Assembly (NCBI RefSeq): GCF_016863275.1
Contig: NZ_BOOO01000020.1
Location: forward strand, 62,001-126,000
Direction: 5' to 3'
Origin: Planotetraspora mira
Lineage (GTDB): Bacteria; Actinomycetota; Actinomycetes; Streptosporangiales; Streptosporangiaceae
Length of the DNA: 64,000 nt
Shown here in pieces: positions 1-64,000 of the stretch (the stretch's first letter is position 1; every line of letters begins with the position of its first letter). The notes beneath the pieces were generated by a model. It ran no database searches, had not been told where the DNA came from, and saw only the letters and a program-made list of their open reading frames with translations. A program made the position numbers and the translations under genes.

Positions 1-339
1 GTCCGCGAAGACCTCCAGGGACTTGGAGATGCAACTGGGCTCGAGCACGTCGTCGTCGCCCATGCAGCGCAGGAAGTCCCCCTTGGCGAGGGTCTGGACA
101 TGCCTGAAGTTGGCGATGATGCCCACGTCCTGCGGATGACGGTGGTAGACGACACGGCTGTCCGAGCGCGCGAGGTCCCGGCAGTACTCCTCGGTGTGGT
201 CCGTGGAGGCGTTGTCGGAGATCACCAGTTCCAGGCGCTCGTGGTCCTGCGCGAGCACCGACGTGACGGCATCCCTCATCGTGTCCGCGCCGTTGCGGAC
301 CGGAAGGCCGATGGACACCAACATGTCGGTCGTCCGCAT
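1..339 (-). CDS. Family 2 glycosyltransferase, N-terminal part (cut by window edge)
   Basis: The first 113 codons of a GT-A fold glycosyltransferase that transfers a sugar from a nucleotide-sugar donor onto a growing glycan at the cytoplasmic face of the membrane. Visible are the family 2 opening 'VSIGLPVRNGA', the nucleotide-binding stretch 'DNASTD' (residues 42-47) and an acidic metal-binding cluster 'GDDD' (94-97). ATG at 337-339 is chosen because translation upstream shows no family similarity. It is the last gene of the leftward polysaccharide operon seen here, 27 nt after the flippase stop. Acceptor and sugar cannot be told from the sequence. Confidence is high for the family. Confidence 0.9.
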   Translation of the reverse strand, partial: MRTTDMLVSIGLPVRNGADTMRDAVTSVLAQDHERLELVISDNASTDHTEEYCRDLARSDSRVVYHRHPQDVGIIANFRHVQTLAKGDFLRCMGDDDVLEPSCISKSLEVFAD

Positions 340-366
340 CACGTTCTCCCCTAGTGGCAGCTTGAA

Positions 367-1899
367 TCAGACGAAGCGGGCGACCCGCGAGCCGACGTGC
401 CTGAGCGACCCGAGCGGGACGACGATCAGTCCGTAGACCACCAGGCCCGCACCGCCCGCGACGCCGAGCTCGAGTAGGTAGTGGCCGTCCAGCGCCGCGG
501 ACAGCAGCGCCGTCACCGCGCAGGAGACGATCCCGCCCAGCGCCGGACGGATGAGCGTGGGCGGGATCGGCGCCAGCTTCACACCCGCCCGGTGCACCCC
601 CAGGATCGCGAGGGGAAGGGCGACCAACAGGGCCGCGGAGGCCTGCCCGAGCGCGGCGCCCCGGATCCCGTCCAGATGCGTGCCGACGATCACCGCGGGA
701 ACCATCGCGGCGCCGTAGCCGATGTTCATCCAGACGGTGGCCTTGGTCGCCCCCTGCCCGTTGAGGATGTCCAGAGCCAGTGAGGTCAGCATCCGCACCA
801 CCATCAGGACGGCGAGGAAGCGCAGGACACCGGCAGCCTGGTCCCATTTGGCGCCGTAAAGGAACATGATGAGCGGGTGCGCGAGCACGCCCATGACGAT
901 GGCGAGCGGGAGTACCCCGGCGAACAGCAGCGGGACCGACCGCTGCACGCCCTTCGACAGCGACTCCGGCTTGTCCTCGGCGAGGCGCGAGAAGCCGGCG
1001 ATCGAGACCGTGCGGATGGCGGTGCCGATCAGGCCGGGAACCCAGCTCGACACGTTGAACGCCAGCAGGTAGAAACCGAGCCAGACCGGACCGAGGATGT
1101 AGCCGACGATGATGTAGCCGACGTTCAGCAACACCGCCTCGAGGCCGATGCCGACCGCCGACGGGATGCCGAAGCGCAGCAGCTTCTTGGCGATCTCCCG
1201 GTCCAGGCCGAACCGGAACGGAAGCTTGGCCAGCCGGAGCACGATCACGCCGGTGACCACCGCCGCCGCGACCTGTCCCCACGCGAAGCTGTACGGCCCC
1301 GCGCCGTTGGCGGCGAGCGTGATGGCGACCGCCGCGTTCACCACGAACCCGGCGAGGATGGCGATGCTGCTCTTGTCCTGCTGGAACCTGCGCAACAACG
1401 CGGCGCTGCGCACCGCGGTCACGGCCTCGACGAGGATGACGGCGGTGAGCAGCCGCACCACCGGTGCGGCCTCCGCGCTGCCGGCCGCGGCCGCGAAGTA
1501 CGGCGCACCCACCCAGAAGACCCCGTAAAGGGTGGTGGCGGACACGAGGTTGAGCACGGTGGCGGTGGGAGCCATCTCATCGAGCGAACCGCGCCACTGG
1601 ATGGTCGCCGCCATGATGCCGAGGTCCTTGACCACCATCACGAACGCCGTCGCGGCGAGCGCGACGGCGTAGATGCCGAAGTCGGAGGGCGAGAGCAGGC
1701 GCGCCAGGATCAACCCCATGACGAAGGAGCCTGCCTTCATCACCAGGTTCCCCAGCAGGCTCCAACCGAAGCCCCGACCGGCCTGCCGGCCGATGGCCCG
1801 GGCCCCGGTCTTGGGAGGGCTCACGTTCTCGGCGGGATTCCCATTCTCGGCGACCTCAGAAGGTCGCACGAGATTCCCGACGCCCTGCTCCTGTTCCAT
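367..1899 (-). CDS. Wzx/WzxC-type polysaccharide flippase (MOP superfamily)
   Basis: A 510-residue integral membrane protein, hydrophobic almost throughout, with room for 12-14 membrane segments after a polar N-terminal tail of about 40 residues. Near the N-terminus it has the pattern 'GWSLLGNL...GLILARLLSPSDFGIYA', which is characteristic of the lipopolysaccharide/exopolysaccharide flippase family that moves undecaprenyl-linked repeat units across the cytoplasmic membrane. Length is normal for the family. It lies between a glycosyltransferase and sugar-modifying genes, which supports export of the glycan made by this locus rather than drug efflux, the other role found in the MOP superfamily. 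Confidence 0.9.
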   Translation of the reverse strand: MEQEQGVGNLVRPSEVAENGNPAENVSPPKTGARAIGRQAGRGFGWSLLGNLVMKAGSFVMGLILARLLSPSDFGIYAVALAATAFVMVVKDLGIMAATIQWRGSLDEMAPTATVLNLVSATTLYGVFWVGAPYFAAAAGSAEAAPVVRLLTAVILVEAVTAVRSAALLRRFQQDKSSIAILAGFVVNAAVAITLAANGAGPYSFAWGQVAAAVVTGVIVLRLAKLPFRFGLDREIAKKLLRFGIPSAVGIGLEAVLLNVGYIIVGYILGPVWLGFYLLAFNVSSWVPGLIGTAIRTVSIAGFSRLAEDKPESLSKGVQRSVPLLFAGVLPLAIVMGVLAHPLIMFLYGAKWDQAAGVLRFLAVLMVVRMLTSLALDILNGQGATKATVWMNIGYGAAMVPAVIVGTHLDGIRGAALGQASAALLVALPLAILGVHRAGVKLAPIPPTLIRPALGGIVSCAVTALLSAALDGHYLLELGVAGGAGLVVYGLIVVPLGSLRHVGSRVARFV

Positions 1900-1913
1900 T
1901 CGTGCCTTCCCGA

Positions 1914-2918
1914 TTACTTAGGCTCGGTGACCCGTTCGAGCCAAATCTCCCGCCAGAATGGGACGAACTGGCGCGGGCAGTTCGATTTGTACACGCCGGA
2001 GCAGACGATGTCATCCAGAACGATACAAGGGTTCTTCATCTGCAACATCCGCCCGGTCTTCTCGTCCAGGAGGCGTTCGACACGTGTACGGACCCGCGCG
2101 GTACGGCCGCAGTAGCGGGCCATCTCCTCCTCGAAACCCATGCCCCGGTTCAACCGGTCGGCGTCGAGTGTGGCGATGATCTCTTCCTTGGACTTGATCC
2201 GGACCAGCTCGCCCGGCTGCAGGTCGAGGGACCCGGTCGGGGTCTTCGTGTTCGGCCCGGGGGCGACGAAACCCCACGTCATCCCGTTCCGGATCCAGAG
2301 CGCCTTCGGAAGCACGCGCTTGCTGAACTTCTGGAAGCGGGCGAACAGGCCGAAGAAGATGGTGCGGAACGTCAGGGACGGGCCCGCGTTGCCGACGCGT
2401 ATGTCCGTGACGTACTGCCCGAGGTCCCGGAACGGCAGGCGCACCGGAGCGGCCCGGAGCAACTCGGTCGCCTGGCAGGAGTAGCGCTCCTCGCCGTCGT
2501 CCGCGGGCTCCTTGCGGGAGTTCACCTCGAGGAGGGGGAGCAGCCGGCCCGACGGGACACCGGAGGCGGGAGCGGGGGTCGCGTCGTCGACGCGCTTGAT
2601 CCATTCCTCTTTCCAGTACATCAGGCAGGAGGTCTGGCATCCGCCGTGCGCGGCGCCGTCGCAGCGGGCGGTCAGGTGGACCGCGTTGTCCATCCGCCGC
2701 ATGCCGGTGCCGGAGATCGTGTCACAGAGTTTGAAGGCGACCTTGTGGACCGTCAGCCTCTGGCCGCAGAACCTGGCCATCTCCGGCATGAACGGCAGGC
2801 CGTCCAGTTCGCCCTTCTCGTCGAGCGTGGCGAGGATCTCGTCCTCGCTGAGCACCTCGACCGTGTCGCCGACGCGTAAGCCTAATCGCGGCCGCGTGAC
2901 TGTTTCGGACTGCGTCAT
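1914..2918 (-). CDS. Unrecognised protein with a tandem duplicated cysteine-containing domain
   Basis: A 334-residue soluble protein I cannot assign to a function. It contains two copies of a domain of about 97 residues, roughly 14-110 and 234-330. Each copy begins 'L..G..V.....EEI.ATLD', continues 'EMAR(F/Y)CG', and ends in 'W.(E/R)IW.(K/E)RV'. Three cysteines are shared by both copies (C51/C270, C86/C306, C94/C314), which suggests a metal or disulfide site kept in both. No signal peptide or membrane segment is seen. It is in the same operon as the DUF4910 protein (stop and start 5 nt apart), the epimerase and the methyltransferase, so a part in sugar or amino-sugar tailoring is inferred from position only. 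Confidence 0.75.
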   Translation of the reverse strand: MTQSETVTRPRLGLRVGDTVEVLSEDEILATLDEKGELDGLPFMPEMARFCGQRLTVHKVAFKLCDTISGTGMRRMDNAVHLTARCDGAAHGGCQTSCLMYWKEEWIKRVDDATPAPASGVPSGRLLPLLEVNSRKEPADDGEERYSCQATELLRAAPVRLPFRDLGQYVTDIRVGNAGPSLTFRTIFFGLFARFQKFSKRVLPKALWIRNGMTWGFVAPGPNTKTPTGSLDLQPGELVRIKSKEEIIATLDADRLNRGMGFEEEMARYCGRTARVRTRVERLLDEKTGRMLQMKNPCIVLDDIVCSGVYKSNCPRQFVPFWREIWLERVTEPK

Positions 2919-2923
2919 CTCAC

Positions 2924-4180
2924 CTATTCCTTCACCAAGCCGGCGCTGTGTAGAGCCTGAGCCGCGTCCGCCACCACAGTGAAGGGGAGTGTGGATCGTT
3001 CTGCGATGTCCAACAGGCTGTGTGACCCGTCTGAAAGGTTCAACACCCAGAGCATGGCCATTTGGATTTGTTGTGTGTCACTCCGCCCGCCCAAGGAGCC
3101 GTACAAGCCACGCTTGCCCAGCTGGGGCTCTCCGTAAGGGCTGGTGTTGTGGTACTTGCGGTTGCGCTCGAGGATCCCGACCGCGTCCCACAAGGTCTCA
3201 AGGGTGTCGGCCATCGCCTCCGGGGAGACGAAGTCCGGGTTGTCGGCCGAGGTGTGGTACTCGGGGTAGCCCGCGTACGGAGTCCTCGTCAACGAGCCCA
3301 CGCCGAGGTTGAACCCCGGCGAGCCGTACTGACGCTCGTCGTAGCCGTACGGCGTGAAGTCCACGATGGTGTGCTCACGCCCGGAGAGCACGTACTGGAA
3401 GACGCGGTCGATCTCGGCGTCCCCCCGCCTGCTCCGCTTGTAGGTGAGCGCGCCGCGGTCACCCGCGCAGGCCAGCACGACGCCGTGCTTGACGCGGCCG
3501 ACCCGCTCCCGGTTGAGCGCGAGCCAGGTGACCGCGCCGATCGTGCCGGGCGCGAACAAGAACCGGTAGGTGTACCAGGGGTTCTCGATGCGCTGGGCGA
3601 GTGCGGTCGCCACCGCGATCCCGGCGAGGTTGTCGTTGGCCAGCGAGGGGTGGCACACGTGACAGGAGATCAGCACCTCGTCCGTGACCTGCCCGGGGAT
3701 CACGTGCTCGCCGTACGTGAGGTGGCCGGGGGCCAGGGTCGAGTCGATCCTCACCTCGTACTGCCCCTCGGGCAGTGCCCTCAGCGTGTTCTCCGGCAGG
3801 CAGAAGCCCCACGTCTCGGAGTAGTAGCTGGTCCGGTAAGGAGTCAGGTCGGGCTGGTCGGGCAGCGTGTGCAGATGCGGCCGCAGCTCCGCCAACGACA
3901 TCGTGGCCGAGATCGGGGTGCTGTAGCCGAGCACATGGAGGTTGGACTCCGCGAAGTCGACGACCCGCCTGCCCGTGGCGTCCTTGATGTAGGCGTCACG
4001 GATGTTCCACTCCCGGGGAATGGTCCAGTCGAGCACTTCGGTCCCGGTGGGGACCTCCGTCACCTCAAGCGGGATCGACTCGCCGACGATGTCGAGCGTG
4101 CCCCGTACGCCGTCGCCGGTGATGCTCCGGCACAGCGGATAGAGACGCTCGACCAAGGCGTGCATCTCGTCCGGAGTCAT
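2924..4180 (-). CDS. DUF4910-type, M28 aminopeptidase-like metalloprotein
   Basis: A 418-residue protein with the 'CHVCHPSLANDN' motif (residues 173-184), whose His177 and Asp183 match the zinc-binding His and Asp of M28-type co-catalytic peptidases, and a later 'PEYHTSADN' stretch that can give the last ligand. Proteins of this family are common in polysaccharide and natural-product loci, and their reaction there is not settled: amide hydrolysis of an amino-sugar or aminoacyl sugar is an inference. The ATG at 4178-4180 is preferred over an upstream in-frame start because it forms a 4-nt ATGA overlap with the epimerase stop. The C-terminal 90 residues look like a winged-helix add-on ('SLLDIAERSTLP...ALHSAGL'). 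Confidence 0.8.
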   Translation of the reverse strand: MTPDEMHALVERLYPLCRSITGDGVRGTLDIVGESIPLEVTEVPTGTEVLDWTIPREWNIRDAYIKDATGRRVVDFAESNLHVLGYSTPISATMSLAELRPHLHTLPDQPDLTPYRTSYYSETWGFCLPENTLRALPEGQYEVRIDSTLAPGHLTYGEHVIPGQVTDEVLISCHVCHPSLANDNLAGIAVATALAQRIENPWYTYRFLFAPGTIGAVTWLALNRERVGRVKHGVVLACAGDRGALTYKRSRRGDAEIDRVFQYVLSGREHTIVDFTPYGYDERQYGSPGFNLGVGSLTRTPYAGYPEYHTSADNPDFVSPEAMADTLETLWDAVGILERNRKYHNTSPYGEPQLGKRGLYGSLGGRSDTQQIQMAMLWVLNLSDGSHSLLDIAERSTLPFTVVADAAQALHSAGLVKE

Positions 4181-5196
4181 GGGCGCAGCGTGGTGTCGAT
4201 GGAGCCGGCCTCCCGGCGGTGGGACAGCCACGCGAGCCGGGTGAAACGGTCGCGGAACGCGTCCGCCGTCAGCTCGAACCGGCGGTAGGCGTCGATCAGT
4301 TCGACCGCGCCCGCCTTGACCGTCCAGCGGGCCTCGTAGGCCGGCATCGCCGCCCTGATCCTGCTGAAGTCCACCCGGTACGACCGGGGGTCGGCCCCCG
4401 CCTCACCGGTGATCACCAGCTCCGAGCCCGGGACCGCCTCGATCACCTCGGCCGCGATCTCGGCGACCGTGAGGTTGTTCTGCTCGGTGCCGACGTTGAA
4501 CGCCCGTGCGTGGACGACCTCCCGCGGAGCGGCCAGGGCCTCGACGAAGGCGGTCGCGATGTCCTCGGCGTGCACCAGGGGCCGCCACGGCGTGCCGTCG
4601 GACAGCACCCGCACCTCGCCGGTCAGGAACGCGTGACCCACGAGGTTGTTCAGCACGATGTCGGCGCGCAGCCGCGGCGAGAACCCGAAGGCGGTCGCGT
4701 TGCGCAGGAAGACCGGTGTGAAGTCCTCATCGGCCAGGGCGACCAGGTCGTCCTCGACCCGCACCTTGGACTCGGCGTACGGCGTGACCGGCCGGAGCGG
4801 GGCGTCCTCGGTCAGCAGGTCGTCCCCGCCGGAGGCGCCGTACACCGAGCAGGTCGACGCGTACAGGAACCGCTTGACCCCGGCGTCCTTCGCGAGACGC
4901 GCGAGACGCGTGGAGGCGTGGTGGTTGATGTCGTAGGTCAGCTCCGGAGCCAGAGCCCCGAGCGGGTCGTTGGACAGCGCCGCGAGGTGCACGACGGCGT
5001 CGAACCCGGCGAGATGCTCCGGACCCACGTCGCGCAGGTCCACGGCGATCGTCTCGGGATCCGCGGGGGCGGGCCCCAGCAGGCAGGTGGCGAACATGCC
5101 CGAGTCGAGACCGACCAGGTCGTGGCCCGCCGCCGCGAGCACAGGGGCCATGACGCTGCCCAGGTAGCCCTGGTGCCCGGTCAGCAATACCCGCAT
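4177..5196 (-). CDS. NAD-dependent sugar epimerase/dehydratase (extended SDR)
   Basis: A 339-residue extended short-chain dehydrogenase. The NAD(P)-binding 'GHQGYLG' is at residues 7-13 and the catalytic pair Y140/K144 is in 'YAESK', preceded by the serine/threonine of 'ASTCSVYG'. Such enzymes oxidise C4 of a nucleotide-sugar to drive epimerisation, dehydration or reduction. The mid-region 'LRNATAFGFSPRLRADIVLNNL' is typical of the subgroup that travels with cytidylyltransferase-like and C-methyltransferase genes in sugar-modification clusters. It overlaps the DUF4910 gene by 4 nt and abuts the PIG-L gene with no gap, so the genes are translationally coupled. Exact substrate is unknown. Confidence 0.9.
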   Translation of the reverse strand: MRVLLTGHQGYLGSVMAPVLAAAGHDLVGLDSGMFATCLLGPAPADPETIAVDLRDVGPEHLAGFDAVVHLAALSNDPLGALAPELTYDINHHASTRLARLAKDAGVKRFLYASTCSVYGASGGDDLLTEDAPLRPVTPYAESKVRVEDDLVALADEDFTPVFLRNATAFGFSPRLRADIVLNNLVGHAFLTGEVRVLSDGTPWRPLVHAEDIATAFVEALAAPREVVHARAFNVGTEQNNLTVAEIAAEVIEAVPGSELVITGEAGADPRSYRVDFSRIRAAMPAYEARWTVKAGAVELIDAYRRFELTADAFRDRFTRLAWLSHRREAGSIDTTLRP

Positions 5197-5859
5197 TCAG
5201 TTCTCCAGATCCAGAGTGAGCTTGTTCACGTGGAACGCCTCGGCGTAACGCTCATGACATTCGATTCCCCGGATGCGCGCCAGCCCGAGAAAGGCTTCGC
5301 GGTCGTACCAGGGGCGGTGCCGCTGCGAAGAGTAGTGCTGCTGCAGCAGCGAAACCTTGGCCTCGGCGATCTCGGGGGTGAGCGGCTGGTAGACCGAAGG
5401 CGCCGCGAGGTCGCCGTCCCATTTGACGATCTCGTACCCCAGAGCGAGATGGTCGCGGAACGCCGTCGGCACCATCTTCGCGAGCCCGCGGTGGTCCTGG
5501 TGGGCGTCGCCGCGGAAGGGGGCGAACAGCAGGTCGGGCTCCGTCCGCGCGCGCAACTCCTCGACCGCCGCCTTCGCCTCGTCCCAGTACGCGGGCAAGC
5601 GTCCGTCAGGCATCTTGAGCACGGTGACGCGCAGGTCGGCACCGGGGCAGAAGGCCGCGAGCGCCGCGCGCTCCTCGTCCTCACGCTCGGTGCCGCCCCC
5701 GGAGAGCACCAGGGCGTCCACCTGGACGCCGGGGCGCGCGGAGCAGACGGTCAGCAGACTGCCGCCCGCTCCGATCGCCAGATCGTCGCAGTGCGCGGCG
5801 AGGGCCGCGATCCGCGTGACACCGGCCGCGGGGCGCAGACCTATCACGCCTGCTCCCAC
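5197..5859 (-). CDS. PIG-L family N-acyl deacetylase
   Basis: A 220-residue member of the zinc-dependent PIG-L/LmbE family, which removes acyl groups from N-acetyl amino sugars (MshB and the GPI enzyme are relatives). The metal motif appears as 'AHCDDLAIG' (residues 22-30), a variant of the usual AHPDDE: the two aspartates remain but the P and E are C and L. A second site 'DAHQDH' (118-123) supplies the other histidine ligand. Its start overlaps the end of the cytidylyltransferase gene by 16 nt, and its stop abuts the epimerase start codon. In context it probably deacetylates a nucleotide-linked amino sugar made by this operon. The substrate is inferred. Confidence 0.87.
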   Translation of the reverse strand: MGAGVIGLRPAAGVTRIAALAAHCDDLAIGAGGSLLTVCSARPGVQVDALVLSGGGTEREDEERAALAAFCPGADLRVTVLKMPDGRLPAYWDEAKAAVEELRARTEPDLLFAPFRGDAHQDHRGLAKMVPTAFRDHLALGYEIVKWDGDLAAPSVYQPLTPEIAEAKVSLLQQHYSSQRHRPWYDREAFLGLARIRGIECHERYAEAFHVNKLTLDLEN

Positions 5860-6620
5860 AACACCCAGGGGCGTTCGCCGCGCGAGTAGGCCTCGTCCAG
5901 CGCCACGCGCTCCTTGACCGTGTCGGTCGGACGCCAGTAGCCCCGGTACGGGTAGGCCAGCATCCGGCCGCGCTTGGCCAGCTCACCGCAGCCGTCGACG
6001 ACGAGGTCGCCGTTCTCCGGGATGTGGTCGAAGACTTCCTGCCTGAGCACGAAGTAACCGCCGTTGACCCATAACGGCATGTCGCTGACCGGCGTGATCC
6101 CGTCGACCATGCCGGCCTCGCCGAGCTCGACGCAGTGGAAGCTCTCGGTGGGCGGCACGACCATCATGGAGGCGCCGGCGTCGCTCTTCTCGAAACGCTC
6201 GATGATCTCCGGCAGCGGAGCGTCGGTGAGGACGTCGGCGTAGTTGGCCAGGAACATCTCGTCACCGTCGAGGTGGTCGCGCACGCGGCGCAGCCGTTCT
6301 CCGATGGGCGAGTTGATGCCGGTGTTCACGAACGAGATGGACCACTCGGAGATGTCGGTCGACAGCAGCTCGACCTCGCCGTTGCGCAGCACGAAGTCGT
6401 TGGACGTCGTCTCCTCGTAGTTCAGGAAGAAGTCCTTGATGTGGTGTGCGCCGTACCCGAGGCAGAGGATGAAGTCGGTGTGCCCGAAGTGGGCGTAGTA
6501 CCTCATCACGTGCCAGATCAGCGGCCGGGGGCCGACCAGGGCCATGGGCTTGGGGACGTCACCTGGAGTGCCCTCCCGCATCCGCATGCCATAGCCCCCG
6601 CAAAAGAGGACAACTTTCAC
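5844..6620 (-). CDS. Sugar-1-phosphate nucleotidylyltransferase, glucose-1-phosphate cytidylyltransferase-like
   Basis: A 258-residue GT-A fold nucleotidylyltransferase that activates a sugar 1-phosphate with an NTP. It opens 'KVVLFCGGYGMRMREG' with the pyrophosphorylase signature slightly altered (GGYGMRM rather than GG.GTRL), and keeps the 'KP' and 'FILCLGYGAHHIKDFF' elements that are typical of the RfbF/CDP-glucose group. The GTG at 6618-6620 is chosen because it overlaps the methyltransferase stop by 4 nt and yields a start at the conserved N-terminus. Use of CTP is inferred from family resemblance. It would supply the activated sugar for the epimerase, PIG-L and methyltransferase that share its operon. 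Confidence 0.85.
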   Translation of the reverse strand: MKVVLFCGGYGMRMREGTPGDVPKPMALVGPRPLIWHVMRYYAHFGHTDFILCLGYGAHHIKDFFLNYEETTSNDFVLRNGEVELLSTDISEWSISFVNTGINSPIGERLRRVRDHLDGDEMFLANYADVLTDAPLPEIIERFEKSDAGASMMVVPPTESFHCVELGEAGMVDGITPVSDMPLWVNGGYFVLRQEVFDHIPENGDLVVDGCGELAKRGRMLAYPYRGYWRPTDTVKERVALDEAYSRGERPWVLWEQA

Positions 6621-7834
6621 GAGACAATCTCCAGGGTGGGGATCGGAAAGACCAACCGGCCTCCCCATTCACGGATGTAGGACAGTTGGTCCACGAGCTC
6701 GTCGCGCAGGTTCCACGGGAGAACGAGGACGTAGTCGGGCCGGTCCGCGCCGATCTGTTCCGGCGGCAGGATCGGGATGCGCATCCCGGGGGTGAACCTG
6801 CCGTGCTTGTAGGGGTTGCGATCCACGGTGTAGGCGAGCAGGTCGGGCCGTACGCCGCAGTGGTTGAGCAGCGTGTTGCCCTTCCCCGGAGCGCCGTACC
6901 CGACCACGGTCTTGCCTTCGGCGGCCGCGTCGACCAGGAACCTGAGCAGGTCGCGCCGGACGCCCGCCACCCGCTCGGCGAACTCGGTGTAACCCGACAG
7001 CTCGTGGAGACCCGCGGCCTTCTCGCGGTCGAGCACGTCGATGACACGCGGGCCGGGCTCCCCCGCGACCTCGGCGGGCTGGGCCCAGAGCCGGATCGAG
7101 CCGCCGTGCGTGGGCACCAGTTCGACGTCCACCAGGGCCAGTCCCCCGCTCGCCAGCGCGCGCTGCGCCGAGGCGACGGTGTAGTACTGGAAGTGCTCGT
7201 GGTAGATCGTGTCGTACTGGTTCAGCTCGATGAGCGTGAGCAGGTGCTGGACCTCGATCGACACCCAGCCGTCGTCGGCGACCAGGTTCCGCAGGCCCTG
7301 GGTGAACCCGATGACGTCGGGGATGTGCGCGTAGACGTTGTTGGCCACCACCAGGTCCGCGGGCCCGTGCTCGGCCCTCACGGAGGCGCCCGTCTCGGGG
7401 GAGAGGAAGTCGGTGCGGGTCGGCACGCCCTTGTCCACGGCGGCCTGGCCGACGTTGGCCGAGGGCTCGATGCCCAGGCAGCGGATTCCCCGCTCGACCA
7501 CGTGCTGCAGGAGGTACCCGTCGTTGCTCGCGACCTCCACGACGAACGAGGGCCGCAGCCGCTCGACCGCGTCGGCCACGAACGTCCTCGCGTGCTCCAC
7601 CCACGACGTCGAGTACGACGAGAAGTAGGCGTACTCCGTGAACGTGTCCTCAGGAGTGATCAGCGGCGGGATCTGCGCGAGCCAGCAACTCGTGCAGACC
7701 TGTAAGTGCAGAGGGTAGGTGATCTCTGGCTCTTCGAGCTGGTCAGCGGTGAGGAAGCGCTCACAAGGTGGCGTGGCTCCGAGATCGACGACACCGGCGA
7801 GGTCCGTCGAACCGCACAGTCGGCACTGCGTCAT
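6617..7834 (-). CDS. SAM-dependent sugar C-methyltransferase
   Basis: A 405-residue protein with the three-part architecture of deoxysugar C-methyltransferases: an N-terminal zinc-binding domain (C4, C7, C47, C50), a SAM-binding Rossmann domain opening 'VVEVASNDGYLLQH' near residue 100, and a C-terminal domain containing 'VVGYGAPGKGNTLLN'. Relatives such as TcaB9 and NovU-like enzymes put a methyl group on C3 or C5 of a dTDP-4-keto-sugar. The ATG at 7832-7834 is used because it places the first zinc ligands directly at the N-terminus. It is the first gene of the leftward modification operon and is divergent from rmlC, with a 178-bp promoter region between them. Confidence 0.92.
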   Translation of the reverse strand: MTQCRLCGSTDLAGVVDLGATPPCERFLTADQLEEPEITYPLHLQVCTSCWLAQIPPLITPEDTFTEYAYFSSYSTSWVEHARTFVADAVERLRPSFVVEVASNDGYLLQHVVERGIRCLGIEPSANVGQAAVDKGVPTRTDFLSPETGASVRAEHGPADLVVANNVYAHIPDVIGFTQGLRNLVADDGWVSIEVQHLLTLIELNQYDTIYHEHFQYYTVASAQRALASGGLALVDVELVPTHGGSIRLWAQPAEVAGEPGPRVIDVLDREKAAGLHELSGYTEFAERVAGVRRDLLRFLVDAAAEGKTVVGYGAPGKGNTLLNHCGVRPDLLAYTVDRNPYKHGRFTPGMRIPILPPEQIGADRPDYVLVLPWNLRDELVDQLSYIREWGGRLVFPIPTLEIVS

Positions 7835-8012
7835 CAAGCTCCCCGATTCGGAGGTCCAAGTTACTTGCCGCATTCCAAGACGCGGCTGGGGCTGGATTGG
7901 TTGACGCGGACGATGCGACATTCCCCCCGCCCAGAATTGAACACCACCAACCGCATTTCTGGACCATCCTCGCAAGCGTAACAAGTTGCTGATCACGTGG
8001 CATGCTTCCCGC
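7835..8012. promoter_or_regulatory. Divergent promoter region between the sugar-modification operon and rmlC
   Basis: This 178-bp spacer separates two divergent operons and is less GC-rich than the flanking genes. I see no convincing operator palindrome. The rmlC side has a poor match to a Shine-Dalgarno site before the ATG at 8013. Confidence 0.5.
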
Positions 8013-8603
8013 ATGGACCCTCTGAGCATCGACGGACTGTGGGCGTACACGCCGCGAATCCACGGCGACACCCGTGGCGCCTTCCTCGAATCGTTCCGTG
8101 CGGCGGACCTCCACGACGCGGTGGGGCACCGGCTGGAGTTGGCCCAGGTCAACTGCTCGGTCTCGAAGCGGGGCGTCCTGCGCGGCATCCACTTCGCCGA
8201 TGTGCCACCCGGCCAGGCCAAGTACGTGACGTGCGTCTCCGGCGCCATCCTCGACGTCGCGGTGGACCTGCGGGTCGGCTCGCCCACCTTCCTGCAGTGG
8301 GAGGCGGTGCGTCTGGACGACGAGTCACGGCGTGGGCTCTACCTGGCCGAGGGGCTCGGGCACGCGTTCCTCGCGCTCAGCGAGGAGGCGACCGTCGTGT
8401 ACCTGTGCTCGACGCCGTACGCGCCGGGGCGCGAGCACGGAGTGCATCCGCTCGACCCGACGATCGCCGTCGAATGGCCGCTCGACGTCGAGCCCCTGCT
8501 GTCGGACAAGGACGCCGCCGCGCCGTCGGTCAAGGAGGCGCAGGACGCCGGGTTGCTCCCGGACTACGCCGCCTGCCAGGCGTACTACGCGTCGCTCACC
8601 TAG
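8013..8603 (+). CDS. rmlC: dTDP-4-dehydrorhamnose 3,5-epimerase
   Basis: A 196-residue cupin that inverts C3 and C5 of dTDP-4-keto-6-deoxy-D-glucose, the third step to dTDP-L-rhamnose. The catalytic residues are where the family has them: His60 in 'VLRGIHF', Lys70 in 'GQAKYV', and Tyr130 in 'VVYLCS'. The RNA 5' start ATG at 8013 is preferred to an earlier in-frame start because it gives the family's standard N-terminus. It is transcribed opposite to rmlD and rmlB but is clearly part of the same pathway. Some actinomycete homologues act in deoxysugar synthesis with 3-epimerase activity only, but the complete rml set here argues for L-rhamnose. Confidence 0.93.
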   Translation: MDPLSIDGLWAYTPRIHGDTRGAFLESFRAADLHDAVGHRLELAQVNCSVSKRGVLRGIHFADVPPGQAKYVTCVSGAILDVAVDLRVGSPTFLQWEAVRLDDESRRGLYLAEGLGHAFLALSEEATVVYLCSTPYAPGREHGVHPLDPTIAVEWPLDVEPLLSDKDAAAPSVKEAQDAGLLPDYAACQAYYASLT

Positions 8604-8633
8604 GCCTCGGGCGAGGCTCGGGACAGAGCCTCG
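8604..8633. terminator. Paired hairpins between rmlC and rmlD
   Basis: Immediately after the rmlC stop there are overlapping GC-rich hairpins: GCCTC/GAGGC at 8604-8617 and a perfect 8-bp stem CGAGGCTC/GAGCCTCG at 8612-8633 with loop GGGACA. The convergent gene rmlD ends at 8680. No U tract follows, which is usual for actinobacterial terminators. Confidence 0.6.
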
Positions 8634-8679
8634 GACGCGGCTCGGACAGACGCCTCGGCCGGAAGCGGCCGGATGGGGC

Positions 8680-9522
8680 TCAGCCGGCGCTCAGATGGGG
8701 CCACGCGGCGCGCAGGGCCTCTCTCCAGTCACGGAGGGGGGCCACCCCCGCGGCGGCCCACCGATCGTGGCCCAGGACGCTGTTGGCGGGCCGCGCGGCC
8801 GGACGCGGGAACCCCGCCGCCGAGAGGGGCAGCACCCTGTCGGGGTCCGCGCCGAGCAACGTGAAGACCTCGCGCGCGAAGCCGTGCCAACTCGTCCGGC
8901 CCGCGCTGGTGCCGTGGTACACACCCGGCGGGGCATCGGCCCGGGCGAGCCGCACGATCTGCGCCGACAGGTCGGCGGTCCACGTCGGCTGCCCGACCTG
9001 GTCGTCCACCACGGACACGGTGTCCCGTTCCGTCGCCAGACGCATCATCGTCTTGACGAAGTTGGGCCCGTGCGCGCCGTACAGCCACGCCGTGCGGACC
9101 ACCTGACCGCCGTGCGCCAGCGCGGCCTGCTCCCCCGCCAGCTTGGTCCGCCCGTAGGCGTTGATCGGGCTCGTCGGGGCGTCCTCCGTGTACGGCTCCG
9201 GCGAGGAGCCGTCGAACACGTAATCCGTCGAGATCTGGATGAGCCGTTCACCGCATGCCTCGGCGAGCGTCCGCACGGCGTGGCCGTTGAGCGCGAGAGC
9301 CTCGCCCTCGCGCGCCTCGGCGTCGTCCACCGCCGTCCAGGCCGCGCAGTTGACCACGACGTCCGGTTTCACCTCCCGCACCGTCGTCACGACCGCGTCC
9401 GCGTCGAGCAGGTCGAGGTCGTGACGGGTCAGCGCGACCGTTTCCTCGCCCTCACGTGTGAGAAGGGCGACGAGGTCCGTGCCGAGCATCCCGCCCGCTC
9501 CCGTCACCAGCCATCTGGTCAT
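8680..9522 (-). CDS. rmlD: dTDP-4-dehydrorhamnose reductase
   Basis: A 280-residue extended SDR that reduces dTDP-4-keto-L-rhamnose to dTDP-L-rhamnose, the last step of the pathway. The N-terminal 'TGAGGMLG' cofactor loop, 'ISTDYVFDG' and the catalytic tyrosine and lysine in 'YGRTK' are all present, and the length fits the family. It lies downstream of rmlB on the same strand with a 41-nt gap and is probably co-transcribed with it. The rmlC gene converges on it across a hairpin region. Confidence 0.94.
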   Translation of the reverse strand: MTRWLVTGAGGMLGTDLVALLTREGEETVALTRHDLDLLDADAVVTTVREVKPDVVVNCAAWTAVDDAEAREGEALALNGHAVRTLAEACGERLIQISTDYVFDGSSPEPYTEDAPTSPINAYGRTKLAGEQAALAHGGQVVRTAWLYGAHGPNFVKTMMRLATERDTVSVVDDQVGQPTWTADLSAQIVRLARADAPPGVYHGTSAGRTSWHGFAREVFTLLGADPDRVLPLSAAGFPRPAARPANSVLGHDRWAAAGVAPLRDWREALRAAWPHLSAG

Positions 9523-9563
9523 GACGCCTCCGTGGTCGCTCGATGTCGGTCAGTGGACGCCGG

Positions 9564-10535
9564 TCACTGGGCGTCCGACCGCAGCGGCTTCCACCACGAC
9601 GGGTTGTCGACGTACCACTGGACGGTCTCCGAGATGCCCTCGTCGAAGCTCATCCGGGGCGCGTAACCGAGGGCGCGCAACTTGCCGTCGTCCAGCGAGT
9701 ACCGCCGGTCGTGCCCCTTGCGGTCGGCGACGCGCTCGACCTGGTCGAAGGAGGCGTCGAGTTCGTCGAGCAGGCGCTGGGTGAGCTCCAGGTTGGTCAG
9801 CTCGGCCGTGCCCGCGATGTGGTAGACCTCACCGGGCTCGCCCACCTCGGCCACGAGTTGGATGCCGCGGCAGTGGTCGTCCACGTGCACCCAGTCCCGG
9901 ATGTTGCCGCCGTCGCCGTAGAGCGGGACGGACTTCCCGGTGAGCAGGTTGGTGATGAACAGCGGGATGACCTTCTCGGGGAACTGGTAGGGCCCGTAGT
10001 TGTTGCCGCACCGGGTGATCGAGACGGGCAGGCCGTGGGTCACCGCGTACGCGCGGGCGATGAGGTCGGCGCCCGCCTTGGACGCCGAATACGGCGAACG
10101 CGGCGCCAGCGGCGCGCTCTCGTCCCAGGACCCGGTCTCGATCGAGCCGTAGACCTCGTCGGTCGAGACTTGGACGACCCGGCTCACCTTGGCCGCCAGA
10201 CAGGCCTCCATGAGCGTCTGCGTCCCCAGGACGTTCGTACGGACGAAGTCCGCCGCGCCGTCGATCGAGCGGTCCACGTGGGATTCGGCGGCGAAGTGCA
10301 CGACCACGTCGTGGCCGGGGACGATCTCGGCGAGCAGGCCGGCGTCGCACACGTCGCCGTGGACGAACTCGTACCCGCCCTCGACGGAGGCGAGGTTGCT
10401 CAGATTGCCCGCGTAGGTCAACCGGTCGAGAACCGTCACCGACGCCCCGGCGAAGGCCGGGTAGCCGCCGGTGAGAACCGTACGGACGTAGTGCGAGCCG
10501 ATGAATCCGGCACCACCGGTGACGAGAAGCTTCAC
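9564..10535 (-). CDS. rmlB: dTDP-glucose 4,6-dehydratase
   Basis: A 323-residue extended SDR that converts dTDP-D-glucose to dTDP-4-keto-6-deoxy-D-glucose with tightly bound NAD. It shows 'TGGAGFIGS' at the N-terminus, 'VQVSTDEVYG' and the active-site 'YSASKAGAD'. The start is taken as GTG at 10533-10535, which begins the conserved 'KLLVTGGAG'. The longer ORF upstream has no family similarity and would cover the promoter region of the divergent beta-helix gene. Its product feeds rmlC and rmlD, and could also feed the C-methyltransferase branch. Confidence 0.94.
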   Translation of the reverse strand: MKLLVTGGAGFIGSHYVRTVLTGGYPAFAGASVTVLDRLTYAGNLSNLASVEGGYEFVHGDVCDAGLLAEIVPGHDVVVHFAAESHVDRSIDGAADFVRTNVLGTQTLMEACLAAKVSRVVQVSTDEVYGSIETGSWDESAPLAPRSPYSASKAGADLIARAYAVTHGLPVSITRCGNNYGPYQFPEKVIPLFITNLLTGKSVPLYGDGGNIRDWVHVDDHCRGIQLVAEVGEPGEVYHIAGTAELTNLELTQRLLDELDASFDQVERVADRKGHDRRYSLDDGKLRALGYAPRMSFDEGISETVQWYVDNPSWWKPLRSDAQ

Positions 10536-10803
10536 AAGGGATCCAACCTGTCGACTTAGACCTCGGATTTGATTGTGCCGCATGTCCCCCCCGGACATGC
10601 CCAACGGATATAGCGACTCCTCATTCGTGGAATCGGTTGGCGTCACGGCAGGCCAAAAGTGGACAGGACAGGAAATGTCGGCAAGATTGATGCGCGACTG
10701 TTACCACAGCCGTCACAATGGCCAATGGCACCAACGGGTCGGGTTGGGAAACGGTCCGACAGAGCGACAACGAACCGGGCGCGCACGCGCGGAGGTCCCA
10801 GAC
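10536..10803. promoter_or_regulatory. Divergent upstream region of rmlB and the secreted beta-helix gene
   Basis: A 268-bp AT-richer stretch between two divergent genes. It should carry both promoters. I do not see a clear repeat or operator. A small ORF across it on either strand lacks coding character. Confidence 0.4.
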
Positions 10804-12375
10804 ATGGCCCACTCGCACTTCCCCCGTCACGATTTCGGGGAGGACCGCTCACCGCGCCGCCGCGCCCGAGTGATCACGGCATGTGTGCTCGCCGCCGTGC
10901 TCGCCGGGGCCGCGTCGTACGCGGTGTGGCTCACCGCGACGGGCTCCGGGGAGCCCGCGACGGCGAAGAAGGGGCCCACCGTCGCGAACGGATCCGTGGT
11001 GGCGGCGCCGGTGGTGACGCCCAAGATGAAGGAGGTCAGCTTCTGGAAGCCGGCCACCAAGGTGAAGGTGCAGCGCCACTCCGACAACGTCCCCCTGGAA
11101 CTGGGCACCCGTTTCACCGTCTCACGCAACGGCTGGGTGGCGGGGATCCGCTTCTACAAGGCGTCAGGTGAGACGGGGCGGCACACCGGCAGCCTCTGGG
11201 ACTCGGACGGCAACCAACTGGCGAAGGTCACCTTCGCGGAGGAGACGGCCACGGGCTGGCAGGAGGCCCACTTCGACGAGCCGGCCATGGTGGCGGCGGA
11301 CCATGTGTACACCGTCTCCTACCACAGCGAGAACGGCGTCTACGTGGGCAAGCCGCGTGCCACCTCGCTGCGGTCCGGCCCGCTGATGTCGGAGGCCGCC
11401 AAGACCGGCGTCTACCGCTACGGCAAGGGCGGCGGCTTCCCGACGAAGTGGAACCCGAAGAACTACAACTACTACGTCGACGTCATCTACCGATGGCTCG
11501 ACGGCGGCCCCGAGCCCACTCCGACACCCGCCAAGCCGACGCCCACGCCCAGCAAGACGCCCTCCAAGTCTCCGACGCCGAAGCCGAAGCCGCCCGTCGT
11601 GGCGAGGACCGGAAACTGCCCGGCCTTCCCGACGCCCAGTTGCACGGGCGTGCCCGCCGGCAAGAAGTTGCGAGCCCTCGCGTCGAACATGTCCGGCGAC
11701 ACCTACCGCGTCACCAAGGCCGGGACCGTCCTCGACGGCGTCCACGTCTCCGGGACCCTGCTCATCACGGCCGCGAACGTCACGGTCAGGAACAGCCTGA
11801 TCGACGGCGACGTGAAGAACGAGTACGACCGGAAGATCTACCCGTTCACCATCTCGGACTCCACGATCGGCCCGGAGAGCGGCTGCGACAGCACACCGGG
11901 ACTCTGGAACGCCGAGTTCACGGCCACTGGCGTGCACATCCGCAACCACGTCGACGGCGTCAGCGTCTCGGGCGACAACGTCAAGGTCAGGGACTCCTTC
12001 ATCATCCTGTGCTCCCACTCGGGCGACCACTCCGACGGCATCCAGACGGTCGGGCGCGGTGACGGCCTGATCTTCGATCACAACACCGTCGACCAGAGCG
12101 ACGCCCCCGACCACACGGCGCCGGTCTTCCTGGTGGACCCCAGCACGGGCGTGTCCGTCACCAACAACCTGCTGATCGGCGGCACCTACACGATCCGGTT
12201 GCGGGCCTCGGAGGGCACCGTCGCCAAGAACAACCTGGTGGCCAACAAGTCCTGGGACTACGGACCGAGCGACTCCGACTGCGGGACCACCGACTGGTCC
12301 GGTAACAAACTGGTCACCGTCAACAGCCAATACCGGGTCACCTCCACAGTCGGCTCACTGGCCTGCGAAGGCTGA
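10804..12375 (+). CDS. Secreted DUF4082 + right-handed beta-helix protein
   Basis: A 523-residue exported protein. Residues 1-45 are a basic stretch followed by a hydrophobic signal/anchor ('ITACVLAAVLAGAASYAVWL'). Residues about 75-235 match the DUF4082 beta-sandwich type, with 'FTVSRNGWVAGIRFYK' and 'YTVSYHS.NG.Y'. A Pro/Thr/Lys-rich linker (about 238-265) follows, then a parallel beta-helix region with repeats such as 'NVTVRNSLIDGD', 'GVHIRNHVDGVSVSG' and 'GVSVTNNLLIGG'. Beta-helix proteins of this kind bind, cleave or modify polysaccharides, so it may act on the glycan of this locus outside the cell. No catalytic triad can be named. ATG 10804 is chosen for the signal sequence. Confidence 0.8.
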   Translation: MAHSHFPRHDFGEDRSPRRRARVITACVLAAVLAGAASYAVWLTATGSGEPATAKKGPTVANGSVVAAPVVTPKMKEVSFWKPATKVKVQRHSDNVPLELGTRFTVSRNGWVAGIRFYKASGETGRHTGSLWDSDGNQLAKVTFAEETATGWQEAHFDEPAMVAADHVYTVSYHSENGVYVGKPRATSLRSGPLMSEAAKTGVYRYGKGGGFPTKWNPKNYNYYVDVIYRWLDGGPEPTPTPAKPTPTPSKTPSKSPTPKPKPPVVARTGNCPAFPTPSCTGVPAGKKLRALASNMSGDTYRVTKAGTVLDGVHVSGTLLITAANVTVRNSLIDGDVKNEYDRKIYPFTISDSTIGPESGCDSTPGLWNAEFTATGVHIRNHVDGVSVSGDNVKVRDSFIILCSHSGDHSDGIQTVGRGDGLIFDHNTVDQSDAPDHTAPVFLVDPSTGVSVTNNLLIGGTYTIRLRASEGTVAKNNLVANKSWDYGPSDSDCGTTDWSGNKLVTVNSQYRVTSTVGSLACEG

Positions 12376-12471
12376 CCCGGGCGCGTAATCCGGTGATCCC
12401 GCGGGCGCGTCCTATCGGCTGTCGGTGACTAGCATGCAACGCGGCATGCGAGACGAGGGAGAACTTTCACC

Positions 12472-13371
12472 ATGACCACAGTCCTTTCGAACAGTGGCGT
12501 TGACGACGAGACACGGCGGGGCCTCATCTACAAGGGCGACGTGTTCGTCTATCCGGCTTCGGCCTCCTCGACGGAGCTGATCGGTTTCGCCCGCGAGCTG
12601 ATCGAGGAGGCGTTCGGCGGCCGGGACCCGGAGACGGCCCAGTTCGAAATGCCCGTGGAGGAGTTCGCAGCCCTGCTCTCGCAGCTCAAGCCCCGCTTCA
12701 TCCACCACCCGCAGTGCAAGAAGCTGCTCCCCCTGGTCATGGAGGAGCTCGGCTGCGAACTGGACCGCACCTACTTCGACGTGCCCCGGCTGCGGACCTC
12801 CACCTCCAACGACTACCTCACCTCGGGGATCTCCTACGCCTTCCATCCGCACCGCGACTGCTGGTACTCCGCCCCGTTCAACCAGATCAACTGGTGGATC
12901 CCGATCTACCCGGTCGTCGCGGACAACGTGATGGCCTTCCACCCGAAGTACTTCGACCGTCCCGTCGCCAACGGCAGCGCGCGCTACGACTACGCCGAGT
13001 GGAACCGCTCCTCGAGGGCCACGGCCGCACAGCACATCCACAACGACACCCGGGACCAGCCGAAGCCGGAGGAAGAGGTCGAGCTCGACCCGCAGGTTCG
13101 CGTGGTGCCGGAGGCCGGCGGCATGATGTTGTTCTCCGGCGCCCAGCTCCACTCGACGGTGCCGAACACCTCGGGACGCACCCGCTTCAGCATCGACTTC
13201 CGCACCGTCAACATCGACGACGTGCGGGCACGTCGCGCGGCGGCCAACGTGGACGCCAGGTGCACGGGCACGACCCTGCGTGACTTCAAGCGCTCGACCG
13301 ACCTGGCCGAGATGCCCGAGGACCTGGCGCTCGAGTACGAGGCCGAGGCGGCGGAGGCGGCCTCCCGCTGA
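12472..13371 (+). CDS. Fe(II)/2-oxoglutarate dioxygenase-like enzyme (PhyH-like)
   Basis: A 299-residue soluble protein with the facial triad pattern of non-haem iron oxygenases: His127 and Asp129 in 'HPHRDCW', then His227 in 'QLHSTV', followed nine residues later by arginine (R236/R238) that can bind 2-oxoglutarate. The surrounding 'WWIPIYPV' and 'RFSIDFRTV' strands fit the double-stranded beta-helix fold. The reaction, hydroxylation or similar, and its substrate are not known. Position between polysaccharide genes suggests oxidation of a sugar or a lipid-linked intermediate. A good ribosome site (GGGAGAA) precedes ATG 12472, and a TAGCAT box at about 12429 may be its -10 element. Confidence 0.75.
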   Translation: MTTVLSNSGVDDETRRGLIYKGDVFVYPASASSTELIGFARELIEEAFGGRDPETAQFEMPVEEFAALLSQLKPRFIHHPQCKKLLPLVMEELGCELDRTYFDVPRLRTSTSNDYLTSGISYAFHPHRDCWYSAPFNQINWWIPIYPVVADNVMAFHPKYFDRPVANGSARYDYAEWNRSSRATAAQHIHNDTRDQPKPEEEVELDPQVRVVPEAGGMMLFSGAQLHSTVPNTSGRTRFSIDFRTVNIDDVRARRAAANVDARCTGTTLRDFKRSTDLAEMPEDLALEYEAEAAEAASR

Positions 13372-13384
13372 GGCGCGTCAGCCC

Positions 13385-14449
13385 TCAGGAACTGATCTGC
13401 ACCTTGCTGTGGTCCCCCAGCACCAGACGATGCGCCTTGGGCGTTCTGGGCGCTGGGGTGACCTCCACGTCATGGCCGATCAGCGAGGCCTCGATCCTGT
13501 GGACCCCGTCGATCGACGAGCGGGCGAGCAGGATCGAGTACTCGATCTCGCTGCGACTGATGCGGCAGTCCCGCGCCACTGACGTGAACGGCCCGATGTA
13601 GGAGTCCGTGACGACGGCTCCCGCACCGATGACCACCGGGCCGACGATCCGGGAACCGTGCACGGACGCGCCCGCCTCGACGACCACCCGGCCGATGAGC
13701 TCGGAGTCCTGGACGTCTCCGTCCAGGCGCGGCTCCAGCGACTCCAGCACGAGCCGGTTGACCTCGAGCATGTCGGCGACGTTGCCCGTGTCCTTCCAGT
13801 AACCGGAGATCAGCGCCGGCTGCACGTCGTGCCCCGCGTCGATCAGCGCCTGGATCGCGTCGGTGATCTCGAGTTCTCCCCGCCACGACGGCTTCAGCGC
13901 GGCGACGGCCTCGTGGACGGCGCGGGTGAACAGGTAGACGCCCACCAGGGCCAGGTCGCTCTTGGGCTCGCGCGGCTTCTCCTCCAGGCCCACGACGCGG
14001 CCGCCGTCGTCGAGTTCCGCCACGCCGAACTGCCGCGGGTCCGCGACCCTCGTCAGCATGATCTGCGCGCTCGGGCGTTCCGCGCGGAAGCGCTCGACCA
14101 GTCCGTCGATCCCCCCGACGATGAAGTTGTCCCCGAGGTACATCACGAAGTCGTCCTCGCCCAGGTATTCGCGGGCGATGAGCACGGCGTGCGCCAGCCC
14201 GAGCGGCGCCGTCTGCCGGAGGTAGGTCACCTGGAGGCCGAACGCGGAGCCGTCACCGACGGCGGCCTCGATCTCGGCCTGCGTGTCCCCCACCACGATG
14301 CCGACGTCCTTGATCCCGGCCGAGGCGATGGCCTCGAGGCCGTAGAACAGGACCGGCTTGTTGGCGACCGGTACCAATTGCTTCGCCTGGGTGTGGGTGA
14401 TGGGCCTGAGCCGGGTGCCTGATCCACCGGCCAGGACGAGCGCCTTCAA
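13385..14449 (-). CDS. rmlA: Glucose-1-phosphate thymidylyltransferase, long form
   Basis: A 354-residue nucleotidyltransferase making dTDP-glucose, step one of the rhamnose pathway. It opens 'KALVLAGGSGTRLRP' and has 'YLGDNF' and 'LEEKP' elements. A C-terminal left-handed beta-helix of hexapeptide repeats (about residues 235-330, 'GAGAVVTDSYIGPFTSV') marks the long StrD-like subgroup rather than the ~290-residue RmlA. The TTG at 14447-14449 gives the family's N-terminus, and an ATG at 14468-14470 that would add seven residues is the alternative. It follows the initiating transferase with stop and start only 1 nt apart. Feedback control by dTDP-rhamnose is known in the short form only. Confidence 0.9.
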   Translation of the reverse strand: MKALVLAGGSGTRLRPITHTQAKQLVPVANKPVLFYGLEAIASAGIKDVGIVVGDTQAEIEAAVGDGSAFGLQVTYLRQTAPLGLAHAVLIAREYLGEDDFVMYLGDNFIVGGIDGLVERFRAERPSAQIMLTRVADPRQFGVAELDDGGRVVGLEEKPREPKSDLALVGVYLFTRAVHEAVAALKPSWRGELEITDAIQALIDAGHDVQPALISGYWKDTGNVADMLEVNRLVLESLEPRLDGDVQDSELIGRVVVEAGASVHGSRIVGPVVIGAGAVVTDSYIGPFTSVARDCRISRSEIEYSILLARSSIDGVHRIEASLIGHDVEVTPAPRTPKAHRLVLGDHSKVQISS

Positions 14450-14450
14450 C

Positions 14451-15920
14451 TCAGTAAGCCCCTTCTCCACGCGTGACCGCCGACCAGGTCTTCCATAAGA
14501 CCTGGAGATCCAACATAAGGGACCAATTCTCTACATAACGCAGGTCGAGCCGGACCGACTCCTCCCACGACAGGTCGGACCTGCCGCTCACCTGCCACAA
14601 CCCCGTCATCCCGGGCTTCACCACCAGGCGGCGGCGGACGTCGGCGCCGTACTTGGCGACCTCGACGGGAAGCGGCGGGCGGGGGCCGACGAGCGACATC
14701 TCCCCGCGCACCACGTTGAGAAGCTGCGGAAGCTCGTCGAGGGAGTAGCGCCGGAGGAGGCCGCCCACCTTGGTGATCCGTGGATCGTTCCTCATCTTGA
14801 AGAGCACGCCGTTCGAGTCGTTCTCGTGAAGAAGAACGCCCTTGAGACGTTCCGCGTCGGCGACCATCGTCCGGAACTTCAGGACCTGGAACTCACGGCC
14901 GTGGCGTCCCACCCTGGTCTGCCGGAACAACGCCTTCCCGGGGCTCGTCGTCCGGATGACGACGGCGATGACCAGCATGGGAACGGCCAGGATCAGCAGC
15001 GCCACCGAGGCCACGAACTTGTCGAACGCACTCTTGACGGCTTGCCGGATGCCGTTGATGTCGGGATGTTCCACGTGCAGCAGCGGCATGCCCGCGACGG
15101 GCCGCACGCTGATCCGGGGGCCGGCGACGTCCATGAGCGCGGGAGCGACGAACAGGTCGGCGCCCCGGGACTCGATTCCCCAGGCGAGACGGCGCAGGGA
15201 GGTGCCGTCCAGTTCCGGGCACGCGAGCACCGCGACCGTGTCGGCCGCGACCATGTCGACGATCGCGGGCACGTCGCCGAAGTCGCCGAGCACCGGCACA
15301 CCGTCGACGTCGAGCACCTGCTCGCCGTCCGCCCCGTACGGCAGGCACGCGGCCACCACCCGCATGCCGTGGTACGGCTGCCGCCTGAACTGCATCACGA
15401 GGTCGATGACGGACGCCCGATGGCCGACGGCCACCACGCGCCGCATGTACTCGCCGTTGGTCCGGGCGCGGTGCAACCGCTTGCGCATGTGATGCCGGAA
15501 CAACAGCGTGAAGAAGATGGCGAGCGGCAACATCGCCATGACATAGCTTCTGGCGATCATCGTCTGCGTCGCGTACGCGCCGATGGCGACCGCGGCGATC
15601 AGTCCCACACCGCCCTCGGTGACGGCGCGGAACTCCGCGGTGCCCTCCCCATGGGCACGCTTGCGGTATCCGCCGGCCATCGCCATGATCAAGGGCCAGA
15701 TCGCCGTGAGGGCCAGCCCGAAGTAGAGATCGTAGAGAGGGATGAAGGCCCCGACCTTCAACCGGGTCAGCTCGACCACGGAGAAGGCGATGACTGCCGA
15801 AAGCAGGTCGCCTGCTACCAGGACCTTCCGGTATGAAGTGGTCCACACGCTGGGCGAAGACCGCACAACGACGTCCATGGGAACCACCGGCGGTTCGGGT
15901 AGCCCCGCACGAGCTTCCAT
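14451..15920 (-). CDS. Initiating polyprenyl glycosylphosphotransferase (WbaP/CpsE type)
   Basis: A 489-residue membrane enzyme that transfers sugar-1-phosphate from a nucleotide sugar to undecaprenyl phosphate, starting repeat-unit assembly. The N-terminal third has four to five hydrophobic segments, the middle is a Rossmann-like domain ('RRVVAVGHRASV'), then a reentrant hydrophobic helix (about 297-320) leads into the catalytic domain with 'VLKFRTM', 'DELPQLLNVVRGEMSLVGPRPP' fragments and 'PGMTGLWQVSGRS'. This last signature is diagnostic. It is the upstream gene of a two-gene unit with rmlA. A second in-frame ATG 14 codons later is possible. Confidence 0.94.
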   Translation of the reverse strand: MEARAGLPEPPVVPMDVVVRSSPSVWTTSYRKVLVAGDLLSAVIAFSVVELTRLKVGAFIPLYDLYFGLALTAIWPLIMAMAGGYRKRAHGEGTAEFRAVTEGGVGLIAAVAIGAYATQTMIARSYVMAMLPLAIFFTLLFRHHMRKRLHRARTNGEYMRRVVAVGHRASVIDLVMQFRRQPYHGMRVVAACLPYGADGEQVLDVDGVPVLGDFGDVPAIVDMVAADTVAVLACPELDGTSLRRLAWGIESRGADLFVAPALMDVAGPRISVRPVAGMPLLHVEHPDINGIRQAVKSAFDKFVASVALLILAVPMLVIAVVIRTTSPGKALFRQTRVGRHGREFQVLKFRTMVADAERLKGVLLHENDSNGVLFKMRNDPRITKVGGLLRRYSLDELPQLLNVVRGEMSLVGPRPPLPVEVAKYGADVRRRLVVKPGMTGLWQVSGRSDLSWEESVRLDLRYVENWSLMLDLQVLWKTWSAVTRGEGAY

Positions 15921-16287
15921 CTCACCACGCCCTTAGTCGCTGGAGTGTGCAGGAGATTGACGCATAAAGCATCCCAACGGTTCACAAGGAACTCAGGCGT
16001 TCCAGGGCCGGGTACCCAGATCGATACTAAAGAGCGACCGGACGGGATGGAACGATGATCACTGTCCACAATCGGCCGCGGTGAAGCAGCCGATATGGCT
16101 TGACGGAACGGTCCAACAGTGCCCCATTAGCCAGAAATACCGTCGTAGTTCACGCGTCCGGAAATGCCATCGAAGATGCATCGATCAGGAGGAGTGACCG
16201 GAAGTGGTCCGTGGACGCCCGCCTCAGCACGGAGGATCGCCCGCCGAGAGCCTTCGAACCGAAGGCGAACAGAACTAGATTCTCGAT
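15921..16287. other. Intergenic gap before the enoyl-CoA hydratase-like gene
   Basis: A 367-bp stretch that marks the right border of the polysaccharide locus. It must hold the promoter of the leftward glycosylphosphotransferase operon. Short ORFs across it lack coding character. I see no RNA gene, repeat or clear operator in it. Confidence 0.5.
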
Positions 16288-17052
16288 ATGTCCGTACGCA
16301 TCGACCGGCGCGGTCCGGTGACGACCGTGATCCTGAACAGGCCAGACGTCCGCAACGCGGTCGACCGGGCCACGGCGACCGCCCTCGCCGACGCGTTCCG
16401 CGCGTTCGAGGCCGACGAGAGCGCGTCCGTCGCCGTGTTGTGGGGCGACGGAGGCACGTTCTGTTCGGGCGCCGACCTCCACGCGGTGGGCACCGAGCGC
16501 GGCAACCGGGTCGAGACGGCCGGGGACGGCCCCATGGGCCCCACCCGGATGCGCCTGTCCAAGCCCGTCATCGCCGCGGTGGAGGGCTTCGCCGTCGCGG
16601 GAGGTCTGGAACTGGCCCTGTGGTGCGACCTCCGCGTGGCGGCCGACGACGCGACGTTCGGCGTCTTCTGCCGCAGATGGGGCGTCCCGCTGATCGACGG
16701 CGGCACGGTACGGCTGCCGCGCCTCATCGGATCGGGACGGGCGCTCGACCTGATCCTCACGGGCCGTGCCGTACCGGCCGGGGAGGCGCTGGACATCGGC
16801 CTGGTCAACCGCCTGGTCCCGGCGGGCACCGCACGCGAGGCCGCGGAGGCGCTGGCCGCGCAACTCGCCGCGCTTCCCCAGGCGTGCCTGCGCGAGGACC
16901 GCCTCGCGGCGCTGGAGCAGGAGGGGTTGCCGGAGGATGAGGCCATGGCCGTCGAGTTCCGGCACGGACTCGTGTCGTTGGACGCCATGCGGGCGGAAGG
17001 TCTGGCGGGGGTGGAGCGGTTCCGCACCGGAGCGGGCCGGCACGGCGCCTGA
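16288..17052 (+). CDS. Crotonase-fold enoyl-CoA hydratase/isomerase
   Basis: A 254-residue crotonase family protein acting on acyl-CoA thioesters. Oxyanion-hole motifs are seen: 'CSGADLHAV' and 'EGFAVAGGLELALWCDLRVA'. Of the two catalytic glutamates of classic hydratases, the region 'FCRRWGVPLIDGGT' carries D rather than E, so the reaction may be isomerisation or another crotonase chemistry. It stands alone, not in an operon with fatty-acid genes. The -10-like TAGATT at about 16275 lies only ~7 nt before ATG 16288, suggesting a leaderless mRNA. Confidence 0.87.
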   Translation: MSVRIDRRGPVTTVILNRPDVRNAVDRATATALADAFRAFEADESASVAVLWGDGGTFCSGADLHAVGTERGNRVETAGDGPMGPTRMRLSKPVIAAVEGFAVAGGLELALWCDLRVAADDATFGVFCRRWGVPLIDGGTVRLPRLIGSGRALDLILTGRAVPAGEALDIGLVNRLVPAGTAREAAEALAAQLAALPQACLREDRLAALEQEGLPEDEAMAVEFRHGLVSLDAMRAEGLAGVERFRTGAGRHGA

Positions 17053-17085
17053 CGGAGAAGCGGGCGCCTGACAGAGAAGGCGGTC

Positions 17086-17448
17086 TCAGTCGTATTCGAG
17101 ATCGGGTAACGGCGAAGGCGGATCGGGACTACGCCATACGACGACATATCCGTCGTCGGCCGTCTCCACGGCCATGTTCAGCCGTTCGAGGTCGAAGTCG
17201 GGCAGGTATCTCAGCCGCGCAAGGAAGCCGGCGTCAGTCGCCGACCGGGGGACGACACAGCCTTCTCCGTCGCGGTCGAGAAGGACGATGAGCACGTCGG
17301 GCCGCCCCTCGCCCGCTGCCAGCCCGCCGACCCGGACCTCCACGACGTCCTCCCATGCGAGGGCCTCGACGCTGCCGTCGGAATAGTGACGGGTGACGCC
17401 CTCTTCGGTGACGTAGACATAGGAATCCGGCACTGCGTTGCCGTGCAT
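17086..17448 (-). CDS. Conserved hypothetical protein, 120 aa
   Basis: A small acidic soluble protein with no signal peptide. The N-terminal half reads 'YVYVTEEGVTRHYSDGSVEALAWEDVVEVRV', which looks like a PH-like beta-sheet module found in short actinobacterial hypothetical proteins that respond to an input sequence of DNA-coded constants ('eGi.r...dG..e.v.W.dv..V'). The family function is unknown to me. It is transcribed toward the crotonase gene and is 43 nt from the GntR gene stop on the same strand. Confidence 0.65.
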   Translation of the reverse strand: MHGNAVPDSYVYVTEEGVTRHYSDGSVEALAWEDVVEVRVGGLAAGEGRPDVLIVLLDRDGEGCVVPRSATDAGFLARLRYLPDFDLERLNMAVETADDGYVVVWRSPDPPSPLPDLEYD

Positions 17449-17491
17449 GGGCGCGATTGTGACGACTGGGGGGCGCTCCGTGCAAGAGACG

Positions 17492-18106
17492 TCAGAATTC
17501 GCGCCACCGCAGATGGTCCCTGACCGCCCGCCGGGCGGCGTCTACGGGACCTCGCGCGATCATCTGCAACAACTCGCGGTGCTCGGCCACCAATTCGAGA
17601 CGGTCCCCGTACACGTCACGCAACCGCACGAGACCGAGACGCGTCTCCGCCGCGAGCGAGCCGTAGAGACGGTCCAGGCGCGGGCTGCCGACGGCCGCGA
17701 TCAGCGCCTCGTGCAGTGCCATGTGCTCGGCCACCACCGCGGCCCACGGAGCGCCGGTGGGCAGGTCGCTGAGCCGGTCCAGCGCGGTCTCCGCCCCGGG
17801 AGTGCGGCGGCCCGCGAGCGCCTGCGCCATCAGTTCCTCGAGCGGGAGCCGGACGTACATCAGGTCGGCGAGGTCGTCGGCCGTGACCTCGGGGACGTAC
17901 GCGCTGCGGTTGCGCTCGCGCCGCAGCAGCCCTTCGTGGACGAGGACGGCGAGCGCCTCCCGCACCGTCGGCCGGGCGACGCCGTACCGGGCGGACAACT
18001 CCTGCTCGGGCAGCGCCTCCCCCGGCCCGATGTCCCCGGAGAGCACGCGCTCCCGCAGGGCCGCGGCGAGCGCCTCTACGGTGGAGACGGGCCTGAGCGT
18101 GGTCAC
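17492..18106 (-). CDS. GntR family regulator with FCD domain
   Basis: A 204-residue transcription factor. The N-terminal winged helix contains 'LPEQELSARYGVARPTVREALAVLVHEGLLRRERN' in pieces typical of GntR proteins, and the all-helical C-terminal half ('EHMALHEALIAAVGSPRLDRLYGSL', 'EHRELLQMIARG') is the FadR-like FCD effector domain, which binds small organic acids, often through a metal. The GTG start overlaps the EamA stop by 4 nt, so the regulator is co-transcribed with the transporter. The FCD-type palindrome at 19052-19062 ahead of the transporter gene is a likely autoregulatory site. Confidence 0.9.
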   Translation of the reverse strand: MTTLRPVSTVEALAAALRERVLSGDIGPGEALPEQELSARYGVARPTVREALAVLVHEGLLRRERNRSAYVPEVTADDLADLMYVRLPLEELMAQALAGRRTPGAETALDRLSDLPTGAPWAAVVAEHMALHEALIAAVGSPRLDRLYGSLAAETRLGLVRLRDVYGDRLELVAEHRELLQMIARGPVDAARRAVRDHLRWREF

Positions 18107-19044
18107 GGCACCGAGCCTAGATGTGCGGGCACCCGCTCCGCGGGGCCGGAGACGGCTCCGCCGGGAAGGGCGACGACGGCGAGGCTCAGGCCGAGCAGCG
18201 CGAGGCCGCCCCAGGAGAGCGGGGACAGGTGCTCGTGCAGCACCACCAGTCCGAGCAGCGCGGCCACCGCGGGCTCCGCGAGGGCGAGGGTCGCCGCGGT
18301 CGCCACCGGGGTCGTCCGCAGGCCCCTGCCGTAGAGGAGATAGGCGAGGGCCGTCGTCGCGCAGCCGAGATAAAGCGTGGCGAGCAGGCCGCGCGGGTGC
18401 GCCAGCCAGCCGGCGCCGGTCACGAGCAGGACGGGCAGCATGATGACGGCTGCTCCGCCGAACATGACGCCCATGACGATCGCGGACTCCGTGCCGCGTC
18501 CGATCGCCTGGGAGGCGACGACCGCGTAGAAGGCGTAGAGCAGGCCGCCGAGCAGGGCGAGGGCGATCCCCCAGGGGTCGGCCCCGCCCGTCACACCGCC
18601 GGAGACGCCTCCCCAGACCAGGACGGCGCAGCCGGCGATGGCCGCGGCGGTGGCGAAGATCCAGCGGCGGCTCGGCGGCTCACGGCCGATGAGCCAGGAC
18701 AGGAGCCCTGTGAACACCGGCCCGCTGCCGATGGCCACCACCGTGCCGATGGCCACACCGGTGCGCTGGACGGCGGCGAAGAAGCACAACTGGTAGCCCG
18801 CGACCGCCCCGGCCGCCAGGACCTGCCCCCAGGGCACCCGACCCTTCCCTCGTGCTGTGACCTGGTGATTCGCGCGTCGCGACCGCATGAGGGCGGCGAC
18901 CGAGGCGAGCACCGCTCCTCCGAGGACCAGCCGTGCCGCCGCTAGGGGCACAGGGTCGGCGGCGGCCACGGCGCCCGCCGTGCCCGCCGTGCCCCACAGG
19001 ACCGCCGCGGCCACGACGACGAGAGGACCCGATCGCAGTGCCAT
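18103..19044 (-). CDS. EamA-family drug/metabolite transporter
   Basis: A 313-residue inner-membrane protein with ten predicted helices formed by two EamA repeats, the usual DMT layout ('VVVAAAVLWGTAGTAGA...' opens repeat one and 'LLGGLLYAFYAVVASQAIG' lies in repeat two). Members export amino acids, nucleosides or metabolites. The substrate is unknown. ATG 19042-19044 (MALRSG) is preferred to a TTG six codons upstream, since the palindrome at 19052-19062 would otherwise be inside the coding sequence. It is first in a two-gene unit with its GntR regulator. Confidence 0.87.
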   Translation of the reverse strand: MALRSGPLVVVAAAVLWGTAGTAGAVAAADPVPLAAARLVLGGAVLASVAALMRSRRANHQVTARGKGRVPWGQVLAAGAVAGYQLCFFAAVQRTGVAIGTVVAIGSGPVFTGLLSWLIGREPPSRRWIFATAAAIAGCAVLVWGGVSGGVTGGADPWGIALALLGGLLYAFYAVVASQAIGRGTESAIVMGVMFGGAAVIMLPVLLVTGAGWLAHPRGLLATLYLGCATTALAYLLYGRGLRTTPVATAATLALAEPAVAALLGLVVLHEHLSPLSWGGLALLGLSLAVVALPGGAVSGPAERVPAHLGSVP

Positions 19045-19051
19045 GCAGAGA

Positions 19052-19062
19052 TTGTCTGACAA
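19052..19062. promoter_or_regulatory. GntR/FCD-type operator
   Basis: The 11-bp palindrome TTGTC-T-GACAA fits the TNGTCNNACNA pattern recognised by FCD-type GntR proteins. It lies 8 nt upstream of the EamA start codon and so would block transcription or initiation of the EamA-GntR unit. Confidence 0.6.
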
Positions 19063-19331
19063 CTAGACAGATGCTGGCAAGGGTCCGGGGCCACCCAGAA
19101 ACTCAATCGGAGAAATAGGGAAATAACCCCCGAGAAGGGACGGGAAGTGCCGCGATAAAACCGGGAAACGTATTACACCGGACCGCCCGCATGGGAAGAC
19201 CGCGCCACACTTCCTCCACAGGCTCCCCGACCATGATCACAGAGGCCAATGCGCCCTTGTGAAATGTCAGAACTTGTTAGGACAAATACTTGGTTTCCCT
19301 GCTCACCCATTGCTAGGGTTTCGCCACTATT

Positions 19332-19343
19332 GACACATGTGTC
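19332..19343. promoter_or_regulatory. Palindrome before the nitrate-sensing-type kinase gene
   Basis: A perfect 12-bp palindrome GACACATGTGTC lies 19 nt before the kinase ATG and just downstream of a TAGGGT box (about 19313) that may be a -10 element. It is placed to act as an operator. Confidence 0.45.
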
Positions 19344-19362
19344 TTCGGAACGGGCGGGGCTC

Positions 19363-21474
19363 ATGGCTGGACGGAAACGTTCCATTCGTTTCAAGATTTT
19401 CGCAATCCTGCTGGTTCCGTTGACCGCCCTCGCGGTGATCTGGGGGTTCGCCGCCACTCTCACCGTCCAGAGCGGACTCGAGCTGCTCAAGATCCAGACG
19501 GTGTACGACAACGTCGTGGTGCCCACACGCGCGCTCCTGGGCGAGATACAGCAGGAACGCCTGCTGTCCGCCGCCTATCTCGGCAGGAAGTCGTCCACGC
19601 ACGACGACCTCGAGGCGCAGCGCAAGCGCACGGACGCCTCGCTCGAGGAACTGGTCCGCGTCTCGCAGAAGGCTCGGGACGAGACGCCGCCGGCCATGGG
19701 GGAGCGCATCCAGGAGCTCATCGACCAGACCCGCAAGCTCGACGGCCTCCGCGGGCGCGTCGACGGCCACGGCCTGTCGCGCCTGGAGGCCATCGAGGAC
19801 TACAGCGCCGTCGCGGAGGTCGGCTTCCAGGCCTACGACCGCCTGATGATCTCCCCTGACATGGACCTCATCGAGCAGACCAAGGCCATCATCCTGATCG
19901 GCCGCAGCCGCGAGGTCATGAGCCAGGAGTCCGCGCTGATCACGGGCGTGCTCGCCATCGGCAGGATCTCGCCCGACGAGCGCGACGCCTTTTCCAAGAT
20001 GGTCGGCCAGCGCCGTCTCCTCTACCAGCTCGGCACCAGCCAGCTCGACTCCGAGCTGATCAAGGGGTTCGCGGCGGTGAACGCCTCGCCCGCCTACGCC
20101 TCGTTCATGTCCATGGAGAACGAGATCATGGTCGGCGTGCAGACCAACACGCGGCTGCCCCGTGATGCGAGCACCTGGCACACCACCGCGGAAGGACTGG
20201 TCGGCACCTTCTCGCAGATCAGCGGCGACGGCAGCAAGGCGATCGCGGACCGCGCCCTCCCCCTGGCCAAGGGCGTGCTCTACCGCATCGGCGTCGCCGG
20301 AGCCCTCGGCCTGATCGCGGTGATCGCCACTCTGTTCATCTCCGTCAGGTTCGCCCGCGGCCTCGCCACCGAGCTCATCGCTCTTCAGCGGGCCGCGCTC
20401 GAACTGGCCGACCGGCGCCTGCCCGCCATCGTCCAGCGCCTGCGCCGCGGCGAGGACGTCGACGTGGCCGCGGAGACGCCTCCGCTGGTCACCCCGGGGG
20501 ACACGGCCGAGGTCGTCAAGGTGGGGGCCGCCTTCACCTCGGTGCAGCACACCGCCGTGGAGGCCGCGGTCGGTCAGGCGGAGCTCCGCAAGGGCGTCGG
20601 CAACGTGTTCCTCAACCTGGCCCGTCGCAGCCAGTCGCTCCTGCAGCGCCAGCTGGCCCTGCTCGACGGGCTCGAACAGCAGGTCGCCGACCCCGACATG
20701 ATGGAGAAGCTCTTCGCGGTCGACCACCTGACCACCCGCATGCGCCGCCATGCGGAAGGCCTGATCATCTTGTCCGGCGCACACCCCGGCCGCGGGTGGC
20801 GCAACCCCGTCAGCCTCTTCGACGTGGCCCGCGCCGCCGTGGAGGAGGTCGAGGACTACCTGCGGGTGAGCGTGGTCGTGCCCCAGGGCCCTGCGGTCAT
20901 CGGCGGCAGCGTCACCGACCTGGTCCACCTCCTGGCCGAACTGGTGGAGAACGCCACGATCTTCTCGCCGCCGCACACCCAGGTCATCGTCCGGGGCGAG
21001 GTGGTGGCCCGCGGATTCGCGGTGGAGATCGAGGACCGCGGTCTCGGCATCAGCCCGGAGGAGTTGGCGCAGCTCAACGAGCGGCTGGCCGACCCACCGG
21101 AGTTCGACCTGGCCGACAGCGACAGGCTGGGCCTGTTCGTGGTGGGACTGCTCGCCCGGCGCCACGGCGTCCGCGTTTCCCTCCGGACCTCGCCGTACGG
21201 CGGGACCAGCGCGGTCGTGCTCCTGCCCAAGGAGATCGTGGTGGAGAACGCCGGCGACGACCACTCCGTCGAGCGGCTGATCCCGCCGCGGCCGCCGGTC
21301 CCGCCGGTGCTCGCGCTCACGCCGCCGGCCCCCGACACCGCCGCGGACCATGACGAGGACTCCCTGCCCAAGCGCGTACGGCAGGCCAATCTGGCACCCC
21401 AGCTCCGCGAGGAACCTCGCGACGTCTTCAGCTCCTTCCAAGCCGGCTGGCAGCGCGCCCAGGAGGAGTCATGA
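19363..21474 (+). CDS. Conservon-type membrane histidine kinase with NIT-like sensor domain
   Basis: A 703-residue membrane kinase. A transmembrane helix (about 10-30) precedes a helical extracytoplasmic domain of ~270 residues of the nitrate/nitrite-sensing type, then a second helix near 305-330, a HAMP-like linker, a dimerisation segment 'NLARRSQSLLQRQLALLD' and an HATPase domain with 'LVENATIFSPP' (N box) and 'DRGLGIS' (G1 box). The usual phospho-accepting histidine is replaced by arginine-rich sequence, as in CvnA proteins of Streptomyces conservons. ATG 19363 is chosen for the TM start. The next gene is DUF742, but the roadblock and GTPase genes of a full conservon are missing. Confidence 0.88.
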   Translation: MAGRKRSIRFKIFAILLVPLTALAVIWGFAATLTVQSGLELLKIQTVYDNVVVPTRALLGEIQQERLLSAAYLGRKSSTHDDLEAQRKRTDASLEELVRVSQKARDETPPAMGERIQELIDQTRKLDGLRGRVDGHGLSRLEAIEDYSAVAEVGFQAYDRLMISPDMDLIEQTKAIILIGRSREVMSQESALITGVLAIGRISPDERDAFSKMVGQRRLLYQLGTSQLDSELIKGFAAVNASPAYASFMSMENEIMVGVQTNTRLPRDASTWHTTAEGLVGTFSQISGDGSKAIADRALPLAKGVLYRIGVAGALGLIAVIATLFISVRFARGLATELIALQRAALELADRRLPAIVQRLRRGEDVDVAAETPPLVTPGDTAEVVKVGAAFTSVQHTAVEAAVGQAELRKGVGNVFLNLARRSQSLLQRQLALLDGLEQQVADPDMMEKLFAVDHLTTRMRRHAEGLIILSGAHPGRGWRNPVSLFDVARAAVEEVEDYLRVSVVVPQGPAVIGGSVTDLVHLLAELVENATIFSPPHTQVIVRGEVVARGFAVEIEDRGLGISPEELAQLNERLADPPEFDLADSDRLGLFVVGLLARRHGVRVSLRTSPYGGTSAVVLLPKEIVVENAGDDHSVERLIPPRPPVPPVLALTPPAPDTAADHDEDSLPKRVRQANLAPQLREEPRDVFSSFQAGWQRAQEES

Positions 21475-21824
21475 CAGAGCAGGAGTTCGGCCCCCTCCTA
21501 CGGCCCTACACGCTGACGCGGGGCCGGACCCGGCCCAGCGGCCCGGACCTCGACCTGATGACCATGATCAGAACGGCTCCGTCCGCCCACACACGGGCGG
21601 CGGGGCTGCCTCCCGAGCACCTGCGGATCCTCCAGATGTGCCTGGCACCCGCCTCGGTCGCCGACATCGCGTCGGACATGGGCATGTCGCTCAACGTCAT
21701 GCGCATCCTCCTCGGCGACCTGCGCGAACAGGGCCTCATCACGGCCCGGCCGCAGGCGACCGTCGCTCAGCTTCCCGAGGAGCGCCTCCTGCGTGAGGTC
21801 ATCCAGGGGCTCCAGGCGCTCTGA
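21471..21824 (+). CDS. DUF742 conservon protein (CvnC-like)
   Basis: A 117-residue winged-helix-like protein of the DUF742 family. It opens with the family signature 'LLRPYTLTRGRTRP' and has a helix-turn-helix-like stretch 'ASVADIASDMGMSLNVMRILLGDLREQGLI'. In complete conservons it sits between a roadblock protein and a Ras-like GTPase and takes part in kinase/GTPase complexes at the membrane. Here it overlaps the kinase stop by 4 nt and is followed by an unrelated leftward gene. Confidence 0.9.
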   Translation: MTEQEFGPLLRPYTLTRGRTRPSGPDLDLMTMIRTAPSAHTRAAGLPPEHLRILQMCLAPASVADIASDMGMSLNVMRILLGDLREQGLITARPQATVAQLPEERLLREVIQGLQAL

Positions 21825-21864
21825 CCCTCCGTCACGCTCTGACCGTCACGATCGTGAGCCTTCG

Positions 21865-22269
21865 TCACGACCCCCGGGCGAAGGACTCGATCAGCATGCC
21901 GACGTGTGCCCTGGCCGGGGCCGTCAGCTCCTCGGCATATCGATCGAGCACGACGACGAACCGCTCCACGTCGGAGGTCGCCGCCGGGGGAAGCGCCAGT
22001 TGGACCGCCTCGCCGTCCAGCACCATGTCACCCTCGATCGTGAACCGGTCCTCCTCCATCCCGGCGCGGATCTCGAAGACGAGTTCGTGACCGGGCAACG
22101 CCAGTTCAAGGCCGAGCCGTACGGTGTGGCCGCCCAGATCCGAGACGGGCGTCCAGCGGACGTGGGGGAAGTGGTCCTGGAAGACGGCGCGGCCCGTCTC
22201 CGTGAATAGCGCCGCCGTACGCAGCAGAGCTCGCAGAAGTCCGGCGGCGCCCTGACTGTTGGCGTCCAC
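21865..22269 (-). CDS. Hypothetical protein, 134 aa
   Basis: A small soluble protein that I cannot assign. It contains a beta-rich core ('HTVRLGLELALPGHELVFEIRAGM', 'GDMVLDGEAVQLALP') followed by a helical tail ('VERFVVVLDRYAEEL'). Codon use is as in neighbours and a GTG start at 22267-22269 is used. It is convergent with the DUF742 gene. Confidence 0.6.
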   Translation of the reverse strand: MDANSQGAAGLLRALLRTAALFTETGRAVFQDHFPHVRWTPVSDLGGHTVRLGLELALPGHELVFEIRAGMEEDRFTIEGDMVLDGEAVQLALPPAATSDVERFVVVLDRYAEELTAPARAHVGMLIESFARGS

Positions 22270-22345
22270 TCCGGCAGGTTAGATCACTTGGAGGCGGTGG
22301 TCGGACGAATCATCGATGTGACGGGGCTTCCTCCCTCGTCGTGCG

Positions 22346-22720
22346 TCATCCGAAGGCGTAACACTCCACCTCGGCGCGGCGGAAGGTGAGGCCTCCCCCC
22401 ACGGATTCGCTCACGCAGGCCTGCTCTCGCGGGCTGAGGGTCAGCTCGCCGCAGACCGACACGCTGGAGTAGGTGCGGCAGTCGAGATCGGGGTTACGTG
22501 CGCCGATGCGATAGTTCCGCTTGACGTCCGTCCGGCATTGGGCCCGTGCGCCGGCCGTGTCCCCGAAGCGGCACTGTCCGAGCAGGATGTGGTACTGCGC
22601 GCTGCTGACCTCTTCTTGTTGGCGGCCGTCCGCCCGGTGCCGGCCATCCGCGTATGCGGCGGCGACCGCTCCGAGCATGGTCATCGCAGCGAGCACGGCG
22701 ACAGCGACGATCTTCTTCAT
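22346..22720 (-). CDS. Small secreted cysteine-containing protein
   Basis: A 124-residue protein with a clear Sec signal peptide: MKK, a hydrophobic core 'IVAVAVLAAMTMLGAVAAA' and probable cleavage after AYA (about residue 22). The mature part has six cysteines (in 'LGQCRFGD', 'RAQCRTD', 'LDCRTY', 'SVCGEL', 'QACVSES' and 'EVECYAF'), enough for three disulfides. It resembles no family I can name. The ATG at 22718-22720 with the GGGGGG-rich ribosome site just upstream is preferred to the longer frame, since it gives the signal peptide. Confidence 0.7.
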   Translation of the reverse strand: MKKIVAVAVLAAMTMLGAVAAAYADGRHRADGRQQEEVSSAQYHILLGQCRFGDTAGARAQCRTDVKRNYRIGARNPDLDCRTYSSVSVCGELTLSPREQACVSESVGGGLTFRRAEVECYAFG

Positions 22721-22901
22721 GGCGTCCCCCCCACGAGGAGACGTACCCGCCACATAGAAATCCCGACCCTTTGTCACTTTCCGGATATATCCGGCTTTAG
22801 TCCATCGGGACGGGTCGAGGCTCACGAGCGGCACGGACGTCGTAGGCGTCGCGGGAGGAACGTCGTACGCGTCGCGGGAGGAGTCGTCCCGCGAGCACGA
22901 C

Positions 22902-22932
22902 TTGACTTCAACTTAAGTTGAAGTTGCAGACT
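22902..22932 (+). promoter_or_regulatory. MerR/SoxR-type promoter-operator before the quinone oxidoreductase
   Basis: A -35 box TTGACT (22902-22907) and a weak -10 CAGACT (22927-22932) are separated by 19 bp. The spacer is filled by a perfect 20-bp palindrome at 22905-22924 (arms ACTTCAACTT/AAGTTGAAGT). A 19-bp spacer with such a palindrome is the hallmark of MerR-family activated promoters, and the half-site resembles SoxR boxes. No MerR gene lies in this window. Confidence 0.72.
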
Positions 22933-22967
22933 GCGATCCCGACACCCGATCGGCCGGAGGGGATCAC

Positions 22968-23963
22968 GTGCGTGCGGTGTGGTTGAAGGAATTCGGGGGA
23001 CCCGAGGTTCTGGTCGCGTCCGACACGCCCGACCCCGTGGCAGGTCCGGGACAGGCACTCGTCGAGGTGGCGTTCGCCAACATCACCTTCGTCGAGACCC
23101 AGTTCCGCGCGGGCGGTTTCGGGCCGTTCAAGGCGGACCTCCCGATGATCCCGGGCAACGGCGTCGGCGGCGTGGTCGTCTCCGTGGGCGACGGCGCCGA
23201 CGACCGCCTGGTCGGCAGGAGGGTGGTCAGCGGCACCGGCGGCTCGGGGGGCTATGCCGAGCTCGCCGCGGTGGACGCCGCCGGGCTGATCGAGGTGCCG
23301 GACGGCGTGGGCCTCGACAGCGCGGTAGCGCTGCTGGCCGACGGCCGTACGGCGATGTGGCTCCTCCGGACGGCGGCGTTGCGCCCCGGGGAACGTGTGC
23401 TGGTCGAGGCGGCGGCAGGTGGCGTGGGCAGCCTGCTGGTGCAGCTCGCACGTGCCGCCGAGGCGACCGTCGTCGCGGCGGCCGGCGGCGCCCACAAGGC
23501 CGGTGTGGCCCGTGACCTGGGCGCCGACACGGCCGTGGACTACCTGCTGCCGGACTGGACGGACCGGGTGCGCTCAGCCGGGGGCGGGGTCGGCGTCGTC
23601 TTCGACGGGGTCGGGGGCGCGATCGGGCGGTCGGCGTTCGACCTGCTCGACCGCGGCGGCCGGATGCTGAGTTTCGGCATGGCGAGCGGCCAATGGGCCG
23701 GCGTCTCGGAGGAGGAAGCGGCTGATCGCGACGCGACCCTCCTCCGAGGCGCCCAACTCACGCCCGAGGCGTCGCGGGCGTTCACCGCGGACGCGCTGGC
23801 GGAGGCGGCGGCGGGGCGGTTGCGGCCGCTGATCGGGCAGCGCTTCCCCCTGGAGCGGGCGGCCGACGCCCATGCCGCCATCCAGTCCCGGGCGACCGTG
23901 GGCAAGACCCTGCTGGTGACGGGGCGATCCCCGGCGGCCGGAAATCCCTTGGACGTTTCATGA
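22968..23963 (+). CDS. Zinc-free medium-chain reductase (NADPH:quinone oxidoreductase family)
   Basis: A 331-residue MDR superfamily enzyme without the structural or catalytic zinc cysteines. The N-terminal GroES-like part has 'EFGGPEVL', and the Rossmann part has 'VLVEAAAGGVGSLLVQLAR' and 'VVFDGVGG'. Relatives reduce quinones or enals with NADPH and are often induced by redox-cycling compounds. This fits the SoxR-like promoter 40 nt upstream. GTG 22968 starts the family's usual 'MRAVWLKEFG'. The methyltransferase gene follows 22 nt later on the same strand. Confidence 0.9.
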   Translation: MRAVWLKEFGGPEVLVASDTPDPVAGPGQALVEVAFANITFVETQFRAGGFGPFKADLPMIPGNGVGGVVVSVGDGADDRLVGRRVVSGTGGSGGYAELAAVDAAGLIEVPDGVGLDSAVALLADGRTAMWLLRTAALRPGERVLVEAAAGGVGSLLVQLARAAEATVVAAAGGAHKAGVARDLGADTAVDYLLPDWTDRVRSAGGGVGVVFDGVGGAIGRSAFDLLDRGGRMLSFGMASGQWAGVSEEEAADRDATLLRGAQLTPEASRAFTADALAEAAAGRLRPLIGQRFPLERAADAHAAIQSRATVGKTLLVTGRSPAAGNPLDVS

Positions 23964-23985
23964 GGCCCACTGTCAGCCTGGGGAC

Positions 23986-24747
23986 GTGACGAATACATGG
24001 ACATTTGACGAACTCGTGGCCGACGCCGAGTCCGTCCCGGTCGAGGGCTGGGACTTCTCCTGGCTGAACGGCCGTGCGACGGAGGAGCGCCCGTCGTGGC
24101 GTTACTCGCGGCTCATCGCGGAGCGGATGCCCCATGCCTCGGCCGCGCTTGACATCCAGACAGGGGGTGGTGAGGTGCTCGCGGGCGTGCCGTGGCTCCC
24201 CGCCCTGACGGTGGCGACCGAGTCGTGGCCGCCGAACATCGTGCGCGCCAGCCAGCGGCTGCGCCCGCGCGGCGTCGCCGTCATCGCCGACGACGACGAG
24301 CCTCGCCTCCCGTTCGGCGACGGCGTCTTCGACCTGGTGATCAGCCGACATCCGGTGGTCACCTGGTGGAACGAGATCGCCCGCGTCCTGCGACCCGGCG
24401 GAACCTATCTGTCGCAACAGGTGGGGCCGCGGAGTGTCGTGGAGCTCACGGAGGTCTTCCTCGGCCCCCAGCGGCCGAACTCGCATCGCGACCCCGAGGT
24501 GGCCAGGCAGGAGGCCGAGGCGGCCGGCCTCGAGGTCGTCGACCTCCGCATGGAGAGCCTGCGCACCGTGTTCCACGACGTCGGCGCGGTGATCTACTTC
24601 CTGCGGAAGGTCATCTGGATCGTCCCCGGCTTCACCGTCGACCGTTACCGCGCGGAGCTGAAGGTCCTGCACGACCGGATCCAGGCCGAGGGGCCGTTCG
24701 TCGCCCACGCGACGCGCTTCCTCATCGAGGCCCGCAAGCCGGCCTGA
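23986..24747 (+). CDS. Class I SAM-dependent methyltransferase
   Basis: A 253-residue methyltransferase. The SAM site is the modified motif I 'ALDIQTGGGEVL', followed by 'FGDGVFDLVISRH' and 'RVLRPGGTYLSQQVG', both usual in type 11 enzymes. N-terminal 'WDFSWLNGRATEERPSWRY' and C-terminal 'HATRFLIEARKP' recur in a group of uncharacterised actinobacterial methyltransferases. It is likely co-transcribed with the quinone oxidoreductase. Substrate unknown. Confidence 0.86.
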   Translation: MTNTWTFDELVADAESVPVEGWDFSWLNGRATEERPSWRYSRLIAERMPHASAALDIQTGGGEVLAGVPWLPALTVATESWPPNIVRASQRLRPRGVAVIADDDEPRLPFGDGVFDLVISRHPVVTWWNEIARVLRPGGTYLSQQVGPRSVVELTEVFLGPQRPNSHRDPEVARQEAEAAGLEVVDLRMESLRTVFHDVGAVIYFLRKVIWIVPGFTVDRYRAELKVLHDRIQAEGPFVAHATRFLIEARKPA

Positions 24748-24761
24748 CACGCTCGAGACAA

Positions 24762-24792
24762 GAGGGCGGCCGCGAGGAATTCAGCCGCCCTC
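24762..24792. terminator. Hairpin terminator after the methyltransferase
   Basis: A perfect 9-bp stem GAGGGCGGC/GCCGCCCTC encloses a 13-nt loop just after the methyltransferase stop. It ends the two-gene unit. Confidence 0.72.
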
Positions 24793-24836
24793 GGTGCAGT
24801 GGGTTCTTGTCGTGGCCGGTCGGTAGCCTGCCCGGC

Positions 24837-25211
24837 ATGAACCACGAGATCGTGATCGAGACCTGGCGCCGGCTGCTGGATCCCGCCAAGTCGTGGGTGC
24901 TGTTCACACATGGAACCTGCGTGATCCTCATGGAGCCCACCGGCGACCTGGCCCAGCAGGCGACCACCATCCTCCGGGAGTACGGCCCCGTCCACGTGGG
25001 CAGTCCGGCCGGGGACTTCAACGTCATCACACTCGACGACGTCCCCGGCTGGGCGGTGACCGGCCATCATCCCGACGTCCTCACCTACGTCGCGCCCGAC
25101 GAGCTGGAGGAGCACGGGAATCTGCACGTCGGCCTGTTCGGCCGGGCCAAGCGCGATCGCGACGGGTGTGAGCCCGCCGTCGTCCATGTGGAGGACATGC
25201 GCCCGGGTTGA
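24837..25211 (+). CDS. Hypothetical protein, 124 aa
   Basis: A short acidic soluble protein, beginning MNHEIVIETWRRLL at 24837. It contains 'SWVLFTHGTCVIL' and 'VITLDDVPGWAVTGHHPDVLTYV', and ends 'VVHVEDMRPG'. Stretches like these occur in small actinobacterial hypothetical proteins of unknown role. I see no catalytic motif. It stands alone after a terminator and is convergent with the flavin monooxygenase gene. Confidence 0.68.
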   Translation: MNHEIVIETWRRLLDPAKSWVLFTHGTCVILMEPTGDLAQQATTILREYGPVHVGSPAGDFNVITLDDVPGWAVTGHHPDVLTYVAPDELEEHGNLHVGLFGRAKRDRDGCEPAVVHVEDMRPG

Positions 25212-25231
25212 CCGTCTGCTTGTGGGACGGT

Positions 25232-26413
25232 TCAGCCGAGCGGCGCGGACACCTGGTCGTCCCAGGAGATCCGGTAGTCGCGGATCCACGCCATCAGGTC
25301 TCTCTTCTCGATCTGCCGCATGATCAGCGGCATGCCCAGGTCCCGGACGAACGCGCCGAAGGCGCCCGGGGCCTTGCCGCTCCCGTTGCGCCTGCCCTGC
25401 TTCACGACGCGTTCCACCCGCCCTCGCCGTAACCGTTCGTAGGCGGCGAAGGCGTCGCGAGTGCCGGGGACGTCGCGCAGACACGTTGCCAGCACGACCG
25501 CGTCCTCGATCGCCATGGACGCCCCCTGGCCGGCCGAGGGCGAGGTCGCGTGCGCGGCGTCTCCCACGATCACCATGTGCTCGTTGAACCACTTCGGGAC
25601 GCTCGGGAAGTCGTAGGTGTTCCATCCGGGGATGATGTGGTCGGTCGCACGGATTATGTCGATCATGGGCCCGGCGTCGTCCCGGAACAGCTCCAGCAAC
25701 TCGGCCCGCCACCGGCCGGGGGTGATGGCCGCGAGTTCCTCCGGGGTCGGCTCCTTGGGGCTCGGCGGATTGGCGAACCACCAGACCTCGCCGTTCGGGT
25801 GGATCAGGTAGCCGAAGAAGCACCTCTTCCCGAAGATGAAGTAGCTCGTGCCGGGCTCGCCGGGCACCGTGACTCCGCGCGCGAACCCGCCCGTGTTGAG
25901 CAGGCCGACGTGACGGGCGCGCGGCGCCCCGGGGTCGATGATCGTGCGCGTGCGGGAGCGCAGCCCGTCGGCCCCGACCAGCAGGTCGCCCTCCGCCGAG
26001 GTGCCGTCGGCGAAGTCCGCCCGCATCCGTCCCCCGCTGATCGAGGCATCGGCGAGGCGCCTGCCGTAATGGATGTGTGCGCCGCGCCGGACGGCCTCGT
26101 CGCGCAGCACCCGGTAGAGGTCGGCGCGCTTCAGGGTCCTGCTGGGCTGGTTCAGCGTCGCCAGTTGCCTGCCCCGCCCGTTGCTCATGCGCATCAGCGA
26201 CGAGTCCATGCCCAGGTCGCACACGAGGTCGTGCAGGTCGAGGACGCGCAGGGCCTCCAGACCGTTGACCGCGAGCGTGAGGAAGGCGCCCACGCCCTCC
26301 GATCCGCGGTCGTAGGCCTCGAAGACCTCGCTGTCGATTCCGGCGCGTTGGAGCGCGATGGCGGTGATCGGCCCGGCGATGCCCCCGCCGATGATCAGAG
26401 CTTGCTTAGTCAT
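25232..26413 (-). CDS. FAD-dependent aromatic-type monooxygenase
   Basis: A 393-residue flavoprotein of the p-hydroxybenzoate-hydroxylase/TetX group. It shows the dinucleotide fold 'IIGGGIAGPITAIALQ' at residues 7-22, 'LLVGADGLRSRTR' (the DG motif) and the late FAD motif 'MVIVGDAAHATSPSAGQGAS'. Such enzymes hydroxylate aromatic or polyketide substrates or inactivate drugs with NAD(P)H and oxygen. It is divergent from a PadR regulator. The PadR operator includes the start codon of this gene, so control by that regulator is very likely. A role in resistance to a phenolic or tetracycline-like compound is inference. Confidence 0.9.
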   Translation of the reverse strand: MTKQALIIGGGIAGPITAIALQRAGIDSEVFEAYDRGSEGVGAFLTLAVNGLEALRVLDLHDLVCDLGMDSSLMRMSNGRGRQLATLNQPSRTLKRADLYRVLRDEAVRRGAHIHYGRRLADASISGGRMRADFADGTSAEGDLLVGADGLRSRTRTIIDPGAPRARHVGLLNTGGFARGVTVPGEPGTSYFIFGKRCFFGYLIHPNGEVWWFANPPSPKEPTPEELAAITPGRWRAELLELFRDDAGPMIDIIRATDHIIPGWNTYDFPSVPKWFNEHMVIVGDAAHATSPSAGQGASMAIEDAVVLATCLRDVPGTRDAFAAYERLRRGRVERVVKQGRRNGSGKAPGAFGAFVRDLGMPLIMRQIEKRDLMAWIRDYRISWDDQVSAPLG

Positions 26414-26428
26414 GTATTGACTATACAT
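26412..26428. promoter_or_regulatory. PadR operator overlapping the monooxygenase start codon
   Basis: The inverted repeat ATGTAT-TGACT-ATACAT fits the ATGT-N8-10-ACAT box of PadR proteins. It begins inside the start codon of the leftward monooxygenase and ends 3 nt before a possible ATG of padR at 26432, so one site can control both genes. Confidence 0.75.
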
Positions 26429-26467
26429 ATTATGACTAAGATCCGACAACCCCTTATGCTGGACGGC

Positions 26468-27037
26468 ATGTCGACGCGGCGATCTCCCCTGGCCATGGCC
26501 TTGCTCTCCCTGGCCGGCGAGGCGCCGATGCACGCGTATCGGATGCAGCAGCTGATCAAGGAACGGCACAAGGACGACGTGGTCAACGTCGCGCAGCGCA
26601 ACAGCGTGTACCAGACCATCGAACGGCTGCTGCGCGACGGGCTCATCGCGGTGCTGGAGACCTCCCGCGAGGAGAACCGGCCGGAGCGGACCGTCTACGA
26701 ACTCACGGACGAGGGCCGCGAGACGTTGCGGCAGTGGATGCGGACGATGCTGTCCACTCCGTCTCGCGAGTTCCCCGAGTTCCCCGCGGCGCTGGCCTTC
26801 CTCCCCGTGCTGGAGCCGGAAGACGCCAGGGCGGCGCTGGAGACGAGGGTCGCCGCGCTGGAGACTCGAGGGGCCGCCCTGCAGACCGAACTGGCCGACG
26901 GGACGAAGTTCCTGCCCCGCATCTTCCTCGTCGAGTCCGAATACCAACTGGCCGCGGTCACGGCCGAACTCGAGTACGTCCGGGGACTCGTGGAGGATCT
27001 CCACACCGACGCGATCACGTGGGACTACCGCTTGTAG
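26468..27037 (+). CDS. PadR family transcriptional regulator
   Basis: A 189-residue repressor with the PadR winged helix at the N-terminus ('ALLSLAGEAPMHAYRMQQLIKER', then 'NSVYQTIERLLRDGLI' and 'YELTDEGRETL') and a C-terminal helical dimerisation region ('ALETRVAALETRGAALQTEL', a likely coiled coil, then 'LAAVTAELEYVRGL'). PadR proteins usually repress detoxification genes until a phenolic ligand binds. Starts at 26432 and 26456 are in frame also. 26468 is preferred since it gives the standard N-terminal length. Divergent from the flavin monooxygenase. Confidence 0.87.
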   Translation: MSTRRSPLAMALLSLAGEAPMHAYRMQQLIKERHKDDVVNVAQRNSVYQTIERLLRDGLIAVLETSREENRPERTVYELTDEGRETLRQWMRTMLSTPSREFPEFPAALAFLPVLEPEDARAALETRVAALETRGAALQTELADGTKFLPRIFLVESEYQLAAVTAELEYVRGLVEDLHTDAITWDYRL

Positions 27038-27046
27038 CGGCCGGAA

Positions 27047-27643
27047 TCAGCGAACGACCCTGTAGTAGAGGTGCGTGACGCGGTCGCCTTCGATGATCCG
27101 CGGATTGTCGAGCTTCACGGGGGCGCCGGTGAGGTTGTCGAAGAAGCGGATCCCCTCGCCGAGGAGCACGGGCACCAGGTCCACCCTGATCTCGTCGACC
27201 AGGCCGGCATTGATCGCCTGTTGCGCGATGTTCGGCCCGGCCACGCCGACGGCCTTGTCGCCCGCCACGGCCGAGGCCTGCGCGATGGCGCTTTCGACTC
27301 CGTCGGTGACGAAGGTGAAGGGCGCGTCCTCGCGGGGCCAGCCCTCGGGGACGGAGTGGGTGACCACGAAGACCGGCGCGTCCAACGGGTGGCCGCCACC
27401 CCAGCCGCCGGTGTGGTCGAACAGCCTCCGTCCGACGACCAGGGCGGCCGTGCCGTCGATCATTTCCCGGACATGGTCCGCGCTCGCCTCCGAGACCAGA
27501 AACGCGGCCGGGCCTCCGGTACCGGGCGTCTCGACGCGCACCGGGCCGTTGGAATACCAGTCGAACAGGTGCTCCACGCCGTCGGTGGGACTCGCGACGA
27601 AGCCGTCCAGGGACATGGAGAGCTGCGTGATGACCTTTCCCAT
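27047..27643 (-). CDS. Dihydrofolate-reductase-fold protein (RibD C-terminal family)
   Basis: A 198-residue member of the RibD_C/DHFR-like family. The typical opening 'KVITQLSMSLDGFVA' and the later 'ALVVGRRLFDHTGGWGGGHPLDAPVFVVTHS' and 'VAGPNIAQQAINAGLVDEIRVDLVPVLLGEG' blocks are all seen. Members bind NADPH. Most stand-alone ones have no proven substrate. The second of two adjacent ATGs (27641-27643) has the better spacing to the GAGG ribosome site. Downstream partner of the SDR gene at 27675-28424 on the same strand, 31 nt apart. Confidence 0.88.
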   Translation of the reverse strand: MGKVITQLSMSLDGFVASPTDGVEHLFDWYSNGPVRVETPGTGGPAAFLVSEASADHVREMIDGTAALVVGRRLFDHTGGWGGGHPLDAPVFVVTHSVPEGWPREDAPFTFVTDGVESAIAQASAVAGDKAVGVAGPNIAQQAINAGLVDEIRVDLVPVLLGEGIRFFDNLTGAPVKLDNPRIIEGDRVTHLYYRVVR

Positions 27644-27674
27644 CATTACCTCACTGTTCAATCGGAGCGGGCCG

Positions 27675-28424
27675 CTAACCCACGACGGACCCACAGGTGA
27701 TGTTGATCGCGGACGCCGTGACGGCCCTCGCGCGGTCGGAGGCGGCGAAGGCGGCCACGTTCCCGACGTCCTCCAGGGAGGCCGCACGCCCGAGCATGGT
27801 CCGCCCGACGATGTCGTCGGTGATCGCCTGGGCGGCGGGGAAGCCCTCAGGAAGCGTCTCGGGTATCCCGCCCGTCTGCAGTGTGATCGCGCGGACGCCG
27901 TACGGCCCGAGCTCGCACGCCAGGCTCCGCCGCAGGGACTCGAGCGCGCCGAACGCGACCTGCAGCCCGCCGAGGCGGGGCACCGGATCCCCGTAGCCGC
28001 CGAAAAGGAGGATGACGCCTGACCGCTGCCTGATCATGTGGCGGGCGGCCGCCCTGGACGTCAGGAACATCGTCCTGACGGCGGTGAGGACCGGCCGCTC
28101 GAAGTCCTCGAGTGACATCTCGGCGAGCGGAACCCCCTGAACGTCGCCGTGCGAGATCAGGTTGAAGGAGATGTCGAGACTGCCCGCCTCCGCGGCGACC
28201 GCGTCGGCGTGCTCGTCGACCGCGCTCTCGTCCAGCGCGTCGACGCACGCCGTCTCGGCCAGCCCGCCCGCGGCGCGGATGTCCTTCGCGACCGCGTCCA
28301 GAGTCTCCGGTGTGCGCCCTGCGAGATGGACCCGCGCCCCCTCACGGGCGAACGCGCGAGCCACACTCGCTCCGACCGCGCCACCCGCTCCGTAGACGAC
28401 CGCGTTCTTTCCCTCGAGCAACAC
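27675..28424 (-). CDS. SDR-family protein lacking the catalytic Tyr/Lys
   Basis: A 249-residue classical short-chain dehydrogenase fold. The cofactor loop 'GAGGAVGASVARAF' and the C-terminal 'SAINITCGSVVG' are present. The active-site region is altered: where YxxxK is expected the chain reads 'QVAFGALESLRRSL', and the serine strand reads 'ILLFGGYG'. Unless alignment shows displaced residues, it should bind NAD(P) but not catalyse standard carbonyl reduction. Start is GTG 28422-28424 with AGGAG upstream. Gene order suggests co-transcription with the RibD_C-like gene. Confidence 0.83.
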   Translation of the reverse strand: MLLEGKNAVVYGAGGAVGASVARAFAREGARVHLAGRTPETLDAVAKDIRAAGGLAETACVDALDESAVDEHADAVAAEAGSLDISFNLISHGDVQGVPLAEMSLEDFERPVLTAVRTMFLTSRAAARHMIRQRSGVILLFGGYGDPVPRLGGLQVAFGALESLRRSLACELGPYGVRAITLQTGGIPETLPEGFPAAQAITDDIVGRTMLGRAASLEDVGNVAAFAASDRARAVTASAINITCGSVVG

Positions 28425-28479
28425 GTCGAGTCTCCTGTCCGCGCGGCCGTACCGCGCCGTGGGGGTGGGTCTCCTCGCA

Positions 28480-28511
28480 GGGGCGGCGGACCGGCTCCGG
28501 CCCGCCGCCCC
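28480..28511. terminator. Hairpin after the SRPBCC gene
   Basis: A 10-bp perfect stem GGGGCGGCGG/CCGCCGCCCC with a 12-nt loop lies 13 nt beyond the stop of the leftward SRPBCC gene, and ends the ArsR-SRPBCC unit. Confidence 0.7.
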
Positions 28512-28523
28512 GCACGGAGCGCT

Positions 28524-29003
28524 TCAGTCGTTCTGCAGCCTCGCCAGCAACTCCTCCAGACGCTCGTCGGAGTCGCGGACGCCCCGCTCCATCCCGGAGG
28601 CGACCATCCCGTCACGGTCCTCGACCGACTGGAAGCTGGACACCGTACGCACCAGCGTCCTCCCGTCCTGCTCCTCAAGGGTGAGCTTCTCCAGGGCGAC
28701 GTGGCCGGGGACACCCTCGAACTCGAAGGTCTGCACGGTGGCGTCCGGCGACGGGGTCCCATGGAAGACCCCGTGGAAGCCGTAGTCGTTGCCGTCGGCG
28801 TCCGTGCTGATGTAGCGCCACTTCCCACCGTCGCGCACGTCGAACTCCTCGATCTTCATGGTCAGGTCGCGCGGGCCCATCCACTGCACGAGCAGCTCCG
28901 GATCGGTGTAGGCGCGGAAGACCAGGTCGCGGGGCGCGTCGAACTCCCGCTCGATGATGATCTGCGAGGTGCCGGGCTCGGCGGTGATCTGCGTCTTAAC
29001 CAT
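28524..29003 (-). CDS. SRPBCC/AHSA1-domain protein
   Basis: A 159-residue START-like hydrophobic-pocket protein of the Aha1/CalC type. Motifs: 'IEREFDAPRDLVFRAYTDPELLVQWMGPRDL' and 'KLTLEEQDGRTLVRTVSSFQSVEDRDGMVASGME', both characteristic. Its start overlaps the ArsR stop by 8 nt. Paired ArsR-SRPBCC units are common in actinobacteria. The ligand is usually unknown. A second unit of the same kind is at 44711-45567. Confidence 0.9.
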   Translation of the reverse strand: MVKTQITAEPGTSQIIIEREFDAPRDLVFRAYTDPELLVQWMGPRDLTMKIEEFDVRDGGKWRYISTDADGNDYGFHGVFHGTPSPDATVQTFEFEGVPGHVALEKLTLEEQDGRTLVRTVSSFQSVEDRDGMVASGMERGVRDSDERLEELLARLQND

Positions 29004-29379
29004 CTTCGTTTCCCTTCGTGGGGACCGCCTCAGCGCGGTCGGTGCCGTTCTGCCGGTTGTTCTGCAGCGCTGCCAGCAGCTCGTCGAGCCGCTCGTGACT
29101 CTCGTCCCAGAACCGCTGGTAGCGAGCCAGCCAGGTGGTCACGTCGCGGAGCGGCTCGGCCTCCAGATGGCTGAGCCGAGCGGTCGCGCGCCGGCTGCGC
29201 GAGATCAGCCCCGCGGCCTCCAGCACCTTGAGGTGCCGCGAGATCGCGGGCTGTGTGACGTTGAACGGCTCCGCGAGCTCGGCCACGGTCGCGTCACCGT
29301 TCGTCAGCCGCGTCAAGATCGCGCGGCGGATGGGGTCCGCGAGCGCCTGAAAAACGAGACTGAGCTGGTCGGCCGCCAT
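28996..29379 (-). CDS. ArsR family repressor (SRPBCC-linked type)
   Basis: A 127-residue winged-helix repressor. 'FQALADPIRRAILTRLTNGDATVAELAEPFNVTQPAISRHLKVLEAAGLI' covers the HTH and wing approach. No cysteine pair for metal sensing is seen, so it is of the non-metal subgroup that pairs with SRPBCC proteins. It is the first gene of the operon. The upstream region 29380-29588 is AT-richer than average but holds no clear palindrome. Confidence 0.92.
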   Translation of the reverse strand: MAADQLSLVFQALADPIRRAILTRLTNGDATVAELAEPFNVTQPAISRHLKVLEAAGLISRSRRATARLSHLEAEPLRDVTTWLARYQRFWDESHERLDELLAALQNNRQNGTDRAEAVPTKGNEDG

Positions 29380-29588
29380 TCATAACCACCTTGTTTCAAA
29401 ACGAGTAGGTTAAATATGCGACCGAGCGCCTCCCCCTGTCAAGGCCCTTACGGGGAAATGCCCACGGGAGGTGGCGAACCGGGGAGATGCCGAGATCACG
29501 CTCGGAATTGTGCGACACCGCTCACGCCCGGAGAGCGGTCATGCAGACGCCTGAAGAACTCGGTGATGCCGTCCTGACGCGCGGGCCG

Positions 29589-30005
29589 TCAGACCCTGAC
29601 GAGGCGAACCGTCTTTCCGCAGAGTTTCCTCATGTCGTCCTCGTCGGACGTCAACACGACCACCGGCCTCACGGAGTGAAGAGCCGTGGCCGCCACGACC
29701 GCGTCGATGGCGTACTTATGGCCGTGGAGGCCACTGGCGCGGAGCAGTTCGAGCGCACGAAGAGAGACCTCTTCGGTCACCGGCTCGACCCGGAGCCTGG
29801 ACAGATGCCATCGCAGCCGATCGCTCTTCACCCGACCATCGAATGCCTCGATGGGCGTCACGGCGCTGACGACGACCCGGAAATCATTGCTTTGAGCCTC
29901 CCGCATGATCGCCGTGACTCGCTGGTCGGCGGCACACCACCGGGAAAGGCCTTCGGAGTCGAGGACGACGGTGCCCGCACTCAGCTTGCTTCGTGCGCGT
30001 GCCAT
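29589..30005 (-). CDS. PIN-domain toxin (VapC-like)
   Basis: A 138-residue PIN nuclease. The acidic residues that bind Mg2+ are visible: D16 in 'VVLDSEGLSRW', E53 in 'TPIEAFDG', D101 in 'YAIDAVVAA' and an acidic cluster D121-D124 in 'TSDEDDM'. VapC-type toxins cleave tRNA or rRNA when freed from the antitoxin. The gene overlaps its antitoxin gene by 25 nt, as usual for such modules. Intact, with no obvious lesion. Confidence 0.88.
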   Translation of the reverse strand: MARARSKLSAGTVVLDSEGLSRWCAADQRVTAIMREAQSNDFRVVVSAVTPIEAFDGRVKSDRLRWHLSRLRVEPVTEEVSLRALELLRASGLHGHKYAIDAVVAATALHSVRPVVVLTSDEDDMRKLCGKTVRLVRV

Positions 30006-30292
30006 CCGCCGTCTCCCTGCAACTCGGGTGCGGACTTCACCTGGCGGAACAACTCCGCCGCCTCATCACGGAAGACCTGCGGGACCGGACCGTTCTCCGC
30101 CTCATTGGCCTGCAACGCCTCCTCCAGCAGATCGCGCTCGATCTGACGCTCAACGGCGGCATCCACGTAGGCGGAGAACCCGCGAGCTCCGACGCGCTCC
30201 TTGATGGCACGGATGTTGCCGGCCCGCAAAGAGACGCTGACCTTGGCGGCCGGGCCCTCCCCCGGAGCGAAGTCCTCTTCAGGCTCACCCAT
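29981..30292 (-). CDS. Ribbon-helix-helix antitoxin of the PIN module (VapB-like)
   Basis: A 103-residue protein with an RHH-type DNA-binding segment 'AKVSVSLRAGNIRAIKERVG' and 'FSAYVDAAVERQIERDL', followed by a charged, probably disordered tail that would wrap the toxin. It would neutralise the downstream PIN toxin and repress the operon at the palindrome at 30305-30317. A TAAACT box ends 6 nt before its ATG on the minus strand, so the mRNA may be leaderless. Confidence 0.83.
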   Translation of the reverse strand: MGEPEEDFAPGEGPAAKVSVSLRAGNIRAIKERVGARGFSAYVDAAVERQIERDLLEEALQANEAENGPVPQVFRDEAAELFRQVKSAPELQGDGGWHAHEAS

Positions 30293-30304
30293 GCGGCGAG
30301 TTTA

Positions 30305-30317
30305 CTACTTGAAGTAG
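30305..30317. promoter_or_regulatory. Operator of the PIN/RHH module
   Basis: Perfect 13-bp inverted repeat CTACTT-G-AAGTAG, 13 nt upstream of the antitoxin ATG, next to a -10-like box. Positioned for autorepression by the RHH antitoxin. Confidence 0.62.
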
Positions 30318-30347
30318 CAATAAGGCCAGCGCCTACGCCGGACACGG

Positions 30348-30379
30348 CCGGGCGGCCTCGGACGTCCGAGGCCGCCCGG
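30348..30379. terminator. Perfect 32-bp palindrome, terminator
   Basis: A 32-bp perfect palindrome (half site CCGGGCGGCCTCGGAC) between the stop of the leftward MFS gene and the promoter of the RHH/PIN module. It can form a very stable hairpin on either strand and would insulate the two units. Confidence 0.75.
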
Positions 30380-30400
30380 TCTCGCCGGTCTCGCCGGGAT

Positions 30401-31864
30401 TCAGACGATCGTCGCCGTCGCGGGTGGGGCCGCCGTCACCTTCCCGGGCTTCCCGGGTGCCGGCTTCTTGAGCACCAGGGCGGTGAGGGCGATCCCGGCG
30501 GCCAGCAGTCCGGCCCCGATGACGAACGCCAGGTGGTAGCCGCCGGTGAGCGCCGACGCCGCCTGGGCGCCTTCGGCCGCCAGATGCTCCGTGCGAGACG
30601 CGGCCAGGGTGGACAGGGCCGCCACACCGAGCGCGGCGCCGATCTGCTGGGTGGTGTTGAACAGACCCGAGGTCACCCCGGCGTCCTCGGGCCTGGCTCC
30701 CGACATGCCCAGCGCGGTCAGCGCCGGCAACACCAGGCCGCCGCCACCGGTCAGCAACATCACGGGGAGCAGGTCCACGACGTACGTGCCGTCCACCGGC
30801 AGGCGGAGGAGCAGCAGGCGCGCCGCCAGCAACAACACCAGACCGCACAGCAGGATCGCGCGCTCGCCGAACCGGGAGATGAGGCGGGCCGAGACTCCGA
30901 GCGAGACCGCTCCGATGGCGAGAGCCGCCGGGAGCATCGCCAGGCCGGTGGCGGTCGCACCGTACTCGAGGACGCCCTGCATGTAGAGGGCGATGTGGAT
31001 CTGGAAACTGAACAGGGCTCCCAGCACCAACATCTGGATCAGATTGGACCCCCAGACGTTGCGTGCGCGGAACACGCGAAGCGGCAGCAGTGGACGCGCC
31101 GCGGTGGCCTGGCGTGCGACGAATCCCGCGATCAGGGCCAGGGCGAGAGCGACCAGGCCGAGGGTCCGCCCCGACGCCCAGCCGTACTGCTCCGCCTGGA
31201 CGATGGCGTAGACGCCGAGCATCACACCACTGGTGACCAGGGCCGCGCCGAGCGCGTCGGCGCCGTTGCCGAGGCCGAGCCCGCGATCGTCGTCCAGGAG
31301 GGGTACGGCCAGCAGCGCCGCGGCGACACCGATCGGCAGGTTGATGAGGAACACCCAGTGCCAGCCGAGCGCGTCGGTGAGCACTCCACCGAGGACCTGG
31401 CCGATCGAGGCGCCGACGGCTCCGGTGAAGGCGAACGCGCCGATCGCCCTGGCTCGCTCGCTCGGCTCGGTGAACAGCGTCACGATCATGCCGAGGCTCA
31501 CCGCCGAGAACATCGCTCCCCCGACTCCCTGCAGGAACCGGGTCGCGATCAGCATCTCGGCGCTGCCTGCCAGCCCGCACAGCAGCGAGGCGACGACGAA
31601 GACCGCGAGGCCGGCGAGCAGCATGCGCTTGCGGCCGATCAGGTCGCCGAGCCGTCCGGCGAGGAGCAGCAGACCCCCGAAGGCGATCATGTACGCGTTG
31701 ACGGTCCAGGTCAGGCTGGATGGGGAGAAGTGCAGGTCCTGCTGGATGGCCGGCAGCGCGACGGTGACGATGCTGCCGTCCAGGACGACCATGAGCATCC
31801 CGGCGCAGAGCACGATGAGGGCGAGCCAGCGAGACCGGGGTCCGGTGGCGAAAGCAGGGGGCAT
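30401..31864 (-). CDS. DHA2-type MFS multidrug efflux transporter
   Basis: A 487-residue, 14-helix proton antiporter of the EmrB/QacA family. It shows 'LDGSIVTVALPAIQQDL' (motif D1), 'GRLGDLIGRKRM' (motif A) and 'GAVGASIGQVLGGVLTD' (motif C, antiporter). It exports hydrophobic or cationic drugs. A MarR gene lies immediately upstream on the same strand with an operator between, so drug-responsive control is likely. Confidence 0.93.
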   Translation of the reverse strand: MPPAFATGPRSRWLALIVLCAGMLMVVLDGSIVTVALPAIQQDLHFSPSSLTWTVNAYMIAFGGLLLLAGRLGDLIGRKRMLLAGLAVFVVASLLCGLAGSAEMLIATRFLQGVGGAMFSAVSLGMIVTLFTEPSERARAIGAFAFTGAVGASIGQVLGGVLTDALGWHWVFLINLPIGVAAALLAVPLLDDDRGLGLGNGADALGAALVTSGVMLGVYAIVQAEQYGWASGRTLGLVALALALIAGFVARQATAARPLLPLRVFRARNVWGSNLIQMLVLGALFSFQIHIALYMQGVLEYGATATGLAMLPAALAIGAVSLGVSARLISRFGERAILLCGLVLLLAARLLLLRLPVDGTYVVDLLPVMLLTGGGGLVLPALTALGMSGARPEDAGVTSGLFNTTQQIGAALGVAALSTLAASRTEHLAAEGAQAASALTGGYHLAFVIGAGLLAAGIALTALVLKKPAPGKPGKVTAAPPATATIV

Positions 31865-31908
31865 GTCGGTGACTCCTGTCGAATTGGCGACAAGAGAGAC
31901 CGTAGCAG

Positions 31909-31943
31909 ATAGGTTTGTAGTAGACGATCCTCTACAGACCTAT
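31909..31943. promoter_or_regulatory. MarR-type operator between marR and the MFS gene
   Basis: Inverted repeat ATAGGTTTGTAG (31909-31920) / CTACAGACCTAT (31932-31943), one mismatch in 12, spacer 11 nt. The right arm covers the marR stop codon. No U tract follows, so an operator is more likely than a terminator. Confidence 0.65.
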
Positions 31944-32428
31944 TTCGCCCGCTGCCGCGCCCGGCGGATCGGCTGCGGATTGGCGTCAGGAACGGCCAGA
32001 TGCCCTGCGACCAGCCGGTTCATGGCCCGGAGGAGGACCTCGCGTTCGTCTTCGGGAAGCGACGCCAGCGCCTCATGATGTACGCCGTCCACGATCTTCT
32101 GGCTCTGCTCGGCGACACGGGCGCCTTCATCGGTGACGGCGATGATCCGGGCCCGCCGGTCCGTGGTGGAGGGGCGGCGCTCGGCGAGACCGGCCTCCTC
32201 CAGCGCGTCGACCGTCACCACCATGGTGGTCTTGTCCATGTCGCCCAGCTCGGCGAGCTGGATCTGGGTCCGCTCCTCTTCCAGCGCGTGAACCAGCACG
32301 CAGTGCATACGCGCCGTGAGCCCGATCTCGGCGAGCGCCGCCGACATCCTGGTCCTCAGGACATGGCCGGTGTGGTCGAGCAGGAATGACAGGTCCGGTT
32401 GGGTCCGGCCAGGTGCCATGGCGGTCAT
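31940..32428 (-). CDS. MarR family regulator
   Basis: A 162-residue winged-helix regulator with 'MHCVLVHALEEERTQIQLAELGDMDKTTMVVTVDALEEAGLAERRPSTTDRRARIIAVTDEG' elements typical of MarR (recognition helix, then the DRR wing). C-terminal helices form the dimer. It likely represses the MFS pump 75 nt downstream until a drug binds. ATG 32426-32428 is used, and an ATG three codons later is equally good. Confidence 0.9.
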   Translation of the reverse strand: MTAMAPGRTQPDLSFLLDHTGHVLRTRMSAALAEIGLTARMHCVLVHALEEERTQIQLAELGDMDKTTMVVTVDALEEAGLAERRPSTTDRRARIIAVTDEGARVAEQSQKIVDGVHHEALASLPEDEREVLLRAMNRLVAGHLAVPDANPQPIRRARQRAK

Positions 32429-32519
32429 GCCGGCAAGTCTAACAATTCGATCCGTGGCAGATTATCTGCCGATGAACATCTGAGATCGACGCCTGCCCGC
32501 ACTCCCGTTCGGCGGACTG

Positions 32520-34028
32520 TCAGGGGAGGAGCAGGCCCCAGTAGACGGCCCAGGGGATGAACGCCAGGCCACCCGCGAGCAGCAGGCCGAGCCGTACCCG
32601 CTCTCCTCGCGGAACAGAACCGCGGGCACGCCGCCACGCCAGCGCGGTGCGGACCGTGGCGACCGCCGACACCGCCGCGAGCGCCTGCAGGACAAGCCAG
32701 ATGACCGGACGCCCCGCCAGAACGGGACCGGTGGTGGCCAGCTTGCCGCCGCTCATCACCAGATAGAAGACGTAGGAGAACGATCCGAGCACCGCCGCGA
32801 ACCCTCCGGCGCTGACGAGCCTGGCGGCCCTCGTCACCGGCGCCCGCGATCCACCGCGGAGGCGCCGCACCAGCGCGGTCAGCGGATAGGCGGCGAACGC
32901 CACCACGAACAGGATCAACATCGCGAGCTGGACCGGCGCCGACTCCCACCAGGCCGGGGGGATCACCGGGACGGTGAACGAGTCCTGCACGGGCTCACGC
33001 CCCGCCGGCCCGGCCGTGGGAGGCCTGCCGTTCGTGACGTCGGCCACCCAGGAGCCGACCATGTCGGCGTAGCCGGGAGCGAGTGCGGGCAGGCGGGTGA
33101 CGCCGCCGTCCGGGGTCTGGTGGGCGGCGTGGTCGGCGTCGGGGATGAAGCGGAACGTGTAGTTCCCGTTGCCACCCTTCTGGAGTGCCCGGGCGAACAC
33201 GGGTGGACTCTCCAGGGGCGGGGTCAGCAGGTCGTGAGTACCCCAGATGGCGAGCACCGGCTGGCGCACCGCCGCGATGGTCGGCTCCGGGTCGTAGTAG
33301 GGCTCGGGGAACATGCCGCCATCGGCGATGGCCCGGTACAGGTTGAGCTCCGTCCGGTCGACGAGCGACCCCGACACCCCGGCTTTACGCAGCCCCGCCG
33401 CCACGGCCCAGGTCTGCTGCCGGAGCGGAGGCAGGCCGTTGGCGCCCACGAGGACGACGAAGGCGACGTCCTTCGACCGCGACGCCGCGATCGGGGCCAC
33501 CCAGCCGCCCTCGCTGAGCCCCCATATGCCGACCTTCGCCGGGTCCACGCCCGGCTGGGAGCGCAGCGCCGCCACCGCCCCGAGCGCGTCGTCGGCGAGT
33601 TGCGAGTACGACCGATGGAAGAGCGAGTAACCCACGGACCGCTTGTCGTAGATCAGCACGGACATGCCTCGGCGGGCGAACTCGACGGCCTCACCCATCA
33701 GTTTCGTCCGGGGCGTGCCCGTACCGGCTCCATGGATCAGGACGATGCCCGGCCTCGCGGGCTCCGCCGTGGCGGGCGAGAGGACCGAACCGTGGAAGGT
33801 GAGCCCTCCTTCTCCGCGGAAGGTCACCTCCACCGACCTCAGGTCAGGCGGTACGGCAGGCACCGGTTCTGCCGCGTCAGATCTTGCGGCCGCGTTCGCG
33901 GGGGCGGGGGCGACTGTCGCGTTCGCGGTGGCGGGGGCGGGGGCGACTGTCGCGTTCGCGGTGGCGGGGATGGCGGCCAGGCCCAGCGCGAGGGCCGCTG
34001 CCGGGAGAGAACGTCTGATGAGGTCCAT
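32520..34028 (-). CDS. Secreted/membrane-anchored alpha/beta hydrolase
   Basis: A 502-residue protein. A signal peptide (1-26, 'PAAALALGLAAIPATANA') is followed by two copies of an 11-residue Ala/Pro-rich repeat, then an alpha/beta-hydrolase domain: oxyanion 'LIHGAGTG', nucleophile serine in 'GLSEGG', acid in 'WGTHD' and histidine in 'DADHAAH'. The last 130 residues hold four hydrophobic segments, an unusual tail for this fold that would anchor the enzyme in the membrane with the active site outside. Substrate is unknown. Esterase or acyltransferase is likely. Divergent from the regulator at 34107. Confidence 0.85.
   Translation of the reverse strand: MDLIRRSLPAAALALGLAAIPATANATVAPAPATANATVAPAPANAAARSDAAEPVPAVPPDLRSVEVTFRGEGGLTFHGSVLSPATAEPARPGIVLIHGAGTGTPRTKLMGEAVEFARRGMSVLIYDKRSVGYSLFHRSYSQLADDALGAVAALRSQPGVDPAKVGIWGLSEGGWVAPIAASRSKDVAFVVLVGANGLPPLRQQTWAVAAGLRKAGVSGSLVDRTELNLYRAIADGGMFPEPYYDPEPTIAAVRQPVLAIWGTHDLLTPPLESPPVFARALQKGGNGNYTFRFIPDADHAAHQTPDGGVTRLPALAPGYADMVGSWVADVTNGRPPTAGPAGREPVQDSFTVPVIPPAWWESAPVQLAMLILFVVAFAAYPLTALVRRLRGGSRAPVTRAARLVSAGGFAAVLGSFSYVFYLVMSGGKLATTGPVLAGRPVIWLVLQALAAVSAVATVRTALAWRRARGSVPRGERVRLGLLLAGGLAFIPWAVYWGLLLP
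33904..33969. repeat. Tandem 33-bp direct repeat in the hydrolase gene
   Basis: Two almost exact copies of a 33-bp unit (CGACTGTCGCG recurs at 33911 and 33944) encode the duplicated 'ATANATVAPAP' segment after the signal peptide. In-frame expansion or loss would only change linker length. Confidence 0.8.
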
Positions 34029-34042
34029 ATGCCGAAACTATT

Positions 34043-34090
34043 CTGCAGAGAGTTCTCGGCATAGATTTATCTGCAGATATCGTTCTGCAG
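34043..34090. promoter_or_regulatory. Three CTGCAG sites in the divergent promoter
   Basis: CTGCAG occurs at 34043, 34071 and 34085 in the 78-bp gap. The middle one is the core of a perfect 12-bp palindrome TATCTGCAGATA (34068-34079). Likely binding sites of the divergent winged-helix regulator. Confidence 0.6.
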
Positions 34091-34106
34091 GATTAGGGTG
34101 TTCATC

Positions 34107-34670
34107 ATGAAGGATGACGAGTCGTTCATGCTCGACGATCCGGCGCGGCTCAAAGCGCTGGCGCACCCCATGCGGCGGCTCATGTTGCGCCACCTCAGCG
34201 TGCACGGCCCCGCGACGTCGACGACGCTCGGCGACCTGCTCGGCGCCAAGACGGGCACGACCAGCTACCACCTGCGGCAACTCGAGAAGTCCGGCTTCAT
34301 CGAGGAGATCGCCGAACGTTCCCGCGGCCGGGAACGCTGGTGGCGCAGGACCGAGATGCCCAGAGACATGCGTCTGCCCACCCCGGACCGGCTCGCCCCC
34401 GAGGACCGTCCGCTGCTCACCGAGTTCCACCGGATCGGCATGGAGGAGGACCTCAAGCTTTTCGATCGCCTCCCCGAGATCTACGAGCGCGATCCCCGCT
34501 GGGTCAAGGCGTCTCGCGGTCTCGGCCGGATGACCATGCCTGAGTTCGAGGAGTTCTTCGAGGCCTACATGGCCCTGCTCATGAAGTACAGCCCCCGGAC
34601 GGAGGACGCGACACCGGATGCCCGTCCCCTGTACGTCCGCCTCTTCGCCTTCCCCGCCGACGAGGACTGA
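34107..34670 (+). CDS. Winged-helix (ArsR-like HTH_20) regulator
   Basis: A 187-residue regulator. The N-terminal 'RLKALAHPMRRLMLRHLSVHGPATSTTLGDLLGAKTGTTSYHLRQLEKSGFIEEI' region is an ArsR-like winged helix, and 'RSRGRERWWRRTE' is the wing typical of the helix-turn-helix_20 group. The C-terminal half is helical. It is divergent from the hydrolase and very likely controls it through the CTGCAG sites. Start ATG 34107 is preferred to GTG 34098 because AGGG lies at a normal distance. Confidence 0.87.
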   Translation: MKDDESFMLDDPARLKALAHPMRRLMLRHLSVHGPATSTTLGDLLGAKTGTTSYHLRQLEKSGFIEEIAERSRGRERWWRRTEMPRDMRLPTPDRLAPEDRPLLTEFHRIGMEEDLKLFDRLPEIYERDPRWVKASRGLGRMTMPEFEEFFEAYMALLMKYSPRTEDATPDARPLYVRLFAFPADED

Positions 34671-34749
34671 TCAGCGGCCCGCGGGACGATCGTCGCTGGG
34701 GATCTGGAGCGGGAGCCCTGGCTCCGCGCCGCCTGCCGTACGGGACCGA

Positions 34750-35886
34750 TCAGTTGAGCAGCCCGCCGAGGACGTCCTGTGCGAGCCCCAGCGCGGTGGT
34801 CATGCCGACGCCGGAGGTGACCGAGACGACCCGGACACCGGGCCCGGCGGCCTCGATGAGGAAGTCGCGATCCGGCGACGAGGCGTAGACGCCCTGCCAC
34901 CGCTCGCGGACGGTCAGCGGCCCGCAACCGAGCAGGGACGCGATCTGCCCCAGGATGGCCTGGTCGAGGGACTCGTAGGTGAAGGGATCGACCGTACGAC
35001 CGTAGGTGTGGGTGTCCCCGATGGTCAGGTCGCCGTCGGGGCGCTGGGTGAACATGAGGTTCAGCCCGGCGGCCACCAGATCGGGGTGGCCGGCCGCGAG
35101 GCGTTCCTTGACCGCCGGCAGCGACGGGCACTCCTCGAAGCCCCCGTATCGCAGCAAGGAGAAGCCGCTGAGCACGGCAGGGTCGATGATCCGATCCCCG
35201 GGAGCCGCCACACGCAACATCTGCAGGGCGCACCGGACGACACCGGCCTCGTCGGCGAGACCGGGGAAATGGCGGTCCACGTCGTGCCCGACGGCCACGA
35301 TGATGTGATCCGCCGAGACGTCGCCGCGGCTGGTCCGGACGAGACCCGGCTCGATCGCCAGGGCGGTCGTGGCCCACCGGAACCGGACGCCCTGGGTGCG
35401 CAGCCAGGCCGCGATCATGTGAACGGCCTCGCGGGGATCGACCCGGATGTCCAGCGGGAGCCACGCACCTCCGATGACGTCCGCACCGATCGGCAGGCGG
35501 GCCGCGACATCGTCCCGGTCGAGCATCTCCACCTGATCGCCGCGGGACTCGTGAAGCTCCTCCAGCACGGCCCGCTCGTCCTCGGCGCGGGCGACGACGA
35601 CGGTCCCGCTCTCACGCAGCCAGAAGCCCGCCTCCTTCGCCAGCCGGATCCACGCGGAACGGGCCGCCATGGCGTACTCCAGAGCCTGGCCGCCCTGCGC
35701 GGTGAAACACCCGTGCCCGAAGTTCCGCACCGACGCTCCGACGGCCCGATCGTCGCGTTCGACCACCACCACCGAGAGACCGCGGCGTACGGCCTCCACG
35801 GCGTGCGCGAGGCCGACGATCCCGGCTCCGACGATGACCACGTCGGCGCTGTCGGAGGAACTGGCGAGCAGGGGTCCACTTGTCAT
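34750..35886 (-). CDS. FAD-dependent oxidoreductase of the phosphonate-linked DAO family
   Basis: A 378-residue DAO-fold flavoenzyme ('VVIVGAGIVGLAHAVEAVRRG' at residues 14-34, 'SVRNFGHGCF', and the C-terminal 'VVSVTSGVGMTTALGLAQDVL'). It matches the subfamily (TIGR03364-type) that travels with PhnX-like hydrolases and is thought to oxidise 2-aminoethylphosphonate or an N-methyl or hydroxy derivative to the aldehyde. The GntR and PhnX-like genes diverge from it. A perfect palindrome spans its start codon. Reaction assignment rests on family and neighbours. Confidence 0.87.
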   Translation of the reverse strand: MTSGPLLASSSDSADVVIVGAGIVGLAHAVEAVRRGLSVVVVERDDRAVGASVRNFGHGCFTAQGGQALEYAMAARSAWIRLAKEAGFWLRESGTVVVARAEDERAVLEELHESRGDQVEMLDRDDVAARLPIGADVIGGAWLPLDIRVDPREAVHMIAAWLRTQGVRFRWATTALAIEPGLVRTSRGDVSADHIIVAVGHDVDRHFPGLADEAGVVRCALQMLRVAAPGDRIIDPAVLSGFSLLRYGGFEECPSLPAVKERLAAGHPDLVAAGLNLMFTQRPDGDLTIGDTHTYGRTVDPFTYESLDQAILGQIASLLGCGPLTVRERWQGVYASSPDRDFLIEAAGPGVRVVSVTSGVGMTTALGLAQDVLGGLLN

Positions 35887-35893
35887 GACAAGT
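35878..35893. promoter_or_regulatory. GntR/HutC-type operator spanning a start codon
   Basis: Perfect 16-bp palindrome ACTTGTCATGACAAGT whose centre is the ATG of the leftward FAD oxidoreductase. It resembles HutC-type sites and is probably bound by the divergent UTRA GntR protein. Confidence 0.68.
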
Positions 35894-36005
35894 AGCCTCG
35901 CTCAGGATCGAACAGGAGTCAACGCGCGGGTGACATCCGTTGAATCATGTTCTCTCAGGATTCATATTCGCTGATCACGTGAGGTGAAGTGCTTCTAGCG
36001 CCCAC

Positions 36006-36043
36006 TTGTGCCGACGGGGACTGTCTGTATAGTCAAGTTCGTG
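36006..36043 (+). promoter_or_regulatory. Promoter of the GntR gene, leaderless
   Basis: TTGTGC (36006-36011), 16-bp spacer, TATAGT (36028-36033), then 7 nt to GTG 36041. The expected transcription start coincides with the start codon. The flank CTGTCTGTATAGTCAAG resembles half of the palindrome at 35878. Confidence 0.62.
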
Positions 36044-36823
36044 GACGAGCCCCTCTACCAGCGCATCGCCGACGATCTGCGCCGCCGCATCGCCCGCGGC
36101 GACCTGCCCGTCGGATCCGCGCTGCCGTCCGAGTCGCAACTCTGCGAGCAGTGGGCGGCCTCGCGCGGGCCGGTGCGCCAGGCACTCAGCGCGCTGCGTG
36201 CCGAGGGGCTCATCGGCGGCGGCCGCGGCCGTTCGCCGGTCGTGCGGACGAGCCAGGTCCCGCAGCCGTTCGAGACCCTGTTGTCCTTCTCCCACTGGGC
36301 CCGCAGCCTGGGCCGCACACCCGGTCAGCGCACGCTGGAGATCGCGCGCAGGCCGGCACGCCAGGAGGTGGCCGACGCACTGGAGATCGACGAGGGCGAT
36401 CCCATCGTCGACCTGGTACGGCTACGCCTGCTGGACGGGCGGCCCACGATGATCGAGCGGACGACCTTCGTGGAATCCGTGGGGCGTCTGCTCTTCGACT
36501 TCGCCTTCGATCCGGACTCCCGCTCGATCTACGCGTACCTGGCGGACCAGGGAGTCGATCTCAGCGTCGCCCGGCACGTGTTCGACGCGGTCGCCGCCGA
36601 CCCGACGGACGCCTCGCTTCTCGAGGTCCCCGAGGGCGCACCCCTGCTGCGGGAACGGCGGCGTGCCGGCAGCGCGTCCGGAGAGCCGTTCGAGTACTCC
36701 GACGACCGCTACCGACCGGACATCGTCACCTTCACCATCGAGAACGCCGAGCAGGCGCATCCCTCCGTCGGACGCGCCTGGCGGCCGACCCCCGCCGACA
36801 GCACTCAGACACACCCCAAGTGA
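36041..36823 (+). CDS. GntR family regulator with UTRA domain
   Basis: A 260-residue regulator of the HutC group. Winged helix: 'LYQRIADDLRRRIARGDLPVGSALPSESQLCEQWAASRGPVRQALSALRAEGLI' region. UTRA effector domain: 'ALEIDEGDPIVDLVRLRLLDGRPTMIERTTF' and 'LEVPEGAPLLRERRR'. Such regulators respond to small amino or phospho compounds. It is followed 7 nt later by the PhnX-like gene and probably controls the cassette in response to a phosphonate. GTG 36041 is chosen because it opens 'VDEPLYQRIADD' and lies at the predicted transcription start. Confidence 0.9.
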   Translation: MDEPLYQRIADDLRRRIARGDLPVGSALPSESQLCEQWAASRGPVRQALSALRAEGLIGGGRGRSPVVRTSQVPQPFETLLSFSHWARSLGRTPGQRTLEIARRPARQEVADALEIDEGDPIVDLVRLRLLDGRPTMIERTTFVESVGRLLFDFAFDPDSRSIYAYLADQGVDLSVARHVFDAVAADPTDASLLEVPEGAPLLRERRRAGSASGEPFEYSDDRYRPDIVTFTIENAEQAHPSVGRAWRPTPADSTQTHPK

Positions 36824-36830
36824 GGAACTC

Positions 36831-37505
36831 ATGCCCATCGAACTGATGGTCCTGGACATGGCCGGTACGACGATCGAGGAATATGGCGCCGTCTACGAGG
36901 CACTGGCCGAATCCGTGACCGCGGCGGGCGGGAAGCCGTCGGAGGCGGACATCCAGCGCTGGATGGGCGCAGGCAAGCGCGAGGCGATCCAGCATCTGCT
37001 CGAAGAACACCTCGGCCACGAAGTCGAGGAGGCGACGGTCGACGCCGCGTTCGCCGACTTCCGCGCCCGTCTCGACAAGGCCTACCGTGACCGGCCGGCC
37101 GTGCCGCTGCCCGGCGTTCCCGAGGCGCTCGCCCGCATCCGCGCGGCCGGCGTGAAGGTGGCGCTGACGACCGGGTTCGACCGCGAGGTCACCGAATCTC
37201 TGCTGAACACCCTCGGCTGGGACGACGAGGTGGTCGACGCGGTGGTGTGCGTGGACGACGTCCCGGCCGGCCGGCCGGCTCCCTACATGATCTTCCGCGC
37301 GATGGAGGCCACCGGCGTTCACGACGTCGCACGAGTCCTCGTCGCAGGAGACACCATCCGCGACCTGCAGGCCGGGACCAACGCCGGCGCCGGATTCGTC
37401 GTCGGCGTCCTCACGGGAAAGCTGGACGCCACCGGTCTGGGCGCCGAGCGGCACACTCACCTGCTGCCCGGTGTAGCGGACCTGCCCACCCTGCTGACGT
37501 CCTGA
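36831..37505 (+). CDS. PhnX-like phosphonatase-type HAD hydrolase
   Basis: A 224-residue HAD enzyme closest to phosphonoacetaldehyde hydrolase. Motif I is 'DMAGTT' (D9-T14), the phosphonatase form of DxDxT, and the cap has a lysine at K49 in 'RWMGAGKREAI', the position of the Schiff-base lysine of PhnX. Later come 'ALTTGFDREV' and 'VAGDTIRDLQAG'. Retention of both features implies C-P bond cleavage of phosphonoacetaldehyde or a hydroxy analogue. No PhnW transaminase is near, and the divergent FAD oxidase takes that place, as in relatives of this subfamily. Confidence 0.9.
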   Translation: MPIELMVLDMAGTTIEEYGAVYEALAESVTAAGGKPSEADIQRWMGAGKREAIQHLLEEHLGHEVEEATVDAAFADFRARLDKAYRDRPAVPLPGVPEALARIRAAGVKVALTTGFDREVTESLLNTLGWDDEVVDAVVCVDDVPAGRPAPYMIFRAMEATGVHDVARVLVAGDTIRDLQAGTNAGAGFVVGVLTGKLDATGLGAERHTHLLPGVADLPTLLTS

Positions 37506-37523
37506 CCCGATCGGCGGCCCTGC

Positions 37524-37541
37524 CGGCCGGAAGACCGGCCG
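37524..37541. terminator. Bidirectional hairpin terminator
   Basis: CGGCCGG-AAGA-CCGGCCG, a perfect 7-bp stem with a GNRA-like tetraloop, between the convergent PhnX-like and MarR genes, which end 18 nt before it and directly at it. Confidence 0.75.
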
Positions 37542-37991
37542 TCATCGGTAGGGGTCGGCTATCTCACGGAGACGGGTGAGAGCGCGGCGAAGATGGGCGG
37601 CGTCCCGCCTGCCGAGGTGTCGTGTCCACTCGGCTTCGACTTCGGCCTCGGCCATCCTCGCGACGGCGACGCCGGCCTCGCCGCGGGCGGCGATCCGCAC
37701 CAGCCGGGCGCGGGCGTCGGTGGGGTCGGGCACCCGTTCCACGTATCCGGCCCGCTCAAGCTGGTCCACGAGGAAGGTGGCCGTCTGCTTGCTGATCCGG
37801 GCCTGCTCGGCCAGGTCGGTCACTCGTGTGCCGTTCGGGCCGATCCGCTGGAACACCCGGCTCTGCGCGAGGGTGATGTCGTCGAAGCCCGCCTCGGCCA
37901 GGGCGTCCATGACCCTGCCCTCCATCGCGCGGTAGGGGAAGAAGCAGAGCAGGCCGAGGTTCGGCTGGTCCTCCGGCGCGTCCTCGTCCAC
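37542..37991 (-). CDS. MarR family regulator
   Basis: A 149-residue winged-helix protein. 'VFQRIGPNGTRVTDLAEQARISKQTATFLVDQLERAGYVERVPDPTDARARLVRIAARG' elements give a typical MarR fold with DARAR in the wing. GTG start. Divergent from a mycothiol-dependent enzyme gene, with a palindrome over the promoter of that gene, so local control is likely. Confidence 0.88.
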   Translation of the reverse strand: MDEDAPEDQPNLGLLCFFPYRAMEGRVMDALAEAGFDDITLAQSRVFQRIGPNGTRVTDLAEQARISKQTATFLVDQLERAGYVERVPDPTDARARLVRIAARGEAGVAVARMAEAEVEAEWTRHLGRRDAAHLRRALTRLREIADPYR

Positions 37992-38000
37992 CCGTCCTCC

Positions 38001-38035
38001 TTGACAATAGACAGATTATCGAACCAATATGGTTC
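38001..38035 (+). promoter_or_regulatory. Promoter and MarR-type operator of the mycothiol-dependent enzyme gene
   Basis: TTGACA (38001-38006) with a possible -10 CAATAT (38025-38030), spacer 18. The -10 lies within the inverted repeat GAACCA-ATA-TGGTTC (38021-38035), a good place for the divergent MarR protein to block transcription. Confidence 0.6.
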
Positions 38036-38067
38036 CATCATCGTACCAGTCTGCGCTGGGAGCCGGG

Positions 38068-38721
38068 ATGGACCGCGACGAGGTGTGGCAGGCGATCGAC
38101 CACGAGCGGGCAAGCCTCGCGGACCTTTTCGACGACCTGTCCGAGCAGGAGTGGGCGACGGCGTCCCTGTGCGCCGGCTGGCGGGTGCGCGACGTCGCGG
38201 CCCACCTGACACTCGCCCAGACGGGTGTGCTGACGGCGGCCTGTTGGCTGCTGATGGCCCGGGGGAACCTGAACCGCATGATTCATGACAGCGCCGTACG
38301 GCAGGCCGAGTCGCCGGTCCGGCACTACGGCGCCCGGCTGCGCGGCATGGCGGGCTCACGGAGGAAGGCCCCCGGGATCACCGACTTCGAGCCGCTCATC
38401 GACGTCCTCGTTCACGGCCAGGACATCGCGGTCCCGCTCGGACGGGATCGGCCCATGCCGGTGCGGGCCGGGGCGGCGGCCGCGACCCGCGTCTGGACGA
38501 TGGGACGGCCCTTCCACGCGCAGCGGAGGCTGACCGGGTTCGAGTTCGTGGCCACCGACTGCTCCTGGTCCGCGGGCCAGGGCCATCGAGTCGAAGGCAC
38601 GATCTCCACGATCCTGCTGTTGCTGACCTGCCGAGACGTCGCGCTGTCCCAACTGTCCGGCCGTGGAATCGCCGAACTACGGGCCCGCCTCAGCCCTCCG
38701 CCCACAGGAGTCAGGGCGTAG
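38068..38721 (+). CDS. Maleylpyruvate-isomerase-fold, mycothiol-dependent enzyme (DinB-like)
   Basis: A 217-residue four-helix DinB-like protein of the actinobacterial TIGR03083 group. It has the characteristic 'LCAGWRVRDVAAHLTL' (metal-site histidine) and 'DFEPLIDVLVHGQDIAVPLG' (second histidine). Relatives bind Zn2+ and use mycothiol as thiol cofactor in isomerisation or detoxification. ATG 38068 with GGGAG upstream is preferred to GTG 38029 inside the operator. Ends overlap the convergent TetR gene by 11 nt. Confidence 0.88.
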   Translation: MDRDEVWQAIDHERASLADLFDDLSEQEWATASLCAGWRVRDVAAHLTLAQTGVLTAACWLLMARGNLNRMIHDSAVRQAESPVRHYGARLRGMAGSRRKAPGITDFEPLIDVLVHGQDIAVPLGRDRPMPVRAGAAAATRVWTMGRPFHAQRRLTGFEFVATDCSWSAGQGHRVEGTISTILLLLTCRDVALSQLSGRGIAELRARLSPPPTGVRA

Positions 38722-39325
38722 TCGGCAGGCCCTCGTCCCCCTGCCGCTCAGGCGAGACCAACGCGTCGATCAGCGAACGGGCCGTGACCCTGAGGCGCTG
38801 AGCGTCCTGGTAGACGCGTTCCATGACGACGGTCCCCCGGGTCATGGTGATCAGGACCCGCGCCGCCTCCGCCGGAGGGATGGTGAGCCGTGAGCGCGCC
38901 TCGTCCGTGGACAGTCTCTGCTCCAGCAGACGCTCCATGTCGTCGAGCAGGCCGCGGAGCGCGGCGCGGATGCGCTCACCGTCAGCCTTCGTGTCGATCG
39001 CCGTCTTCGTCGTCAGGCATCCGCGGGTGGGGGCTCCCGTGATCATGGATGTGATCGTGAAGTCGAAGAAGTCGCGGAGAGCCTGATCGACGCTCGGATG
39101 GGCGAGCGCTCCGGCGGCCTCGGCCAGGAACTCATCGGCGTAGTCCGCGAAGACACGCAGGAACAGCGCCTCCTTGTCGCCGTAGGCGTTGTAGAGCGAC
39201 CCGCGCAGGACGCCGGAAGCAGTCGCGAGATCCTGCATCGAGGTCGCGCCGTAGCCCTTGAGCCAGAACACGTCCCGGGCGCTCTGCAGAGCGCGCCTCT
39301 CATCAAACTGACGTTGTCCGACCAT
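38711..39325 (-). CDS. TetR family repressor
   Basis: A 204-residue regulator. HTH: 'ALQSARDVFWLKGYGATSMQDLATASGVLRGSLYNAYGDKEALFLRVFADY'. The ligand domain has 'FTITSMITGAPTRGCLTTKTAID', typical of the TetR C-terminal_16 group. Divergent from an SDR gene. Multiple TGTCA half-sites lie in the gap. Confidence 0.9.
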   Translation of the reverse strand: MVGQRQFDERRALQSARDVFWLKGYGATSMQDLATASGVLRGSLYNAYGDKEALFLRVFADYADEFLAEAAGALAHPSVDQALRDFFDFTITSMITGAPTRGCLTTKTAIDTKADGERIRAALRGLLDDMERLLEQRLSTDEARSRLTIPPAEAARVLITMTRGTVVMERVYQDAQRLRVTARSLIDALVSPERQGDEGLPTTP

Positions 39326-39340
39326 GTGGCGACCCTAAGC

Positions 39341-39415
39341 ATGTTTGACAGCCCTGTCAATCTATGCAAGCCTGTCAAACATGACAAGGGTGTCAAACAT
39401 GATGTTTCGACACCC
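39341..39415. promoter_or_regulatory. Cluster of TGTCA/TGACA half-sites upstream of tetR
   Basis: A perfect repeat TTGACAG-CC-CTGTCAA (39345-39360) is followed by TGTCA-AACA-TGACA (39373-39386), and by TGTCAAACAT (39391) facing ATGTTTCGACA (39402). These are likely operators of the divergent TetR gene, starting 16 nt from its ATG. Confidence 0.65.
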
Positions 39416-39526
39416 TTCGCCCGAATGGCGGTGCCGAGTGAGCCCATGGGCCACCGGCCTCGCCCGGCGGAGACGGCCAATGGCAGAGCGATCTTGGCGC
39501 CTCCTCGATCGCGAAAGGTTCTTCCG

Positions 39527-40360
39527 ATGAACAGCCCTCACCTTGATCTACATGCACGCCGCACCCTCATCACCGGTGCGGGCAGCGGGATCGGCCGGGC
39601 ACTCGCTCTGGAACTGGCGTCCCGCCACGGCGTGCTCGCCTTGGCCGGCCGACGCCCCGGACCTCTGGCCGAGACCGCGGCGCTGGTCGCCGAGCGTGGC
39701 GGCACCGCCCACACGATCACCGTCGACCTCACCGCCGACGGGGAGCCCGAACGTGTGATCGCGGAGACCGTCACCGCCCTCGGCGGCCTCGACATCCTCG
39801 TCAACAACGCGGGAAACGTACGGGCCGGCGCGCTCGACGACATCGACGCGTCCGACATACACGCCATGATCAAGCTCAATCTGGTCGCCCCCATACTCGC
39901 GGCCAAGGCGGCGCTGCCGCACCTGCGCGCCGCGGGCACCCGGCACGGACACGCCGCCCTGGTCGGCATCGCCTCGGCCTCCGCCCTGGTCGGCCTTCCC
40001 TACTACGCCACCTACGCGGCGACCAAGGCCGGTCTCACCCGATTCGACGAAGCACTGCGCCGCGAACTGATCGGCAGCGGCGTCCACGTCGCCACGGTCT
40101 ACCCCGGCCCGGTCGACACGCCGATGATGGCCTCGTCCCAGGCCGGCCCGGACCTGGGGTACGGACTCCGTCCCGTCGACGAGGTGGTCGCCGAAATCGT
40201 GGCCGGCCTGGAGTCCCGTCACATCGACATCGACACGCAACTGCCCGAACGCCGCGCGTTGCAGGAGCTCAACACTCGGGATCCGCTCGCCGTCGACGCC
40301 GCCATCGCGCCGAGGCTCGCCGAACGCCGGGCCGCCGTCAGCACCCACCGCAGCATCTGA
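39527..40360 (+). CDS. Short-chain dehydrogenase/reductase
   Basis: A 277-residue classical SDR. 'TGAGSGIGRALALEL' binds NADP(H), 'LVNNAGN' stabilises the fold, and Ser plus 'YAATKAGL' supply the catalytic tetrad. C-terminal 'VYPGPVDTPMM' is usual for the group acting on lipids or steroids. It is probably controlled by the divergent TetR protein and co-transcribed with the SnoaL-like gene 19 nt downstream. The long upstream in-frame extension is not coding. ATG 39527 is used. Confidence 0.9.
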   Translation: MNSPHLDLHARRTLITGAGSGIGRALALELASRHGVLALAGRRPGPLAETAALVAERGGTAHTITVDLTADGEPERVIAETVTALGGLDILVNNAGNVRAGALDDIDASDIHAMIKLNLVAPILAAKAALPHLRAAGTRHGHAALVGIASASALVGLPYYATYAATKAGLTRFDEALRRELIGSGVHVATVYPGPVDTPMMASSQAGPDLGYGLRPVDEVVAEIVAGLESRHIDIDTQLPERRALQELNTRDPLAVDAAIAPRLAERRAAVSTHRSI

Positions 40361-40379
40361 CTTCACGGGAGCCGGCGAA

Positions 40380-40799
40380 ATGACGAAACGCTCGAGCGTC
40401 GACCTGGTGCACGAGTTCTGGGAGCAGGTCTGGCAGCCGCCGCACAATTACGATGCCATCGACGATCTCACCGTCGAGGACTTCGTCCTCATCTCCGGCG
40501 GCACGCGGATCGAGTCCCGTGAGGCCTTCAAGCAGTGGGCGCGGGAGTTCGGTTCCAAGATCGACGATATGCGCTTCGACGTCGTCGAGTCCTTCGAGAA
40601 CCACGACGGCTCGCGCGTGGCCTCGATGTGGCGGATCACCGGCCGGAACAACGGCGTTTTCGGTACGGACCCCGGCGGCGAACCCATCGAGATGACCGGC
40701 ACGGCGATCTGGGCCGTCCGCGAGGACGGCAAACTCCTGTCCAACCGGGTCGAGCGCAACGCGTACGAGGTCTTCCTGAGCCTCACCGGGGGCCGGTGA
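40380..40799 (+). CDS. SnoaL/NTF2-like protein
   Basis: A 139-residue alpha+beta barrel protein: 'VHEFWEQVWQPPHNYDAIDDLTVEDFVLISGGTRIESREAFKQWAREFGSKI' elements, then 'VASMWRITGRNNG...' and 'GTAIWAVREDGKL', characteristic of the SnoaL-like/ketosteroid-isomerase fold. Members act as cyclases, hydrolases or simple pocket proteins. It follows the SDR closely and may act in the same small pathway. Confidence 0.86.
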   Translation: MTKRSSVDLVHEFWEQVWQPPHNYDAIDDLTVEDFVLISGGTRIESREAFKQWAREFGSKIDDMRFDVVESFENHDGSRVASMWRITGRNNGVFGTDPGGEPIEMTGTAIWAVREDGKLLSNRVERNAYEVFLSLTGGR

Positions 40800-41019
40800 G
40801 GCTGGATCACGACGTCGTGCGGGCGAACCCTCCTGCCCGCCCGTCGCCTGGCCCGCCGTGACCTCGGCGAGCCCTTCCAGGAGGCCGTCGAGCACCTTGG
40901 AGAAGAACGCGCCGACTTCCAGCGCGCCCATCACCTTTATGCGTCAATCGCCGCTATGTGTCCATCGACCCGAAAAATAGAATGCGCGCCGAATATCGCA
41001 CCGGATACCGTCTGATCTT
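40800..41019. other. Region upstream of the Y-RNA array
   Basis: 220 bp without a gene. The right half is AT-richer than its flanks. TAGAAT at 40978-40983 is a fair -10 box for a rightward transcript that would run into the RNA array. 'CTGATCTTG' at 41012 resembles the 3' element of the RNA units and may be a vestige of a further copy. Confidence 0.4.
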
Positions 41020-41162
41020 GTACCTCCCGGTGCGCAGGCAACGGTTACTTCGCTCTCTCAAAGCGGCAACGCGGGTTCGAATCCCGTCGCCGGCTTCGGG
41101 CCGGTGTCGTCCAGTGGCCTAGGACTCCTTCGACCGCCGCCGCTCTGACCTCGGGTGGGACA
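41020..41162 (+). ncRNA. Y-RNA-like RNA, unit 1, with permuted tRNA-Glu-like module
   Basis: Terminal stem CCTCCCGG (41023-41030) with CTCGGGTGG (41150-41158), then GGTGCGCA and an inner stem GGCAACGG (41037-41044) with CCGCCGCC (41134-41141). Between lie, in order: an anticodon-type arm (5 bp, loop CTCTCAA at 41055-41061, 'anticodon' CTC), a T arm (41071-41087, loop TTCGAAT), a 7-bp acceptor-type stem closed by TTCGG (41088-41106), and a D arm (41109-41125 with GG in the loop). All tRNA-Glu parts are present but in circularly permuted order. The conserved GGTGCG...GGTTACTTC and CTGACCTCGGG blocks match the Ro-binding ends of Y RNAs. Lies upstream of rsr. Confidence 0.85.
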
Positions 41163-41265
41163 CAACTTAACAGCACCTCCCCGGTGCGAAGGTCCCGGCT
41201 ACTTCTCTCCAAAAGAACCCGTCCGGTACCACCTCTGATCTCGGGGAGACACAACTTCATATGCA
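41160..41265 (+). repeat. Conserved ACACAACTT linkers between RNA units
   Basis: Units 1/2 and 2/3 are separated by 16-17 nt linkers that both open ACACAACTT (41160 and 41249). The unit 3/4 linker is a looser A-rich version. They may be processing sites or traces of the duplication. Confidence 0.6.
41175..41250 (+). ncRNA. Y-RNA-like RNA, unit 2, minimal
   Basis: Terminal stem CTCCCCG (41177-41183) with CGGGGAG (41242-41248), conserved GGTGCGAAGG and CTGATCTC, inner stem GGTCCCGG (41191-41198) with CCGGTACC (41223-41230, one mismatch). The apical loop is only ~24 nt and carries no tRNA-like element. The 5' strand GGTGCGAAGGT...CTACTTC is close to the 5' strand of vertebrate Y RNAs. About 75 nt long. 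Confidence 0.75.
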
Positions 41266-41365
41266 CCTCCCGGTGCGATTGGCAGCAGTTACTTCATTGG
41301 TCGAACACCTTCGGGTGGCGGGTTTCGATACCCGCACACTGCCGCCGACCTTTGATCTCGGGAGG
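41266..41365 (+). ncRNA. Y-RNA-like RNA, unit 3, with reduced tRNA-like module
   Basis: Terminal stem CCTCCCG (41266-41272) with CGGGAGG (41359-41365), GGTGCGATT and TTTGATCTC blocks, inner stem GGCAG (41281-41285) with CTGCC (41339-41343). The apical part has a UUCG-closed hairpin CACC/GGTG (41306-41317) and a T-arm-like hairpin GCGGGT/ACCCGC (41318-41335). A D arm and acceptor stem are not seen. Confidence 0.75.
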
Positions 41366-41382
41366 AGAAACAAATTCAGAAT

Positions 41383-41522
41383 GTGCCCGGTGCGCAGGTG
41401 ACGGTTACTTCGATAGGGGATCGAGCGGTCGCAGGTTCGAGTCCTGCCCGGCCGACGTATTCGGCCGGTAGCTCAGCTGGACAGAGCACTTGGCATCCGT
41501 CGCCGATCTCGATCTCGGGCAC
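41383..41522 (+). ncRNA. Y-RNA-like RNA, unit 4, with permuted tRNA-like module
   Basis: Terminal stem GTGCCCG (41383-41389) with CGGGCAC (41516-41522), GGTGCGCAGG block, perfect 8-bp inner stem GGTGACGG (41397-41404) with CCGTCGCC (41497-41504). Module order: anticodon-type arm (loop TAGGGGA at 41414-41420), variable CGGTC, T arm (41431-41447, loop TTCGAGT), 8-bp acceptor-type stem CCGGCCGA/TCGGCCGG closed by CGTAT (41448-41468), TA, then a D arm (41471-41487). The middle resembles tRNA-Pro(GGG), but position 33 is A. First 27 nt of its core differ from unit 1 at only two positions. Ends 46 nt before rsr. Confidence 0.87.
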
Positions 41523-41534
41523 GACCTCTGAACG

Positions 41535-41563
41535 CGGGCTCCTCCCACACAGGAAGGGGCCCG
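41535..41563 (+). promoter_or_regulatory. Hairpin over the rsr ribosome-binding site
   Basis: CGGGC (41535-41539) pairs with GCCCG (41559-41563), and CCT (41541-41543) can pair with AGG (41551-41553). This would hide the strong AGGAAGGGG ribosome site (41551-41559) that precedes ATG 41569. Confidence 0.45.
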
Positions 41564-41568
41564 TTCCC

Positions 41569-43152
41569 ATGTCGAAGTTCAACACGACCGCCGCACGCCC
41601 GGCCACCACGAGCCCGGTCACGACCGAGGCCACCCCCGGCATCCGCACTCACGAGGGCGCGCCCGGGTACATCCGCGACGCGAAGGGCGAGCTCTTCCTC
41701 CTCGCGGTCTCCAACATGGTCGGCGAGAACACCTTCTACGAGAAGGCCGGTGACCGCGACGTGCGCTTCCGCGCGCTCGTCCACCAGGTCGCCGTCGAGG
41801 ACCTCGACTGGATGGCCCGCTTCCTCCCGTGGTTGCGCGGCGAGGCCGACATGCGGTCCGCGCCCCTCGTCGCCGCGCTCGAGGCGGTCAGGGCCCGTCT
41901 CGCGGCCGGCCTGCACGGCGGAAACCGTGACCTGGTCGCGTCCGTCTTACAGCGCGCCGACGAGCCTGGCGAGGCTCTCGCCTACTGGACGTCCCGGTAC
42001 GGCCGGGCGATCCCGAAGCCGGTCAAGCGCGGCGTGGCCGACGCCGTCCAGCGTCTGTACACCGAGCGGTCGCTGGCCAAATACGACAGCGGGACCAGCG
42101 GTTTCCGCTTCGGCGACGTGATCGACCTCGTCCACCCCACGCCGGCCCACGACAAGCCCACGCAGGGCGACCTGTTCACGCACGCGCTCGACCGGCGCCA
42201 CGGCCGGGACAAGCCGATTCCGGAGTCGCTGGGGATGTTGCGCCGGCGCGCCGAGTTGCTGGCGCTGCCCGTGTCGGAGCGGCGCACGGTCATGGCCGCC
42301 GACCCCGGGCGGCTGCGTTCCGCGGGCATGACATGGGAGGCGCTCGCCGGATGGTCGCAGGGCCCGATGGACGCGCAGGCCTGGTCGACGGTGATCCCGT
42401 CGATGGGCTACATGGCGCTGCTGCGGAACCTGCGGAACTTCGACGAGGCGGGCATCGGCGACGAGGTCGCCGGGCAGATCCTGGCCAAGCTCGCCGACCC
42501 GGAGGAGGTCGCCCGGTCCCGGCAGCTGCCGTTCCGGTTCTACTCGGCGTACCGCAACGCGCCGTCGCTGCGGTGGGGCCACGCGCTGGACAAGGCGCTG
42601 ACGCTCGCCACCGGGAACGTGCCGTCCTTCGAGGGCCGGACTCTGGTCCTGGTGGACACCTCGGCGTCGATGTCGGCCGGGGCCGTCTCGGCGCGGTCGA
42701 CGGTCACGCCGGTCCAGGCGGCCGCGCTGTTCGGCGTGACGCTCGCGGCACGCGGCGACCAGGTCGACCTCGTCGGCTTCGCCGACGGGACGTTCCGACA
42801 CGAGATCCGGTCCGGGGCCTCGGTGCTGCGCGAGGTCGAGCGGTTCTGCGGCCGCATCGGCGAGGTCGGCCACGGCACACGGATCGCCGACTCGCTGCGC
42901 CGCTCGTGGAAGGGCCATGACCGGGTGGTGATCCTGTCGGACATGCAGACCGTGACCGGCCACTACGCGGGCGGCGTCACCGACGCGGTGCCGGCGACCG
43001 TGCCTCTGTACGGCTTCAACCTGCAGGGGTACCGTGCGGCGGCGATGCCGACGGGTCAGGGGAACCGTCACGAGTTCGGCGGGTTCTCCGACGCGTCGTT
43101 CAGGCTGATCCCGCTGCTCGAGGCGGGCAGGTCGGCCGACTGGCCGTACTGA
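41569..43152 (+). CDS. rsr: TROVE-domain RNA-binding protein, bacterial Ro60 orthologue
   Basis: A 527-residue Ro60 orthologue. Residues ~25-350 are the TROVE HEAT-repeat ring ('FLLAVSNMVGENTFYEKAGDRDVRF', 'LDWMARFLPWLRGEADMRSAPLVAALEAV', 'GYMALLRNLRNFDEAGI'), which binds Y RNAs outside and misfolded RNA ends inside. Residues ~355-527 form a von Willebrand A domain with an intact MIDAS motif DTSAS (D363-S367). Partners in other bacteria include PNPase and RtcB. The four Y-RNA-like units lie just upstream on the same strand and are its obvious ligands. ATG 41569 is used because upstream sequence is the RNA array. Confidence 0.95.
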   Translation: MSKFNTTAARPATTSPVTTEATPGIRTHEGAPGYIRDAKGELFLLAVSNMVGENTFYEKAGDRDVRFRALVHQVAVEDLDWMARFLPWLRGEADMRSAPLVAALEAVRARLAAGLHGGNRDLVASVLQRADEPGEALAYWTSRYGRAIPKPVKRGVADAVQRLYTERSLAKYDSGTSGFRFGDVIDLVHPTPAHDKPTQGDLFTHALDRRHGRDKPIPESLGMLRRRAELLALPVSERRTVMAADPGRLRSAGMTWEALAGWSQGPMDAQAWSTVIPSMGYMALLRNLRNFDEAGIGDEVAGQILAKLADPEEVARSRQLPFRFYSAYRNAPSLRWGHALDKALTLATGNVPSFEGRTLVLVDTSASMSAGAVSARSTVTPVQAAALFGVTLAARGDQVDLVGFADGTFRHEIRSGASVLREVERFCGRIGEVGHGTRIADSLRRSWKGHDRVVILSDMQTVTGHYAGGVTDAVPATVPLYGFNLQGYRAAAMPTGQGNRHEFGGFSDASFRLIPLLEAGRSADWPY

Positions 43153-43156
43153 CCGG

Positions 43157-43200
43157 GAACGCCTCGCGCCTCCTCTCTCAAGAGGCGGCGCGGGGCGTTC
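43157..43200 (+). terminator. Hairpin terminator after rsr
   Basis: A long imperfect stem, GAACGCC.CGCGCC.CCTCT with AGAGG.GGCGCG.GGCGTTC, starts 5 nt after the rsr stop codon. It also lies downstream of the convergent metallo-hydrolase. Confidence 0.8.
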
Positions 43201-43232
43201 GCGCGGCGGGGGCTCAACGGCCCCGCCCGGGG

Positions 43233-43829
43233 TCAGGCTCCGTACGACCGTGCCTGCTCCAGGGTCCAGGGCTCACTGTGACTGTCGACGTACCAGTCGT
43301 ACTCGTCGCTGACGAGGCCGGCCACCATCGTCAGATCGGGGGCGTCATCGGGGGCGCGCAGATGTGCCGGTGGCGGGTAGTAGCAGTCGCCCAGCAGCGC
43401 GACGGCCGAATCGGGCACGAGCACGATGGTCGAGTCGGGCGCGTGTGCGCCTCCGACGTGGCGCAGGCGCACACCGGTGGGAAGGACCAGCTCATCGGTG
43501 AAGGTGCACTGTGGCGGCAGGATGGTGAAACCGTCCCAGGTCTCCATGGCCAGCGCGCGGGCGCGGAAGCTCGGCCCCAGGAGCGGATTCGCACGGACCT
43601 CGTCGCGCAGATAGCGGTGGCTCCACGGCCGGGCCGCCTCGCGCTGGAGGATCTCCTGTCCGGCGATATGGCCGATGATCTCCACGTCGGGCCAGGCGCA
43701 CGCACCCCAGACGTGGTCCCAATGGTGATGCGTGTAGACCAGCCACCGGGCGGCCGGCAACCCCGCCGCATCCATGGCGGACTGGATCTCACGGGCGTGT
43801 GCGGGGCTGTGGCCCGCATCGACGATCAC
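43233..43829 (-). CDS. Metallo-beta-lactamase-fold hydrolase, start codon unclear
   Basis: The annotated part, from the first available GTG, is 198 residues. It has the zinc motif 'THHHWDH' (HxHxDH), 'GGAHAPDSTIVLV' and 'LLGDCYYPP', so both metal sites are possible. Reading the same frame upstream continues good MBL-fold sequence for about 37 codons ('TVIDTISVRPLAGRVWLVPG' and 'NIRGSVAIVADDAGSVIVD') to a TAG near 44000, but no ATG, GTG, TTG or CTG is found there. Either a rare start such as ATC/ATT is used or the gene has lost its start. Function is probably ester or thioester hydrolysis, and cannot be fixed. Confidence 0.75.
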   Translation of the reverse strand: MIVDAGHSPAHAREIQSAMDAAGLPAARWLVYTHHHWDHVWGACAWPDVEIIGHIAGQEILQREAARPWSHRYLRDEVRANPLLGPSFRARALAMETWDGFTILPPQCTFTDELVLPTGVRLRHVGGAHAPDSTIVLVPDSAVALLGDCYYPPPAHLRAPDDAPDLTMVAGLVSDEYDWYVDSHSEPWTLEQARSYGA

Positions 43830-44145
43830 GCTGCCCGCATCGTCGGCGACGATGGCGACACTGCCTCGAATGTTGTCTGAATCGGGGTCGCCGGGAACGA
43901 GCCAGACCCGTCCCGCGAGTGGCCGTACGCTGATGGTGTCGATGACCGTGGAACCTTCGGCTCGAGGTCGGAGGGACCGTGCTGAGCCTGAATCCTATGT
44001 CGGCGCCGCCTGACGCGGATCGCCCTGACACGACGCGGCCATCGGCCTCGATGTCAGCCGAGGCGCCGAGGAATCCCCTTGCGCGGCGGCGCGGTCGGCG
44101 GTTAACCGTTCGACAGGGACTTGGCGACCGGACACCATCTACACG

Positions 44146-44649
44146 GTGACACGAACCGATACACCGCCGACCTGGGACGAGCGCGCCTCGCTCACCACCT
44201 TCCTCTCCTACGTCCGGGACACCGCACGCATGAAATGCGACGGCGTCTCGCCGGAGGACGCGCGCAGGGCTCCGCTGCCGGGCTCACCCTTGATGACCTT
44301 GTGCGGACTCGTCAACCACCTCCGCTGGGTCGAGTACTACTGGTTCGAGGTGATGTTCCTCGGCGCGGAGGACGAAGGACCGTGGACGGAGGAAGATCCC
44401 GACCGGGAGATGCGCATCGCGGTCGACATCCCTCTCGCGGATCTGCTCGCGGAGTACGAGGCCCAGAGCGCCCGCTATCGGCAACTTGTGATCGAACACG
44501 ACCTCGATGCACCGGCCAAGCGTCCGATCGGGGACGGCCGGCATCCGAATCTGCGCTGGATCCTCCTCCATCTGATCGAAGAGATCGCACGGCACAACGG
44601 ACATCTCGACGTCGTACGGGAACTGGTCGACGGCACCACCGGCGTCTAG
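44146..44649 (+). CDS. DinB/DUF664-family protein
   Basis: A 167-residue four-helix bundle of the DinB superfamily. 'LCGLVNHLRWVEYYWFEVMFLGAEDE' and 'LRWILLHLIEEIARHNGHLDVVRELVDG' give the conserved histidines (one in the first block, two in the last) that bind a metal. DUF664 proteins may be thiol S-transferases using mycothiol or bacillithiol. GTG 44146 is the likely start. Precedes an ArsR-SRPBCC pair. Confidence 0.88.
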   Translation: MTRTDTPPTWDERASLTTFLSYVRDTARMKCDGVSPEDARRAPLPGSPLMTLCGLVNHLRWVEYYWFEVMFLGAEDEGPWTEEDPDREMRIAVDIPLADLLAEYEAQSARYRQLVIEHDLDAPAKRPIGDGRHPNLRWILLHLIEEIARHNGHLDVVRELVDGTTGV

Positions 44650-44683
44650 CCGCGGCCGCGTCTCCCGCCGAAACCTCGCGGAC

Positions 44684-44703
44684 GCGTAACCGACAGGTTA
44701 CGC
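44684..44703. promoter_or_regulatory. ArsR-type operator
   Basis: A perfect inverted repeat GCGTAACC-GACA-GGTTACGC ends 7 nt before the GTG of the arsR-like gene. Its placement indicates autorepression. Confidence 0.72.
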
Positions 44704-44710
44704 TTCAGGG

Positions 44711-45073
44711 GTGGATGAGGTGGCGGCGGCGATCGCCGACCCGGTACGGCGAGAGATCCTGCTGATGCTCCGGGAGGGGCGACTCTCCGCAGGAGAGATC
44801 GCCGGGCGCTTCGCGGTCAGCAGGCCCGCCGTGAGCAGGCATCTGCGCGTGCTCAGGGAGAGCGGGCTGGTTCACGACGAGCTCGTTGGCCGGCGACGGT
44901 TCTACGTGCTCGACACCGGGCGGCTCACCGAGCTCGCCGAGTGGCTCGCGCTGTTCACCCGTACCTCCGGTTGGGAACACCACCTCGACGCACTCGAGAC
45001 AGAGGTCTATCGAACCCGCCGCGAACGCCGGGAGCGCGGCGTCGCGGACGGAGGAAGGGAGAACACCGCATGA
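44711..45073 (+). CDS. ArsR family repressor (SRPBCC-linked type)
   Basis: A 120-residue winged-helix repressor starting GTG 44711: 'VAAAIADPVRREILLMLREGRLSAGEIAGRFAVSRPAVSRHLRVLRESGLV' is the HTH region. No cysteine metal site. It overlaps the SRPBCC start by 4 nt. Probably leaderless or with a very short leader since the operator ends just upstream. Confidence 0.92.
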   Translation: MDEVAAAIADPVRREILLMLREGRLSAGEIAGRFAVSRPAVSRHLRVLRESGLVHDELVGRRRFYVLDTGRLTELAEWLALFTRTSGWEHHLDALETEVYRTRRERRERGVADGGRENTA

Positions 45074-45567
45074 GTCTCACGCCCGCTGGTCGGCTGCTTC
45101 GCACCGCCGCCGGAAACGATCTGATCCTGAGCCGCACGTTCCGCGCGCCCGCCGAGGATGTGTGGGCCAGTCTCACCGAACCCGACCGCACCGCCCGCTG
45201 GTTCGGCCCCTGGGAGGGCGAGGCCGCGCCAGGCCGGACGATCAAGGTGCAGATGACGTATGAGGAGCAGGCGCCGTGGTGTGAGATGCGGATCGACGCC
45301 TGCGAACCACCGCGGCGGCTGGCCCTGTCGGCGACCGACGAGTTCGGGGCCTGGAAAGTGGAGTTGTCGTTGTCCGAGGCGGACGGTGTGACCGAACTGC
45401 GGTTCGTGCACCACCTCGTCGGGGAGGACGGCATCGGCGAGATCGGCCCCGGCTGGGAGTACTACCTCGACATGCTCGTGGCCGCGCGCGAAGGCTCGCC
45501 CCAGCCCGACTTCACGGACTACTACCCCTCGATGAAGGACTACTTCGAGGCGTTGTCCGCAGGCTGA
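45070..45567 (+). CDS. SRPBCC/AHSA1-domain protein
   Basis: A 165-residue START-like pocket protein: 'LSRTFRAPAEDVWASLTEPDRTARWFGPWEGEAAPG' and 'WKVELSLSEADGVTELRFVHHLV'. Translationally coupled to the ArsR gene (ATGA). The same architecture as the pair at 28524-29379, but sequence divergence suggests separate origin or an old duplication. Its 3' end overlaps the convergent hydrolase by 28 nt. Confidence 0.9.
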   Translation: MSLTPAGRLLRTAAGNDLILSRTFRAPAEDVWASLTEPDRTARWFGPWEGEAAPGRTIKVQMTYEEQAPWCEMRIDACEPPRRLALSATDEFGAWKVELSLSEADGVTELRFVHHLVGEDGIGEIGPGWEYYLDMLVAAREGSPQPDFTDYYPSMKDYFEALSAG

Positions 45568-46355
45568 CCTCCGGCCAGGATCTCGGCGAATTCGACCGGA
45601 TGGGCCAGGTGCGGGAAATGGCCGCTGTCCGGGAGGACGGTGATGGCGACCTCGGGCAGGACCGACTCCAGCCAACGCCGGTACGCCGGAGCCGGTTCGT
45701 CCCCGGTCACGTGGTGGTACGCGATGCCGCGTGAACGGATGGTCTCCAGATCACGCGTCCGGCGTTCGCCGAGGTCTTCTGCGGGCGTGACCATGACCTC
45801 GTGCCAGTAGCCGAGGAGGAGGTCCTGCCGCGGGGTCGTCGCCGTACGGACGAGTTCCTGCGCGGCCGGTGGCAGCAGTTCGATGTGCATCCTTGAGAGC
45901 ATGGAGTCCCAGACCTCCTCATAGGCCGGGCTCCGCAGCACCGGCTCAGCTCGGCGCAACACCTCCCCGAAGCCGCCCACCAGCAACGGCTGATCCACAT
46001 TGACGACGCCCCTGGCCGGGTACGTCGCGGCGTAGATCGTCGCCAGCACCCCGCCGAGTGAGTGTCCTACGACGATCGGCGCGTCGAGTCCGGCGTCGGT
46101 CACCGCCTGATGCAGGACCGCGACGACCTCGTCGAGAGGGTAGGAGTCGCGCCGCGCCGAGTCCCCGTGCCCGGGCAGGTCGAAGGCCAGCACCCGCCGG
46201 TCCGGGTCGACGGTCGCCAACGCGTCCAGGGCCGGCCCCCACTGACGCCGGTCATAGGAGAGACCGTGCAGGAAGACCAGTGGCGGCCGATCGTCGGCTG
46301 TGCCGCGGCTGTCGGCGGCAAGATCACCGAAGTAGAGCCGATGCGTGTCACGCAT
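45540..46355 (-). CDS. Alpha/beta hydrolase
   Basis: A 271-residue soluble hydrolase. Oxyanion segment 'LVFLHGLSYDRRQWG', nucleophile elbow 'GHSLGG', and C-terminal histidine in 'LPDSGHFPHLAHP' are all present, and 'FDLPGHGDS' is a common early motif. ATG 46353-46355 with GGGAG upstream is used rather than the earlier in-frame start. Substrate is unknown. Confidence 0.88.
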   Translation of the reverse strand: MRDTHRLYFGDLAADSRGTADDRPPLVFLHGLSYDRRQWGPALDALATVDPDRRVLAFDLPGHGDSARRDSYPLDEVVAVLHQAVTDAGLDAPIVVGHSLGGVLATIYAATYPARGVVNVDQPLLVGGFGEVLRRAEPVLRSPAYEEVWDSMLSRMHIELLPPAAQELVRTATTPRQDLLLGYWHEVMVTPAEDLGERRTRDLETIRSRGIAYHHVTGDEPAPAYRRWLESVLPEVAITVLPDSGHFPHLAHPVEFAEILAGGQPADNASK

Positions 46356-46427
46356 GTCCGTCTCCCGTCCCCGAGGTTTCACCGGGGAGGCGTAACTCCG
46401 GCGTGCACAACCTGTACGTGGTGCGGG

Positions 46428-48791
46428 TCACACGTTCCAGCGGGACGGGCCGCCCGGGGCCGGTTGATACCGGAAGAGCCTGCCGGTGTGCAGCGATGCC
46501 CGCAGGTGAGCCCCCGCCAGCGGCGCGGCCGACTCCACTCGTTTGACGGTCGCCCACAACGCACGGGTCGCGTTGACACGGGCCCGTTCGGCTTCGCCGG
46601 CCTGTGCCCGCGGCCGGCCGCCGAGACCACTGGCCCGCCGCAGTTCGGCCAGCAGGGCGGTCCGCTCCTCCTGGACGGCAGCCGCCCGTTCGGCGTCACC
46701 GGTCCGGTCGGCCGCGTCGAACTGCTCGTCGAGCACCGCCAGTCGGCGCCGGTAGGACGTGCGGGCGACCTCGTCGAGAACCGGGTCGCCGTCGGGCACC
46801 CGCAGGCCCGCGCCTCCCGCCACGAGATCCAGCGCGGCGATCTCCTGCCCGGGCGCGGCCAGCAGCGCCCGCAGGTACCACAACCCCCGCATGTCGCGTA
46901 GCCGGGCCGTTTCCCCGCCGGCGTCGAGACGCCAGTCGTCGCCGTCGCGTCTGAGCCGCCACTCGTCGGCAGGCGGGGCGAACGCGGCGAGAACCCCCGC
47001 CATGCCGAGGCGCTCCATGATCGAACGGGCCCGGCTGAGATCGTCGTCGGCGCGGGACCTGTCTCCCGCACCGTCACGTGCGGACAGGGCGCGGGCTCGG
47101 GCGGCCAGGGTGTACGCGAGCCAGGGCAGGGCTCCGATCCGTTGCTCCAGGGCCGCCGCGCCGTCCAGGTGGCACACCGCCTGGTCGAGCTGGCCCAGCC
47201 GGGCGACCAACCGGCCCAGGTAGTCGTCCACCGGTCCGGTGATCGTGTTGGCGCCGCCCCAGACGACCAGACGCCCCTGGTAGGGAAGCAGTGCGTCGTA
47301 CAGGGCCTGCGCGTCCGCCGGTTCCCCGACCCGCGACGCCACGATCGCCAGGTCGGCCACGACTCCCAGCCAGCGTGGCCCGGACCCGGCGAGCACGGCC
47401 GGCAGCAGCCGTTCGAGCTCGAGACCCGCCTCGACGTCGCGACCGGACTCGGCCAGGGCCCTCGCGGCGGTCGCCTCGAAGAAGTGACCGGGCAGCCGCC
47501 GGGCGAGGTCCTGCCAGGGGTCCACGAGCGACGCGTACTCGCCCCGCATCGCGGCAAGTGATCCGCGCAGCGACCCGGCCAGGCGGTCGGTGTCGGTGAT
47601 CCCCGCCCGCCGGCCACGCACGGCGACCTCGGCCGCGAGCGACGCCGCCACGTCGAACCGTCCGCGAACCGTTGCCAGCATCGCCTGGCGCGCCAGCACC
47701 ACCACCGCCGTTTCGGCGTCGCCGGCCAGCTCACCGGTCCGGGCGTAAGCCGTGAGCGCCGCCTCGGCGTCCCCCAGCTCACCCAGCTCCGTCAGGGCGA
47801 TGAAACGCCAGAACAGTCCGCGCCGCTCGGCCACGGCGTCGCCGGCCCGTCGAGCCTGCTCGACGATCTCCGATGCGGTGGTCAGGCGTTCATCGGCGGC
47901 GGCCGGATCCCACAGCGCGTGCAGCCGGCAGTCGAGGACTTCGGCGATCGTGCCGGGATCGCCTGCCGTCCGGGCCAAGGTGACCGCCTCGTCGATCAGC
48001 TCGCGCCGGCGTACCCCGGCCGACGGGTCGCCCAGCAATTCGCGGGCCAGCCTGGCCAGCACCCGCGCCCGGGTCGGGGACGGCAGCGGACGCCCTGCCG
48101 CGGCCTCCAGCAGGCGGATCAGACCGACATCGAGATCGAGGAACTCGGCCCGCGACGGCGTCGTCAGCGCCAGGTGGATCACCGCATCGGCGGAGGCGTC
48201 GAGACCGGCCAGCTCACCGGCGAGAGCGATGGCGGCTCCCGGCAGTCCGCCCGATGCCAGCCACACCGCGTGGACCGCCTCGGTGGGCAGATCCGCCGTC
48301 AGCATGGCGAGTTCCGGCTCCGTCAGGCCGCCCAGGCGAATCTCCGGCGTCAGCCCGAGGGGATCCTCCGCCATCGCGAGCAACACGGTCGCGCCGGCCC
48401 CGAGGCGGGAGGCGAGCAGGGCCAGGAACTCCACGGCAGCCGTACCGGCCCGGTCGACGTCGTCGAGCAGGAGTAGGCGCGGTCCGCCGCGGGCGACCGC
48501 CCGGACGACGCGCTCGAGGTCTCGGGACCCGTCGCCGAGCGGAGGTCCGCCCGCTCCGAGATCGCCCAGCAGTCGATCCCAGATCAGCAGACCGGAGTCG
48601 TCGCCCCTCCCAGCCGCGTGAACGACCGGTATCCCGCGGGCGTGGGCCAGTTCCGCGGCGGCGTGGGTCAGCGCCGTCTTACCGGCCCCGGGCGGTCCCG
48701 TGACGATGAGGTGTCCGCCGGTCCCGGCGGCGGCCCGGTCGAGCAGCTGTTCCACCGCAGCTAGAGCGCCGCGACGGCCGATCAGGGTCAC
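46428..48791 (-). CDS. Large AAA/STAND-type ATPase regulator
   Basis: A 787-residue protein. The N-terminal ATPase has Walker A 'GPPGAGKT' (32-39) and Walker B 'LLLLDDVD' (near 107). The middle 400 residues are alpha-helical repeats of TPR type ('AAADERLTTASEIVEQARRAGD', 'AALTAYARTGELAGDAET'). The C-terminus has 'LRDMRGLWYLRALLAAPGQEI', a winged-helix-like segment, then a helical coiled coil and 'GAHLRASLHTGRLFRYQP'. This architecture is seen in actinobacterial signal-transduction ATPases, but the LuxR HTH of MalT-like proteins is absent. GTG 48789-48791 opens 'TLIGRRGALAAVEQLL'. Partner and signal are unknown. Confidence 0.83.
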   Translation of the reverse strand: MTLIGRRGALAAVEQLLDRAAAGTGGHLIVTGPPGAGKTALTHAAAELAHARGIPVVHAAGRGDDSGLLIWDRLLGDLGAGGPPLGDGSRDLERVVRAVARGGPRLLLLDDVDRAGTAAVEFLALLASRLGAGATVLLAMAEDPLGLTPEIRLGGLTEPELAMLTADLPTEAVHAVWLASGGLPGAAIALAGELAGLDASADAVIHLALTTPSRAEFLDLDVGLIRLLEAAAGRPLPSPTRARVLARLARELLGDPSAGVRRRELIDEAVTLARTAGDPGTIAEVLDCRLHALWDPAAADERLTTASEIVEQARRAGDAVAERRGLFWRFIALTELGELGDAEAALTAYARTGELAGDAETAVVVLARQAMLATVRGRFDVAASLAAEVAVRGRRAGITDTDRLAGSLRGSLAAMRGEYASLVDPWQDLARRLPGHFFEATAARALAESGRDVEAGLELERLLPAVLAGSGPRWLGVVADLAIVASRVGEPADAQALYDALLPYQGRLVVWGGANTITGPVDDYLGRLVARLGQLDQAVCHLDGAAALEQRIGALPWLAYTLAARARALSARDGAGDRSRADDDLSRARSIMERLGMAGVLAAFAPPADEWRLRRDGDDWRLDAGGETARLRDMRGLWYLRALLAAPGQEIAALDLVAGGAGLRVPDGDPVLDEVARTSYRRRLAVLDEQFDAADRTGDAERAAAVQEERTALLAELRRASGLGGRPRAQAGEAERARVNATRALWATVKRVESAAPLAGAHLRASLHTGRLFRYQPAPGGPSRWNV

Positions 48792-49055
48792 GTGCGCAGC
48801 GTATCGACCACCCTCAGCTGCGGTGACACCCGTACTCGTCGCCTGGCCCCGCCCCGGACCCGGGCCTTCCGTGCGATCAAGGGCCGGCGCTGATCGTTTG
48901 CCTGTGTTGCCTTGACGCCGGTGACAAGGTTCTAAGGTCGCTGCGACAGACGGGGCGATGGTTTCGACGCGTGGCACGGTCGGCATTGCGACCGGCCTCG
49001 GGAGCCACGGCCCGTGACTGCGCAGGCATCGCATCGGCTCACCGAAGGAACGACG

Positions 49056-49910
49056 ATGAAGTTCGCGATCAGCTACAACACGGCCTTCTACGGCGTGGAC
49101 CCCGACAGGATCACGGCCTTCGCGCGGCACGCCGAGGATTGCGGCTTCGAGTCCCTATACCTGCCGGAGCACATCGTGCTGTACCCCGGCGCGATGTTCG
49201 GGGCCCATGAGATCCCGCCGTCACTCCCGTACGCCGATCCGCTCGACTGCTTGAGCTTCGTCGCCGCGGCCACACGGCGGATTCTGCTCGGAACGGGCGT
49301 GCTGCTGCTGCCGTACCACCACCCGGTGATCCTCGCCAAGCGCCTGGCCACCATCGACGTGCTGTCGAAGGGGCGGATGCGACTGCTGACCGTGGGACTG
49401 GGCGCCCTGCCAGGTCAGGCCCGCGCGGTGGGGGTCGACTTCAGCACCCGCGGCCGCCGCGCCGACGAGGCCATCGACGTGATGCGACTGCTCTGGGCCG
49501 GCGGCGAGGACGGCGTCAGCTTCGACGGGGAATTCTTCGCCTTCGACAGACTGTCCAGCTTCCCCAAGCCCTACGGGGTGGATCACCTGCCGATCCACAT
49601 CGGCGGATCGAGCCGGGCGGCCGCACGCCGAGTCGGGCGACGCGGTGACGGTTACTTTCCCGGCGGTGCGCTCGACCAGAACGAGCGCGCCGTCCAGATG
49701 GAACTCGCCCGATCGACCGCCATCGAGGCCGGCCGCGACCCGGAGACGATCGAGTACACACGGTGGGGGGCTGTCAACATGACCGTCGAGCAGGTCGAGG
49801 CCTTCGCCGCGCAGGGCGTGACCCGCGTCGTCGTCAGTCCCACCACCGCCGAACCGGGCGGGCAACGCGACGAGATTTCCGCGTTCGCCGAGCGGTTCTC
49901 CCTCCGGTGA
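49056..49910 (+). CDS. LLM-class F420-dependent oxidoreductase
   Basis: A 284-residue TIM-barrel protein of the luciferase-like superfamily, probable F420 subgroup. 'FARHAEDCGFESLYLPEHIV', 'LGTGVLLLPYHHPVILAKRLATIDVLSKGR' and 'IHIGGSSRAAARRVGRRGDGYFP' are the characteristic blocks. Such enzymes use reduced F420 for hydride transfer. ATG 49056 is preferred because it starts with the family's 'MKFAISY'. Followed 64 nt later by a methyltransferase gene. Confidence 0.9.
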   Translation: MKFAISYNTAFYGVDPDRITAFARHAEDCGFESLYLPEHIVLYPGAMFGAHEIPPSLPYADPLDCLSFVAAATRRILLGTGVLLLPYHHPVILAKRLATIDVLSKGRMRLLTVGLGALPGQARAVGVDFSTRGRRADEAIDVMRLLWAGGEDGVSFDGEFFAFDRLSSFPKPYGVDHLPIHIGGSSRAAARRVGRRGDGYFPGGALDQNERAVQMELARSTAIEAGRDPETIEYTRWGAVNMTVEQVEAFAAQGVTRVVVSPTTAEPGGQRDEISAFAERFSLR

Positions 49911-49974
49911 CCCCGCTCAACCGGCCGAGCCCGACGGCACCCCGGAAACGCGGGCTGTATGCGATCGTTGGCCC

Positions 49975-50817
49975 ATGCCGGAAACCCAGCCGAGCGACGA
50001 AGACGGGCTCGCGCTGAATCGTGCGCTTTGGGACGTACGTGCCCGCATTCATGGGTCGACGGCCACTGACCGGTTCTACGATGTCGAGTCGTTCCTCAAC
50101 GGGCGGCAGACGCTTTATACGCTCGAACGCGAGCTGGCGGGCGACGTGGCCGGGAAGGATCTGCTTCACCTGCAGTGCCATTTCGGAATGGACACACTGA
50201 ACTGGGCTCGCATGGGAGCACGGGTCACCGGCGTCGACTTCTCCCCCGTGGCGCTCGAGCGAGCCCGTCTGCTGGCCGCGCAGGCCGGTCTCGCGGCCGC
50301 TTTCGTCGAGGCCGACACCCAGCGACTGCCCTCGAACCTGGCGAACGGCTTCGACCTGGTGGTCGCCACCTACGGAGTCCTCTGCTGGATCGCCGACGTC
50401 GACGCATGGATGCGCGGTGCGGCGATGGCGTTGAAGCCAGGTGGAAGCCTTGTCCTGGTGGACATGCATCCGGCCTTTCAGACGGTGGCCGCCGTCGATC
50501 CGCTGGTCGCCGACTGGCCGTACGGCGGTGGGGCGTCTCAGCGCGAGATGGCCACCGGGACGTACGCCGAGCCCGGACTTACGATGCCGGCGCAGGAGAC
50601 GATCCAGTATCCGCACTCGCTCGGTGAGATCGTGACCGCTGCCGCCGACGCGGGTCTCACGATCAAGCACCTGGGCGAACACATCGCGACAGACCTCGAC
50701 CCCCGCAGCATCCTTCCGCAGGGCGAGGACGGCCTGTATCGCCTCCCGTTCGGCGACTCACACCTGCCTATCCTGTACTCGCTGCGCGCGGTCGCGCCCG
50801 GCTCACACCTGCCCTGA
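49975..50817 (+). CDS. Class I SAM-dependent methyltransferase
   Basis: A 280-residue methyltransferase. SAM motif I is 'DLLHLQCHFGMDTLNWARMGARVTGVDFSP', then 'FDLVVATYGVLCWIADVDAWMRG' and 'ALKPGGSLVLVDMHP'. The 'LQCHFG.DTL' form marks a group of actinobacterial methyltransferases of unknown substrate. ATG 49975 is used. Confidence 0.9.
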   Translation: MPETQPSDEDGLALNRALWDVRARIHGSTATDRFYDVESFLNGRQTLYTLERELAGDVAGKDLLHLQCHFGMDTLNWARMGARVTGVDFSPVALERARLLAAQAGLAAAFVEADTQRLPSNLANGFDLVVATYGVLCWIADVDAWMRGAAMALKPGGSLVLVDMHPAFQTVAAVDPLVADWPYGGGASQREMATGTYAEPGLTMPAQETIQYPHSLGEIVTAAADAGLTIKHLGEHIATDLDPRSILPQGEDGLYRLPFGDSHLPILYSLRAVAPGSHLP

Positions 50818-50855
50818 GCGGCGACCGATCCTGAGCTGCACCAGTGGGTGAGGAT

Positions 50856-51785
50856 CTAGGGAGCGGTCAGGACGATCTTGCCCTGCCGTGGTCCTCGTTC
50901 GGCGAACGCGTGAGCTCGGGCGGCCTGTTCCATGGGGAACACCTCCTGCACGGGAATGCGGAAGCGGCCTTCTTCGAAGAGCGCGACCGCTGCGGCGAGC
51001 CCGTGGCGTCCATGGGGCTCGCCGCCGAAATCGCCGAGTGAGAGCCGGACCCCGAGTTGCGGGCCGGCGAAGTCCGCGATCGTGACGACCGACGCCGCCG
51101 TACCGGTGATGGCGATGAGTTCGGGAAGCGACCCGGCGCCGGCGACGTGGAGCGCGAGGTCGACCCTCCCGTCATGAATCGCGCGGACCCGCTCAGGCAG
51201 CCCCGGGCCGTAGGTGGTGGGGATCGCGGCGAGTCGAGCGATGAAGCTCTGGTTCTCCGGGCTGCCCGTCCCGATCACGCGGGCGCCCCGCGTGATCGCC
51301 AGTTGCACGGCGACGCTGCCGACGCCGCCTGCCGCGCCGTCGATCAACAGCGTCGTGCCTTCGCGCACGTCGAGCAGGTCGAGCACCCGGGTCGCCGTCT
51401 CGATGCCGGTACCGCCTGCGCCGGCCTCCTCCCACGACATCGACGCCGGTTTCGCGGCCCAGAACTGCAGAACGGCGAACTCGGCGCTCGCTCCCCCGAG
51501 CCGCGAGACGTCGACGGCGCCGAACACCTCGTCGCCGACTGCGACGCCGGTGACATCCGCACCCAGTTCATCGACCACTCCTGCGGCGTCGACACCCGGA
51601 ATGTGCGGCAGAGCGAGTCGATCCCCGGACGGGGACCGTCCCGCGCGGAGCGCGACATCGACCGGCGAGACCCCGGCGGCTCTGACTCTGACGCGCACTT
51701 CTCCCCGGCCGGCATGCGGCTCGGGAAACGGGCCCACGGAGAGCACCTCGGGAGGACCGAACCGGTCGAACTGGACTGCGAACAC
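50856..51785 (-). CDS. NADP-dependent medium-chain oxidoreductase (quinone reductase-like)
   Basis: A 309-residue zinc-free MDR protein: 'FDRFGPPEVLSVG', 'HIPGVDAAGVVDELG', 'TLLIDGAAGGVGSVAVQLA' and 'KIVLTAP'. Close in type to the gene at 22968 but with a different regulator. GTG 51783-51785 has GAGAGG upstream. Divergent from a TetR gene, with a palindrome between, so control by it is likely. Confidence 0.9.
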   Translation of the reverse strand: MFAVQFDRFGPPEVLSVGPFPEPHAGRGEVRVRVRAAGVSPVDVALRAGRSPSGDRLALPHIPGVDAAGVVDELGADVTGVAVGDEVFGAVDVSRLGGASAEFAVLQFWAAKPASMSWEEAGAGGTGIETATRVLDLLDVREGTTLLIDGAAGGVGSVAVQLAITRGARVIGTGSPENQSFIARLAAIPTTYGPGLPERVRAIHDGRVDLALHVAGAGSLPELIAITGTAASVVTIADFAGPQLGVRLSLGDFGGEPHGRHGLAAAVALFEEGRFRIPVQEVFPMEQAARAHAFAERGPRQGKIVLTAP

Positions 51786-51840
51786 GATCAACCTCTCTGA
51801 CCTGGACGACAACGCCGCGCACTACGGTAAGAGCAGAAGA

Positions 51841-51854
51841 GGAACAGCTGTTCC
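51841..51854. promoter_or_regulatory. TetR-type operator
   Basis: Perfect 14-bp palindrome GGAACAGCTGTTCC in the 82-bp gap between the oxidoreductase and tetR genes. Confidence 0.68.
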
Positions 51855-51867
51855 GGATAGTGGGGAA

Positions 51868-52452
51868 GTGAGAAGTGTGCCGGGCACATTGACTCGGAAA
51901 CGTCGGACGGACGCCGAGGACAACCGCAGGCGCATCGTGGAGGTCGCGCGGGCCGCGTTCGCCGCGGACGGACTGGACCTGCCGGTGCGTGAGATCGCCC
52001 GGCGCGCGGGCATGGGTGTCGCCACGATCTACCGGCACTTCCCGTCGCGCCAGGACCTCATCTCCGCCGTGCTCGCCGAGCAGGTCGCCCGTTGCGGCGA
52101 GGAGATGCGGGCCGCTCTCGCCGATCCGGATTCCCGGCGTGCGCTGCGCGGCACCATCGTCCGCTTCGGCGAACGGCAGGTGCATGATCGAGGCCTCAAC
52201 GAAGCACTGCTCGGTTCGCACGCGTCGGGAGCGGCGTTCGCAGAACAGCGCCGTACGCATGCTGAGGCGTTCGCGCAGTTGGTGGAGCGTGCTCGAGGTG
52301 ACGGCGCACTCCGCGGTCACGTGTCGGTCGACGACGCGCGAATCGCCCTGATGGCGATCGCCTCCTTCCGGGCTCTGCCTGCCGAAAGGGCGTCCTCAGC
52401 CATCCGGACACTGACAGATCTGCTGCTCACCGCTGTGCTGAACGAGGAATAG
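51868..52452 (+). CDS. TetR family repressor
   Basis: A 194-residue regulator with 'DNRRRIVEVARAAFAADGLDLPVREIARRAGMGVATIYRHFPSRQDLISAVLAEQV' as the HTH, of the subgroup that commonly controls NADP-dependent reductases. The C-terminal half is helical. GTG 51868 or GTG 51877 could be the start. Divergent from the oxidoreductase. Confidence 0.9.
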   Translation: MRSVPGTLTRKRRTDAEDNRRRIVEVARAAFAADGLDLPVREIARRAGMGVATIYRHFPSRQDLISAVLAEQVARCGEEMRAALADPDSRRALRGTIVRFGERQVHDRGLNEALLGSHASGAAFAEQRRTHAEAFAQLVERARGDGALRGHVSVDDARIALMAIASFRALPAERASSAIRTLTDLLLTAVLNEE

Positions 52453-52555
52453 CCCTGTATGTCGGAAGGGCTGCGTCTGGTCGAGAGCAGGGCGGCGCCC
52501 AAAAGGCGGGGCATGCGCACCATGCCGGTGAACACACCCCGCTCTCAAGATTGAC

Positions 52556-52690
52556 TCAGCCCTTGCTGGGCACGAGCCGCGCGGTGGAAGCGTGTACGGC
52601 GCCGTCGCCGGCGAACGACACCGACGAACCACGCCAGTTCACGCCTGGCACGGTCACGCAGCCCTCATCACCGGTGGTCAGATTGACCCT
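52556..52690 (-). pseudogene. Possible 3' remnant of a lost gene
   Basis: On the minus strand, about 40 codons ending in TGA at 52556 have strongly actinobacterial codon use and read like the C-terminus of a secreted protein ('CVTVPGVNWRGSSVSF' and 'ASTARLVPSKG'). Upstream the frame runs into the oppositely oriented hypothetical gene, so a complete gene does not exist. Function cannot be told. Confidence 0.4.
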
Positions 52691-53393
52691 GCACATCGCC
52701 GCCCCGCTCGCCGCGCTGCTGCACACCGCGGCGGGCCGCACCGGGCCGGCGGAAGCGGCGACGTGGTTCGCCACGGTCACCGGCCACGACGGGTTCACCG
52801 TCACCGACGAGGCGGTCGCCGACGTCCTGGCGTCCCAGCCGTCCCTCGCCACCGTGCTCACCGACAACGACCAGCAGCGCTACGCCGGCGTGCTGACCGC
52901 CCCGCCGACCGAGGTGCGGCTGCTGGTCCCGGCGCAACGGGTGAACCACAGCGTCGGCGCCGGATACGGAGCGGTCCTCGGCGAGCTGCAGTTCCAGACC
53001 GCCATGGGCACGGACCCGTCCCACGAACGGCTCTGCGGCCTCGAGGCGCACGCCCTGTTCGCCTGGGCGTCGCACCGCGGTGACATCAACATGCGCCACC
53101 AGTTCGCGCACTTCGGCGTCCAGTGGCTGTCGGTGCTGCTCAACTTCGGGCAGCGGCGCGGCGAGCAGGGCGAATGGACCGCCGCCGTCGACGCCGCCAA
53201 CTGGCTCACCGGCGTCGTCGGGCAACTCCTGCCGTACGCGATGATCGACCGGAAGGTCCGCGACAACGTGACCGCCGCCCTGGACTGGCAGCGCTCGGTC
53301 TACGCCGCCGTGGGCGACACCGCCGCCGTGCGCGGCGTCGAGGAGGCCGCCGCCGTGGTCGCCTCCTTCGACCACGGCCCTCCTGGGAGATGA
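52674..53393 (+). CDS. Hypothetical protein, about 239 aa
   Basis: Codon use is typical for the genome from about 52674 onward. No known domain is recognised. The C-terminal half is helical with 'LEAHALFAWASHRGDINMRHQFAHFGVQWLSVLLNFGQRRGEQGEW', 'AANWLTGVVGQLLPYAMI' and 'VTAALDWQRSVYAAVG'. GTG 52674 is a tentative start. No good ribosome site is seen, and the 5' end may be a junction with older sequence. It ends before the response-regulator gene on the other strand. Confidence 0.6.
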   Translation: MVRLTLHIAAPLAALLHTAAGRTGPAEAATWFATVTGHDGFTVTDEAVADVLASQPSLATVLTDNDQQRYAGVLTAPPTEVRLLVPAQRVNHSVGAGYGAVLGELQFQTAMGTDPSHERLCGLEAHALFAWASHRGDINMRHQFAHFGVQWLSVLLNFGQRRGEQGEWTAAVDAANWLTGVVGQLLPYAMIDRKVRDNVTAALDWQRSVYAAVGDTAAVRGVEEAAAVVASFDHGPPGR

Positions 53394-53451
53394 GTCGGGA
53401 AGGTGTGGATGGAGGGCGACCACTCGCCATGTGTCGTCCAGTGGATTCAGG

Positions 53452-54123
53452 TCAACCGGTGCCGCCGGGGGAGATCAGGCCGGTCTCGTAGGCGACCACC
53501 ACGGCTTGGACACGGTCACGCAGGCCGAGCTTGGACAGGATGCGCGCGACGTGGGTCTTCACCGTGGCCACGCTGAGGGTCAGCTGGTCGGCGAGCTCGG
53601 CGTTGCTCAGGCCGGTGGCGAGCAGGCGCAGCACGTCCAGTTCCCGTGGCGTCAGCTGGGACAGATCGCGGTGGAGGGCGGGCTTCACGTTGTCGCGGCG
53701 GGCGAAACGTTCGACTAGGCGGCGGGTGATGGTGGGCGCGAGCAGGGCGTCGCCGGAGCGCACCATGCGTACCGCGGCCACCAGGTGTTCGGGTGTGACG
53801 TCCTTGAGCAGGAACCCGCTTGCCCCCGCTGCGAGCGCGGCGTACACGTAGTGGTCGAGGTCGTAGGTGGTCAGGATCAGCACGCGGGTGTCCTCGGCAC
53901 CGCCCGCGAGGATCCGCCGGGTGGCTTCAAGGCCGTCCATCTGCGGCATCCGGATGTCCATGAGCACGACGTCGGGCCTGGTGCGGCGTACCGCGGCGAC
54001 GGCTTCGTCCCCGTTGGCGGCCTCGGCCGCCACTTCGATGCCGTCGGCGGCGAGGATCATGCGGAATCCCGTGCGTACCAATGCCTGGTCGTCGGCGATG
54101 ACGGCGCGCAACCGCTCGGTCAT
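53452..54123 (-). CDS. NarL/LuxR-type response regulator
   Basis: A 223-residue regulator. The receiver domain has the acidic pair 'ADDQALVR' and phosphoacceptor Asp in 'VVLMDIRMPQMDG', with the lysine in 'GFLLKDVTP'. The DNA-binding domain is 'LTPRELDVLRLLATGLSNAELADQLTLSVATVKTHVARILSKLGLRDRVQAVVVAYE'. ATG 54121-54123 overlaps the kinase stop by 4 nt. It probably controls the divergent ABC transporter operon at 55865. Confidence 0.94.
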   Translation of the reverse strand: MTERLRAVIADDQALVRTGFRMILAADGIEVAAEAANGDEAVAAVRRTRPDVVLMDIRMPQMDGLEATRRILAGGAEDTRVLILTTYDLDHYVYAALAAGASGFLLKDVTPEHLVAAVRMVRSGDALLAPTITRRLVERFARRDNVKPALHRDLSQLTPRELDVLRLLATGLSNAELADQLTLSVATVKTHVARILSKLGLRDRVQAVVVAYETGLISPGGTG

Positions 54124-55652
54124 GTCGTCCTCCACGGGACACGGGCCTTGATCCGGAATCCGCCCTCAGCCGTCCGTCCGGCGTCCAGAGTCCCGCCGTA
54201 GACGGCGAGCCGCTCACGCAATCCGATCAGTCCCCTGCCGTCGCCGGTCCGCGTCCCGGCGCTCCGTGCGCCACCGGTGTCAGTCACCTCGATCTCCAGC
54301 CAGTGGCCGTCATGACCGATCGTCACGAACGCGGCGGCCCCGGCTGCGTGCTTGATCGTGTTGGTGAGGGCCTCCTGCACGACGCGATACGCGGCGAGGT
54401 CGACGCCCGGAGGCAGCGGCTCTGGCGGCGACACCTCGACGGTCACCGGCACACCGGCGGCGCGGACCCGTTCCACCAGGGCGTCGAGCTGGTCGAGCCC
54501 GGGTTGGGGTTCGAGCCCGTCGGATGGCCCGTCGAGACGCTCACCGCCCGGGCCGGCGAGCAGGCCCATGACATGGCGCAGTTCGGCCATGGCGGCCCGG
54601 CCGCCGGACTCGATCGCGAGCAGAGCCTGCTTCGACTGCTCCGGCTCCACGTCCATGACCTTCCGGGCCGCGCCGGCCTGGATCACCATCACGCTGACAT
54701 TGTGGGTCACCACATCGTGGAGCTCCGCCGCGATCCGGGAGCGCTCCTCCGCGACAGCCCTGCGCATGGCGTCCGCCTGCGCCTGCTGCAACTCGGCGAG
54801 CCGATGCCGGCTGGCTCCCAGTTGCCGCCGCCAGAAACGGACGAAGCTCCCGAAGACGCCGACGCTCAGCAGGACGACGAACGGCCCCATCCAGTTCGGC
54901 AGCCCAGGCGCCACATCCCGGAAGGCGCCGCCGGCGAGCGCGGCCGCGAGCACGAGGCCCCCCACGGCCAGGAACCGGTTGCGGCTGTAGGCGACGGCAC
55001 CGTACGCGGCGACGGCGCAGGTCAGCACGGTGATCCAGGTGGCAGCCGCGTGGGTGGCCAGCGCCGCGGCCAGCACCACCCAGAAGGTGATGAGCGGGTA
55101 CCGGCGCCGCGCCGCCAGCGGTAACGCCGTCAGCGCCACAAGGAACGCGGGCGGATCGTAGGGCAGAGGCTTGGCAGGCCCGTCGCCGAACGGGTTGCCA
55201 GTAGGTGGGAGTGGACCGTTGGACAGGACGCCAGGAGGAAGTGGGTAGCCGGTCTGGAAATCAGGACGCGGCGGTAGATCAGGAACCGGTGGGAGATCGG
55301 GAACCGGTGGTGAGGGCGGAGCGGCAGGCCGGAGTTGCAAGTACTCCCTCACTTCCGACTGATCCGTGATGGGGCCGATCGCCGGATGTTTCGCCGATAC
55401 GGCCACTGCGATGGCCGTCAGGACGATCGCGACCACCACGTCGACTGCGAGTGCTCTGCGAGACGGCCTCGGGGGTCCGTCGCCGCGCGGCCCCTGCGTG
55501 TCCCGGACGCCCCACCGGTCCAGGTAGTCCTCGTCCAGCCGGCTGCCCAGATCGAGCACATGCCGCCACCACGGTGGTCGTTCGCCGGTCTCCACCGGCA
55601 CATTGTCACGCGTGCCTGTCCGCCCCGCATCGGCCGTTGTGACGGGGCTCAC
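54120..55652 (-). CDS. Sensor histidine kinase (HPK7 type)
   Basis: A 510-residue kinase. Residues ~70-95 form a first hydrophobic helix, followed by a Pro-rich loop with repeated 'PPVPDL' units, then four to five membrane helices (about 155-265). The dimerisation box is 'ERSRIAAELHDVVTHNVSVMVIQAG' with the phosphohistidine, and the ATPase part includes 'VVQEALTNTIKHAAG' and 'DGRGLIGLRERLAVYGG'. GTG 55650-55652 is chosen. Ribosome site is weak. Coupled to the response regulator, and likely senses envelope stress or a lipid-active compound for the adjacent transporter. Confidence 0.92.
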   Translation of the reverse strand: MSPVTTADAGRTGTRDNVPVETGERPPWWRHVLDLGSRLDEDYLDRWGVRDTQGPRGDGPPRPSRRALAVDVVVAIVLTAIAVAVSAKHPAIGPITDQSEVREYLQLRPAAPPSPPVPDLPPVPDLPPRPDFQTGYPLPPGVLSNGPLPPTGNPFGDGPAKPLPYDPPAFLVALTALPLAARRRYPLITFWVVLAAALATHAAATWITVLTCAVAAYGAVAYSRNRFLAVGGLVLAAALAGGAFRDVAPGLPNWMGPFVVLLSVGVFGSFVRFWRRQLGASRHRLAELQQAQADAMRRAVAEERSRIAAELHDVVTHNVSVMVIQAGAARKVMDVEPEQSKQALLAIESGGRAAMAELRHVMGLLAGPGGERLDGPSDGLEPQPGLDQLDALVERVRAAGVPVTVEVSPPEPLPPGVDLAAYRVVQEALTNTIKHAAGAAAFVTIGHDGHWLEIEVTDTGGARSAGTRTGDGRGLIGLRERLAVYGGTLDAGRTAEGGFRIKARVPWRTT

Positions 55653-55864
55653 GGTCTTCGGGAGTACATCGCAGGGATGACCTGGCGGCCCTTCGTCCTC
55701 AGGAGGTACGCGATCTCGGTATGGCGGCCGACGCGCGCAGACAAGGGCGGCGCCTAGTTTCGTTCCCGCTACCACGCCGCTCGGGAGTCGCACCCTCGAC
55801 CTCGACGAAAGCATCGCGGCGCTGTTCAGACCACCTTTCGGACCACCTCTCAGGAGGACGCGGC

Positions 55865-56752
55865 GTGACTTCTGTCCTGCAGGCCCAGGCACTGGGCAAG
55901 AGGTACGGCAAACGCTGGGCGCTGAGCGACTGCACCATCGACATCCCGGCCGGCCACGTCGTCGGGCTGGTGGGCCCCAACGGCGCCGGCAAGACCACAC
56001 TGCTGAAGCTGGCCGGCGGTCAGCTCCAACCGACGACGGGCGGCATCACGGTGCTCGGCGAGCGGCCCGGGAGCACACCCGCGCAACTGGCCAGGGTCGG
56101 GTTCGTCGCCCAGGACACCCCGCTCTACGCGGCACTGACCGTCGCCGAACACCTGCGATTGGGCACCCGGCTCAACCCCCGCTGGGACGCCGCGCTCGCA
56201 CGGGAGCGCATCACGCAGCTCGGCCTCGACCCCGCGCACCGCGCGGGCAAGCTGTCGGGCGGCCAGCGCGCCCAGCTCGCCCTCACCCTGGGCCTGGCCA
56301 AGCGGCCCGAACTGCTGATCGCGGACGAGCCGGTGGCCTCACTCGACCCTCTGGCCCGCCGGGATTTCCTGCAGGGGCTGACGGAGGCCGTCATCACGCA
56401 CGAGCTCAGCGTGGTGCTCTCCTCCCACCTGGTCTCCGACCTGGAAAAGGTCAGCGACTACCTGATCGTCCTCGTCGACTCCCGCGTCCGGATGGCCGGG
56501 AAGGTCGACAGACTGCTGGCCACCCATCACCGCCTCACCGGTCCGCGCCGCGATCCCGATCGGCTCCCCGCCGACCAGCATGTGGTCTCCGCGTCGCACA
56601 CCGATCGGCAGAGCACGTTCGTGGTCCGTACCGAGGCCCCGATCCACGATCCCGCCTGGACGGTCAGCCGGCTCAGTCTGGAAGACCTCGTCCTCGCCTA
56701 CATGGAAAAGCCCGCGGAGAACCGGCGGGCCGCCGTGGAGGTACAGCGATGA
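55865..56752 (+). CDS. ABC transporter ATP-binding protein
   Basis: A 295-residue ATPase: Walker A 'GPNGAGKTTLL', signature 'LSGGQRAQLALTLGL', Walker B 'LLIADEPVASLDP', switch 'SSHLVSDLEKV'. The C-terminal extension of ~70 residues is usual in drug- and peptide-exporting subfamilies. GTG 55865 with AGGAGG is used. First gene of a four-gene operon, divergent from the two-component genes with a 212-bp gap. Confidence 0.93.
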   Translation: MTSVLQAQALGKRYGKRWALSDCTIDIPAGHVVGLVGPNGAGKTTLLKLAGGQLQPTTGGITVLGERPGSTPAQLARVGFVAQDTPLYAALTVAEHLRLGTRLNPRWDAALARERITQLGLDPAHRAGKLSGGQRAQLALTLGLAKRPELLIADEPVASLDPLARRDFLQGLTEAVITHELSVVLSSHLVSDLEKVSDYLIVLVDSRVRMAGKVDRLLATHHRLTGPRRDPDRLPADQHVVSASHTDRQSTFVVRTEAPIHDPAWTVSRLSLEDLVLAYMEKPAENRRAAVEVQR

Positions 56753-57804
56753 TCTGGCTCACCTGGCGGCAGTTCCGCGGCTCGGCCGTGATGACGGCCG
56801 CCGTACTCGTCATCCTCACCGTCGTCCTCGCCCTCACCGGCCCGGACCTGGCCTCCCAATACGCCGCCGGGATCGCCGACTGCACCCCGGACAACACCTG
56901 CGACCAGTTCTTCGACCGCTTCTTCGACGGAAATCAGCTCCCCTTCCTGGCCGTCAGCCTTGTCGTGCTGGCCCTGCCCGCTCTGGTCGGGCTCTTCTGG
57001 GGAGCCCCGTTGATCACCCGTGAGCTGGAGGCGGGCACGCACCTGCTGGTGTGGAACCAGAGCGTCACCCGCGGCCGCTGGCTGGCGGTCAAGCTCGGGC
57101 TCACCGGCCTGGCGGCCGTCGCCGCCGCCTGCGTGTGCGGCCTCGCGGTGACCTGGTGGTCCGACCCCCTGGACAAGTCGGCCTTTCCAGACTTGGCCCA
57201 GATGGCTCCCCTGGTGTTCGGCGCGCGTGGCATCGTCCCGATGGGATATGCGGCCTTCGCCTTCGCCCTGGGCGTCGCCGTGGGCATGCTGGTGCGCCGC
57301 ACGCTGCCCGCCATGGCCCTCACCCTGGCCGCGTTCGCCGCGATCCAGATCGCGATGCCGATGCTGGTCCGGCCCCACCTGATGCCCCCGGTCACGTCGA
57401 CCTTCGAGATCGGCTACGTGAACGGGGGCGGCATCCACGTAGAGGGTCAGGGGGGCGGACCTGTGTACCTATCCTTGCGGGCGGCCGTTCCCGGCAACGC
57501 GGGCGCCTGGGTCCTGTCCGGCGACCTCCTCGATCCGTCCGGACGTACGATCGCCGGCACCGGCGAAGAAGCGCCCGTCCCCGTCTCCGTGACGTCGGGA
57601 CCCTGCGCGCCGCAGGAGGCGGGACCACACGGCCTGGACGCGTGCTGGGCCGAGATCAACCGGCTCGGCTACCGGCAGCAGGCGACCTACCAGCCCCTCG
57701 ACCGCTTCTGGCCCTTCCAGTGGATCGAGACCGGGATCTACGCCCTGCTCACCCTCGGGCTCACGTGGTTGTCCTTCTGGTGGGTCCGGAGACGCCTGTC
57801 ATGA
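56749..57804 (+). CDS. ABC transporter permease
   Basis: A 351-residue membrane protein with six to seven helices. The opening 'MIWLTWRQFR' is typical of ABC-2 type permeases partnered with such ATPases in actinobacteria. Between helices five and six is an extracellular domain of ~120 residues with two cysteines ('GPCAPQ', 'DACWAE') and one more loop with 'CTPDNTC'. Starts ATGA-coupled to the ATPase and ends ATGA-coupled to the protease gene. Substrate unknown, perhaps a peptide or lipid-active drug. Confidence 0.9.
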   Translation: MIWLTWRQFRGSAVMTAAVLVILTVVLALTGPDLASQYAAGIADCTPDNTCDQFFDRFFDGNQLPFLAVSLVVLALPALVGLFWGAPLITRELEAGTHLLVWNQSVTRGRWLAVKLGLTGLAAVAAACVCGLAVTWWSDPLDKSAFPDLAQMAPLVFGARGIVPMGYAAFAFALGVAVGMLVRRTLPAMALTLAAFAAIQIAMPMLVRPHLMPPVTSTFEIGYVNGGGIHVEGQGGGPVYLSLRAAVPGNAGAWVLSGDLLDPSGRTIAGTGEEAPVPVSVTSGPCAPQEAGPHGLDACWAEINRLGYRQQATYQPLDRFWPFQWIETGIYALLTLGLTWLSFWWVRRRLS

Positions 57805-59222
57805 CCATCAACAGAACCGCGGCCGCCGTACTCGCGCTCCTCCTGGCGGCGGCCTGCGCGGCGCCGACGCCGCCGCGCGGCCAGGCAGGCACAACAGCCG
57901 GTACGGTCTGCGCGCCACCCTCGGGAGTCCCCGAGGCGGAGACGGCCACCACGATCGACGTCATCGAGCAGGCGTACTTCTGCATTCTCGGCAACTACTA
58001 CAGCGGCGCCACGCTGGACGCCCGCGCGCTGCTGGCCGCCGGATTCCTCGCCCTGACGCAGGAGCTCAACCGCGACGGGCGCGACGTGCCCGAGGCGACC
58101 ATGCCGGCGCTGACGGGCGACCGGAAAGCCGATTGGGCCGCCTTCGAGGCCGCCTACCGGAGGATCGCCGATCAGGCCCCAGATCTGCGCGACACGCTGG
58201 CCGCCGTCACCCTCGAGGCCATGGTGGCCGCCCTCGGCGACAACCACGCCCGCTGGACGCACGACGTCAAGCCTCCGCCCGACTACTACGACGGTGACGG
58301 CTACGGCCTGGGTCTCCAGGCGAACGTCAGCGGCTGGCAGGTGGACGGCAGCAGTCCCCGCGTCGCCCTCGCGCCGCTGTTCGTCACCACCGTGGGGGGC
58401 GGCGCGGCGCAGGCCGCCGGGCTACGGCCCGGCGACGTCATCGAAGCGATCAACGGGCAGGCGCCCTTCATCCGCGGCGACGCCACCCCTGCGATCGCCG
58501 CCCTCTATCCCGACTACCCTGACGCGCGCCCGGTCCGGTTGCGGCTGCTGCGGCAGACCACCGGCCGCCGCTGGAACGTGACGCTCAAGCCCGGCCTCTA
58601 CCCGCGCGATCCGGCCACCCTGCGGGTCGTGCAGTCGAAGCTGCTGGACGACGACATCGCCTACGTACGGATGACCGGATTCGCTCCCGACTCCGCGAAC
58701 CGGGTCCTACGGGCGATCTCCAGGATGCGTACCGGCCGGACGCTGGCCGGCGTCATGCTGGACCTGCGCGGCAACGGCGGCGGCAGCCCCGTCGAGGTGG
58801 CCCGGCTGGTGAGCGCGTTCGTCCACGGCAAGGTCACCGCCTACCAATGCACCGTGGACGGCAGGTGTGCGAAGTCGTCGACCGACGACACCGTCGAGCT
58901 GCTCAACCTGCCGCTGGTCGTGCTCGTCGACCACGGCTGCGCCTCGGCGTGCGAGCACTTCAGCTCCGCGGTCAAGGACCTGCGCATCGGCCGGCTGGTC
59001 GGCACCAGAACCGCCGGCATCATCTCCGGCCCCGCGCAGTCGTACCTGCTGAGCAACAACACCCTCCTGAGCTTCCCCGACAGACACCACCTGGGGCCCG
59101 ATCACGAGGTCATCGACCGGATCGGCGTGCCACCCGACCAGTACGTGCCCCTCACCCCCGAAGACGCGGCCGCAGAACACGACCCCGCATTGGCCAAGGC
59201 CCTGACCCTGCTGCACAAGTGA
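57801..59222 (+). CDS. Secreted S41-family (C-terminal processing) protease
   Basis: A 473-residue exported protein. The N-terminus has a signal of lipoprotein type (hydrophobic core then 'LLAAAC'). A helical cap (about 40-160) is followed by a PDZ-like domain ('GLRPGDVIEAINGQAPF') and the peptidase core with 'DLRGNGGGSPVEVARLV', 'VVLVDHGCASACEHFSSAVKD' (nucleophile serine) and 'GTRTAGIISG', where the CtpA lysine is absent. That fits the S41B group using a Ser-His relay. Coupled to the ABC permease, so it may process a cell-surface partner or peptide substrate. Confidence 0.88.
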   Translation: MTINRTAAAVLALLLAAACAAPTPPRGQAGTTAGTVCAPPSGVPEAETATTIDVIEQAYFCILGNYYSGATLDARALLAAGFLALTQELNRDGRDVPEATMPALTGDRKADWAAFEAAYRRIADQAPDLRDTLAAVTLEAMVAALGDNHARWTHDVKPPPDYYDGDGYGLGLQANVSGWQVDGSSPRVALAPLFVTTVGGGAAQAAGLRPGDVIEAINGQAPFIRGDATPAIAALYPDYPDARPVRLRLLRQTTGRRWNVTLKPGLYPRDPATLRVVQSKLLDDDIAYVRMTGFAPDSANRVLRAISRMRTGRTLAGVMLDLRGNGGGSPVEVARLVSAFVHGKVTAYQCTVDGRCAKSSTDDTVELLNLPLVVLVDHGCASACEHFSSAVKDLRIGRLVGTRTAGIISGPAQSYLLSNNTLLSFPDRHHLGPDHEVIDRIGVPPDQYVPLTPEDAAAEHDPALAKALTLLHK

Positions 59223-59234
59223 ACGGACCTCCCT

Positions 59235-60383
59235 ATGAGACAGATCCTGGCCGTCGCCGCGGGACTGGTCGTCCTGGTGTCCGCCTGCTCCGCCCCCGCA
59301 CCGCCCCGATCCGACGCGTCCGTCCCACCGGCCGGTCCCGCCGTCCTGCCCGTCCCCACCGGCCCCCATCCGGTCGGCACCACCGTCCTGTACCTGAAGG
59401 ACACCTCCCGCCCCGATCCCTGGGACCCCGACGTCCAAGCCAGGGAGCTCAAGGTCACCCTGTGGTACCCGACCGAGCAGCGGGACGGACAGCGGGCGCG
59501 GTACATGACGCCGAAGGAGTCGGAGCTCTTCCTGAAAGGCACCGGGATCGCGAGCGCGCCGTACGACACGCTGAGCAAGACCCGCACGAACGCCATCCAA
59601 GACGCCGCCCCCTCGGGACGAAAGCTTCCACTGGTGGCGCTCTCACCCGGCTTCACCAAGCCGATGAGCACCCTCACGTCCCTTGCCGAGGACCTGGCCA
59701 GCCGGGGGTACGTCGTGGCCGGGATCGACCACACCTACGAGAACTACGCCACCACCCTCTCCGACGGGCGGGTGGCCGAATGCCTCGCCTGCGACAGCGA
59801 CTCCGACCCGGGCTTCGGCGCGGGGGCGGTCCAGAACCGGGCGGCCGACGTCTCCTTCGTGCTCGACGAGCTGCCGTCGGCGTGGGACGGTTCCGGCCTG
59901 ATCGACCAGTCCAGGATCGCCATGGCGGGCCAGTCGCTCGGCGGGGCCGCCGCCCTGGCGACCATGGTGCGGGACCCCCGGGTGCGCGCCGCCATCGACC
60001 TGGACGGCACCACCTACGCCCGCATCCCCAAGAACGGGTTCACCAAGCCGTTCCTGTTCCTGGGGACGGAACAGCACGTTCCCGGCGGGCTCGACAACTC
60101 CTGGGACCGCGACTGGAAACTGCTGACCGGCTGGAAGCGCTGGATCGTCCTGACGGGCGCGGATCACGAGTCCTTCACCGACAGCCCGCTGGTATCGGGC
60201 GCCCTCGCCATCAAGCCCCTGCCCGGCGCTCTGGCCGCGGCGCGCTCCGCCGAACTCACCCGCACCTACGTGGCCGCCTTCCTCGATCAGCACCTGAAGT
60301 CGCAGCGGCAGCCCCTGCTGGAGGGGCCGTCATCCCGCTACCCCGAGGTCGAGTTCTGCCCCGCGACCTGCGGTCACTCCTGA
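59235..60383 (+). CDS. Lipoprotein alpha/beta hydrolase (PAF-acetylhydrolase-like)
   Basis: A 382-residue surface lipoprotein. Signal peptide with lipobox 'LVSAC' (C18). The hydrolase core has 'LPLVALSPGFTKP', nucleophile 'GQSLGG' and 'LTGADHESFTD' with the histidine. This layout matches PAF-acetylhydrolase/chlorophyllase-like serine hydrolases acting on lipid esters. Last gene of the ABC operon, 12 nt after the protease. Confidence 0.9.
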   Translation: MRQILAVAAGLVVLVSACSAPAPPRSDASVPPAGPAVLPVPTGPHPVGTTVLYLKDTSRPDPWDPDVQARELKVTLWYPTEQRDGQRARYMTPKESELFLKGTGIASAPYDTLSKTRTNAIQDAAPSGRKLPLVALSPGFTKPMSTLTSLAEDLASRGYVVAGIDHTYENYATTLSDGRVAECLACDSDSDPGFGAGAVQNRAADVSFVLDELPSAWDGSGLIDQSRIAMAGQSLGGAAALATMVRDPRVRAAIDLDGTTYARIPKNGFTKPFLFLGTEQHVPGGLDNSWDRDWKLLTGWKRWIVLTGADHESFTDSPLVSGALAIKPLPGALAAARSAELTRTYVAAFLDQHLKSQRQPLLEGPSSRYPEVEFCPATCGHS

Positions 60384-60477
60384 GACGGCTAGCCGCGACC
60401 CTTTCGACCTCACCACGGGCAAGCATGCCCTCAACGACGGCGCGCCCCTGTTCCCACCTCACCGACCATGCCCCCTA

Positions 60478-61084
60478 TCAATCTTGAGCTGCACCCAGTG
60501 GCCGGGACCTGACCGTGGCCAGGAAGGGATCGCCGGCCGATGCCTCCCAGGCCACACGTCTCACCCGACGCATGTTGACCTCCCTGCCGAGTTGCCGCTC
60601 CGCGGCTCTAGCCACGTCATAGAGATCATCTTCATCAACGTCGCCGACGACCAGGACGTCACGTCCCGTGGCACTCGGCCCGGCTCGCCTGAGTAGCGCG
60701 CAGCCCAGGAGCCGTAGATGTAGGCCTGCTCGACAGCGGCAGCGTCGGACAGTCGCTCGCCGAGAACGGCCGAGGGCCCATACGTCAGAGCGAGCAACTC
60801 AGTGAGTGGCCGAGCCACGACCACATCGGTGTCAGCGCCGACCATCCGCAAGTTGCCCACTCTTCGTTCGACGATCAGGCCCGCCGCCGAGAGACGATCG
60901 ACCTCGCGGTGACGGTCGAAGCCGAAACATCGAACCTCTTCGCCAGCTCAATCTGGGCGTACTCCTCGCCAGGATGCAGAAAGAGCCATGCCAGGAGCTC
61001 TCCCTGAAAGGGAGAACGCAGCAGGGCCAGCAAGACAGAAGGCGGCTGTTTCATAAACTGAAACAAAGCTTGCAGCTTACGCAA
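60478..61084 (-). pseudogene. Frameshifted HTH-nucleotidyltransferase (MNT-type) gene
   Basis: Three reading frames together give one protein similar to the intact HTH-MNT gene at 61333. From 61084: 'LLALLRSPFQGELLAWLFLHPG' and 'LAKRFDVSASTVT' (HTH). A missing base near 60900 shifts the frame to 'REVDRLSAAGLIVERRVG' through 'YGSWAARYSGEPG'. A second missing base near 60665 shifts again to 'DVLVVGDVDEDDLYDV' through 'DPFLATVRSRPL', ending at 60478. Both indels destroy the protein, so this is a relic of an antitoxin-type gene. No HEPN partner is next to it. Confidence 0.8.
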
Positions 61085-61296
61085 GTTGCACGTCTACGTG
61101 CGGGAACTCGCGTTCTTGGGTCGAGCCGCTCGTACGCGTCCCCAGACGAGCCCGTCGCCCCCGTCCGGCACTATGCCGAAGGGTCACTTAGCTTGACGCT
61201 GGCGCCAAGGATGCTGCTATGGCCGGGCATGTTGTCCTTCAACACCCGCCGATCTACAGACTCCAATACCCTTTGCGCTCGTCTGGATACACAAGG

Positions 61297-61333
61297 TTGA
61301 CGATTCGATATGTGCGAAGATATATTCGGAATA
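61297..61333 (+). promoter_or_regulatory. Promoter of the MNT-HEPN pair, leaderless
   Basis: TTGACG (61297-61302), 18-bp spacer, TATATT (61321-61326), then 6 nt to ATG 61333. ATATGTGCGAAG (61309) and ATATGCGAAG (61331) are a repeated motif on each side and may be operator half-sites for the HTH-MNT protein. Confidence 0.6.
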
Positions 61334-61938
61334 TGCGAAGCGTCAGGCCTCGGGGCGCACCCGTCTTCCGCACGGAGACACAAGCAAGACTCCTGGCAGC
61401 GCTATGTCTTCGCTCAGATCAGACCTGGACGTTGGCGTCCCTTGCTCGATCACTGGGAGTGAGTCCGTCGAGCCTGCATCCTGAGATTCACCGTCTGGAA
61501 GAGGCCGGACTCCTGACCGCCACAGCCGTAGGCCGATCGCGCGTGCTGAGTATTGATCAGACTCACCCCGTCGTGAGACCTCTGACGGAGATTCTGGAGT
61601 ACCTCTACGGCCCAGGCGTCGTCATCTCCGAAGAGTTCGGCTCCATACCGGATATCGAACATCTACTCATCTTCGGCTCCTGGGCCGCCCGCCGCAGCGG
61701 CGAGCCAGGACCTCCGCCACACGACATCGACGTTCTCGTGGTCGGCACCGCAGAGCGCGGCGAAATCTACGCCGCAGCCGACCGCGCCCAGGTACGCATC
61801 GGACTCCCCGTCAACCCGGTCCTCGCATCCAGGCGACGCTGGCAATCGGCGTCCGATGCTCTGATCCGCCAGATCAAGGCGAGCCCGACAATCGACCTCA
61901 CCCCAACCGACGCAGGGCGGACGGAGGATGGTCTTTGA
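61333..61938 (+). CDS. HTH-fused minimal nucleotidyltransferase (MNT-type antitoxin)
   Basis: A 201-residue two-domain protein. Residues ~12-75 are a winged helix ('TWTLASLARSLGVSPSSLHPEIHRLEEAGLL'). Residues ~80-200 are a minimal nucleotidyltransferase with 'GSWAARRSGEPG' (G115-) and 'DID' (131-133), the NTase metal motif. MNT proteins AMPylate HEPN toxins to silence them. The fused HTH suggests self-repression. ATG 61333 is used. The HEPN gene overlaps its stop by one base. Codon use is slightly less GC-biased than in neighbours. Confidence 0.87.
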   Translation: MRSVRPRGAPVFRTETQARLLAALCLRSDQTWTLASLARSLGVSPSSLHPEIHRLEEAGLLTATAVGRSRVLSIDQTHPVVRPLTEILEYLYGPGVVISEEFGSIPDIEHLLIFGSWAARRSGEPGPPPHDIDVLVVGTAERGEIYAAADRAQVRIGLPVNPVLASRRRWQSASDALIRQIKASPTIDLTPTDAGRTEDGL

Positions 61939-62390
61939 TGCGGTGGACGCGCGGCGAAGCCGACATCGAGCGCATGCTTTCATCCAAGGAACTCCAGCGC
62001 GTCCAAGGCGATGCCACCGATGGAGCGGGCTGGCTGGAGAAGGCCAAGGTCGTCCTGTCAAGCGCACAAGAACTGGTTGAGTCTGACCCGAACTCGGCTT
62101 ATACCCTGGCCTACGACGCGGCCAGATTCGCCTGTGTGGGACTACTGGCTCAGCAGGGGCTGCGCGCCACTACCGTCGGCGGCCACTACGCCGTCCAACA
62201 GGCCGTGGTCCGCCAGTTCGGTGCCGTTTTCGAGCCGTTCGGAGTCATGCGACGGCGTAGGAACGAACTCGAGTACCCCATATTTCCCGACGAGTCTGTC
62301 GAACGCGAAGAAGCAGAGCAGGCACTGACCGGTGCCGCCCTCATCATCGAGGCGGCTCACAAGATGATTGATCATCTTGGGTTGTTCTGA
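61938..62390 (+). CDS. HEPN-domain protein (toxin of the MNT pair)
   Basis: A 150-residue helical protein of the HEPN superfamily. 'AYTLAYDAARFACVGLLAQQGLRATTVGGHYAVQQAVV' is the long helical hairpin and 'RRRRNELEYP' (105-114) occupies the place of the RNase motif. In the classical Rx4-6H motif the last residue is histidine. Here it is tyrosine, so either this subgroup uses another layout or RNase activity is reduced. Coupled to the MNT gene by TGATG. Confidence 0.85.
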   Translation: MRWTRGEADIERMLSSKELQRVQGDATDGAGWLEKAKVVLSSAQELVESDPNSAYTLAYDAARFACVGLLAQQGLRATTVGGHYAVQQAVVRQFGAVFEPFGVMRRRRNELEYPIFPDESVEREEAEQALTGAALIIEAAHKMIDHLGLF

Positions 62391-62462
62391 ATCTCTATAC
62401 GCAGCACTTGCACCCGGCACATCTTCGGGACGCCGCGTTTCGGCCGTGAACTCCGACGAGGG

Positions 62463-62981
62463 CTAGCGGAACTTGGAGCGGAACTCTGCCCAAAGGTCGA
62501 CGGCTTCTTCCAGGTCGAGTGCCGCCACATCTTCCCGAGCCATGCCGACCGTGTAGATCAATCGATCGGCAAGCCAGTCGGGTACCGGCTCGCGCACCGG
62601 CATCTCATCGATGCGGATGTGATCGGTGAAGGCACCCAAACGGTCGATGACTTCGCCGAGGCGGACAACGTCGGGCCGTGAACCTCCGGCCGCGCGGACT
62701 CGTGCCTGGGCTTCGGCGTAGACCTCGGCGTCAGCCCTCTCTCCGACCGCCCAAATCTCACAGATCTCAACCGTCTTGTCGTCGGTGATCCGGTAGACGA
62801 TCCTCCACGTGTTCCGCCCCACGACAAGCTTGCGGAACCCGGTCAGCTCACCGCCCAGCGGGTAGCCCGCTTCCGAGTTCTCCAACAGAAGGAGGATCTT
62901 CTTGAGGACCTTGGGTACGGCATCCGGGCCGATCCTACGGAGATCATCAATGGCCGGGTCGGTGAATACGACGTCGGACAC
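62463..62981 (-). CDS. RelE/ParE-type toxin with C-terminal extension
   Basis: A 172-residue protein. Residues 1-95 are a RelE-like mRNA interferase ('VVFTDPAIDDLRRIGPDAVPKVLKKI', 'LTGFRKLVVGRNTWRIVYRI', 'VEICEIWAVGERADAEVY'). The next ~75 residues are an unusual helical addition ('VVRLGEVIDRLGAFTDHIRI', 'WLADRLIYTVGMAREDVAALDLEEAVDLWAEF'). Ordinary RelE toxins are 85-100 residues. The gene is 2 nt behind a Phd-type antitoxin gene. Confidence 0.82.
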   Translation of the reverse strand: MSDVVFTDPAIDDLRRIGPDAVPKVLKKILLLLENSEAGYPLGGELTGFRKLVVGRNTWRIVYRITDDKTVEICEIWAVGERADAEVYAEAQARVRAAGGSRPDVVRLGEVIDRLGAFTDHIRIDEMPVREPVPDWLADRLIYTVGMAREDVAALDLEEAVDLWAEFRSKFR

Positions 62982-62983
62982 TG

Positions 62984-63295
62984 CTACTCGTCGTCATCTG
63001 GAAGCGCAGCCAGCGACTCACGGGTATGCCCGAAGGCGGATAGGACCTCGTCCATCGACGTCCGCCGCCCCGTGTCCGTGGCGGCCCTGACGAGAACCAA
63101 GGCCAGATCCCGCAGATCCGCTGCGGCTTCTTCCAACTCGTTGAGACGTCGCATGCTCACGACGGCTGCGATCGGCTGGTGCCGGCGGGTTACCACCAGA
63201 TCCGCGCCCTGCTCCGCGTCAGCCACCAGGCGTGCCACCCCGCGCTGCGCGGCCTCGGTGACCGTGAGCTCGGTCGCGTCATGGAGAACAGCCAT
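62984..63295 (-). CDS. Phd/YefM-type antitoxin
   Basis: A 103-residue antitoxin starting at ATG 63293-63295: 'LTVTEAAQRGVARLVADAEQGADLVVTRRHQPIAAVVSMRRLNELEEAAADLRDLALVL' is the Phd fold with its typical strand 'vvtrRhqPiAaVvs'. The C-terminal ~40 residues would cover the toxin. Controlled by the palindrome at 63303-63322. Confidence 0.88.
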   Translation of the reverse strand: MAVLHDATELTVTEAAQRGVARLVADAEQGADLVVTRRHQPIAAVVSMRRLNELEEAAADLRDLALVLVRAATDTGRRTSMDEVLSAFGHTRESLAALPDDDE

Positions 63296-63302
63296 ACAAG
63301 AA

Positions 63303-63322
63303 CTGTATAGATAGATATACAG
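63303..63322. promoter_or_regulatory. Operator of the Phd/RelE module
   Basis: Perfect inverted repeat CTGTATA-GATAGA-TATACAG, 7 nt upstream of the antitoxin ATG. The AT-rich sequence includes a -10-like element, typical of Phd autoregulation. Confidence 0.75.
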
Positions 63323-63691
63323 AAGAACAAGTGACTGCTCGCACGCAGCGGCCTGAAGGCTTGACGCTGGTGCCACCGATGCCGCACGCACCTTGAACAG
63401 ATATTGCCGGCGTTAGCCGTTGTCAGGAAGCCGACTGTCGGGCGCTGGTCGCCGCACCGAGGCTGGCAGGTCGCTGACGTCTACTCGCGGCGCGGACCCC
63501 AGGTGCGAGGCCATGGCCGTCGCCGGTTCCGGGACGGCGTTTCTGGTAGCAAGCTCAGCACGGCCGAGGACCGTATCAAGGCCGCCGTCGAATGCTGCAC
63601 CGGTTCCGTCTATGCCGCGTCACGTCATAGAGGGTTTGCGATCAGGTCACGAAGGCGGCCTAGTGGCCTCACGTTGACTAGCCTCACCGGC
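63323..63691. other. Gap between the toxin-antitoxin island and lgt
   Basis: 369 bp without a convincing gene. A 26-bp stretch at 63359-63384 (GCTTGACGCTGG...) nearly repeats 61191-61216, before the MNT gene. TAGCCT at 63679-63684 lies 7 nt before the lgt ATG, a likely leaderless promoter. Confidence 0.5.
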
Positions 63692-64000
63692 ATGCCCCTT
63701 GCCTCGATTCCGAGCCCTTCCGTAGGGGTCTGGCATCTCGGATTCATCCCGATCCGGGCCTACGCATTGTGCTTCGTCATCGCGATCGCCTTCGGCATCT
63801 GGCTGAGCGAGCGCCGCTGGCGCGCCCGCGGCGGCGAGAAGGGCGCGATCAGCGACATCGCGTTCCCCGCAGTGATCTTCGGTCTGATCGGCGCTCGCCT
63901 CTACCACGTCATCACCGACTGGCAGACCTACTTCGGCTCTCGCGCGATCAAGGAGCCCTACCGGGCGCTGTTCATCTGGGAAGGCGGGCTCAGCATCTGG
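63692..64000 (+). CDS. lgt: Prolipoprotein diacylglyceryl transferase, N-terminal part
   Basis: First 103 codons of Lgt, which adds diacylglycerol from phosphatidylglycerol to the lipobox cysteine of prelipoproteins. Opening 'IPSPSVGVWHLGFIPIRAYALCF' is typical of actinobacterial Lgt, followed by a membrane helix and 'AVIFGLIGARLYHVITDW', the conserved H/R site, and 'IWEGGLSIW' at the window end. The start codon sits 7 nt after a TAGCCT box. It is a core gene unrelated to the island on its left, and it would modify the lipoproteins predicted at 57801 and 59235. Confidence 0.93.
   Translation, partial: MPLASIPSPSVGVWHLGFIPIRAYALCFVIAIAFGIWLSERRWRARGGEKGAISDIAFPAVIFGLIGARLYHVITDWQTYFGSRAIKEPYRALFIWEGGLSIW

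Follow-up and report, generated by a model that had tools for sequence, protein, structure and literature searches.

Y RNAs with a probable complete, circularly permuted tRNA module in an array upstream of the Ro60 gene of Planotetraspora mira

Two of the four Y-RNA-like units that precede the rsr gene (for the bacterial relative of human Ro60) of the soil bacterium Planotetraspora mira, units 1 and 4, very probably belong to a Y RNA type that carries a whole tRNA cloverleaf in circularly permuted order, its acceptor end closed and its anticodon arm split. Covariation across relatives gives the order of the module as hairpin 29–41, variable loop, T arm, closed acceptor, D arm and positions 26–28. 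The Y body of these relatives interrupts the tRNA order between positions 28 and 29, and the anticodon stem is thus stitched together from two strands, positions 27–28 coming from the strand that leaves the D arm and positions 29–31 from the strand that enters from the body. An earlier note on this DNA had rightly described full, reduced and absent tRNA modules, which correspond to units 1 and 4, unit 3 and unit 2, but had missed the anticodon arm. The permuted D arm, T arm and closed acceptor of a YrlA-type module are indeed found in units 1 and 4, whereas unit 2 has none of them and unit 3 only a T-arm-like hairpin. The array (41023–41523, locus L003) lies within a window of 64 kb, the whole stretch of DNA analysed, and its features are as follows.

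41006–41011, forward strand: -10-like hexamer TACCGT, 11 nt ahead of unit 1, at -24
41023–41158, forward strand: unit 1, Y RNA very probably with a complete permuted tRNA module, tRNA-Glu-like D arm and anticodon loop CUCUCAA
41052–41066, forward strand: anticodon arm of unit 1 by module parse; 29–31 GCU (41052–41054), loop CUCUCAA (41055–41061), 39–41 AGC (41062–41064), 42–43 GG (41065–41066), with 27–28 CC at 41127–41128
41071–41125, forward strand: module of unit 1; T arm 41071–41087, acceptor strands 41088–41094 and 41100–41106 closed by UUCGG, U8 41107, D arm 41109–41125
41159–41176, forward strand: spacer 1, 18 nt, begins GACACAACTT, repeat D3
41177–41248, forward strand: unit 2, short Y RNA without tRNA module, orthologues in L004–L007
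41249–41265, forward strand: spacer 2, 17 nt, begins ACACAACTTC, repeat D3
41266–41365, forward strand: unit 3, reduced module (from sequence, fold and orthologues) made of a hairpin CACC-UUCG-GGUG and a T-arm-like hairpin GCGGG-UUUCGAUA-CCCGC
41366–41381, forward strand: spacer 3, 16 nt
41382–41523, forward strand: unit 4, Y RNA very probably with a complete permuted tRNA module, GUAGCUCA-type D arm
41411–41425, forward strand: anticodon arm of unit 4; 29–31 CGA, loop UAGGGGA (41414–41420) with A instead of U at position 33, 39–41 UCG, 42–43 AG, with 27–28 CU at 41489–41490
41431–41487, forward strand: module of unit 4; T arm 41431–41447, acceptor strands 41448–41454 and 41462–41468 closed by ACGUAUU, U8 41469, D arm 41471–41487
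41569–43152, forward strand: rsr (bacterial Ro60), 527 aa, TROVE 2.4e-14

Only 45 nt separate unit 4 from rsr, the array adjoining the Ro60 gene as bacterial Y RNAs do. The gap between units has a median of 16 nt in relatives and does not exceed 30 nt in 207 of 248 cases. The hexamer TACCGT is the probable start of a single transcript spanning the array and rsr: among 142 distinct upstream regions, the motif TANNNT occurs 109 times in the 62 nt scanned, 64 of them at the six positions 19–24 nt upstream of the GTGCG of the first unit. The Ro60 assignment made in the earlier note is supported by the predicted fold of the protein, which superimposes on Ro60 (2i91) with a Z score of 28.9 (rmsd 3.3, 476 aligned, residues 20–521) and on Deinococcus radiodurans Rsr (2nvo) with a Z score of 20.9 (rmsd 4.9, 445 aligned). 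Both parts of the expected architecture, the TROVE ring and the vWA domain, were recovered, TROVE above its cut-off and VWA_2 below.

The four units are the top covariance-model matches of the window and lie where they had been placed, as a Y-RNA-like array. Their outer stems are paired and compensatory, as had also been claimed: CTCCCCG/CGGGGAG in unit 2, CCTCCCG/CGGGAGG in unit 3, TGTGCCCG/CGGGCACG in unit 4, and six of seven pairs in unit 1 (CCTCCCG/CGGGTGG). The single T-T mismatch of unit 1 is shared with L004 and L006, and reads T-G in L005 and T-A in L007. The covariance model R1 scores unit 4 at 127 bits, unit 1 at 101, unit 2 at 50 and unit 3 at 42, the next-best place of the window reaching 15. 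Since R1 was built from 55 modules that include units 1 and 4 and exclude units 2 and 3, the former two match by construction, and what can fairly be weighed for them is stem covariation and the distance in score to the next match. Across the 55 modules, 24 of 33 pairs show kept double changes, in the outer stem, stem 2, the T arm, the 7-bp closed acceptor and the D arm; the covarying outer stem and stem 2 correspond to the base-paired lower stem with internal loop of bacterial Y RNAs. Throughout the window, all Rfam families stay below their gathering scores, unit 4 reaching 43.7 bits with the YrlA family (RF02553) for a cut-off of 69. Minimum-energy folding gives z values of -1.89, -3.42 and -1.82 for units 2, 3 and 4 and of -0.04 for unit 1, for which single-sequence folding is therefore no evidence. 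Among 246 genomes searched, 28 of the 29 with rsr have a match to the Y model within 2 kb upstream of it. Matches away from rsr are found at L246, L247 and L249, and weak ones in 14 genomes without rsr, where both of the two inspected are tandem tRNA genes. The genus also has a second rsr paralogue; six loci of it, taken with 1.5 kb of flank, give no match to the model.

The split arm itself is best seen in 80 distinct modules for which the sole selection criteria were the inner three pairs, U33 and A38. Positions 27 and 43 pair in 77 of them and positions 28 and 42 in 78; Watson-Crick pairs number 74 and 73, against 52.7 and 33.8 with re-dealt partners; the next position (29 to 41) gives 49 against 48.8. 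The result was repeated in 32 further modules, collected with no Y-stem descriptor and none counted before (one of them a real phage tRNA-Glu): 31 pair at 27–43 and 27 at 28–42, with 28 and 26 Watson-Crick pairs against 14.2 and 11.2. In 51 arms, made up of 49 picked solely by their loop and the two from the window, 92.5% of cells are paired, against 37–56% when the arms are slid; four of the loop-selected units are doubtful, their 7-mer overlapping the UACUUC anchor. Conversely, selection on the stem alone gives 98 perfect-arm units, with U33 in 92 and A38 in 94. A closed acceptor (at least six of seven pairs, then U8) is present in 87 of these 98, with seven of seven pairs in 75, and its closing loop measures 2–7 nt in 75 of the 87. 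Upstream of rsr, 213,834 bases from 160 loci contain 200 modules with T arm, acceptor and D arm, 116 of them with the anticodon arm; none occurs in 390,698 downstream bases or on the upstream reverse strand.

Not all modules carry the arm. Of 171 full candidates, 104 pass the strict test, the anticodon loop looks opened in 38, and 48 fit both forms at four of five pairs. A first parse, with a 5-bp hairpin and the body inserted at 26/27, was dropped because position 43 does not covary with the UACUUC strand (paired in 72 of 80 against 71.4; Watson-Crick 13 against 12.1). Position 42 does covary with that strand, in 44 of 80 Watson-Crick pairs against 32.3 re-dealt (0 of 2000 as high), below the 73 against 33.8 of the D side, and a 4-bp hairpin may thus compete with the 28–42 pair. 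Single-sequence folding does not recover the cloverleaf of unit 1 or unit 4: the proposed structures have energies of -31.9 (unit 1, without stem 2) and -50.1 kcal/mol (unit 4), against minima of -55.1 and -65.2. The module folded alone gives four arms for unit 1 and does not for unit 4, and RNAalifold does not draw the anticodon arm on the 55-module alignment. Five actinophages have 11 Y RNA matches, one with a perfect arm, which is absent from three Brevundimonas phage matches. One Xanthomonas record shows a 3-bp arm whose loop obeys the same rule; as no viral contig among those searched carries a relative of Xanthomonas Rsr, this record is the sole basis for the arm beyond Actinomycetota and their phages.

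The anticodon loop keeps, across relatives, the U-turn pattern of tRNA around a nearly free triplet; at the place of unit 4, congeners have UUCGGGA (L005 and L006) or UUUUUAA (L007). The triplet 34–36 differs by 0.52 per site over all pairs. In like-for-like pairs the values are 0.35 for the triplet and 0.52 for the acceptor-closing loop, which gives no support to diversifying selection on the triplet. The triplet thus changes at a rate that does not exceed that of an unconstrained loop, and the arm seems to be preserved for its shape rather than for decoding. The earlier suggestion that one Rsr could be given several specificities is accordingly weakened as regards tRNA isotypes, the triplet rate being no higher than, but near, that of the unconstrained loop. 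The array of four had also been thought unusual, which does not hold, since rows of Y RNA genes beside rsr are common in relatives: among 158 loci with at least one unit (at least seven counted twice, the same stretch being twice in the sample), one unit is found in 18, two in 70, three in 41, four in 24, five in three, six in one and eight in one.

In the passages accessible to us, bacterial Y RNAs are presented as mimicking three arms of tRNA, the D, T and acceptor arms. YrlA (RF02553), likewise located beside rsr, has a lower stem and a circularly permuted D, T and acceptor module, the Salmonella structure 6CU1 being permuted relative to tRNA according to the accessible part of PMC11472068. 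Unlike units 1 and 4, its consensus lacks an anticodon hairpin, and a helix at the place of the anticodon stem joins body and module. Among 14 loci scanned, only that of Xanthomonas reaches the RF02553 cut-off, its arm appearing as a 13-nt insert. Circularly permuted tRNA genes of algae and archaea encode the 3' half ahead of the 5' half; they differ from the present units, which have a closed acceptor, a Y body at 28/29 and no sign of a charged product. The permutation is already known, and the complete module with its anticodon arm is what appears new; its priority is uncertain, no mention of such an arm having been found in the part of the literature that could be consulted.

The reading that we rather favor is that one transcript gives Rsr interchangeable adaptors, two of which are whole-tRNA mimics. 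A single transcription unit would start at the first Y RNA, be cut into four Y RNAs and continue into rsr. By analogy with known Ro–Y complexes, each Y RNA would be bound by Rsr through its lower stem with the GGUGCG/GAUCU internal loop. With its complete cloverleaf, U-turn and near-free triplet, the module should act as a whole-tRNA-shaped handle, which would recruit to the Rsr ring a partner that binds tRNA (PNPase or a general tRNA enzyme); whole, reduced and bare adaptors would presumably share one pool of Rsr. Taken alone, the tether function has about an even chance. The excerpts of PMC8394870 describe YrlA as a substrate of tRNA-modifying enzymes, and the Rsr/Y RNA/PNPase machine of D. 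radiodurans (RYPER) as a Ro60 ring with a Y RNA bearing a tRNA-like effector domain; Planotetraspora differs by its four Y RNAs, and contact with PNPase is only proposed here. The Salmonella rsr-yrlBA-rtcBA RNA repair operon also combines rsr with at least two Y RNAs (PMC7790460, partly available). In Planotetraspora the Y RNAs precede rsr and no rtcB or rtcR was found among the seven neighbors scanned, so that the locus does not form an rtcBA repair operon; RtcB genes lie on contigs C33 and C44, the window being on C20.

It is unlikely, though worth weighing, that the module arose by read-through of tandem tRNA genes and that its arm is a relic kept for the L-shape, with no partner of its own. 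Such an origin would fit the match of the Y model to tandem tRNA-Asn genes (4-nt spacer, 48.9 bits), the tandem tRNA-Glu(ctc) pair of this genome (11-nt spacer), unit 1 being Glu-like in loop and D arm, and the existence of modules without the hairpin. A mere spacer arm, however, needs no U-turn loop, whereas U33 and A38 are held in the stem-selected units while the triplet drifts, and the Xanthomonas arm obeys the same loop rule. An improbable alternative is that the loops, several per locus, are decoys baiting RNases that cut tRNA anticodon loops, such as toxins or phage-defense nucleases. The loops do follow real anticodon loops, with 61 of 66 triplets present in the host's own tRNAs against 56.4 column-shuffled (24 of 5000 as high) and no stop anticodon, and two of the phages examined carry rsr and Y RNAs within a cluster of tRNA genes. 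Competitive inhibition of an anticodon nuclease is even named as a possibility for YrlA in the available part of PMC7790460; the same part reports that Salmonella YrlA fragments were undetected, YrlA thus not being a substrate of that nuclease, and the triplet differences given above show no sign of diversifying selection. We consider quite improbable its broader form, in which actinobacterial and phage arrays are anticodon-bait panels, the tRNA mimic of each Ro60 particle, bearing an anticodon loop of its own, catching anticodon-cutting RNases or, once cleaved, being flagged to PNPase, and turnover of attackers accounting for the free triplet; Ro60–Y RNPs would then be a tRNA-damage defense. 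That the units are plain tandem tRNA genes or pseudogenes, or permuted genes processed to working tRNAs, is hardly credible even though ARAGORN labels part of unit 4 as tRNA-Pro(ggg) and phage annotators call one Y RNA tRNA-Arg, since the acceptor is closed rather than open, by a loop too short for CCA and a leader, the strand order is permuted, the flanking Y stems covary and no such module lies downstream of rsr.

Returning to the adaptor reading, if a large group of Y RNAs carries this fourth arm, the partner of the module may read the whole L-shape, and the identity of the factors that Y RNAs bring to Ro60 can be tested with mutants of the loop, of 27–28 and of 29–31. For annotators the warning is that some Y RNAs are reported as tRNAs by tRNA-finding programs and in phage records, and that all four units escape the Rfam model. 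Whole-module isotype mimicry was rejected, the signal being partial, with none in the T arm. Similarity to the isotype named by the loop has a mean rank, out of 44, of 15.1 for the D arm and 15.3 for the variable loop, against 21.5 with re-dealt labels, and the triplet may thus not be wholly free. Exact loop matches to the host's own tRNAs number 52 of 81, against 38.4 with contexts re-dealt, and reflect in large part the generic CU...AA frame.

Four tandem Y-RNA-like units are indeed found ahead of rsr, at 41023-41523, where the earlier note had placed them.

The Y RNA array and rsr in the window
41023-41158: u1, Y-RNA-like unit with complete tRNA-like module
41177-41248: u2, Y-RNA-like unit without module
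41266-41365: u3, Y-RNA-like unit with reduced module
41382-41523: u4, Y-RNA-like unit with complete module
41569-43152: rsr, encoding a 527-residue TROVE protein

With a covariance model built from 55 modules, u1 and u4 themselves being among these 55, the four units score 101, 50, 42 and 127 bits, the next-best site in the window reaching 15. They stay below the Rfam cut-off in the model check that the same note had proposed. Its identification of rsr as a bacterial Ro60 holds, since this TROVE protein has a predicted fold (mean pLDDT 84) that matches Ro60 2i91 (Z 28.9, rmsd 3.3, 476 aligned); the match to D. radiodurans Rsr 2nvo gives Z 20.9, rmsd 4.9 and 445 aligned. The window is Planotetraspora DNA, its Rsr being 97% identical to that of P. 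silvatica. A second rsr-like paralogue, of 43% identity, is present in the genus (G000:C17:101236-102495, L028); no Y RNA model match was found at this paralogue in 6 loci scanned. The tRNA-Pro(ggg) predicted by ARAGORN at 41384-41456 is the 5' part of u4.

The RNAalifold consensus of the 55 aligned modules comprises an outer stem, a second stem, a T arm, a 7-bp acceptor with a short closing loop and a D arm; compensatory double changes occur at 24 of its 33 pairs. YrlA (6CU1) has the same circular permutation, as PMC11472068 already describes. A perfect 5-bp stem with a loop of 7 nt, together with a variable region of 4-5 nt, precedes the T arm in 97 of the 188 units whose T arm has 15 nt or more in front of it. 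Shuffles give a mean of 3.9 and a maximum of 9 in 200, and other loop lengths give 1 to 18 units. Selection by the stem alone (98 units) retrieves U33 in 92, A38 in 94 and a purine at 37 in 92, and selection by the loop alone (96 units) retrieves a perfect stem in 69 and 4/5 pairs in 22. Distinct loop-selected arms are perfect in 42 of 60 cases, compared with 6.1 when the 3' strands are re-dealt. In 51 arms (49 loop-selected plus the two window arms), 92.5% of cells are paired vs 37-56% when slid, and the covariation score is 0.765 vs 0.26 in shuffles.

The outer two pairs of this 5-bp hairpin form take the conserved UACUUC strand as partner. That strand covaries weakly with position 42 (Watson-Crick in 44 of 80, vs 32.3); as partner of 43 it was rejected, with no covariation (72/80 paired vs 71.4 re-dealt). 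The two nucleotides after position 26, past the D arm, pair far better: of 80 distinct modules, 77 have the pair with 43 and 78 the pair with 42. Watson-Crick pairs there number 74 and 73, vs 52.7 and 33.8 re-dealt (0/2000 as high), and the next offset gives no pairing signal. These 80 represent the 104 modules, among 171 full candidates, that pass a selection using nothing but the three inner pairs, U33 and A38. The result was repeated in 32 uncounted modules, one of them a genuine phage tRNA-Glu, with 31 and 27 paired (Watson-Crick 28 and 26, vs 14.2 and 11.2); they come from 67 loci scanned with no Y-stem descriptor, about one third on contigs seen before, counted sequences being removed. 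The module is thus a whole tRNA in permuted order, into which the Y body is inserted between 28 and 29. Unit u1 of the window combines CC(27-28)/GG(42-43) with the hairpin GCU-CUCUCAA-AGC, and u4 combines CU/AG with the hairpin CGA-UAGGGGA-UCG, position 33 being A. The written-out pairs of both structure strings are all standard, the u1 string omitting its T-T mismatch and second stem.

The anticodon arm is not present in all modules. At 4/5 pairs, 171 modules divide into 74 with the hairpin form only, 38 with only a hairpin-less form (D-side strand paired with 39-43), 48 with both and 11 with neither. Folded to minimum energy as whole units, u1 and u4 do not form the cloverleaf; folded alone, the u1 module gives a cloverleaf and the u4 module does not. 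The module scan of 160 loci returned 200 matches, 116 with the arm, in 213,834 upstream bases, vs none in 390,698 downstream bases and none on the upstream reverse strand. Sixty further viral loci, about one third on contigs seen before, yielded 64 new units from 29 loci after removal of known unit sequences; 33 have a T arm and 13 of these a perfect arm, against 0.78 on average and at most 4 in shuffles. U33 and A38 are present in every one of the 13.

Unit pairs with 80% or more identity outside the loop differ per site by 0.08 at 33, by 0.52, 0.56 and 0.43 at 34, 35 and 36, by 0.32 at 37 and by 0.06 at 38; the corresponding values are 0.34 for the acceptor and 0.05 for the T loop. The u1 triplet is CUC in the window, UUC in the P. 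silvatica orthologue and GCA in those of three congeners; for u4 it is GGG, CGG or UUU. Because the triplet changes no faster than the acceptor-closing loop (0.52 across all pairs; like for like, 0.35 vs 0.52), a free or nearly free triplet accounts for its variation. Triplets match real anticodons in a small excess (61/66 vs 56.4 expected; 24/5000 as high), and the D arm and variable loop resemble the loop-named isotype above chance (mean rank 15.1 and 15.3 vs 21.5), which hints at traces of isotype history.

Y RNA arrays near rsr and tRNA mimicry were reportedly described by Chen in 2014. The rsr loci were taken from genome and viral contigs (best 80 of at least 485 and best 80 of 251 relatives) and from 60 related genomes, 20 with a match. 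With a simple descriptor, 158 loci, at least 7 being the same stretch entered twice, have units upstream of rsr, in numbers of 1 (18 loci), 2 (70), 3 (41), 4 (24), 5 (3), 6 (1) and 8 (1; L133, a viral contig); units scoring <7.5 or >1300 nt away are dropped, and all loci counted have units. At the genome scale, rsr occurs in 29 of 246 genomes of the class (E <= 1e-20), 28 of them with a model match within 2 kb upstream (exception G210). An array of four, which had been thought unusual, is therefore ordinary in this group. Fifteen genomes have a match but no rsr at that threshold; in one of them (G071) the match lies next to a divergent rsr, and the other 14 have only matches <50 bits, the two inspected being tandem tRNA genes. 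Matches away from rsr include a pair between ORFs read as metK-like and priA-like (L246 2781-3041), a solitary match next to a permease-like ORF (L247 3067-3203, minus strand) and one ahead of an NmrA-like gene (L249 2061-2197).

Inter-unit gaps are short (median 16 nt; <=30 nt in 207/248), and a TANNNT peak lies 19-24 nt ahead of the GTGCG of the first unit (64 of 109 occurrences, 142 regions), which suggests one transcript that would be cut into four Y RNAs. Each would bind Rsr by its lower stem, and the module would be a handle for a partner that reads tRNA shape, such as PNPase, which binds the tRNA-like domain in D. radiodurans according to PMC8394870. Unit u2 would leave Rsr without a handle, and u3 with less of one.

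The module may have arisen by read-through of tandem tRNA genes, since the model matches, at 48.9 bits, a tandem tRNA-Asn pair with identical anticodons and a 4-nt spacer that resembles a permuted Y module (L250 234-385), and since this genome holds a tandem tRNA-Glu(ctc) pair with an 11-nt spacer (L002 1494-1652) and the u1 module is Glu-like.

The circular permutation being already known, the anticodon arm is the part that may be new. It is unmentioned in the portions covered of PMC8394870, PMC7790460, PMC11472068, PMC13355120 and PMC8190616, and among the papers listed by the literature searches none is on a Y RNA anticodon arm.

A Xanthomonas sacchari plasmid, with gene order rtcR-rsr-Y RNAs-rtcB-rtcA, has a YrlA match above cut-off (72.1 bits) with a 13-nt insert, AGC-CUCUUAA-GCU; a close paralogue has AGC-CUCCGAA-GCU. 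A Y RNA of Gordonia phage VanLee, a perfect arm case, is annotated tRNA-Arg(tct); this annotation (L256 2704-2775) and tRNA-Arg(cct) of Streptomyces phage GiJojo (L254 2769-2843) overlap Y RNAs upstream of rsr. In Streptomyces phages GiJojo and BRock (L254, L255), rsr and its Y RNAs lie within a phage tRNA gene cluster.
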